This document shows positions 1 to 32,511 of a stretch of DNA of 32,511 bases, piece after piece. The translations under genes and the position numbers were made by a program. Source of the DNA: Sulfurovum sp. (GTDB lineage: Bacteria > Campylobacterota > Campylobacteria > Campylobacterales > Sulfurovaceae); NCBI GenBank assembly GCA_026996325.1, contig JALWLU010000203.1, positions 1-32,511 on the forward strand, given 5' to 3'. The notes under the pieces are model-generated. The model made no database searches. It was not told where the DNA came from and was given only the letters and a program-made list of their open reading frames with translations. Every line of letters begins with the position of its first letter. Position 1 is the first letter of the stretch.

Positions 1-512
1 ACTGTATCGCGTGTCACTCACAGCTGATTCGTCCGTTCAAAGCGGAAACTGACAGATATGGTCAGTATTCACTCTCCGGTGAGTACGCATATGACAGACC
101 GTTCCTCTGGGGTTCAAAGAGAACAGGCCCGGATCTGCACCGTGTAGGAAACTACAGAACGACAGACTGGCATGAGAACCACATGTGGGAGCCGACTTCA
201 GTCGTTCCGGGTTCTATTATGCCTGCGTACAAACATCAGTTCAAGAACATTGCAGATCTCGAAACTGCTTATGCTGAAGCGGTAACAGTTAAAAATGTAT
301 TTAACGTGCCATACGGTGATGACATTCAGCCAGGGAAAGCGGCATTTGAAGCGTATAAGCCAAAGATTCTTGCTGAAGCGAAAAAGATCGCTGCAGACAT
401 GAAAAACAAGGATGTTAAGGATGCGGTAGCAGCAGGGAAAGTACCAGAAGTGGTAGCGCTGATCGCATACCTCAACAGCCTTGGGGCAAGCCGCTACGAG
501 GCGAAAAAGTAA
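1..512 (+). CDS. ccoO: cbb3-type cytochrome c oxidase subunit II (CcoO), 5'-truncated
   Basis: C-terminal part of the membrane-anchored mono-haem cytochrome c subunit of the cbb3 oxidase, which passes electrons to the CcoN catalytic subunit. The frame is open from base 3, and the gene begins before the window. The first visible codons give a C-I-A-C-H haem c motif, followed by Q-L-I-R-P-F as in CcoO. Further on are the G-P-D-L-x-R-V-G and W-H-x-x-H-x-x-x-P segments, and S-I-M-P-A-Y, whose methionine is the usual distal haem ligand. The stop is TAA at 510-512, and ccoQ starts 4 nt later. The order ccoO-ccoQ-ccoP fixes the identity. ccoN should lie just upstream, outside the window. Confidence 0.95.
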   Translation, partial: CIACHSQLIRPFKAETDRYGQYSLSGEYAYDRPFLWGSKRTGPDLHRVGNYRTTDWHENHMWEPTSVVPGSIMPAYKHQFKNIADLETAYAEAVTVKNVFNVPYGDDIQPGKAAFEAYKPKILAEAKKIAADMKNKDVKDAVAAGKVPEVVALIAYLNSLGASRYEAKK

Positions 513-516
513 ACAG

Positions 517-735
517 ATGGGCATTAGAGAACTACAGGGATATGCGAGTTTCTTTATGACCATTTTCCTGGTGGTGATGTTGTATGGGTACATCGTGTAC
601 CTCTACAGGAGTGAAAAAAAAGGGAAGAAGGATTACGAGAAGCTGGGGAAGATCGCGCTCGATGACGAGCTTGACTCCACCCCCATCAATACTTCCGATC
701 CTCTCCCGACTGATAACAAGGAGCAGAATAAATGA
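517..735 (+). CDS. ccoQ: cbb3 oxidase small subunit CcoQ
   Basis: A 72-residue single-pass membrane protein between ccoO and ccoP, the standard place of CcoQ, which stabilises or regulates cbb3 assembly in other bacteria. An N-terminal hydrophobic helix (about residues 9-28) is followed by a basic patch and a hydrophilic acidic tail. I chose the ATG at 517, four bases after the ccoO stop. A longer in-frame TTG at 481 would overlap ccoO and add twelve charged residues. The 3' end overlaps ccoP as ATGA, which suggests translational coupling. The assignment rests on position, size and the helix, because CcoQ sequences are poorly conserved. Confidence 0.85.
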   Translation: MGIRELQGYASFFMTIFLVVMLYGYIVYLYRSEKKGKKDYEKLGKIALDDELDSTPINTSDPLPTDNKEQNK

Positions 736-1619
736 ATGCATTAGTAATTAAGGCATTGGCATTTGCAGCGGTACTGATTGTAGCTACATTGGTCGTTGTA
801 AAGCAGATGAATATCGACCTGAGTGATCCGATCAACGCGATTACAATGATAGGTGCAGTTGCAATTGCTGTACTCTCTTTCGGGGTAGCTGCAAAGTATA
901 TTGCACAAATGAAAACAGACACTGCGAGCGGTGAACTTGCTGAAGAAAACTGGGACGGTATCGGTGAGTACAAAAACGAACTGCCTGCAGGTTGGGCATA
1001 CTCGTTTCTCGGTACATTGATCTGGGCACTCTGGTACTGGACGATGGGATATCCTGTTAACGCGTTTAGCCAGATTGGACAGTGGAACGAAGAGGTAAAA
1101 GCCTACAACAAGAAGTTTGAAGAAGCACACAAGACAACTGATAAAGCAGTACTGAAAGAGATGGGTGAGTCAATCTTCCTCGTTCAGTGTGCGCCATGCC
1201 ACGGAACAACCGGTGATGGTCTTTCCGGTAAAGCACAGGACTTCACAAAGCGTATGACAAAAGAGCAGATCCTCCACGTCATCAACAACGGTCAGAACCA
1301 GCTTGGCTACCCAATGGGTGCAATGCCTCCGGGTATGGCTTCAGGCAAAGATGCTGAAGATATCGCGGCATGGATCGCCGGTGGTATGAAGGGTGAGCAG
1401 CCTGCAGCATTTGCAGCGTGTGCTTCCTGTCACGGCGCTGACGGTAAAGGGAACAACGGTATGGCGCCAAACCTTGCCGAGTATGACCTGACACTGGTAA
1501 GCCACGTGCTCGAGCATGGTAAAAAGGGTGTCATTGGTAGAATGCCTTCATTCAAGACAATGATCACACCGGTTCAGGAAAAAGCGCTGACTGAGTACAT
1601 TCAGTCTCTCAACGAGTAA
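732..1619 (+). CDS. ccoP: cbb3-type cytochrome c oxidase subunit III (CcoP), di-haem
   Basis: A 295-residue di-haem cytochrome c that receives electrons from periplasmic cytochromes and delivers them to CcoO/CcoN. Two hydrophobic N-terminal segments (about residues 5-24 and 35-58) are followed by the FixP-type region with a W-x-Y and G-W-A-Y context and another hydrophobic stretch near residues 88-106. The first haem c motif is C153-A-P-C156-H157 and the second C230-A-S-C233-H234. Methionine-rich loops (M-P-P-G-M after the first, G-R-M-P-S-F after the second) can supply the axial ligands. The ATG overlaps the ccoQ stop. Length and domain order are normal for CcoP. Confidence 0.96.
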   Translation: MNALVIKALAFAAVLIVATLVVVKQMNIDLSDPINAITMIGAVAIAVLSFGVAAKYIAQMKTDTASGELAEENWDGIGEYKNELPAGWAYSFLGTLIWALWYWTMGYPVNAFSQIGQWNEEVKAYNKKFEEAHKTTDKAVLKEMGESIFLVQCAPCHGTTGDGLSGKAQDFTKRMTKEQILHVINNGQNQLGYPMGAMPPGMASGKDAEDIAAWIAGGMKGEQPAAFAACASCHGADGKGNNGMAPNLAEYDLTLVSHVLEHGKKGVIGRMPSFKTMITPVQEKALTEYIQSLNE

Positions 1620-1629
1620 GGAGTAGAGC

Positions 1630-1860
1630 ATGGCAGAAAATACAAACAGATCCGTATTTGGACTCAATGGTGTTACAGGAATGCTGATTGCAACGGTACT
1701 GTTGCTCTCGATTCTTGCTTTCCTGACAGCATGGGGAATGAAAGTACAGCAGGGATCGGCACAGAAGCCGTACGATCCCACACCGATTGTTGGAAGCCTT
1801 GACAACGTCAAGATGATCAGCAAAGAGAATGCGAAATTCGCGTTCCAAGATCCGAAATAA
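1630..1860 (+). CDS. DUF4006 family small membrane protein
   Basis: A 76-residue protein with one strong hydrophobic helix (about residues 16-36) and a hydrophilic C-terminus carrying P-Y-D-P-T-P-I-V-G. It matches my memory of the DUF4006 family, small proteins encoded directly after ccoP in Campylobacterota. A purine-rich AAGGAG ribosome site lies about 6 nt before the ATG, and the gene starts 10 nt after ccoP. Its role is unknown. Position in the operon suggests assembly or stability of the cbb3 oxidase, which is inference. Confidence 0.75.
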   Translation: MAENTNRSVFGLNGVTGMLIATVLLLSILAFLTAWGMKVQQGSAQKPYDPTPIVGSLDNVKMISKENAKFAFQDPK

Positions 1861-1873
1861 GAAAGGATAGACG

Positions 1874-1975
1874 ATGATTACAATTATGGACAAAGTACTT
1901 GGTTGGGGAATGGTAATTACAGCAATTTATACTGCTTGGGCAGTTCTCACACCAAACCATCTGTACGTAGGCTAA
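1874..1975 (+). CDS. 33-residue single-pass membrane ORF in the cbb3 operon
   Basis: A short ORF of 33 codons with a strong AAAGGA ribosome site 7 nt before its ATG, starting 13 nt after the DUF4006 gene. Only 3 nt separate its stop from the next ATG, and that next gene has no clear Shine-Dalgarno of its own, so coupling is likely. The product is almost all one hydrophobic helix (about residues 8-27, containing G-W-G-M-V-I-T-A-I-Y) with a short T-P-N-H-L-Y-V-G tail. In size and topology it resembles CcoM, the single-helix accessory subunit of the Pseudomonas stutzeri cbb3 oxidase, but I cannot show homology. Function is unassigned. Confidence 0.72.
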   Translation: MITIMDKVLGWGMVITAIYTAWAVLTPNHLYVG

Positions 1976-1978
1976 CCT

Positions 1979-2608
1979 ATGATAAAAGCAACAGCAAGGT
2001 TCGCCTTGCTTGCTTTGTTTCTTCCACTCTTACTTCATGCAAACTATATCCTTAAGAATGACCTTTTAAATTCTGCTGCACAACAGTATGTCAAAAAAAT
2101 GGCAGAAGAGTTGCATGCCAAAACAGGGGTTAATGGATACTTGATTGCGACCAATGAACATTTTCCTGCAAGATTCAATTTGGTTAAGTATAGTAAGAAG
2201 TATGAAGAGAATCTAAGCAAGCCTTACGTACTGTTTATTTTTGCACCTTTCGCTTTGATTACCGACAAGTCACAGCAGAGAGGAAGGGTGGCATTTATTC
2301 CCTCTTCATCTGATGTGGCTTCTATGTATGATAAAAGTGATGTAATGGATGCAACAATTGATGTCTTGACAGGCGTCGACAAAAACAAGATTGAAGATAA
2401 GCATGCTATTGGTATTGTGCAGGGCTTCTCGGAGCTTGCAGACCAAATTGCTGATGCAAAGGGTGTCAAGCTTGACAGTACAATCAAAGATGCGAGACAG
2501 GGTTTATGGGTTGTTCAGGCACTTGTATTGCTTGGTTCAGCAGTTGTGTTTTGGTTTTTCCTGATCAATCCAATATATAGAAGGATAAGATATGGCAAAA
2601 AAAAATAA
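1979..2608 (+). CDS. membrane-anchored periplasmic protein of the cbb3 operon, possibly TPM-like
   Basis: A 209-residue protein with an N-terminal signal peptide or anchor (about residues 5-22), a soluble domain (about 25-165) and a C-terminal membrane helix (about 172-192) ending in a basic R-R-I-R-Y-G-K-K-K tail. The soluble domain begins with an amphipathic helix and contains K-P-Y-V-L-F-I-F-A-P and G-R-V-A-F-I-P-S-S. That layout loosely recalls TPM-domain proteins (soluble alpha/beta domain before a C-terminal helix), but the similarity is weak. The 3' end overlaps the FixH-like gene by 17 nt. A role in oxidase assembly or maintenance is inferred only from the operon. Confidence 0.85.
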   Translation: MIKATARFALLALFLPLLLHANYILKNDLLNSAAQQYVKKMAEELHAKTGVNGYLIATNEHFPARFNLVKYSKKYEENLSKPYVLFIFAPFALITDKSQQRGRVAFIPSSSDVASMYDKSDVMDATIDVLTGVDKNKIEDKHAIGIVQGFSELADQIADAKGVKLDSTIKDARQGLWVVQALVLLGSAVVFWFFLINPIYRRIRYGKKK

Positions 2609-3146
2609 GCAAACCTCCTACTGGCCCCATATGATTTTGGGCTTTTTAGTGATAGGTATCATGCTTAGCTACTGGACAGTCAAGTCCGCATCTTCGGTAC
2701 CCGTTCAGGAGACCGATGACTATATGATGAAGTATCAGCAGGCTGATCTGCATATCAATGACATTTTGGCGAAAAAGAAGCGTTTTGACAGCAATTACAC
2801 TATCGCTATCGACGGTGTCAAAAAGGGCAAGCTGGAGCTCGAGCATGTCAAGCGTGCCAATATCGAAGAGGTGGTGCTGCTGCAAAAGGGGCCCAATACC
2901 TTTACATATCGAGTGACAGATAAGAGCGGTAAACCGGTGGAGGGTGTGAAAGTCTCCTTTTTGCTCACCAGACCCCATACGGACAAGGATGATGTTTCAG
3001 TAGAAAATGTACCACTTAAAAATGGTGAGTATGTGGTTGCAGATGTGAACATTAGCAAGCCGGGACGTTACATCCTGCGTCTTAAAGCGGAAGTGAACGA
3101 AGACACTGTCGGCTACTCCGACCTGCCTGCATATCTCAATCCGTAG
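2592..3146 (+). CDS. FixH/CcoH-like cbb3 oxidase accessory protein
   Basis: A 184-residue protein with a short basic N-terminus, then W-P-H-M and a membrane helix (about residues 13-28), followed by a periplasmic domain. FixH/CcoH proteins start in the same way: W-P before one helix, a D-x-Y motif just outside the membrane (here D-D-Y-M), and a beta-sandwich domain. The G-K-P-V-E-G-V-K-V-S strand and the late G-R-Y-I-L-R-L segment fit that domain. In other bacteria CcoH is needed for cbb3 assembly. An AAGGA ribosome site lies inside the preceding gene. This is the last gene before the terminator at 3161-3180. Confidence 0.75.
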   Translation: MAKKNKQTSYWPHMILGFLVIGIMLSYWTVKSASSVPVQETDDYMMKYQQADLHINDILAKKKRFDSNYTIAIDGVKKGKLELEHVKRANIEEVVLLQKGPNTFTYRVTDKSGKPVEGVKVSFLLTRPHTDKDDVSVENVPLKNGEYVVADVNISKPGRYILRLKAEVNEDTVGYSDLPAYLNP

Positions 3147-3160
3147 GCTATTGGAGATCA

Positions 3161-3188
3161 GGGTGTGTGATTACGCACCCTACAGGTT
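3161..3188. terminator. hairpin terminator between convergent genes
   Basis: GGGTGTG at 3161-3167 pairs with CGCACCC at 3174-3180 around a 6-nt loop, with one G:U pair, and a T-rich stretch follows. It lies between the end of the cbb3 operon and the convergent haem-binding gene, so it may serve both strands. Confidence 0.6.
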
Positions 3189-3190
3189 TT

Positions 3191-3634
3191 CTAATACTCT
3201 TCCTCTTTGATGTGGCTCTTTGCCCACGCAGCAATCTCGTCTCTTTGCGCTTTTGTCAGCTGTGCATCTTTGTGGATGCTCAGATACATCGGCATCGGCA
3301 TACGGAAATTGATGGTTTTGGCAATCCCCTTGTATATCTTCTGTTTCTTAGCCTCGTCGTAGTTTCCCCACTCCTGAAAATTGACCGCTTCGCGACCCTC
3401 TTTGATGTGGCTCTTGACCTCCAGAGATACAGGAGAGATGTGTCCGTACCAGGGCATCTTTGTCTGGTAGGAGTGACAGTCGTAGCAGGAGCGCTTGAGC
3501 ATCGCCATGATCTTTTCGGGCGCCTTGATCTCCTTTGCAGGATCGATATGCTTTGGAGGCTCGGGGATCTTGACCTGAATGAGTTGTAGCAGCAGGAATA
3601 CGCCAAGTACCCAGAGGGCAAGTGTTTTGAACAT
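3191..3634 (-). CDS. membrane-anchored haem-binding (Haem_bd-type) cytochrome c
   Basis: A 147-residue protein with an N-terminal hydrophobic anchor (about residues 4-20), a proline-rich linker and one haem c motif C50-Y-D-C53-H54. The following S-Y-Q-T-K-M-P-W-Y-G and I-S-P-V-S segments are typical of the Haem_bd family. A late M-P-M-P-M-Y-L segment can supply the distal methionine. An AAGGA ribosome site sits 6 nt before the ATG, and a TATAAT box lies at 3655-3660 on the same strand. It probably faces the periplasm and carries electrons or senses redox or gas. It is transcribed alone and converges on the cbb3 operon. The precise partner is unknown. Confidence 0.85.
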   Translation of the reverse strand: MFKTLALWVLGVFLLLQLIQVKIPEPPKHIDPAKEIKAPEKIMAMLKRSCYDCHSYQTKMPWYGHISPVSLEVKSHIKEGREAVNFQEWGNYDEAKKQKIYKGIAKTINFRMPMPMYLSIHKDAQLTKAQRDEIAAWAKSHIKEEEY

Positions 3635-3654
3635 GGTAGTCCTTTTTTGCCGTG

Positions 3655-3660
3655 ATTATA
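3655..3660 (-). promoter_or_regulatory. -10 box of the haem-binding protein gene
   Basis: On the minus strand the sequence reads TATAAT, 21 nt before the ATG at 3634. No good -35 box is visible 17 bp further up, as is common in Campylobacterota promoters. Confidence 0.55.
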
Positions 3661-3701
3661 CTCTTCTTATGTAAACAGTAATGGGCTTCTGATAAGCATT
3701 T

Positions 3702-3863
3702 GGTTTCACCCGATAGCTCTGGCAGGTGCAAACATGAGAAGCGTAAGCGAAAGACAACTGCTTGTCTTTCGTAGTTTCGGAACCGAAATGGTCGGAGCGA
3801 AGCGTAGCCATGGAGGCGCCGCCCTACGGGTTGAGTGCACCTTTGTCGCCATCGGGTGACACC
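3702..3863. repeat. 162-bp structured repeat, copy 1
   Basis: The reverse complement of this stretch matches 25423-25584 with only 7 mismatches in 162 positions by my hand alignment and no gaps. Similarity stops at both ends. The ends are imperfect terminal inverted repeats: 14 of 16 bases pair between 3702-3717 and 3848-3863. An inner AGGTGCA/TGCACCT pair continues the stem. The centre holds a perfect 10-bp hairpin, CGAAAGACAA with a CTGC loop, and a TTTCGG-AA-CCGAAA palindrome. It occupies most of the 309-bp gap between the haem-binding gene and addB. It could be a small non-autonomous element (MITE-like) or an RNA-structure element. No transposase is visible. Confidence 0.85.
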
Positions 3864-3908
3864 TTCTTCCTTTGTCCATAATAAGATATGACAATTTGAA
3901 ATATTGCT

Positions 3909-3936
3909 TTGCCAAAACTTGAGTGTGTGCTATACT
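3909..3936 (+). promoter_or_regulatory. addBA promoter candidate
   Basis: TTGCCA at 3909-3914 and TATACT at 3931-3936 are separated by 16 bp. Transcription would start near 3943, directly at the addB ATG (3944), so the message may be leaderless. There is no Shine-Dalgarno before that ATG, only a T run. Confidence 0.5.
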
Positions 3937-3943
3937 CTTTTTT

Positions 3944-6271
3944 ATGAATACCCTACAGATCTATCCAACCTCCAGAGCCATACGTGCAGAGATCGCTGCC
4001 GCACTTGAAAACGATACCTTTCTGCCTGCCTATATGCGTATGGACGAGTTCGAACAGCGTCTTGTACTGCTCCCGGGAATGCAGCGTGTCGATGCGATGC
4101 AGCGTATGCTGCTGCTTAGAGAGGCAAGTGCCTTTGAAGCCTTTGAGGGGCTGAAGTTCGACAGGAGGCTGGTGCGCTTCTTTGGCAAAGGAGAGGCGAT
4201 CTTCCGTTTTTTCGAAGAGCTTTCCGGCGAGAAGGTACATATTGAGACATTGGCGCAGGCAGACGCCTACGCAGAGTTTGGCGAACATCTGGAGATTCTT
4301 GAAACACTCAGGGAGAACTACCGCAAGGTGCTTGAAAAGAGAAGTCTGACCGATCGCTGTTTCATCCCCGAGAACTACCGGTTCAACAGGGCATTTGTGC
4401 AGCAGTATGAGACCATAGAGATCTTTCTTGAGGGGTACCTGAGCCGTTTCGAACTTGAACTGCTTGAGCAGGCAGCCAGGGAGACGACCCTGTTGATACA
4501 CTACCGCACCTCCGCCTTTACCAAAAAGATGCAGGAGCGGTTTTTGGAAATGGGAATTGATCTCCCGGAGAACAGTGAGGTCTGCTTCGATCTTGGCAGC
4601 CGCACCCTCTTGTCGCAAAGTTCGATGGAGCGTTCTCTTTCCGTACGTGTCAAAAGCGTTGAGGAGCGTGAAGCGCAGGTGGCGCTGGCACTGGCGAATA
4701 TAGAGAATATGGTGCAAAACGGCATGGATCCGGAGAAGATAGCGCTGGTACTGCCAGACGAGTCTTTCAAGGAGCACTTCATGCTCTTTGACCGTCTTGG
4801 CAACCTCAACTTCGCGATGGGGTACGACTACAGCGGCGGAAGTGTCTACAAAAAGAGCGATGCACTCTTTGGGTATCTGCAGACAGGGGAGCAGGAGTAC
4901 GTTTTGCTGCTTGAGCGCTACGGTATGCCAAAGGAGCGCTATGAGGGGTTGAGCGGTACGAAGAAGATGGGCATTGCGTCTTTTTTCGATGTGCTGGAGA
5001 CTTTGGGGCTGCTTGAGATAAGCAAGGCGCGCATAGAGGAGCTTCGCAACGATTTTCTGGGACTGTTTGGATCGTACGAAGAGTCGCTTGAGAGCTGGCT
5101 CTTTCTCTGGCTCAAGGCGCTCTCTTTGGTTACGCTCGATGATGTCCGCGGCGGCAAAGTGACCGTGCTTGGTGTACTGGAGACACGGGGTGTGGTATTT
5201 GACGGTGTGGTGGTTGTCGATTTCAATGAAAGTATCGTACCAGCGACGACTGCCAAAGACCGATTTCTCAACTCCTCCGTGCGTCGTTTTGCGGGACTGC
5301 CCACAAAAACGGACAGAGAAGCGCTGCAGAAGCAGTTCTATCTGCACCTGCTTGAGAGCGCGAAGGAGGCGGTGCTGATCTACAGCAGTGCCGATGACCG
5401 GCTGCCCTCGAAATTCCTCTACGAGCTTGGCCTTGAGAAGGCACCATGCAGCTGCGTGCCCCTGCAGCTGCTCTATAACGAGCCCTCACAGCTTGTTGTT
5501 CAGAGCGATCCGGTAGTGAATAACTTCGATGCAGGAAAAATCGAATGGTCCCCCTCACGTCTGAAGACCTACCTTGAGTGCAAACGGAAGTACTACTACC
5601 GCTACATCGAAAAGATAGAGGCACCCCAGGAGGAGGAACTCAACGAGGGGCTCTTTTTGCACAAGGTGCTTGATGCACTCTTTGAGAGTGATGATCGCTA
5701 CGAAGAGGAAGTACAGATGCAGCAGAATCTTGAGAAGCTGCTCTATGCGCATCATCCGCTTGAGCATACCAAGGCAGCGTACCAGAAACTGCTGTGGACG
5801 CAGAAACTCAAGCCCTTTGTCAAAAAACAGGTAGCGCATTTCAAAAAGGGCTGGCGTGTCGTTGCACGCGAAGAGGAGATAGCAGGAGAGATCGGTGGTC
5901 TGCGTTTCAAGGGGCGCATCGACAGATTGGACCAGAATGACACGGGCACGCTGGTACTGGATTACAAAAGCGGTTCGACAGCACAGGCGCAGAAGGTTCA
6001 GAATCTTGAAACACTGACCGATTTTCAGATGAGTATCTACCACCACCTGCTTGCACCCCGCTACCGGAACCTTACACTCGCTTTTGTCAAAATACTCGAA
6101 GAGGGGCAGATCGAGGAGATCAAGGCGCTGGAGGAGAAGAACAAGATGCTTGCAGAGCACATTGTGGCACTCAAGCAGACCGACAGTTTCGTTGCCCAAA
6201 AGTGTGAGTCTCTGCAGACATGCAAGTATTGTGAATATGCACTGATGTGCGGACGGGGGGAGTATCTATGA
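3944..6271 (+). CDS. addB: AddB-type helicase-nuclease subunit, PD-(D/E)XK nuclease with Fe-S cluster
   Basis: A 775-residue partner of AddA in the double-strand-break resection nuclease that loads RecA. The N-terminal two thirds form a helicase-like scaffold without a visible Walker A. The L-E-T-R-G-V-V-F-D-G segment followed by N-E-S-I-V-P matches the helicase-C-like part of AddB. The C-terminal nuclease has D660 (G-R-I-D-R) and D673-Y-K675. C546, C760, C763 and C769 fit the cysteine pattern of the AddB iron-sulfur cluster. I chose the ATG at 3944. A GTG at 3923 would place the start upstream of the -10 box. The stop overlaps the addA ATG as ATGA. Helicobacter and Campylobacter AddB proteins are similarly short. 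Confidence 0.9.
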   Translation: MNTLQIYPTSRAIRAEIAAALENDTFLPAYMRMDEFEQRLVLLPGMQRVDAMQRMLLLREASAFEAFEGLKFDRRLVRFFGKGEAIFRFFEELSGEKVHIETLAQADAYAEFGEHLEILETLRENYRKVLEKRSLTDRCFIPENYRFNRAFVQQYETIEIFLEGYLSRFELELLEQAARETTLLIHYRTSAFTKKMQERFLEMGIDLPENSEVCFDLGSRTLLSQSSMERSLSVRVKSVEEREAQVALALANIENMVQNGMDPEKIALVLPDESFKEHFMLFDRLGNLNFAMGYDYSGGSVYKKSDALFGYLQTGEQEYVLLLERYGMPKERYEGLSGTKKMGIASFFDVLETLGLLEISKARIEELRNDFLGLFGSYEESLESWLFLWLKALSLVTLDDVRGGKVTVLGVLETRGVVFDGVVVVDFNESIVPATTAKDRFLNSSVRRFAGLPTKTDREALQKQFYLHLLESAKEAVLIYSSADDRLPSKFLYELGLEKAPCSCVPLQLLYNEPSQLVVQSDPVVNNFDAGKIEWSPSRLKTYLECKRKYYYRYIEKIEAPQEEELNEGLFLHKVLDALFESDDRYEEEVQMQQNLEKLLYAHHPLEHTKAAYQKLLWTQKLKPFVKKQVAHFKKGWRVVAREEEIAGEIGGLRFKGRIDRLDQNDTGTLVLDYKSGSTAQAQKVQNLETLTDFQMSIYHHLLAPRYRNLTLAFVKILEEGQIEEIKALEEKNKMLAEHIVALKQTDSFVAQKCESLQTCKYCEYALMCGRGEYL

Positions 6272-9000
6272 GTTTCAAACCCTTTTTGGCATACTCGGCA
6301 AGTGCAGGAAGCGGCAAGACCTTTGCGTTGGCGGTACGCTACATCTCTCTGCTCTTTATGGGGGAGTCACCGTCGAATATTCTGGCGGCGACCTTTACCA
6401 ACAAAGCTGCTGCCGAGATGCGTCAGCGTGTACTCGAATCGCTCAAACACCTTGGAGACAATGAAGCCTTTCTCGATGCGGTTTGTGTGCAGACGGGTAT
6501 GGGCAAAGAGACGCTCTTTGCCAAACAGCCAGAGGTACTCTCTCGCTTTCTGACATCGACTTCGCACATCGTGACGCTTGACAGCTTTTTTGCTTCCATC
6601 TTGCGTGCAGCCTCTCTTGAGATCGGGCTTGAACCCGACTTCGTGACCAAAGAGGAGCCGCACGAAAAACTGGAGATGCATTTTCTTGAGACACTCGAAC
6701 ATGAAGGCAGGCTTGGCTCTCTCGTGCAGCTTGCACTCGACATCGAAGACAAACGCTTTATGAAGATCTTCGACCTGATGCAGACATTCTACAAGGCCGA
6801 TCCTCTCCTGCCGGAAGCTCCGGAACTCTTTGAAGACATCAAAACGCTTGAAGCAAAGATAGAAGCCGCACGCCATACACTCCATGAAGCAGTCATCGCA
6901 TCCGGTGCCTCCAAAACCGCTATCAACAACTTCGCACCGGCCAGTGCCAAAGTGCTCTTTGGCAAGAGTGTCTTTGCCAAGCCGTCATTGATGGAGCACA
7001 ACAACTACAGGAAGTATATCAAGACACATCCGGAGATAGAGACAGGCTACCAGGCACTCAAGGCGCTTCTGGCGCAGTGGGGACGGCTGAAAGAGGCCAT
7101 TGTGCTTCAGGCCGTTTACGATGTTTACGGCTACTACAAGGATGCGGTAGTAGGCAGTGCCGTGGCAACGGGGGTGTTGACATTCGATGACCTTGCCTAC
7201 TTCACCTACCGGCTGCTGCATGAGAGTGTCAGCAGGGAGTTTATCTACTTCAAGATCGATGCGAAGTTCCGCCACATTCTGCTCGATGAGTTCCAGGATA
7301 CCTCCACACTGCAGTTTCTGCTGCTTAAGCCGATGATAGACGAAATCTTTGCCGGAAAAGGGCAGGGGGAGTTCAGGAGTTTCTTCTATGTGGGGGATAC
7401 CAAGCAGTCGCTCTACCGTTTCAGGGGCGGGGTGGAGGAGCTTTTCGACAAGGTGGCCGAGCGCTATAAGATCGATATAGAGCAGATGGATACCAACTAC
7501 CGAAGCGCCAAGGCGGTGGTCGACCAGGTGAACCGCTGGTTCGAGCCGGTGATGCCGGGATATGTGCCGCAAAAGAGCGGCCCTAACGCAAAAGAGGGGT
7601 ATGTGGAGGTGATCGAGAACGAGGCCCTGCTTGAGGAGGCGGTTGCTCAGGCAAAGCGGCTGATGGATGCAGGCGTGGCTGTCGATGAGATCGCCTTTCT
7701 TGTCAGCACCAACAAAGATGGACAGGCACTGCAGGAGGCGTGTGAGAAGGAGGGTATCGCAACACTGCTGAAAACCTCTTCATCGCTGAAGCATCTGCCC
7801 AAGATCGCTGCACTGGCTGCGATGACATCCTACCTCTTTTACGGGGAGCGAATCGATGCAGAACCGCTGCTGCAGAGGGTCGGGAAGAAAATCGATGAGA
7901 TAGACACGGCATGGTTTCATCCGTTTATGTCGCCGCTGCAGGTGCTTGACCGTCTGGTACGGGAGTTTGGCTATTTCGATGAGGATCCCAACATTCTCAA
8001 GCTTTTGGAATTTGCTTCCGCTTTCAGTGACATTCCTACCTTTCTGGAGGAGTTTCAAACCTCAAGTATCGCTATCGCCTCCCATTCGGTGCACGGGGCC
8101 AACATTATGACGATACATGGCTCCAAAGGGCTGGAGTTTCCCTATGTCATTGTCATGGACAAGCTGACCAAGCCCAGCCCCGATACCGCTCCGCTGATCT
8201 TTCACTACAACGATGCCCTCTATATCGACAGAATCCTCTACCGCACCAAGGGCAGGGAGCATTTTGACGAGGTTTATGCGCAGATCCTTGAAGCACGCAA
8301 AGTATCGTCACACAAAGACAAACTCAATGTGCTCTATGTGGCACTGACAAGGGCGGTAGAGGGACTGCTTGTGCTTAAAAAGCCGGAGGGGTCTATTTTT
8401 GACCTGCTGGCAATACAACCGTTTGTCAGTGGAACTTTGAAAACCGCTTCGGAAAGTTCGGAGGAGGAGAATATCTGTGAGGCTGAAGCACTGCCCAAAC
8501 AGGTAAGTTTTTACGGACGCCTCGAAGTAAAAGGCGAAGAAGATGAGGAGAGGGACCTTGAGGCCATCCATTTCGGTATTGCGCTGCACTATGCACTGGA
8601 GATGATGGGAAGTTTTGACCTGGAGAGTTTTGACGCAGCCATGGTCGCTGTGGAGAACCGCTACGGTCAGCGTGTCGGAAGCGAGGGGCTTATGGAGATA
8701 AGGCGGCGCATAGAGATGCTGCTTGCGCATGAGCCGTTTTTGAAGCTGCTTGAGGGTGCGAAAATCAGCAAAGAGCAGGCGCTTAGCTACAACGGAGAGC
8801 TCAAGCAGGTGGATCTGCTGCTCGATTACGGGGAGCGTGCGGTGGTGGTTGACTACAAGAGTTCACGCCAATACAGCTTCAAGCACCAGGAGCAGGTTGC
8901 ATGGTATGTCAAAGCGGTTGGCGCACTGCTGCAGAAGCCGACAGAAGGGATGTTGGTTTACCTTGAAAAAGAGGGAATTTCGCTTATAAACTTAAAATAA
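6268..9000 (+). CDS. addA: AddA-type ATP-dependent helicase-nuclease subunit (UvrD/RecB-like)
   Basis: A 910-residue superfamily 1 helicase with a C-terminal nuclease domain, the motor of AddAB. Walker A is G14-S-G-K17-T18. Motif II is D340-E341-F-Q-D344, followed by motif III V-G-D-T-K-Q-S-L-Y-R-F-R-G. Motif V appears as T-I-H-G-S-K-G-L-E-F and motif VI as L-Y-V-A-L-T-R-A. The nuclease part has an I-A-L-H-Y-A-L-E helix, D849 and D862-Y-K864, the catalytic D...DYK pattern. The ATG at 6268 overlaps the addB stop and has a GGGGGAG ribosome site. A GTG at 6247 lies further inside addB and is unlikely. All motifs look intact, so the complex should be active. Confidence 0.94.
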   Translation: MSFKPFLAYSASAGSGKTFALAVRYISLLFMGESPSNILAATFTNKAAAEMRQRVLESLKHLGDNEAFLDAVCVQTGMGKETLFAKQPEVLSRFLTSTSHIVTLDSFFASILRAASLEIGLEPDFVTKEEPHEKLEMHFLETLEHEGRLGSLVQLALDIEDKRFMKIFDLMQTFYKADPLLPEAPELFEDIKTLEAKIEAARHTLHEAVIASGASKTAINNFAPASAKVLFGKSVFAKPSLMEHNNYRKYIKTHPEIETGYQALKALLAQWGRLKEAIVLQAVYDVYGYYKDAVVGSAVATGVLTFDDLAYFTYRLLHESVSREFIYFKIDAKFRHILLDEFQDTSTLQFLLLKPMIDEIFAGKGQGEFRSFFYVGDTKQSLYRFRGGVEELFDKVAERYKIDIEQMDTNYRSAKAVVDQVNRWFEPVMPGYVPQKSGPNAKEGYVEVIENEALLEEAVAQAKRLMDAGVAVDEIAFLVSTNKDGQALQEACEKEGIATLLKTSSSLKHLPKIAALAAMTSYLFYGERIDAEPLLQRVGKKIDEIDTAWFHPFMSPLQVLDRLVREFGYFDEDPNILKLLEFASAFSDIPTFLEEFQTSSIAIASHSVHGANIMTIHGSKGLEFPYVIVMDKLTKPSPDTAPLIFHYNDALYIDRILYRTKGREHFDEVYAQILEARKVSSHKDKLNVLYVALTRAVEGLLVLKKPEGSIFDLLAIQPFVSGTLKTASESSEEENICEAEALPKQVSFYGRLEVKGEEDEERDLEAIHFGIALHYALEMMGSFDLESFDAAMVAVENRYGQRVGSEGLMEIRRRIEMLLAHEPFLKLLEGAKISKEQALSYNGELKQVDLLLDYGERAVVVDYKSSRQYSFKHQEQVAWYVKAVGALLQKPTEGMLVYLEKEGISLINLK

Positions 9001-9033
9001 ACTGAATTTAAATAAATTTTAAGAATAAGTGGG

Positions 9034-9039
9034 TACAAT
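9034..9039 (+). promoter_or_regulatory. rplM-rpsI promoter -10 box
   Basis: TACAAT preceded by TGG (an extended -10 type) lies 55 nt before the rplM ATG, within the A/T-rich gap after addA. No clear -35 box is seen. Confidence 0.45.
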
Positions 9040-9093
9040 CCGTCCACCAAAAGAGCTGCATTGCAGTTTTTTATTCAAAACAAGGAAACCATC

Positions 9094-9519
9094 ATGAAAA
9101 TGACAAAAGTCGTAAAACCTCATGAAGTACAGCGTGACTGGGTCCTGGTCGATGCAGAAGGTAAAACTTTCGGTCGTATCCTGACAGAAGTCGCTTCAAT
9201 TCTCAGAGGAAAGCACAAGCCCTCTTTCACACCAAACGTCGACTGTGGTGACTACGTAGTCATCATCAACGCCGAAAAAGCGAAGTTCACCGGTGTCAAA
9301 ATGGATGAAAAAGAGTACTTCACGCACTCTGGCTACTTCGGTTCTACAAAGTCCAAGAAGCTCAGCGATATGCTTGAAAACCACACTGAAAAGCTCTACA
9401 AGCTTGCAGTAAGAGGGATGCTCCCCAAGACAAAACTCGGTAAGCAGATGCTCAAGAAACTGAAAGTGTATGCCGGTTCTGAACATCCGCACACTGCACA
9501 AATCAATAAGGAAGCGTAA
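9094..9519 (+). CDS. rplM: 50S ribosomal protein L13 (uL13)
   Basis: A 141-residue ribosomal protein of the large subunit. The [13 protein letters not shown] segment, the D-Y-V-V-I-I-N-A motif, the Y-F-T-H-S-G-Y-F-G loop and the V-R-G-M-L-P-K segment are hallmarks of uL13. I chose the ATG at 9094, which has an AAGGAAA ribosome site. A TTG at 9061 would add a non-conserved leader. It is followed after 2 nt by rpsI, the conserved L13-S9 pair. Confidence 0.97.
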
Positions 9520-9521
9520 TC

Positions 9522-9911
9522 ATGGCAACTATTTATGCAACAGGAAAAAGAAAAGCGGCGATCGCTAAAGTCTGGATCACTCCGGGTAATGGTGAAATGC
9601 TCATCAACGGCAAAACACTCGACCAATGGCTCGGCGGTCATGAAACACTGAAGATGAAAGTAAGACTGCCGCTTGAAGCGACAAAGCAGCTTGACTCTCT
9701 GAACATCAGAGCGACTACACTGGGCGGCGGTTACTCTGCGCAGGCAGATGCTGTAAAGCACGGTATCTCCAAAGCACTCGTAGCGTACGAGCCATCTTTC
9801 AGAGCGATCCTCAAGCCTATGGGTCTTCTTACTCGTGACTCAAGAGTTGTCGAGCGTAAGAAACCAGGTAAGAAAAAAGCGAGACGTTCTCCACAGTTCT
9901 CAAAGAGATAG
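9522..9911 (+). CDS. rpsI: 30S ribosomal protein S9 (uS9)
   Basis: A 129-residue small-subunit protein. It starts with the [12 protein letters not shown] motif and ends in the conserved S-K-R tail that reaches the P-site tRNA. The [10 protein letters not shown] loop and the [14 protein letters not shown] segment are typical. It shares a transcript with rplM (2-nt spacing), and a strong hairpin terminator follows. Confidence 0.97.
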
Positions 9912-9940
9912 TCGGTATCCTCTACCGCACGCTCTTCGCT

Positions 9941-9968
9941 CCAAACCGTTCTGGTTTGGGTTTTTTTC
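9941..9968 (+). terminator. rho-independent terminator of rplM-rpsI
   Basis: CCAAACC (9941-9947) and GGTTTGG form a perfect 7-bp stem with a 5-nt loop, followed by a run of about eight T residues. This is the clearest intrinsic terminator in the window. Confidence 0.88.
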
Positions 9969-10138
9969 TTTTATCTTTCTTTAATACTTTTTCTCTATTT
10001 TCTATTATCATCTGCTGGATTTTGTATTCCTGGGGATATTTTTATTACCTTGATATACAGCATGATGCAGTTTTATGGGGATTTAATAAAAGAGAAGCTT
10101 GGTAAAGATATCCACTTTACTATAGATAGCCACAAGTC
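9969..10138. other. intergenic stretch with a possible ORF remnant
   Basis: T-rich sequence between rpsI and a convergent minus-strand gene. A plus-strand frame is open into a TAG at 10140-10142, and its last 26 codons start with two ATGs at 10062. The reading is a short hydrophobic segment followed by a charged tail. No ribosome site precedes it, so I do not call a gene. It could be a decayed fragment or chance. Confidence 0.3.
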
Positions 10139-10960
10139 TTAGTTAGGATTGACTAAAAAGTAAGCCGCCACAGCAAATGCGATAGCCGCAACACTCCGTT
10201 TGATGACCACTCCGATGTTGTTGCCCACCTGGCAGGAGGAGCATTGCTTGTACTTTTTCGATTCGTAAAAGGCGTAGACAAAGAAGCCTGCCATCAGCAG
10301 CAAAACAGCCGGGAAGGCGATCTTGTCGAAGAGGTAGATATTCTCAACTGTGCTTTTCTCGAATTTGAAGAGCGGTGTGAGTAGGGAGAGGCCCATGAAA
10401 AAAAGGAGTTTGTCGGCAAAAGAGACGAAGTAGTCTTTGCGTGAGAAGGTAGGGCAGACATCGCCTGCATGCGGGACGAGCCCCTTGCCCTCCAGCGCTG
10501 CCAGAATCTGCTCTCTCTGTTTCTTGTCGATACGGTCGAGCATCGTGCCGCCAAGCGAGAAGTCCATCATCTGCTGAAACATTGCGGCAAAGTGTCTGTC
10601 GTTGTCGATATCCATATAGCAGGTGTTGCCGTGACGGTCCTCGTAGACGATTTTGAGTTTTTCGTGGCGGGGGACGACGGCAGTGATGTCGGGGTAGTAG
10701 CTGCTGCGCTCTTCGGCTTCGAAGGGCTTGCTCTTTTGCAGAATGCGTGGATTGGCGAACTCGATGTACTCGTCACCCTTTTTGACGATGAACATATTGA
10801 AAGGGTGTGCCACCTGCATCGCGCTGAGTGCATCGAGACCGTGGTGCTCCATCGTCTCTCTGATGTCATCGAAAAGTCTGCCCACACTCTCATCGAAACC
10901 GCGTACGTCGCCGCAGGCCAGAATACGCTCATCGGGATAGACTATCAGGTCTTTAATCAT
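10139..10960 (-). CDS. peptide-deformylase-like membrane protein lacking the metal ligands
   Basis: A 273-residue protein. Residues 1-160 follow the polypeptide deformylase fold order: Y-P-D-E-R-I-L near the start, an F-D-D-I-R-E-T-M helix, then G41-L-D-A-L-S-A-M-Q49 where deformylases have GxGLAAxQ. E83-E-R-S-S-Y-Y-P90 lies where they have EEGCLSxP, and Q129-Q-M-M-D-F134 where they have QHExDH. The cysteine, both histidines and the catalytic glutamate are all replaced (Ser86, Gln130, Phe134, Met131), so metal-dependent deformylation is not expected. The C-terminal part has three hydrophobic segments (about 177-198, 213-232, 252-270) and a C240-x-x-C243 pair. An AAGGA ribosome site precedes the ATG. 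Function is unknown. Confidence 0.85.
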   Translation of the reverse strand: MIKDLIVYPDERILACGDVRGFDESVGRLFDDIRETMEHHGLDALSAMQVAHPFNMFIVKKGDEYIEFANPRILQKSKPFEAEERSSYYPDITAVVPRHEKLKIVYEDRHGNTCYMDIDNDRHFAAMFQQMMDFSLGGTMLDRIDKKQREQILAALEGKGLVPHAGDVCPTFSRKDYFVSFADKLLFFMGLSLLTPLFKFEKSTVENIYLFDKIAFPAVLLLMAGFFVYAFYESKKYKQCSSCQVGNNIGVVIKRSVAAIAFAVAAYFLVNPN

Positions 10961-11059
10961 CGGGCATCCTTTTTCAATACTTTCTATAACATTCGATTAA
11001 GGGAAAATTGTAGGAAATATTGGAAATTGACAGGGTGCAGGCCAGAGCCTGCAAAGGGT

Positions 11060-11233
11060 TTAGTGGCTCTTTTGAACCACAATGATCATTTTGATGTTGA
11101 TGACGATAAATCGAATGAACTGCCAGATCAAACAGGTTCTCATAAATTTTACAAAAGGTGTCGGAACCATTGCTTCAAAGCTTGGCTCATACGCTTTAAT
11201 GTTCTTTTCAATCGAGTGGTCTACACTTCCCAT
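11060..11233 (-). CDS. 57-residue membrane-associated ORF downstream of sqr
   Basis: A short ORF with an excellent AAGGAG ribosome site 5 nt before its ATG, 50 nt after the sqr stop and on the same strand. The N-terminal half is polar (M-G-S-V-D-H-S-I-E-K). The second half is hydrophobic with arginines and a lysine inside (about residues 33-53, L-I-W-Q-F-I-R-F-I-V-I-N-I), suggesting a membrane-bound or amphipathic helix. It is too short for default gene finders. A role beside the quinone-reducing SQR, which also sits at the membrane surface, is a guess from position. Confidence 0.7.
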   Translation of the reverse strand: MGSVDHSIEKNIKAYEPSFEAMVPTPFVKFMRTCLIWQFIRFIVINIKMIIVVQKSH

Positions 11234-11283
11234 TGTTTCTCCTTACTTTATTTCTTTATTCAATCTCCGAACAACCCGAAGGA

Positions 11284-12753
11284 TTATTCGGGAATCAGTG
11301 TCCAGCCCGGCTTGAGCTTCGCTTTGTAGATGAAGAGGTGGTGCAGGATATGTTTGATCCAGTGCCCTGCAAGACCGATCTCACCGAATGTGTAGTCAAG
11401 GTCACGTCCGATACCAGGATACTTCTCGAAGTCCGGTACGACAGGGTAAACAGTCAGTGCTGCAGCTGTACCGTCAGTCAGACCCTTACCTGCTGATGCG
11501 ACACACGCGGCACCCATCTCCGCCATAGAGGCTTCGTGAAGGTGCGCTTCGTCACCTTTCTTGATCATGTCGACAATCGAGTGTGCTACCGCTTTACCGA
11601 TGATACCTGAAGGCATTCCCGTTCTTGGCGGTGTCGGTGTGATCGGTGTGCCGTTTGGTGAACTCATCGGCTTGGAGATAGGATGCGGCGGTGCAAAGGC
11701 GATACCACAGGCAAAGATATTCTTATAGTCTGGGTTCTGGTAGGTTCTTGGCCAGTCACTCGCTTTCCACTCCTCATACGGTTTTGCCGTATAGTCAGCA
11801 TCGACCTTGAGGAATCCGTTTGGTGCGAAGATCTTGTCTGTCATATCCTCACCGTTCTTGTCGTACGCTTTGAGACCGACACCGGCAAACGGAGGAATAA
11901 GCATCGCGAAATCGAACTCCTCTTCTCCTGTGGAGCCGTCAAGCAGTTCGTAGTGTACTTTTCCATCTTCGACCTTGTTGACATGCGCACCGATCAACCA
12001 GTCTACCCCACGCTCGACAAAGAGTGACTCTGCAAAGAGTTTGGAGCTTGCCGCGTACATACCACGTTTGATATGCAGACCACCGATTCCGAAGTCGCCA
12101 AGGAACGATTCGTTGGAGATCCACTTGATCTCGAGGTTGTCTCTGACACCCGCTTTGTTTGCTTCATGTTCGATGTTGAAGATGTATTCGAATGCCGCAC
12201 CCTGACAAGTACACATACCGTGACCGGTACCTACGAGTACTTTCTGCTTTGAGGTTTTCGCCTTTTCAAAGAGCTGCTGCAGTTCGAGGTTCGCGTGGAT
12301 CGCGTGGTCTGCGGTACAGACTGAAACGGTATAGTCACCAAGCTGTCCCTGTCCGTTGCCAAGACCAGGTGTCGCATCGAAGTTCAGTTTCGGACCGGTT
12401 GCATTGATAAGATAATCATATGTGAGCTCTTCGGTTTGACCCTCTTTGCCCTGACCGGTATATTCAATGGTAATATAGGGTGTGTCGCTGTCTGTTTTTC
12501 CTTCGGGGTGAATGGAGACTGCCTTTGCCTGACGGTAATCGATACCCGCTTTCTCATAGACCGGTGCGAGAGGGAATACGACATCCTCTTTCTGCATCTG
12601 TCCGACGCCTACCCAGATATTTGAGGGGATCCAGTTCCACTGTGAGTTTGGGGTGACCACCACTACTTCGTGCTCGTCGCCCAGCCACTTTTTTGCGAAT
12701 GTTGCGGCAGTGTGTCCGGAGACGCCACCGCCCATTACTACTAATCGTGCCAT
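11284..12753 (-). CDS. sqr: sulfide:quinone oxidoreductase, FAD-dependent
   Basis: A 489-residue flavoprotein that oxidises sulfide at the periplasmic membrane face and reduces quinone. The FAD-binding Rossmann motif is G8-G-G-V-S-G13, and an I-N-A-T-G-P segment marks the second nucleotide-contact strand. Candidate redox cysteines are C146, the C181-T-C183 pair and C349. The P-P-F-A-G-V and A-C-G-I-A-F-A-P-P segments are typical of SQR. A C-terminal amphipathic stretch (about residues 464-480) can bind the membrane. I chose the ATG at 12753, which has a GAAGGA ribosome site; an upstream in-frame start at 12777 lacks one. I do not assign an SQR subtype. Sulfide dehydrogenase of a related flavoprotein family is the alternative. 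Confidence 0.85.
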   Translation of the reverse strand: MARLVVMGGGVSGHTAATFAKKWLGDEHEVVVVTPNSQWNWIPSNIWVGVGQMQKEDVVFPLAPVYEKAGIDYRQAKAVSIHPEGKTDSDTPYITIEYTGQGKEGQTEELTYDYLINATGPKLNFDATPGLGNGQGQLGDYTVSVCTADHAIHANLELQQLFEKAKTSKQKVLVGTGHGMCTCQGAAFEYIFNIEHEANKAGVRDNLEIKWISNESFLGDFGIGGLHIKRGMYAASSKLFAESLFVERGVDWLIGAHVNKVEDGKVHYELLDGSTGEEEFDFAMLIPPFAGVGLKAYDKNGEDMTDKIFAPNGFLKVDADYTAKPYEEWKASDWPRTYQNPDYKNIFACGIAFAPPHPISKPMSSPNGTPITPTPPRTGMPSGIIGKAVAHSIVDMIKKGDEAHLHEASMAEMGAACVASAGKGLTDGTAAALTVYPVVPDFEKYPGIGRDLDYTFGEIGLAGHWIKHILHHLFIYKAKLKPGWTLIPE

Positions 12754-12790
12754 AGCCTTCCTTCTTGTTAAAGTCATTGTTGCAGAATCT

Positions 12791-12796
12791 ATTGTA
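12791..12796 (-). promoter_or_regulatory. sqr -10 box candidate
   Basis: On the minus strand the sequence reads TACAAT, about 37 nt before the sqr ATG. The region further upstream is very A/T-rich, with no convincing -35. Confidence 0.45.
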
Positions 12797-12982
12797 GAGT
12801 AAGCCGCTTTAAAAGGAAATAAAATTTCAAATATTTATGTTAATTATTTTATATACTTATGATATTCATTATTTTTCAAGCTTATCACCGGTAATCTGCC
12901 CATAAAAACATTCAGTTTTACTGATGAAATAAAGAGTAATATTCTCTTTTTTATTCACCACCCCAATTGAGGGAAGTTATGG
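12797..12982. other. A/T-rich divergent intergenic region
   Basis: This stretch separates the divergent sqr and peptide-transporter genes. It is strongly A/T-rich compared with its neighbours and should hold both promoters. I see no conserved operator, RNA gene or small ORF with a ribosome site in it. Confidence 0.5.
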
Positions 12983-12988
12983 TAAAAT
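12983..12988 (+). promoter_or_regulatory. peptide-transporter operon -10 box candidate
   Basis: TAAAAT preceded by TGG (extended -10 type) lies 31 nt before the GTG start of the binding-protein gene. Confidence 0.4.
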
Positions 12989-13019
12989 CGCTGAAATTTA
13001 GAAAAAGCAAGGAAGCAGT

Positions 13020-15197
13020 GTGCAGCAGGCAAAGTGGTTTGTAACGATACTTCTCTTGACAATGACGCTGCAGGCTACTGTCTGGAACGCACCGTATCCC
13101 GAAGAGGAGATCCGTAGCAACACGCTTTTCTCGGTCTTCTCCTCTCCGCCAAAACATCTTGATCCCGTACGCTCCTACAATGCCAACGAGTGGACCTTTC
13201 TGTCCCAGATCTATGAGCCGCCGCTGCAGTACAACTACCTCAAAAAGCCCTATGTGCTCGAACCGTTGACGCTGACGCAGATGCCGCAGGTGATTTATCT
13301 GGATGAAAACGGAAGCGAAGTTGGCATTGAGAGCCCTGAGGTGAAGTTCACGCTTTACCGCTTCAGGTTTCGAGACGATCTCTTCTACCAGGAGCATCCG
13401 GCCTTTGTAAAGAGGCGTGACGCTACACTGCGTTATGGCAACTTGAATGACGACGAACTAAAAAAGATTCATACGCTACATGATTTTCCAAAACAGGAGA
13501 GCAGAAGGGTGACTGCAAGTGATTACGCCTATGCCATCAAGCGGATGGCGGTACGCCAGTACCACTCTCCCCTCCTCGATACGATGATGCAGTATATTGT
13601 CGGGTTGCGTGAATTTTCGAAGGAGGTCACCAAAGCTGCCAAAGAGCACTTTGCAAAAGGGGAGCGTCTGGATCTCCGGGAGTTCAATATCCCCGGTGTC
13701 AAAGTCGTCGATGAGACTACACTGGAGATACGCATTTACGGAAAGTATCCGCAGTTTCTCTACTGGATGGCGATGAACTTCTTTGCACCCATCCCCTGGG
13801 AGGCTGACCTCTTCTATCAGCAAAAGGGATTGAAGCAGAAGAACATTTCGCTCGATACCCAGCCGGTGGGTAGCGGACCCTACTATCTGGCAGAAAACAG
13901 TCCCAACCGGCGCATCAGGCTTCTGAAAAACCCCAACTTTCACCTGGAGCGCTATCCGACACTCTCTCTCCAGGAGGCCAACGCTTCCGGCATATCGAGA
14001 AGCCTGCTGCAAGACAGCGGCAAGCGCCTTCCGTTTATCGATGAAGCGGTATACTCCCTGGAGAAGGAGAGTATACCGCTGTGGAACAAGTTTTTGCAGG
14101 GCTACTACGATGCCTCGGGTATCAGCTCTGAAGCCTTCGACCAAGCGGTGCAGATAGGTTCGGGCGGCAGTATGGGGCTTAGCGATATGATGAAGCAGAA
14201 GGGCATTAGAATGGTCTCTTCCGTGGAGCCCTCCATCTTCTACATGGCCTTCAATATGGAAGATCCTGTCGTGGGCGGTTATACGGAAAAGCAGAAGAAA
14301 CTGCGTCAGGCCATCAGCATCGCACAGGACCAGGAGGAGTATATCTCCATTTTCTTCAATGAACGAGGTGTGCCTGCACAGGGTCCCATCCCTCCGGGTA
14401 TCTTCGGATATGAAGAGGGCAAGAAGGGAACCAATCCCGTTGTCTATGACTGGATCGATGGCAAGCGGGTGCGCAAAAGTCTCGAAGCGGCAAAAAAGCT
14501 GCTGGCAGATGCGGGGTATCCCGGCGGTATCTCGGAAAAGACAGGCAAGCGCCTCAAGCTCTACTACGATACCACCGCCACGGGGCCGGATGACCGTGCG
14601 CTGATGGACTGGCGGCGTAAGCAGTTTGCCAAACTGGGCATAGAGTTAGTGATCCGCGCCACGGACTACAACCGTTTTCAGGAGAAGGTGCGTAAAGGCA
14701 AGGTGCAGCTCTTTTCGTGGGGCTGGAATGCGGACTACCCCGACCCGGAGAACTTTCTCTTTCTGCTCTATGGCAAGAATGCCGTTGTCGACACTGACGG
14801 GGCGGGGATCAACAGTGCCAACTACAAAAACCTGGAGTTTGATGCCCTTTTTGCGAAGATGCAGACGATGCCAAACTCACCCCAACGCCTTGCAATTATT
14901 GAGAAGATGCTGCAGATTGCAAGAGAGGATGCGCCGTGGGTGTGGGGCTTCTACCCAAAGAGCCTCGCACTTGTGCATGGCTGGTTTAAAAATGTCGTCC
15001 CCAATGCGATGGCCAACAATACGCTCAAGTACAAGCGTATTGACCCGGTGCAGCGTTATGAAAAACAGCAGGCATGGAACCGTCCGGTGCTCTGGCCGCT
15101 GCTGATGCTGGCAGTGGCAGTGTTATTGCTGGTCTGGGGAGTGCGAAGCGCCTATAGAAGACGGCAGTCGCGTGTCATACGGAAAGGAGAAGCGTAA
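13020..15197 (+). CDS. peptide ABC transporter substrate-binding protein (SBP_bac_5 family), membrane-anchored
   Basis: A 725-residue family 5 solute-binding protein. A signal sequence (about residues 6-22) is followed by L-D-P-V-R-S-Y-N and I-Y-E-P-P-L, the usual start of the family domain, then V-T-A-S-D-Y-A-Y-A. Late segments include A-K-K-L-L-A-D-A-G-Y-P and W-G-W-N-A-D-Y-P-D-P. Unusually, the protein ends with a membrane helix (about residues 691-708) and a basic tail, so it is probably tethered at both ends or after cleavage at the C-terminus. The GTG start has an AAGGA ribosome site. The next gene begins on the base after its stop. Among peptide importers the operon is closest in layout to YejABEF. 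Confidence 0.88.
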   Translation: MQQAKWFVTILLLTMTLQATVWNAPYPEEEIRSNTLFSVFSSPPKHLDPVRSYNANEWTFLSQIYEPPLQYNYLKKPYVLEPLTLTQMPQVIYLDENGSEVGIESPEVKFTLYRFRFRDDLFYQEHPAFVKRRDATLRYGNLNDDELKKIHTLHDFPKQESRRVTASDYAYAIKRMAVRQYHSPLLDTMMQYIVGLREFSKEVTKAAKEHFAKGERLDLREFNIPGVKVVDETTLEIRIYGKYPQFLYWMAMNFFAPIPWEADLFYQQKGLKQKNISLDTQPVGSGPYYLAENSPNRRIRLLKNPNFHLERYPTLSLQEANASGISRSLLQDSGKRLPFIDEAVYSLEKESIPLWNKFLQGYYDASGISSEAFDQAVQIGSGGSMGLSDMMKQKGIRMVSSVEPSIFYMAFNMEDPVVGGYTEKQKKLRQAISIAQDQEEYISIFFNERGVPAQGPIPPGIFGYEEGKKGTNPVVYDWIDGKRVRKSLEAAKKLLADAGYPGGISEKTGKRLKLYYDTTATGPDDRALMDWRRKQFAKLGIELVIRATDYNRFQEKVRKGKVQLFSWGWNADYPDPENFLFLLYGKNAVVDTDGAGINSANYKNLEFDALFAKMQTMPNSPQRLAIIEKMLQIAREDAPWVWGFYPKSLALVHGWFKNVVPNAMANNTLKYKRIDPVQRYEKQQAWNRPVLWPLLMLAVAVLLLVWGVRSAYRRRQSRVIRKGEA

Positions 15198-16172
15198 ATG
15201 CTGGCCTATATCATCAAACGGATCTTTTATGCCATACCGATCCTTATCGGGGTCAACCTCATTACCTTTATGCTCTTTTTTATGGTCAATACACCCGATG
15301 ACATGGCGCGTGCACAGCTGGGTGCCAAGCAGACCACACCGGCGATGATCGCAGCATGGAAGGCAGAGAAGGGGTATGACAAACCGCTTTTCTACAACGC
15401 CGAGACTTCCGGTATTGAGAGTGTGACCGACACGCTCTTTGTGAATGAGTCTCTTAAACTTTTTCTATTCGATTTCGGACTCTCCGATGCCAACCGTAAC
15501 ATTGCCGAAGATATCAAAGCGCGTATGGGGCCCAGTCTTGCCATTGCGCTGCCTACCTTTCTGATAGCACTGGTGACCAACATATCGCTGGCGTTGCTGC
15601 TGGTGCTCTTCCGCGGTTCGGTGCTCGATATGTCGGCGATGGTAGTTGCGGTAATGATCATGTCGGTCTCAGGACTCTTCTATATCATCGCCGGACAGGT
15701 GCTCTTCTCGAAACTCTGGCACTGGGTGCCGATATCGGGCTACGAGAGCGACTGGGCAGGGATGAAGTTCGTACTGCTGCCTGTGGCCATCGGTGTCTTT
15801 GCGGGGCTTGGTTCGGGGGTGCGCTGGTACCGCTCCATCTTCCTTGAGCAGATCAACCAGGACTATGTGCGTACAGCGCGCGCCAAGGGGCTTTCGGAAA
15901 TTGCCGTACTCTTCCGTCATGTGCTGCCAAACGGGATGCTGCCCATTCTTACCGGTGTGGTAGTGATCATCCCCTCCCTTTTTATGGGATCACTGATTAT
16001 GGAGTCCTTCTTTGGCATTCCCGGACTTGGCTCCTACACCATCGATGCGATCAACGCACAGGATTTCGCCATTGTCAAGGCAATGGTCTTTCTGGGGTCG
16101 GTGCTCTACATTGTGGGACTGATACTGACCGATATCTCCTACACACTCTTCGATCCGAGGGTGACGCTGTGA
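15198..16172 (+). CDS. peptide ABC transporter permease, DppB/YejB type
   Basis: A 324-residue inner-membrane permease with the classical N-terminus (Y-I-I-K-R-I-F-Y-A-I-P-I-L-I-G), an extended periplasmic loop and five more hydrophobic segments. The ATPase-contact EAA loop reads Y-V-R-T-A-R-A-K-G-L-S, followed by V-L-P-N-G-M-L-P. An AAGGAG ribosome site lies at the end of the binding-protein gene. The stop overlaps the GTG of the second permease. Length and motifs are normal for the family. Confidence 0.93.
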   Translation: MLAYIIKRIFYAIPILIGVNLITFMLFFMVNTPDDMARAQLGAKQTTPAMIAAWKAEKGYDKPLFYNAETSGIESVTDTLFVNESLKLFLFDFGLSDANRNIAEDIKARMGPSLAIALPTFLIALVTNISLALLLVLFRGSVLDMSAMVVAVMIMSVSGLFYIIAGQVLFSKLWHWVPISGYESDWAGMKFVLLPVAIGVFAGLGSGVRWYRSIFLEQINQDYVRTARAKGLSEIAVLFRHVLPNGMLPILTGVVVIIPSLFMGSLIMESFFGIPGLGSYTIDAINAQDFAIVKAMVFLGSVLYIVGLILTDISYTLFDPRVTL

Positions 16173-17509
16173 GTCTCTTCTTTTTATGGACGGATATACT
16201 GGTATGGGCGCTGGTCGCGGTAGCGGTTGCGGGTGGAGGGATGCTGCTGCGTTCGCCTGTATCACGGCAGAAGTGGGTAACCATTTTCCGATCGAAGATC
16301 GCAATGGCCTCATCGATCGTGCTGATCTTCTATCTGGCATTTGCGCTGCTTGATTCGGTCCACTTTAAGGTCGAAAAACCGGATGGGGGAGCACCCATCG
16401 TTTCCCTGCTTGATATGGCGATGGCGCACCAGAAGGATTTTTCGGAACGTACCTACTCCGCACCCTTTGCGACACATGAATACACCAAAAGCATCATCGT
16501 CGATGCCAAAGGAGAGAGCATACAGCGTTACCTGCCGCTGAAGTATGTCAGCAGCGGGCAGATGCTTTCGGGTTCTCTCACGGGGCTTTTGGCGGGTGCG
16601 CTTATTGCCTTTTTGTTTATCGGGATGCATCTGCTCTGGCGTGCCAAAGGTAATGTCGGCGTACATTTCAATGCGGTGGTGCGTGGCCGGACGCAGCTGC
16701 CGTGGCGGACGGCATACGGGGTGTTTGCGTTGATGACGCTTCTGATTGTGTGGCTCTATGTAATGAGCTTCTCCTACCATGTGCTTGGTACCGATAAGGT
16801 GGGCGGCGATGTCTTCTATGCTGCGCTAAAGAGTATTAGAACCGGGGTGCTCATTGGTACGCTTACAACGCTGGTGACCCTGCCGCTCGCGATCTTTCTG
16901 GGGGTGAGTGCAGGATATTTCAGAGGATGGGTGGATGACCTCATTCAGTACCTCTACACTACGTTAAGCTCCATCCCCGGTGTCCTGCTGATAGCGGCCG
17001 GAGTGCTGATGATGCAGGTGATGATGGACAACCATCCTGAGTGGTTCGCATCGACGATAGAGCGCTCCGACCTGCGGCTGCTCTTTCTTATTGTAATTTT
17101 GGGGGTGACCAGCTGGACGGGACTCTGCCGGATGCTAAGAGCTGAAACGCTGCGCATTGCGAAGATGGATTTTGTCACTGCGGCAAAGGCGTTTGGGGTA
17201 AGCAAGTGGCGCATTATGGCACGCCATATCGTTCCCAACCTTACCCACATCATTCTCATCTCCATCGTGCTTGACTTCTCCGGTCTTGTGCTGGCAGAAG
17301 CGGTACTCTCCTATGTGGGGGTGGGGGTGGACCCCACAATGTACAGCTGGGGGAACATGATCAACCAGGCGCGCCTTGAGATGGCGCGTGAGCCGATGGT
17401 GTGGTGGTCGCTCTTTGCCTCGTTCATCTTCATGTTCATTCTGGTGCTGGCTGCCAACCTCTTCTCAGACAGGGTGCAGCAGGTACTCGACCCGCGCAAT
17501 GCCACATAG
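16169..17509 (+). CDS. peptide ABC transporter permease, DppC/YejE type, with extended N-terminus
   Basis: A 446-residue permease that pairs with the upstream DppB-like protein. The C-terminal 270 residues are a regular permease: H-V-L-G-T-D-K-V-G-G-D-V entry motif, then an EAA loop A-A-K-A-F-G-V-S-K-W-R with I-V-P-N. The first about 170 residues carry extra hydrophobic helices (near 8-28, 44-66 and 128-150) and a soluble loop, making it about 150 residues longer than DppC. YejE-type permeases are also extended. GTG is used as the start, overlapping the previous stop as GTGA. Confidence 0.9.
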   Translation: MSLFFLWTDILVWALVAVAVAGGGMLLRSPVSRQKWVTIFRSKIAMASSIVLIFYLAFALLDSVHFKVEKPDGGAPIVSLLDMAMAHQKDFSERTYSAPFATHEYTKSIIVDAKGESIQRYLPLKYVSSGQMLSGSLTGLLAGALIAFLFIGMHLLWRAKGNVGVHFNAVVRGRTQLPWRTAYGVFALMTLLIVWLYVMSFSYHVLGTDKVGGDVFYAALKSIRTGVLIGTLTTLVTLPLAIFLGVSAGYFRGWVDDLIQYLYTTLSSIPGVLLIAAGVLMMQVMMDNHPEWFASTIERSDLRLLFLIVILGVTSWTGLCRMLRAETLRIAKMDFVTAAKAFGVSKWRIMARHIVPNLTHIILISIVLDFSGLVLAEAVLSYVGVGVDPTMYSWGNMINQARLEMAREPMVWWSLFASFIFMFILVLAANLFSDRVQQVLDPRNAT

Positions 17510-17511
17510 GT

Positions 17512-17751
17512 TCAGGGACCAAGCAGACGAAGTAGAAGCATGCTCAGTGCACGGATTTTGGAACTGCTCTGGGCGTTTGAAACCGACTCCGCAGTTGAGG
17601 CCGATGATTTTGGGGGTGTGCACGTGGAAGAGGGAAGGGATTCCAACGCAGTTTTGGGTTCACCGTTTTGCTGTGCGGCTGCAGCAGAGGTACCAAGGTA
17701 TGCAGTCAGGATAAGCGGGAGGATCAGCGTGGTTTTGAACGGTGTGTACAT
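17512..17751 (-). CDS. small secreted protein ORF, antisense within the transporter operon
   Basis: A 79-codon ORF on the opposite strand to its neighbours. It begins with a convincing signal peptide (about residues 6-26, ending in A-A-A-A), and an AAAGGA ribosome site precedes its ATG. The rest is serine- and threonine-rich and ends in an unlikely leucine-rich tail. In another frame, the last third reads I-I-G-L-N-C-G-V-G-F-K, so a frameshift near codon 47 is possible. It ends 2 nt from the permease stop. I consider the start real but the C-terminus doubtful. Function is unknown. Confidence 0.45.
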   Translation of the reverse strand: MYTPFKTTLILPLILTAYLGTSAAAAQQNGEPKTALESLPSSTCTPPKSSASTAESVSNAQSSSKIRALSMLLLRLLGP

Positions 17752-17879
17752 CTGTTATCCTTTCGTCATTTTCTTTTTTGAAGTTTAGTGTGAAATCGTG
17801 GCGTGAATGTAGAGGAATCGTGAAGGAATTGTAGAGTGAAAAGCATTTTTTATCTGAACGCTATTGGGGAGATACTATA

Positions 17880-19508
17880 ATGGGGCGTATGGAACAGACG
17901 CATCTATTGAGTATTGAAAATCTTAGTGTCAGTGTCGGGGAAGAGAGACTGCTTGAGAATGTCAGCATTACCATCGACAGGGGAGAGACTTTCGCGTTGG
18001 TAGGGGAGTCGGGCAGCGGAAAGTCGCTGACCTCTCTGGCCATTATGCGTCTGTTGCCCGAAGCACTCAGCGTTGAGAGCGGTGATGTGAAGCTGGAGGG
18101 CGAATCGCTCTTTGCGATCCCGGAGCATGAGATGCAGCATATCCGCGGCAGTCGGATTGCGATGATTTTTCAGGAGCCGATGAGTGCGCTCAACCCGGTC
18201 ATGACAGTTGGGGCACAGGTCGAAGAGGTGGTGCGGCTGCACCTGAAGCTCTCAAGGGCTGAAGCCAAAGCGCGTGTCCTCTCCCTTTTTGAAGAGGTGG
18301 CGATTCCTGATCCCCATGTCAGGTATGGCTGGTACCCCCACCAGCTCTCCGGCGGTCAGAAGCAGCGGGTGATGATCGCGATGGCACTGGCATGCGAGCC
18401 GGAGCTGCTGATCGCCGATGAACCGACCACCGCGCTGGATGTCACCATTCAGGCACAGGTACTGGAGATGCTTGAAAAGATCAAAAAAGAGCGCGGTTTC
18501 TCCATTCTCTTCATCACGCACGATCTGGCAGTTGTTTCGCAAGTAGCCGACAGGGTGGCCGTGATGCAAAAGGGCCGCATTGTCGAAACGGCTGAAGCGG
18601 AACGCTTTTTCAAAGGGCCAAAGCACCCTTACACGCAGCAGCTTCTAAAAGATGCGCTCGGCAGCCAGGAGCGTACGCTAACGCCGTCCACACACCCTTT
18701 GCTGGAAGTACGGAACCTGAAGGTGCACTTTCCCGTTAAAAAAAGGATACTGCAGCGAAACAGTAGCAGCATCAAGGCAGTCGACGGCGTTTCACTCTCT
18801 ATTGAAAAGGGAAAGACACTGGCGCTGGTTGGAGAGTCCGGCAGCGGTAAAAGTACTCTTGGGCAGGCGATCCTCTCACTGGTGCCGGTTACGGAGGGTG
18901 AGATCCTCTTTGACGGTGTCAACCTTGCCTCGCTTTCCAAAGTGCAGCTGCAGCCCTACCGCCAAAAGATCCAGGTAATCTTTCAGGACCCCTTTGGGGC
19001 ACTTGATCCGCGTATGCGGGTAGGGGAGATTATCGCCGAAGGGATGGAGAGCCTTGGGGTGGGTCCGACAACAAAGCAGGCACGTCGTGAAGCGATTATG
19101 AAACTTTTGCAAAAGGTAGAGCTTGACGCAGGGGCGATCGACCGCTATCCGCACGAATTCTCCGGAGGTCAGCGACAGCGAATCGGCATAGCCCGCGCAC
19201 TGGCGGTCAAGCCGGAGCTGATTGTCTGTGACGAGCCCACCTCCGCCCTTGATGTAACGGTACGCGCACAGGTGCTGGCGCTGCTCAAAAGGCTGCAGGA
19301 AGAGACAGGGGTAGCCTACCTCTTCATTACCCACGATCTCTCCATCGTTCCGGCCATCGCCGATGAGGTTGCGGTGATGCAGCGGGGAAAAATTGTGGAG
19401 CAGGGAAGTGTTGCGGAAGTGATGAAGTATCCGCAGGAGAGCTACACTAAAATGCTGCTTGCCGCAGCGCCCAAACTACCCAAAACCATACAAAAGGCAT
19501 TTGCATGA
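17880..19508 (+). CDS. peptide ABC transporter ATPase, duplicated (YejF/DppDF fusion type)
   Basis: A 542-residue ATPase with two complete ABC domains. Domain 1 has Walker A G42-E-S-G-S-G-K-S49, signature L-S-G-G-Q-K-Q-R and Walker B L-L-I-A-D-E-P-T. Domain 2 has Walker A at 318-325, signature F-S-G-G-Q-R-Q-R and Walker B L-I-V-C-D-E-P-T. Both keep the I-T-H-D switch histidine, and the first ends in the oligopeptide-family motif H-P-Y-T-Q-Q-L-L. It powers the permeases encoded upstream. GGAG lies 8 nt before the ATG at 17880. A TATAAT overlaps that ATG, so a leaderless start at Met4 (17889) is a second possibility. A 370-bp gap separates it from the permeases. Confidence 0.93.
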   Translation: MGRMEQTHLLSIENLSVSVGEERLLENVSITIDRGETFALVGESGSGKSLTSLAIMRLLPEALSVESGDVKLEGESLFAIPEHEMQHIRGSRIAMIFQEPMSALNPVMTVGAQVEEVVRLHLKLSRAEAKARVLSLFEEVAIPDPHVRYGWYPHQLSGGQKQRVMIAMALACEPELLIADEPTTALDVTIQAQVLEMLEKIKKERGFSILFITHDLAVVSQVADRVAVMQKGRIVETAEAERFFKGPKHPYTQQLLKDALGSQERTLTPSTHPLLEVRNLKVHFPVKKRILQRNSSSIKAVDGVSLSIEKGKTLALVGESGSGKSTLGQAILSLVPVTEGEILFDGVNLASLSKVQLQPYRQKIQVIFQDPFGALDPRMRVGEIIAEGMESLGVGPTTKQARREAIMKLLQKVELDAGAIDRYPHEFSGGQRQRIGIARALAVKPELIVCDEPTSALDVTVRAQVLALLKRLQEETGVAYLFITHDLSIVPAIADEVAVMQRGKIVEQGSVAEVMKYPQESYTKMLLAAAPKLPKTIQKAFA

Positions 19509-20137
19509 CTATTCTGTTCGACCTTGACGGCACACTGATCGACTCGACCGAAGCGATTTTGGAGAGTTTTGATGTTGCACTGAAAAGCTTTGGTGAAGTG
19601 GCGTTCGATGAAGAGGCGATCAAGGCAGAGATTGGTCATCCGCTCGATGCGATGTTCCGTACGCTTGGTGTAAGCGAAGAGAGGGTGTGGGAGCATGTAG
19701 CAGCCTACAAGGCACACTACCGTACCATCGCCTGTGAAAAGACGGTGCTGCTGCCTCGCGCAAGAGCAGCAGTGATGCTGGCGGCAAAACATGCGAAGCT
19801 TGGCATTGTCACGACGAAAACGGCGGAGTACTCCAGGGAGATGCTGGAGTATATGGGGGTGATGGATTACTTTGACGTGCTGATCGGAAGAGAGGATGTT
19901 GACAATCCAAAGCCGCACCCCGAACCGGTAGAGAGAGCACTCAAAGCAATGGGTGCCTCCAAAGCGGCATGCTGGATGGTGGGAGATACCCCGATGGATA
20001 TGCTTTCGGCAGAGGCTGCCGGTATCAAGCATGTTGCGGTAAGCTGCGGCTATGCAGGGGAGGAGATACTGTGTCAACACACCCCTAACATTGTGCCCGA
20101 TGCCTACGAGGCTGTGCAATTTATTGTCGAATCATAA
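19505..20137 (+). CDS. HAD-superfamily phosphatase (Gph/PpaX-like)
   Basis: A 210-residue phosphatase. The N-terminus has the nucleophile motif D6-L-D8-G-T-L, the middle carries the helical cap, motif II is a V-T-T-K-T segment, and K-P-H-P-E-P plus V-G-D-T-P-M-D supply motifs III and IV. That pattern fits phosphoglycolate phosphatase or pyrophosphatase PpaX. The substrate cannot be told from sequence alone. Removal of 2-phosphoglycolate is plausible for an aerobic chemolithotroph. The ATG overlaps the stop of the ABC ATPase gene, so it shares that transcript. Confidence 0.88.
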   Translation: MTILFDLDGTLIDSTEAILESFDVALKSFGEVAFDEEAIKAEIGHPLDAMFRTLGVSEERVWEHVAAYKAHYRTIACEKTVLLPRARAAVMLAAKHAKLGIVTTKTAEYSREMLEYMGVMDYFDVLIGREDVDNPKPHPEPVERALKAMGASKAACWMVGDTPMDMLSAEAAGIKHVAVSCGYAGEEILCQHTPNIVPDAYEAVQFIVES

Positions 20138-20219
20138 CGCTAAGTTAAAAAAATTGTAATTTCAAGCACAATTTAAGAGTCACCCCATTACAATGGGAAA
20201 CATTTTAGTATTTTGGGTG

Positions 20220-20225
20220 TATACT
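20220..20225 (+). promoter_or_regulatory. porCDAB -10 box candidate
   Basis: TATACT lies about 30 nt before the porC ATG, in an A/T-rich gap after the HAD gene. No clear -35 is seen. Confidence 0.45.
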
Positions 20226-20255
20226 CAAATACTTAACCACTACAGAGGAGATACT

Positions 20256-20819
20256 ATGATTGAGATCAGATGGCACAGCCGTGCGGGTCAGGGTGCCGTG
20301 ACCGGTGCAAAGAGTCTCGGTGACATCGTCGCTACGACCGGAAAAGAGGTACAGGCATTCGCACTGTACGGTTCTGCGAAGAGAGGGGCGGCGCTGAGAG
20401 CCTACAACAGAATCGATGATGAGCCTATCATCACACACGAGAAGTTCATGTATCCGGACTATGTTCTGGTCATTGACCCCGCGCTGGCGATGACTGACGA
20501 CATTACGATGAACGACAAAGAGACGACAAAGTACATCATTACCTCCCATATGAACAAGGAAGATCTGATCAAGGAGATCCCAGCACTTGAAGGTAAAGAG
20601 GACAGAGTGTTTGTCGTAGACTGTATCCAGATCTCACTCGACACAATCGGAAGATCGATCCCAAATGCACCGATGCTTGGCGCATTTGTAAAGGTGTCCG
20701 GAATGTTCGAACTGGATTATTTCCTCGAAAACATGAAAAGAGTTCTTGCGAAGTTCCCACAGAAGATTATCGATGGTAACATGCAGGCAATTACAAGAGC
20801 GTACAACGAAGTCAAGTAA
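20256..20819 (+). CDS. porC: pyruvate:ferredoxin oxidoreductase, gamma subunit
   Basis: A 187-residue gamma subunit of the four-subunit POR, which interconverts pyruvate with acetyl-CoA, CO2 and reduced ferredoxin. The I-R-W-H-S-R-A-G-Q-G-A-V-T motif at the start and G-S-A-K-R-G-A-A-L-R-A-Y are signatures of the domain. I chose the ATG at 20256, which has a GAGGAG ribosome site; an upstream in-frame start at 20193 would begin before the -10 box. It is the first gene of porCDAB. In an autotrophic relative the enzyme would run in the carboxylating direction. Confidence 0.94.
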   Translation: MIEIRWHSRAGQGAVTGAKSLGDIVATTGKEVQAFALYGSAKRGAALRAYNRIDDEPIITHEKFMYPDYVLVIDPALAMTDDITMNDKETTKYIITSHMNKEDLIKEIPALEGKEDRVFVVDCIQISLDTIGRSIPNAPMLGAFVKVSGMFELDYFLENMKRVLAKFPQKIIDGNMQAITRAYNEVK

Positions 20820-20830
20820 GAGGAGCGATT

Positions 20831-21286
20831 ATGCAAGATTTAAAACTATGTGCACAGGATAACAGAGGTATCCACGAGCTGGAAGCCGGAAAAGACCTGA
20901 TGGGCTGGGATGAGGTGACACAGGGAAGCGTTCTGCCTTCATTCGAGGGAGACGCATCCAATATCGTTCATCTGAAGCAGGAGGAGCGATGCTACTCCGA
21001 CTTCAACTCCTATACGGCGACAGTCGCTTCATGGAGAGTGAAAAAGCCGGTATTCAACATCGATGTCTGTATCGACTGCCAGAACTGCTGGGTATGGTGT
21101 CCGGATACATCGATCATCTCCCGTGACAAGCAGATGCTCGGTATCGACTATGATCACTGTAAAGGGTGTGAAGTGTGTGTGGAGGTATGTCCTACCAATC
21201 CGAAATCACTTCTGATGTTTGCAGAGCAGGAAGAGCTCGAGACAGCGCTGTCTCAGTGGCCGGAAAAAAAGAAAAAAGAAAAGTAA
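20831..21286 (+). CDS. porD: pyruvate:ferredoxin oxidoreductase, delta (2x[4Fe-4S]) subunit
   Basis: A 151-residue ferredoxin-like subunit that relays electrons to external ferredoxin. Two complete iron-sulfur motifs are visible: C80-x2-C83-x2-C86-x3-C90-P and C110-x2-C113-x2-C116-x3-C120-P. An N-terminal extension of about 70 residues precedes them, as in the POR delta chains of Helicobacter and Campylobacter. An AGGAG ribosome site sits in the 11-nt gap after porC. Confidence 0.94.
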   Translation: MQDLKLCAQDNRGIHELEAGKDLMGWDEVTQGSVLPSFEGDASNIVHLKQEERCYSDFNSYTATVASWRVKKPVFNIDVCIDCQNCWVWCPDTSIISRDKQMLGIDYDHCKGCEVCVEVCPTNPKSLLMFAEQEELETALSQWPEKKKKEK

Positions 21287-21295
21287 GGGGCTGAC

Positions 21296-22528
21296 ATGGC
21301 AGAGAAATTTGATTTACAAGAGAGAGAAGTATGGGACGGTAACTACGCCGCTTCTCAGGCAATGAGACAGGCGAAGGTCGATGTAATGGCGGCTTACCCC
21401 ATTACACCCTCCACTCCAATCGTTGAGAACTACGGTGCCTACGTGGCAAATGGTTATGTAGACGGTGAATTCGTAATGGTAGAGTCCGAGCATGCGGCAA
21501 TGTCTGCATGTGTCGGTGCTTCTGCGGCCGGTGGTCGTGTTGCGACAGCGACCTCTTCACAGGGATTCGCGCTGATGGTGGAGGTACTCTACCAGGCATC
21601 TGGAATGAGACTGCCTATCGTACTCAACGTCGTCAACCGTGCACTCGCTTCACCTCTGAACGTGCGTGGTGACCATGCCGATATGTACCTTGGGCGTGAT
21701 GCAGGATGGATCCAGATGGATGCGTTCAACTCACAGGAGGCGTACGACCTGGCACTCTGTGCTTTCAAGATCGGTGAGAACCACTCTGTAAGACTGCCGG
21801 TCATGGTACACCAGGACGGATTCATCACTTCACACACTGCGCAGAATGTCTACCCTCTGACAGATGAAGCGGCATATAACTTCGTTGGCGACATTGACCC
21901 GGTTGATGATATGCTCGACTTCTCAAGACCGGTTACATACGGTGCACAGACAGAAGAGGACTGGCACTTCGAACACAAAGCGAAGCAGCACAAAGCGCTG
22001 ATGGATTCCGTACCTGTCATCGAAGATGTCTTTGCAGAGTTCGAAAAGGTAAGCGGCAGAAAGTACAAGCGTGTAGAGAGCTACATGATGGAAGATGCCG
22101 AAGTGGCGATCGTCGCGCTTGGAACGACTGTCGAGACTTCACGTGTCGCTGCACTCAGAATGAGAGAGCAGGGCATCAAGGCCGGTGTTGTCGCACCAAG
22201 AGTATTCAGACCGTTCCCGTTTGAAGAGATCAGAAACGCGCTTGAGAACGTGAAGTCTGTCGCAGTACTTGACAGATCGAGCCCGGGTGGTGCGATGGGT
22301 GCCTTCTACAACGAAGTCGCTGCAGCGCTCTATACAACGCAGAACAGACCGCTTGTAACCAACTACATCTACGGACTGGGCGGAAGAGACTTTGCCGTTA
22401 AGGATGCAATGGACATCTTCGCAGACCAGAAAGCGAATGCCGATGCCGGCCACATTACAACAGATATCCAGCAGTTCTCCGGTCTGAGAGGGCCTAAGCT
22501 TGGATTCTTCAAGACGAAAAGGGGTTAA
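21296..22528 (+). CDS. porA: pyruvate:ferredoxin oxidoreductase, alpha subunit
   Basis: A 410-residue alpha subunit that binds the thiamine diphosphate pyrimidine part together with PorB. The A-A-Y-P-I-T-P-S-T-P-I-V-E motif, the V-E-S-E-H-A-A-M-S segment with the catalytic glutamate, and G-G-R-V-A-T-A-T-S-S-Q-G are typical. The later A-L-G-T-T-V-E-T and L-D-R-S-S-P-G-G segments belong to the second domain. It starts 9 nt after porD and ends 2 nt before porB, so the four subunits are clearly co-translated. Confidence 0.96.
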   Translation: MAEKFDLQEREVWDGNYAASQAMRQAKVDVMAAYPITPSTPIVENYGAYVANGYVDGEFVMVESEHAAMSACVGASAAGGRVATATSSQGFALMVEVLYQASGMRLPIVLNVVNRALASPLNVRGDHADMYLGRDAGWIQMDAFNSQEAYDLALCAFKIGENHSVRLPVMVHQDGFITSHTAQNVYPLTDEAAYNFVGDIDPVDDMLDFSRPVTYGAQTEEDWHFEHKAKQHKALMDSVPVIEDVFAEFEKVSGRKYKRVESYMMEDAEVAIVALGTTVETSRVAALRMREQGIKAGVVAPRVFRPFPFEEIRNALENVKSVAVLDRSSPGGAMGAFYNEVAAALYTTQNRPLVTNYIYGLGGRDFAVKDAMDIFADQKANADAGHITTDIQQFSGLRGPKLGFFKTKRG

Positions 22529-22530
22529 TC

Positions 22531-23484
22531 ATGGCGATTACATCAGTAAAGAACTTAAAAGAATTTTCTACGGCAAATGACCGTTTTGAAGGTGCACACA
22601 CACTCTGCCCGGGATGTGCGCACTCTATGATCGTTAGAGAGCTTATGAACTGTACGGACGACAATCTTGTCGTTACGACAAACACAGGGTGTCTTGAGGT
22701 CTCCACGGCAGTCTATCCGTTCACTTCATGGGATACCTCATGGATGCACATCGGGTTTGAGAACGCCGCTTCCGCAGCCGGCGGTGCAGAGGCGATGTAC
22801 AAAGCAAGAAAGAAAAAGGGAACACTCAAGGACAACGATGCGCCTGTAAAGTTCGTTGCATTCGGCGGTGACGGTTCGACATTTGATATCGGCTTCCAGT
22901 GGCTTTCGGGTGCCTTCGAGCGTGGACACGACTTTACCTATATCTGTCTTGATAACGAAAACTACGCAAACACGGGTGGTCAGCGCTCTTCAGCGACACC
23001 GATCGGTGCAACCACTTCGACAGCGCAGGCGGGGACGCACTCTTACGGTAAGAAGGAGAAGAAAAAAGATATCGTAGCGATCATGGCGGCACACGGTGCA
23101 CCATACGTTGCACAGCTTGCACCGAACAAGTGGAAGTCCATGGCTAAAGGTTTCCAGAAAGCCCTGGAGACTGAGGGACCATGTTTCATCAACACGGTAT
23201 CGCCTTGTTGTACGGAGTGGAGATTTGATCCGAAAGATACCATCAACATCACTGACCTGGCGACAGATTCTCTGATGTTCCCTATCTATGAGATCATCGA
23301 CGGTCATGAGCTCAACATTCTCTACAGACCGAAGAATGTCATCCCTGTCGAAGAGTATCTCGCAGCACAGGGGCGCTACAAGCACCTCTTCAAGCCTGAG
23401 TACAGACACGTCATCGACCAGATCCAGAAGGATGTCGATGAGTACTGGGAGATGCTGCAAAGAAGAGAAGAAGCACGCGTATAA
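22531..23484 (+). CDS. porB: pyruvate:ferredoxin oxidoreductase, beta subunit
   Basis: A 317-residue beta subunit carrying the thiamine diphosphate diphosphate-binding site and a [4Fe-4S] cluster. Cysteines C26 and C29 (C-P-G-C), C54 and one of C226/C227 fit the cluster ligands. The cofactor motif runs from G113-D-G115 to N142-x-N144, followed by N-T-G-G-Q. It closes the operon. A perfect hairpin follows at 23515-23537. Confidence 0.96.
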   Translation: MAITSVKNLKEFSTANDRFEGAHTLCPGCAHSMIVRELMNCTDDNLVVTTNTGCLEVSTAVYPFTSWDTSWMHIGFENAASAAGGAEAMYKARKKKGTLKDNDAPVKFVAFGGDGSTFDIGFQWLSGAFERGHDFTYICLDNENYANTGGQRSSATPIGATTSTAQAGTHSYGKKEKKKDIVAIMAAHGAPYVAQLAPNKWKSMAKGFQKALETEGPCFINTVSPCCTEWRFDPKDTINITDLATDSLMFPIYEIIDGHELNILYRPKNVIPVEEYLAAQGRYKHLFKPEYRHVIDQIQKDVDEYWEMLQRREEARV

Positions 23485-23514
23485 AAGTGTTGCTTCGGCA
23501 CATCTTTCACTTTA

Positions 23515-23537
23515 GACTGCAGAATTTTCCTGCAGTC
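23515..23537 (+). terminator. hairpin after porB
   Basis: GACTGCAG (23515-23522) and CTGCAGTC (23530-23537) form a perfect 8-bp stem with an A/T-rich 7-nt loop. No strong T run follows, so it may end the por transcript inefficiently or protect its 3' end. Confidence 0.5.
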
Positions 23538-23666
23538 ACGTACTTATATGTCGCTCCTTTGTAAACTTCTTTGCTAAAGCAAAATCTGCACCAAATCATC
23601 ACTTTTCTGTCTTTTTCAAAGAATCGAATGTAAAAAATTAACTTTATAAATCTTTTTTCCAAAACT

Positions 23667-23694
23667 ATTCACCATTCACTATTCACTATTCACT
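23667..23694. repeat. ATTCACT heptamer tract upstream of luxS
   Basis: Four consecutive 7-bp units: one ATTCACC, then three ATTCACT. The tract ends 8 nt before the TATAAT box of luxS, so it occupies the place of the -35 region. Confidence 0.85.
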
Positions 23695-23702
23695 TTTTCC
23701 GT

Positions 23703-23708
23703 TATAAT
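23703..23708 (+). promoter_or_regulatory. luxS -10 box
   Basis: A perfect TATAAT lies 26 nt before the luxS ATG. The heptamer tract sits immediately upstream, and no conventional -35 box is apparent. Confidence 0.6.
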
Positions 23709-23734
23709 TTGAAAAATTATAAAAGGAAAACTCT

Positions 23735-24265
23735 ATGCCACTCTTAGACAGTTTTACCGTTGACCATACAAAGATGATCGCACCTGCAGTGCGTGTCGCC
23801 AAGAAGATGAAGACACCGTGCGGTGATGATATCACCGTATTTGACCTGCGTTTTACCGTACCTAACAAAGAACGCCTCTCTGCCAAGGGTATCCATACAC
23901 TTGAGCATCTCTTTGCAGGATTCATGAGAGAGCACCTCAACTCAAAGAAAGTGGAGATCATTGACATTTCGCCTATGGGGTGCAGAACCGGCTTCTATAT
24001 GTCGCTGCTTGGTACACCGTCTGAAAAGAAGGTAGCCAAAGCGTGGGAGGCTTCGATGAAGGATGTGCTTGCCGTCAAGAGTGAAGCGGACATTCCCGAA
24101 CTCAATCTCTATCAGTGCGGTACCTGCAAAATGCACTCTCTAAAGGCAGCGCAGAAGATCGCCAAAAAGGTACTTAAGCGCGGGATTGGCATTATGAACA
24201 ACAAAGAACTGAAACTGAGCAAAAAGGAGCTTGAAAAGATAGCAAAGGAGGGGAACGTATGCTAA
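23735..24265 (+). CDS. luxS: S-ribosylhomocysteine lyase LuxS
   Basis: A 176-residue metalloenzyme of the activated methyl cycle that cleaves S-ribosylhomocysteine to homocysteine and the autoinducer-2 precursor. The metal ligands H54-T-L-E57-H58 and C128 (Y-Q-C-G-T-C) are present, as is the catalytic cysteine C83 in M-G-C-R-T-G-F-Y. An AAAAGGA ribosome site precedes the ATG. The C-terminus ends in a lysine-rich tail somewhat longer than usual. It overlaps the next gene by 7 nt. Whether it signals or only recycles cannot be told from sequence. Confidence 0.96.
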
Positions 24266-24567
24266 TATGGATTCCAGTATCTGAAGAGAATGGTGCAGGT
24301 TCCAAAATCGTACCACAGCTTGAAGCGAAGAAGTGGGCGCTGGTAGATTTTGATGCGGGAGAGATGAAGTCGGTGAAGTTTTACGACAGTATTGACGACC
24401 TTGGCGGGGAGTGGGTAGACTTTGTCATCCTCTCAAACAAGTTTGAGAACTATCTTGACTACATGAACGAAGGCATGATGGTGCTGGTCGTACGTGAGGG
24501 ACAGGAGACGATCGAGGATATCATCGAAGCGTTCAAGTTTAAAGAGCTTGATGAGATCGGACTCTAA
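24259..24567 (+). CDS. conserved small protein coupled to luxS
   Basis: A 102-residue soluble acidic protein overlapping the luxS stop by 7 nt, with a GGAGGGG ribosome site inside luxS. It opens with a strand I-W-I-P-V-S, then A-L-V-D-F-D and a V-D-F-V-I-L strand, and ends in K-F-K-E-L-D-E-I. This alternation could fit the small alpha/beta fold of NifX-like FeMo-cofactor-binding domains, but no metal-binding cysteine or histidine is conserved, so I leave it unassigned. Overlap with luxS suggests stoichiometric expression. Confidence 0.8.
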
Positions 24568-24570
24568 AAG

Positions 24571-24598
24571 AATTAACAATTAAAAGTTAAAAATTAAA
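24571..24598. repeat. AATTAAA heptamer tract
   Basis: Four degenerate 7-bp units (AATTAAC, AATTAAA, AGTTAAA, AATTAAA) fill the gap between the small protein gene and the methyltransferase ATG. The period matches the other intergenic tracts although the sequence differs. Confidence 0.65.
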
Positions 24599-24599
24599 G

Positions 24600-25412
24600 A
24601 TGGGGTGTGTGTTGTACGATGAAGCGTTGAGAGGCGAGAAAGAAACCATTGTAAGTGATGACGGCTCTTTGACGCTCTACTCCAAAGAGTTCAACGAATC
24701 GTACCACTCTCCAAAAGACGGTGCATTGAGAGAGAGTCTCAACAAACACGTCATTCCGGCTTTTGCACTACATAAAGGCAAATCCTCTTTGCGGATCCTC
24801 GACATCTGCTACGGGCTTGGCTACAACACGCTGGCCACACTCCACTATATTCAATCGCAGAACCTCGATGTAAGGGTAGAGATCATCTCTCCGGAGTTTG
24901 ACGAGGCACTGGTACGTTCACTGAAAGATTTTGAGTACCCTGCAGCGTTCGAATCATTGCGCCCCATTATCGAAGCAGTTTCAAAAAACCTTGCCTATGA
25001 GGATGAACAGTTTAAAATTACCGTTCTCATCGGAGATGCCAGAAAAACGATCCCTCAACTTTTCCCTACTCCCTCCTCTCTGCTCTCTGACAAAATAGAT
25101 ATTGTCTATCAGGACGCTTTCAGCCCCAAGGTCAACCCGATGCTCTGGACAAGGGAGTGGTTTGCCGATATCCGAGCACTTTGCAGTGATGATGCGGTCC
25201 TTACGACATACTCGACCGCAGCTGCCACCAGAATGGGGCTGTATGAGAACGGTTTTGAGCTGCACTACTACGATGCCCCCAATACCAGGCGATCACTCAT
25301 CGCGTCACCCAAAAAGATAGAGAGCCTTGAGTGGATCGATATGGAGCTGAAAAAGGTGCGAAACCCTGATGCAAAAAGCCTTAGAGACTGTGACATAGAG
25401 CTTTCTGAATAG
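24600..25412 (+). CDS. mnmC: MnmC-type tRNA (5-methylaminomethyl-2-thiouridine) methyltransferase domain protein
   Basis: A 270-residue SAM-dependent methyltransferase resembling the MnmD half of MnmC, which completes mnm5U at the tRNA wobble position. The D-I-C-Y-G-L-G-Y-N-T-L motif corresponds to the SAM-binding D-x-G-x-G-x-G-x-N segment, with a tyrosine for a glycine. The Y-Q-D-A-F-S-P segment followed by N-P-M-L-W-T corresponds to the family's D-x-F-x-P and N-P-x-x-W motif. The FAD oxidoreductase half of bifunctional MnmC is absent. No ribosome site precedes the ATG because the heptamer tract lies there, so the start is uncertain. mnmG, acting on the same nucleotide, is 1 kb away. Confidence 0.8.
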   Translation: MGCVLYDEALRGEKETIVSDDGSLTLYSKEFNESYHSPKDGALRESLNKHVIPAFALHKGKSSLRILDICYGLGYNTLATLHYIQSQNLDVRVEIISPEFDEALVRSLKDFEYPAAFESLRPIIEAVSKNLAYEDEQFKITVLIGDARKTIPQLFPTPSSLLSDKIDIVYQDAFSPKVNPMLWTREWFADIRALCSDDAVLTTYSTAAATRMGLYENGFELHYYDAPNTRRSLIASPKKIESLEWIDMELKKVRNPDAKSLRDCDIELSE

Positions 25413-25422
25413 TTGGACGCAA

Positions 25423-25584
25423 GGTTTCACTCGATGGCGACAAAGGTGCACCCAACCTGTAGGGCGGCGCCTCCATGACTACGCTTCGCTCCGACCATTT
25501 CGGTTCCGAAGCTACGAAAGACAAGCAGTTGTCTTTCGTTTACGCTTCTCATGTTTGCACCTGCCAGAGCTATCGGGTGAAACC
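25423..25584. repeat. 162-bp structured repeat, copy 2 (inverted relative to copy 1)
   Basis: Matches the reverse complement of 3702-3863 with 7 substitutions and no gaps. Here the outer 16-bp arms pair completely if G:U pairs are allowed, which is not so for copy 1, so the plus-strand reading forms the better RNA hairpin. The central GAAAGACAA stem and the CGGTTCCG palindrome are kept. It lies between two convergent genes, the methyltransferase gene and ribE. Confidence 0.85.
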
Positions 25585-25600
25585 GATAGTTTTTGAAATC

Positions 25601-26218
25601 TCAGTAACTCATTGTAATCGCGTCGATCTCATCCCACCCCATACTCCGTTTTTGTGAGCGGTGCTTGAGAATATGGTCGATGTATCGTGCGAACATATCG
25701 GTTTCTATGTTGACTCTGGTCCCTTTTTTGTAGGTACGGATGAGCGTGTTCTCGAGGGTGTGCGGGATGATGGTAAGGCGAAAGCTGTCGTCGTAGACAT
25801 CGTTGACGGTCAGAGAAATACCGTCTATGGTGATGGAACCTTTGGGGATGATGTGGGCGATGCAGCTTGTTGGCACCTTGATCATGTAGTCGGTACCGTT
25901 TTCACGCTGGGTGATTTGGGTAACCTCCCCCATACAGTCGACATGCCCCTGGACAATATGCCCCTCGAAACGGTCGCTCATCTGCATGGCAGGTTCGATG
26001 TGTACCTCTCCCTTGAGTTTGCTCTCATCTATCACCGCACGTGTCTCATCGGCCAGCTCCAGGTCGAAGCCGTCCGGGTTTACCTTGATGACGGTAAGGC
26101 AGACACCGTTTACGGCGATGGAGTCACCAAGCTTCGCCTTGTGGGTCGACTGAATGCTCAGAATATTGTTTCTGTACGCTTTGACTTTTCCGATTTCGCG
26201 GATGAGGCCGGTAAACAT
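25601..26218 (-). CDS. ribE: riboflavin synthase, alpha chain
   Basis: A 205-residue enzyme that dismutates two 6,7-dimethyl-8-ribityllumazine molecules to riboflavin. It has the M-F-T-G-L-I start and two tandem lumazine-binding barrels (about residues 1-95 and 96-190), each with its motif: G-D-S-I-A-V-N-G-V-C-L-T-V in the first and G-S-I-T-I-D-G-I-S-L-T-V in the second. G-H-I-V-Q-G-H-V-D marks the start of the second barrel. No Shine-Dalgarno is seen; a CGACCCC/GGGGTCG hairpin lies just before the ATG. It stands alone, convergent with the methyltransferase gene. Confidence 0.95.
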   Translation of the reverse strand: MFTGLIREIGKVKAYRNNILSIQSTHKAKLGDSIAVNGVCLTVIKVNPDGFDLELADETRAVIDESKLKGEVHIEPAMQMSDRFEGHIVQGHVDCMGEVTQITQRENGTDYMIKVPTSCIAHIIPKGSITIDGISLTVNDVYDDSFRLTIIPHTLENTLIRTYKKGTRVNIETDMFARYIDHILKHRSQKRSMGWDEIDAITMSY

Positions 26219-26221
26219 CAG

Positions 26222-26238
26222 CGACCCCTTTGGGGTCG
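26222..26238 (-). promoter_or_regulatory. hairpin covering the ribE ribosome-binding region
   Basis: CGACCCC and GGGGTCG form a perfect 7-bp stem with a 3-nt loop, 3 nt before the ribE ATG. Such a stem would hinder or shape ribosome access. It does not look like an FMN riboswitch, which is far longer. Confidence 0.5.
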
Positions 26239-26269
26239 AGTGAATAGTGAATAGTGAATAGTGAATAGT
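26239..26269. repeat. AGTGAAT heptamer tract upstream of ribE
   Basis: Four full units of AGTGAAT and a partial fifth. On the ribE strand the unit reads ATTCACT, identical to the tract upstream of luxS. Confidence 0.88.
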
Positions 26270-26334
26270 TGTGGTATGCTTTTTTGTAAAAAGCTTTTAT
26301 CTGTCATAGCAGATGGCTCCTTATGAAATTTGGA

Positions 26335-26340
26335 TATAAT
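26335..26340 (+). promoter_or_regulatory. mnmG -10 box candidate
   Basis: TATAAT preceded by a TGG element (extended -10 type). It would give a leader of about 145 nt that includes the TTCACTC tracts. Confidence 0.5.
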
Positions 26341-26405
26341 TCGCCAATTATAGCAGAAAAGCGTTGAGCGGTGTGTGCTGTGTGTGGTGTTGAAACGGTT
26401 TGTGT

Positions 26406-26473
26406 TTCACTCTTCACTCTTTACCCCAAGGGCACTTGTCCCTTCGGTCGGGCGCACTCTTCACTCTTCACTT
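26406..26473. repeat. interrupted TTCACTC heptamer tract in the mnmG leader
   Basis: Two TTCACTC units followed by a degenerate third (26406-26426), then a G/C-rich segment containing an AAGGG/CCCTT hairpin, then TTCACTC and TTCACTT (26460-26473). It ends 19 nt before the mnmG ATG. Confidence 0.7.
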
Positions 26474-26492
26474 TTTCAAACGGAGTTTGAAA

Positions 26493-28367
26493 ATGGATTA
26501 TGATGTTATTGTCATTGGCGGCGGACATGCGGGCATAGAGGCATCGCTTGCCAGTGCGCGTATGGGGGTGAAGACCCTCCTCGTTACGATACTGGTCGAG
26601 CAGATCGGTGCCAGTTCGTGCAACCCTGCCATCGGCGGACTTGCAAAAGGGCACCTGGTACGCGAAGTGGATGCCCTTGGCGGCGAGATGGGTCTGTGTA
26701 CCGATGCGACAGGGATACAGTTCCGTACCCTCAACGCCTCCAAGGGGCCTGCCGTTCGCGGAACGCGTGCGCAGATCGATATGGACGACTATCGCGAGTA
26801 TATGCGTACGGTCGTACTCAACACCGACAACCTCGATGTCAAACAGGAGATCGCTGAGGGTCTGATTGTTGAAGAGGGTGAAGTAAAAGGGGTGACGACC
26901 CAGCTTGGCAATGCATACCGTGCCAAGAAGGTCATCATTACTGCTGGTACTTTTCTTAACGGGCTGATCCATATCGGCGAAAAGAAACAGACGGCGGGAC
27001 GTCAGGGAGAGTTTGCTTCCATAGAACTTGCAGAGTACCTCAAGTCAATCGGCTTGAAGATGGAACGGCTCAAGACCGGAACCTGTGCGCGTATCGATGC
27101 CAAATCGGTGGATACTTCCGTGATGGAGGTGCAGCCGGGCGATACACCGCCGCCGCCTTTCTCCTTCAGAACGGACAGAAAAAGCTTCAATCCCAAGCAG
27201 CTTCCCTGCTATGTGACCTACACCAACGAACATACCCATGAGATCATCGAGAGCAACTTCTACCGTGCACCGCTCTTCTCCGGACAGATCGAGGGGGTGG
27301 GGCCTCGTTACTGTCCAAGTATCGAAGACAAGGTCAGCCGTTTTAGGGACAGACCGCGCCACCAGATATTCGTTGAACCGCAGACAATGGACGAAACGGA
27401 GTACTACATCAACGGTATGAGCACCTCGCTTCCGATCGATGTACAGCTTGAGATGGTGCGTTCGGTCAAGGGGATGGAGAATGCCAAGATCGTCCGCTAC
27501 GGCTATGCGATCGAGTATGACTACATCGACCCTACCGAGCTTAAGCATACGCTGGAGACCAAAAAGATTGCCAACCTCTATATGGCGGGGCAGGTCAACG
27601 GTACGACAGGGTATGAAGAGGCAGCGGCACAGGGGCTGGTTGCCGGTGTGAACGCGGCACTGGCCGTCAAGGGCGAAGAGCCCTTTGTGCTAAGACGCGA
27701 TGAAGCCTACATAGGGGTACTCATCGACGATCTGGTCACCAAAGGCACCAAAGAGCCTTACCGTATGTTCACTTCCCGTGCGGAGTACCGGCTGCTGCTG
27801 CGTGAAGACAATGCCGACAGACGTCTGCTCTCCCACGCCAGACGTCTTGGGTTGATGGACGAAACACACATTGTAAAGGTGGAAGCCAAAGCGGTACAGA
27901 TAGAGGAGGCATTGACTTTCCTCAAAGAGAACTACGCCACACCGACAAAGGAGTTCCTTGCCAAATTGGAGCAGATCGGTGCGCCGAAGATCAACGACAA
28001 GACGCTCTGGATCGATGTGATCGCAAGAGGGGAGTTCGACAGACAGAAGCTTACGACACTGCTGCCGGAATTCGACAGATATAATGATGAAGTGATGGAA
28101 CAGATTCTGGTTGAGGCTAAGTATTACCGATACATCGAAAAGCAGGCGCAGCAGATTGCGCAGATGAAAGATATGCTCAAGATAAAAATCCCTGAAGGGT
28201 TTGATTTTTCGACGGTACAGGGATTAAGTAACGAAATTGTCGAGAAGCTGCAAAAGGCAAACCCGCCAACGCTCTTTGCAGCATCGGAGATTTCGGGAGT
28301 AACCCCTGCGTCACTGGAGATACTGCATGTTTATATTAAAATGAAACAGAAAGGAAAGATGTCATGA
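26493..28367 (+). CDS. mnmG: tRNA uridine-5-carboxymethylaminomethyl modification enzyme MnmG (GidA)
   Basis: A 624-residue FAD enzyme that acts with MnmE on wobble uridines. The FAD motif is G9-G-G-H-A-G14, followed by [13 protein letters not shown] and A-L-G-G-E-M-G. The K-T-G-T segment and [13 protein letters not shown] are family signatures. The C-terminal helical domain that contacts MnmE is present, and the length is normal. I chose the ATG at 26493, with GGAG 7 nt upstream. An in-frame TTG at 26400 would translate through the heptamer tract. The stop overlaps the next ATG. Confidence 0.96.
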
Positions 28368-29224
28368 TCTACTACTATGCACACACAGGACACAAGGTTG
28401 GGCTGGAGAGAGCCCGAAGAGGGGTGACGGTACTGCGTCAGCTTGAAGCTGCAGGCAAAGAGGTTCAGCTTCTGGTAAACGACTTTCGTGCCGGTGTGGC
28501 GATGAAAGAGGAGCAGGGACTCAAAGAGTATGTCACCATAGAGACGATCCAGGATATCGATGCGATCGCACAGATGGGCGACAGTGTCATTATTGACAGC
28601 GATGAAGACGACCATGGCCGTCTGGTGAAGTACTGTGCCGACTTCAAAACGGTATACCGATTTGCACATGATGAAGAGGATGCCTCCGTCCATGGCGAGA
28701 CGCTTTTGAGACCTGACTGCCAGAGCCCGGAGTGCGAAGAGGCGGTCATTGTCGATGCACAATACTTTGAAAAGAGTGCAAAAAGTGACCGAGTACTCTT
28801 TTTTCTCAGAGACTACGACCACGACAAGACCATTTTGAACAATGCCGAATTCTTCAAACAGTTCGATATGGAGCTGCTGTTGGGGCACTACTTCTTCGTC
28901 AAATATGAAAACGAGCTTGAAAAACTCTTTGCCATACTGCACGAACCGGAAGAGTATACCAAGCTTATCAGCGGAAGTACAACGGTAGTGACAGCGTCGG
29001 CACAAACGGCTGTTGAGGCTAAAGCGGGTGGAGCCAAAGTGATCTTTCTGCTTCTGGAAAATCAGACACCCCTTTACCCCGTAGACCTTCTGGAAGCATA
29101 CGGCATTACGGTCGTCAACGGTTTCGATGCGGATGCACTAGCTGCAGCACTGAAGCGTGAAAACCCTGATGCTACAAAGTTGCTTCAGCCCTTTTTGGCA
29201 GATGCTCTGCTGAAAGAGCTTTAA
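28364..29224 (+). CDS. conserved protein with GT-B/PseG-like features, coupled to mnmG
   Basis: A 286-residue soluble protein whose ATG overlaps the mnmG stop as ATGA. The start [14 protein letters not shown] resembles the G-x-G-H motif of GT-B glycosyltransferases such as PseG and MurG. The later [14 protein letters not shown] segment resembles their sugar-nucleotide loop (S-x-x-T-x-x-E). The middle is atypical, with an acidic D-S-D-E-D-D-H stretch and cysteines in D-C-Q-S-P-E-C. I do not assign a substrate. A hairpin follows at 29243-29276. Confidence 0.82.
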
Positions 29225-29242
29225 CCAAACCCTTAAAAAAGT

Positions 29243-29276
29243 CGTAAATTTAGGACTATTTTGCTCCTAATTTACG
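29243..29276 (+). terminator. hairpin between the mnmG unit and petABC
   Basis: CGTAAATTTAGGA and TCCTAATTTACG form a 12-bp stem with one bulged T and a loop of about 9 nt. A T-rich stretch follows some bases later. It probably ends the mnmG transcript. Confidence 0.6.
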
Positions 29277-29344
29277 ATGTGTAACATATTTTTCTCTTTT
29301 TCCTTTTCTTGAGCTGTATCAATTCATTTTTATTCCATTTAGAC

Positions 29345-29350
29345 TATAAT
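29345..29350 (+). promoter_or_regulatory. petABC -10 box
   Basis: A perfect TATAAT lies 57 nt before the petA ATG in an A/T-rich region without a clear -35 box. Confidence 0.55.
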
Positions 29351-29407
29351 AAATAGTTAAAAAAACCATAACCAATGGTTAAGAACATCATAACGAAAGG
29401 AAAAGCT

Positions 29408-29950
29408 ATGGCTAACAACAACGGTCGTCGTGACTTTATGGGTACAGTCCTGGGCGGATTTACCGCACTGGGCGGGCTTGGTGCTCTCTATGCGATGAAG
29501 CGTACGTGGGATCCACTGCCAAGTGTCAAAGCGGCAGGATTTACTACGTTGAACATGAAAGAGTACAAAGAGGGTGAACTGGTAACTGAGAAGTGGAGAG
29601 GGAAACCGATCTTTGTGCTGAAACAGTCTCCGGCTACGATCGAAAAGCTCAAAAAAGAGAAGCCTGATGATCTCAAGCGTCTTATCAAAGTAGGTGACGG
29701 TCATTACACTGTCTGTGTAGGGCTCTGTACACACCTTGGGTGTATCCCCGGATTCCGTCCTGAAAAGAACGACTTCCTCTGTGCATGTCACGGCGGGGTA
29801 TATGATATTACTGCAGAAGTGACCAAAGCGCCGCCGCCACGCGGACTGGACATTCCTCCGTTCAAGATCGATGGTGACAAACTGGTTCTGGGTGAAGAGG
29901 GACCAGAATACAAGAAGATGCTCGAAGAGGGCATCACAATGCCGGTATAA
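29408..29950 (+). CDS. petA: cytochrome bc1 complex Rieske iron-sulfur subunit
   Basis: A 180-residue Rieske protein. A twin-arginine sequence (G-R-R-D-F-M, residues 6-11) precedes a hydrophobic anchor (about 12-29). The [2Fe-2S] ligands are C107 and H109 (C-T-H-L-G-C) and C125 and H128 (C-A-C-H-G-G), with C112 and C127 placed for the usual disulfide. It takes electrons from quinol at the Qo site and passes them to cytochrome c1. I chose the ATG at 29408, which has a GAAAGGA ribosome site, over an upstream in-frame ATG at 29375. Confidence 0.96.
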   Translation: MANNNGRRDFMGTVLGGFTALGGLGALYAMKRTWDPLPSVKAAGFTTLNMKEYKEGELVTEKWRGKPIFVLKQSPATIEKLKKEKPDDLKRLIKVGDGHYTVCVGLCTHLGCIPGFRPEKNDFLCACHGGVYDITAEVTKAPPPRGLDIPPFKIDGDKLVLGEEGPEYKKMLEEGITMPV

Positions 29951-29960
29951 GGGGGCGTAA

Positions 29961-31181
29961 ATGGCACATTTTGATGAAAATGCAAGACCGTTCAGCCACA
30001 AATGGCTGAATGAAAGACTGGCGGTCGATACGCTCAAGCGCGTACTCTCGACTGAATACTGGATTCCAAAGAACATCAACTTCCTGTGGGCGATGGGGAT
30101 GATCCTCGCTGCCACTTTCGGGCTGCTGCTGATTTCAGGAATCTTCCTGCTGATGTACTACCAGCCGAACACACAACTGGCGTTTGACTCGGTAAACTAT
30201 ACGATTATGAGCGAAGTGGGCTACGGTTGGCTCTGGAGACACATTCACGGTGTGGGTGCTTCGGTTGTATTCCTGATCATCTATATTCATATGTTCACGG
30301 GGATCTACTACGGCTCCTACAAGCGCGGTAGAGAGCTTATCTGGCTTTCCGGTATGCTGCTCTTCGTACTCTTCTCTGCAGAGGCGTTCTCCGGATATAT
30401 GCTTCCATGGGGTCAGATGAGTTATTGGGCGGGTATGGTTATCACCAACCTCTTCTCTGCCGGCGGACTGCACCTGAACGGTCTGGTAGAGTGGATCAGA
30501 GGGGATTATGTACCGGGACAGGCGTTCCTGAACAGATTCTTCATGCTGCATGTACTGCTGGTGCCTCTGGCGATCATCGGTACGATCGTGCTGCACTTTG
30601 GTACACTGAGAATCCCGCACGTCAACAATCAGGACGGTGAAGAGGTCGACTTCGATGAAGAGGCTGAAAAATACAAAGCAGGAAAGATCAAAGAGTCCAA
30701 AGTGATTCCATTCAACCCTGTCTTCCTAAGCAAGGATGTCTTTGTGATGGGTGTCTATTTCGTGATCTTCTTCTATCTGGTATTCTACCACTTCGAATTT
30801 GCGATGGATCCGGTCAACTTCGATCCGGCAGATCCGCTGAAGACGCCGACACACATCTATCCTGAGTGGTACTTCCTCTGGAGTTACGAGGTACTCAGAC
30901 CGTTCTCGACCAATATCGGTCTGATCGCCTTTGCCTTTGCACAGGTGATCTTCTTTATGCTGCCGTTCCTTGACAGAAGCCCGAATGTGGCACCGGCAAG
31001 CAGAAGAGGAGCATTCAAGTTCTGGTTCTGGGCACTGCTTATCGATATGATCGTGTTGACTTTCATGGGTAAACTGCCACCTGAAGGTATCTGGAGTACG
31101 ATAGGACTGCTTGCGGCTCTGACCTTTATCGGTCTATGGATAGCGCTGCCTATCATTACATCTAAAGAAAAGAAACTGTAA
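29961..31181 (+). CDS. petB: cytochrome bc1 complex cytochrome b
   Basis: A 406-residue integral membrane subunit with both quinone sites and two b haems. The R-H-I-H-G-V-G-A-S and I-Y-I-H-M-F segments, and the later L-H-V-L-L-V-P and V-L-H-F segments, hold the four haem-ligand histidines. The Qo-site motif is P301-E-W-Y304. About eight hydrophobic helices are visible, and the b6 and subunit IV parts are fused, as in bc1. A hydrophilic insertion rich in E and K (about residues 225-245) separates the halves. It lies 10 nt after petA. Confidence 0.96.
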   Translation: MAHFDENARPFSHKWLNERLAVDTLKRVLSTEYWIPKNINFLWAMGMILAATFGLLLISGIFLLMYYQPNTQLAFDSVNYTIMSEVGYGWLWRHIHGVGASVVFLIIYIHMFTGIYYGSYKRGRELIWLSGMLLFVLFSAEAFSGYMLPWGQMSYWAGMVITNLFSAGGLHLNGLVEWIRGDYVPGQAFLNRFFMLHVLLVPLAIIGTIVLHFGTLRIPHVNNQDGEEVDFDEEAEKYKAGKIKESKVIPFNPVFLSKDVFVMGVYFVIFFYLVFYHFEFAMDPVNFDPADPLKTPTHIYPEWYFLWSYEVLRPFSTNIGLIAFAFAQVIFFMLPFLDRSPNVAPASRRGAFKFWFWALLIDMIVLTFMGKLPPEGIWSTIGLLAALTFIGLWIALPIITSKEKKL

Positions 31182-31192
31182 GGAGTAAAGCA

Positions 31193-32098
31193 ATGAAAGA
31201 ATTGAAAATACTTGGAATCGTCGTCGTCTTTACTCTGATCCTTTACTGGGGTGTAGAGCCGTTCGCACACTCACAAATGCACAAGCATGTCGAAGGAGAT
31301 GACTTTAAGTACGCGGATCTTCCCGCACTGAAAGTCAAAGGAAATGCCGAAAACGGAAAAGCGCTTGCCGCTGCCTGTGTCGGTTGTCACTCTATCAACT
31401 CGCAGAATATGCCTGCGCCGATGGATGCGGTCACTGCTGCCCAGACATATGGTGTCAACCCGCCTGACCTGAGCGATATGGGAGCACTGCTTGACGAGAA
31501 GTTCTTTGCACACTTCCTGCTTGACCCTGCTAAGGTAACCAAGTCCAAACACTTCGCGATGCCGCCAAGTGCCGGAAGCGAACAGGATGCTGCAGATATC
31601 GTAGCATACTTCAAGTCTATCGCACCAAAAGAGATCTCTCCAAAAGAGGCGTATGTAAACGCGTGTGGTAGATGTCATGCCAACAGATATGACAACTGGA
31701 CACAGATCGGTGAAGTGCCAAAGACAAAGTCCAACATCAAAACCGGTGTTGACCTCGATGCGCTTGAGTTCAAGAAGAAAGTCGGTATCTATGAAAACAA
31801 GCTGGCTGACTATATGGGTAAACTTCCGCCTGATCTCTCCATTATCATCAGAGCGAGAAGTGAGCACTTCCTTGAGACACTTGTAGAAGATCCTCAGTCA
31901 CAGCTGCCTGGCACGGCAATGCCAAGAGTCGGTCTGACAAAAGAGGCTTACGAGAAAGTCAAAACCTATCTTGAAGAGACTGGTGATCCCAGCAAGCCTA
32001 AGCGTGAAGCGCTTGGACCATGGGTAATCGGATACTTCATCCTCTTCGCATTCCTCGCGTTCCTCTGGAAAAAATCGATCTGGAAAGGGCATCACTAA
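31193..32098 (+). CDS. petC: di-haem cytochrome c1-type subunit of the bc1 complex
   Basis: A 301-residue subunit that accepts electrons from the Rieske protein. A short N-terminal hydrophobic segment (about residues 6-20) and a C-terminal membrane helix (about 280-296) bracket the periplasmic domain. The two haem c motifs are C62-V-G-C65-H66 and C158-G-R-C161-H162. This di-haem form, unlike mono-haem cytochrome c1 of mitochondria, is the Campylobacterota type. Candidate axial methionines lie in H-F-A-M-P-P and G-T-A-M-P. The AAGGAG ribosome site and 11-nt gap place it in the pet operon. Confidence 0.95.
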   Translation: MKELKILGIVVVFTLILYWGVEPFAHSQMHKHVEGDDFKYADLPALKVKGNAENGKALAAACVGCHSINSQNMPAPMDAVTAAQTYGVNPPDLSDMGALLDEKFFAHFLLDPAKVTKSKHFAMPPSAGSEQDAADIVAYFKSIAPKEISPKEAYVNACGRCHANRYDNWTQIGEVPKTKSNIKTGVDLDALEFKKKVGIYENKLADYMGKLPPDLSIIIRARSEHFLETLVEDPQSQLPGTAMPRVGLTKEAYEKVKTYLEETGDPSKPKREALGPWVIGYFILFAFLAFLWKKSIWKGHH

Positions 32099-32116
32099 TT
32101 GGTGACTGCCCTTGCT

Positions 32117-32131
32117 CCGGCCTTGTGCCGG
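32117..32131 (+). terminator. small GC hairpin after petC
   Basis: CCGGC and GCCGG form a 5-bp stem with a 5-nt loop, 18 nt after the petC stop. No T run follows, so termination here is doubtful. Confidence 0.3.
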
Positions 32132-32184
32132 GCTTTGCCATTCCAGTCGTGACCCGGAACTTTTACGCCAATCATAATGTTTGA

Positions 32185-32239
32185 CGTTTCTCTTCATTTC
32201 TTTTTTTCTTTGTTCACGTGACAAAGAAAAAAGAGAAAC
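32185..32239. terminator. long bidirectional hairpin downstream of petABC
   Basis: TTTTTTCTTTGT and ACAAAGAAAAAA pair perfectly over 12 bp around a loop containing CACGTG. CGTTTCTCT and AGAGAAACG extend the stem across a bulge. T and A runs on the arms allow termination on both strands. Confidence 0.55.
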
Positions 32240-32377
32240 GAAGCAAAACTAGCGAATAGCGGTTTGCGATAGCAAAAGTTTCTTCAGTAAAGAAAAAAAG
32301 AAAACACGATAACGCGTGGTTTCTGTCATATTCCCTTGACAAGTCAGCACTATTTGGCTTGCATTTTATATGCGCTT
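32240..32377. other. intergenic region before the TTCCTCA tract
   Basis: No ORF with a ribosome site, tRNA or RNA family is recognised. TTGACA at 32336-32341 is a perfect -35 consensus, but the -10 candidates at the right distance are poor (TTGCAT), so a promoter for a gene beyond the window is only possible. Confidence 0.35.
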
Positions 32378-32511
32378 TTCCTCATTCCTCATTCCTCATT
32401 CCTCATTCCTCATTCCTCATTCCTCATTCCTCATTCCTCATTCCTCATTCCTCATTCCTCATTCCTCATTCCTCATTCCTCATTCCTCATTCCTCATTCC
32501 TCATTCCTCAT
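32378..32511. repeat. TTCCTCA heptamer tandem repeat, truncated by window edge
   Basis: An uninterrupted 7-bp repeat: 134 bases, or about 19 units, with no variant unit that I can see, continuing to the last base. Without interruptions it is a candidate for length variation and for assembly error. Confidence 0.97.

Follow-up and report, generated by a model that had tools for sequence, protein, structure and literature searches.

We report here that a peptide deformylase fold tied to a membrane tail, encoded in Sulfurovum sp. next to a sulfide:quinone oxidoreductase gene (sqr), belongs to a family of pseudoenzymes. We show that the metal ligands are lost in every examined copy of this family while the fold is retained, that its members are under purifying selection, and that they keep both gene order and co-occurrence with sulfide:quinone oxidoreductase (SQR). 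The gene lies in a stretch of 32,511 nucleotides, analyzed as a whole and referred to as the window (Table 1). We consider it probable that sqr, a 57-aa helix protein gene, and the pseudo-deformylase gene, in that order, form an SQR module of which the pseudo-deformylase is the third and optional part. Under this model, a duplicated Campylobacterota def gene would have lost its metal center once, the metal-less copy would have acquired by fusion a membrane tail of three helices with cysteines, and selection would have retained the product as an optional third component of the module.

Table 1. Genes and domains discussed in the text, in window coordinates
Feature	Positions	Strand	Remarks
Pseudo-deformylase with membrane tail	10139..10960	-	Whole gene, 273 aa
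Deformylase fold without metal ligands, residues 1-160	10481..10960	-	Pfam, structure model, and 66 copies
Tail, residues 169-273: three membrane helices, C169, C240-x-x-C243-Q-V-G-N	10142..10456	-	
Overlooked 57-aa gene P0003	11060..11233	-	One amphipathic/membrane helix; AAGGAG ribosome-binding site
P0002, sulfide:quinone oxidoreductase by sequence (FAD)	11284..12777	-	Probable start 12753, MARLVVMGGG

The original prediction had read a deformylase-like fold and its ruined active site from the letters of the window, and this description was upheld. In a Pfam profile search, Pep_deformylase (PF01327) covers residues 4-149 (E value, 1.1e-21; 77 bits against a cut-off of 22.8), and a structure model built by AlphaFold with 62 relatives (mean pLDDT, 89) finds deformylases as its PDB matches, the top one being the Helicobacter pylori enzyme (2ew5; Z, 25.4; rmsd, 1.4 Å over 157 residues). 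The protein falls far below the cut-off of every NCBIfam deformylase model, scoring 44.9 bits with TIGR00079 against an equivalog cut-off of 103.95. Its GxGLAAxQ box is indeed degenerate (ALSAMQ for GLAAxQ), the Cys of EGCLS is Ser86, and QHExDH has become QQMMDF; S86, Q130, M131, and F134 thus stand in place of Cys, His, Glu, and His, and the Y-x-D-R-x-G strand survives as Y-E-D-R-H-G. The three hydrophobic segments and the C-x-x-C pair noted beyond the fold likewise correspond to three helices of membrane type and C240-x-x-C243. Taken alone, this tail gave no PDB fold match at an E value of <0.001 (Foldseek). A third cysteine, C169, precedes the first membrane helix. The protein has no signal peptide, and a K/R-rich loop joins helices 2 and 3; by the positive-inside rule, the deformylase domain and all three near-invariant cysteines would lie on the cytosolic side. 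Several antisense open reading frames cross the gene (10469-11329 on the forward strand and others) and were taken as chance shadows of the opposite-strand genes.

Motifs were counted in 66 distinct complete or near-complete Campylobacterota copies from many genera. The metal-binding Cys, both His residues, and the catalytic Glu are absent from all 66, and the ligand loss is therefore common to the orthologues. The position of the Cys ligand is taken by Thr (40 copies), Ser (21 copies), or Asp (5 copies), and HExxH is kept in none of the 66, the commonest form being QRKxDY and that of the window's own branch QQMMDF. Other positions have hardly moved: P9, N70, E84, R98, and D133 are invariant, Q49 and Q129 are nearly so, and R20, which differs from orthodox deformylases, is invariant among the pseudo copies. 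In the tail, CxxC is found in all 65 copies long enough to reach it and C169 in 63 of 66. From these replacements, the protein is expected not to deformylate. It is quite unlikely, in our opinion, that the old pocket has instead gained a new, metal-independent enzymatic activity, based for example on Lys, Arg, Tyr, or Thr; the replaced motif is itself conserved in most copies (T/S86, R130-K131, D133, and Y134), but the window's branch carries Q130, M131, and F134, so that the family as a whole shares no polar catalytic set.

That the gene is a redundant def in decay was ruled out by this conservation together with the dN/dS ratios, which against close relatives are 0.02 to 0.07 for the deformylase part and alike for the tail (0.09 in one pair); the pseudo-deformylase is kept by purifying selection. 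The idea that it is the only deformylase of its genome was also dismissed, as contig C31 of the same genome carries an orthodox def (EGCLS, QHEIDH), the catalytic gene that the original prediction had thought worth seeking. When placed in a tree alongside 27 orthodox deformylases, the pseudo-deformylases group as one clade (SH-aLRT, 100) within the Campylobacterota def sequences and therefore have a single origin, from a native def. In two genomes, G055 and G029, there is a further def of orthodox appearance (EGCLS, HExDH; L179 and L181), which sits on a long branch apart from the first.

The family has been hidden by its label. Our survey took in Campylobacterota genomes and plasmid records, among them a Sulfurovum mangrovi plasmid copy (L159:6892-7707) that is interrupted by a frame break, with both halves annotated as peptide deformylase; on such proteins, that label is likely a database error. 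A search of a library of papers found none pairing deformylase with Sulfurimonas or with a pseudoenzyme, and the sole match for deformylase with SQR concerns Fe-S clusters.

What the protein associates with is indicated by its neighborhood. In an unsupervised clustering of neighbors, the flavoprotein encoded directly upstream (P0002) was the one constant neighbor where all other flanking genes differ. By alignment, this flavoprotein is an SQR: it matches the Aquifex enzyme 3hyv over residues 11-431 (phmmer E value, 2.5e-43), and its redox-type cysteines C154, C191, and C425, kept in 74 to 75 of 75 sequences, align with those of solved SQRs. Among 397 genomes sampled evenly across the class, the pseudo-deformylase occurs in 79 (87 genes) and SQR in 111, and all 79 pseudo-deformylase genomes have SQR (Fisher P value of about 1e-57 before allowing for kinship, a value that overstates independence because the genomes are related). 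In 71 of the 79, the pseudo-deformylase gene lies directly downstream of sqr on the same strand. It is absent from 32 of the 111 SQR genomes, and SQR therefore does not need it; in these SQR-only genomes, sqr and the small gene are kept and are followed by unrelated genes. In the window, an oligopeptide/nickel-type ABC transporter operon with a two-domain ATPase of 542 aa (13020-19508, forward strand) diverges from the three genes.

It could be argued that SQR and the pseudo-deformylase merely share a history and are functionally unrelated, given that their distribution is phylogenetically clustered and that the pseudo-deformylase lies away from SQR in eight genomes. However, the order persists across six families with otherwise different surroundings, with no counter-example, and the pseudo-deformylase was never found without SQR, which makes this reading extremely unlikely. 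Second copies are found elsewhere in eight genomes, by rpoN or by a CMD (AhpD-like) gene with a MerR regulator. Copies away from SQR (L099, L102, L103, L105, L106, and L110) repeatedly adjoin a CMD gene, often together with a MerR regulator.

The same neighborhood bears on the role proposed in the original prediction, namely, the binding of nascent formyl-methionine chains at the membrane. The membrane-tied, conserved deformylase-fold pseudoenzyme that it described is real, but the proposed function found no support. A membrane-tethered decoy or chaperone that still binds formyl-Met or the N-terminal peptides of nascent membrane proteins would fit with the retention of the fold, the Gln of GLAAxQ, and the Glu of EGCLS. 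Against this, the substrate-binding strand (GIG), the metal, and the formyl-binding loop have been replaced by other conserved residues, and none of the translation genes shows a consistent linkage to the pseudo-deformylase; rplM-rpsI are its neighbors in many Sulfurovaceae, but this does not extend to other families. We regard such a role as very unlikely. The conserved partners are SQR and the small protein and therefore point to sulfide oxidation rather than to nascent-chain binding.

The small gene appears to encode an obligate partner of SQR, and the pseudo-deformylase gene an optional one. The gap between sqr and the pseudo-deformylase gene is 323 bp in the window (median, 315 bp), and an open reading frame of 53 to 67 aa was present in all 50 such gaps examined (one not caught by the motif pattern), with the motif RTCxIWQFxRFxxINIKMxxVVxKSH in P0003. 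An independent search of the 397 class genomes found the small gene in 111, the very genomes that have SQR, where it immediately follows all 114 SQR genes at a distance of 6 to 261 bp. Its dN/dS is 0.03 to 0.06; P24, R32, C34, Q38, R41, F42, N46, K48, M49, and K55-S-H are invariant or nearly so, and conservation is periodic on the helix (moment P value, 0.008), as would be expected for a helix packing one face on a partner; C34, Q38, R41, I45, K48, and K55 make up the conserved stripe. No member of the family has a Pfam or NCBIfam match above cut-off, and in a literature search for SQR and small proteins, the partner was not described. An RNA element in the 323-bp gap was set aside, as the conserved coding frame accounts for the gap, and antisense frames of 70 to 100 aa there (cluster c15) were again taken as chance shadows of opposite-strand genes. 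No promoter or terminator stood above chance; because about 40 to 110 bp separate the small gene from the pseudo-deformylase gene, their cotranscription is not proven. The sole extra copy of the small gene (G345, L109 7100-7280, reverse strand) is followed within a few bases by a second pseudo-deformylase gene, without an adjacent SQR gene, and thus forms an independent link between these two. Plasmids of Thiodictyon (Gammaproteobacteria) and of Marivivens (Alphaproteobacteria) also have the small gene, labeled hypothetical, behind related SQRs (ca. 61% identity).

The tail may be a functional core of its own. After sqr and the small gene, genome G264 has a 98-aa frame (L151:4551-4847; CTGCIVAN; KKRMTCTGCIVAN) that is a putative tail without a deformylase domain, matching the cysteine membrane tail with an hhalign probability of 67% (E value, 5e-5); this is suggestive of such a core. 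In G421, a genus mate of G264, the contig ends shortly after the small gene. A weak match to the tail profile (1.4e-5) at G390:C9:141887-142099, within a 455-aa frame, is a possible fusion of the tail to another protein, and a marginal match of 24 residues to the CxxCQxGN stretch occurs in 358-aa frames of five genomes of one genus (G073, G094, G097, G114, and G118).

How the three proteins might work together can be sketched from these patterns. The small protein would be a constitutive partner of SQR, aiding its docking at the membrane near the quinone, by analogy with the TorE/NapE proteins that accompany other respiratory enzymes. The pseudo-deformylase may join the SQR complex from the cytosolic side and offer its altered pocket as a protein- or ligand-binding surface. 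The invariant C-x-x-C hints at a thiol/sulfur or metal function, and C169, C240, and C243 could serve as a metal site or as a thiol acceptor or sensor for sulfane sulfur made by SQR. In its most specific form, an SQR with subunits, comprising the obligate 57-aa partner and a pseudo-deformylase that takes up sulfane sulfur or metal on its three cytosolic-side cysteines and passes it on or senses it at the inner membrane, the proposal is tentative and rather unlikely to be right in all its parts. We would give a similarly small chance to a thiol or metal sensor of sulfide or polysulfide on the cytosolic face that regulates SQR or respiration without being a subunit of the complex. The invariant CxxC in a short interhelix loop, C169, and the CMD and MerR genes beside the second copies all speak for a sensor; however, no output domain is attached, and a physical partner better accounts for the strict gene order with the small partner of SQR and for the pairing of small gene and pseudo-deformylase in G345.

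Each component of the proposed module resembles a known system in part. With bacterial Def (PF01327; H. pylori 2ew5 and Escherichia coli 1bs4), the pseudo-deformylase shares fold, motif order, scaffold residues, and descent from the Campylobacterota def, but it differs in the loss of metal ligands and catalytic Glu, in its three-helix CxxC tail, and in its linkage to sqr. The tail recalls the FeoB-associated Cys-rich membrane protein (PF12669), in which a helix is also followed by a CxxC pair, and weak matches were obtained for 14 of 23 tails; however, the tail scores 18.6 bits against a curated cut-off of 27, and the 44-position model contrasts with three helices. TorE/NapE proteins, which strengthen the anchoring of respiratory components, are likewise small one-helix proteins encoded with a respiratory enzyme (PMC6134056), whereas the small partner of SQR has no Pfam match and differs in motif and in partner. 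Compared with solved SQRs (Aquifex aeolicus 3hyv and Acidithiobacillus ferrooxidans 3sz0), the partner SQR retains both the FAD fold and the three redox-type cysteines but has ca. 490 aa with extra segments and is always followed by the small helix protein.

SQRs are usually regarded as monotopic enzymes that act alone, and to our knowledge, little is understood of how their sulfur product leaves. Given a strictly conserved small partner and a membrane pseudoenzyme, a possible SQR complex can be tested for directly in vent bacteria that grow in culture. The pseudo-deformylase itself would be a case of a housekeeping enzyme repurposed through the loss of its chemistry.
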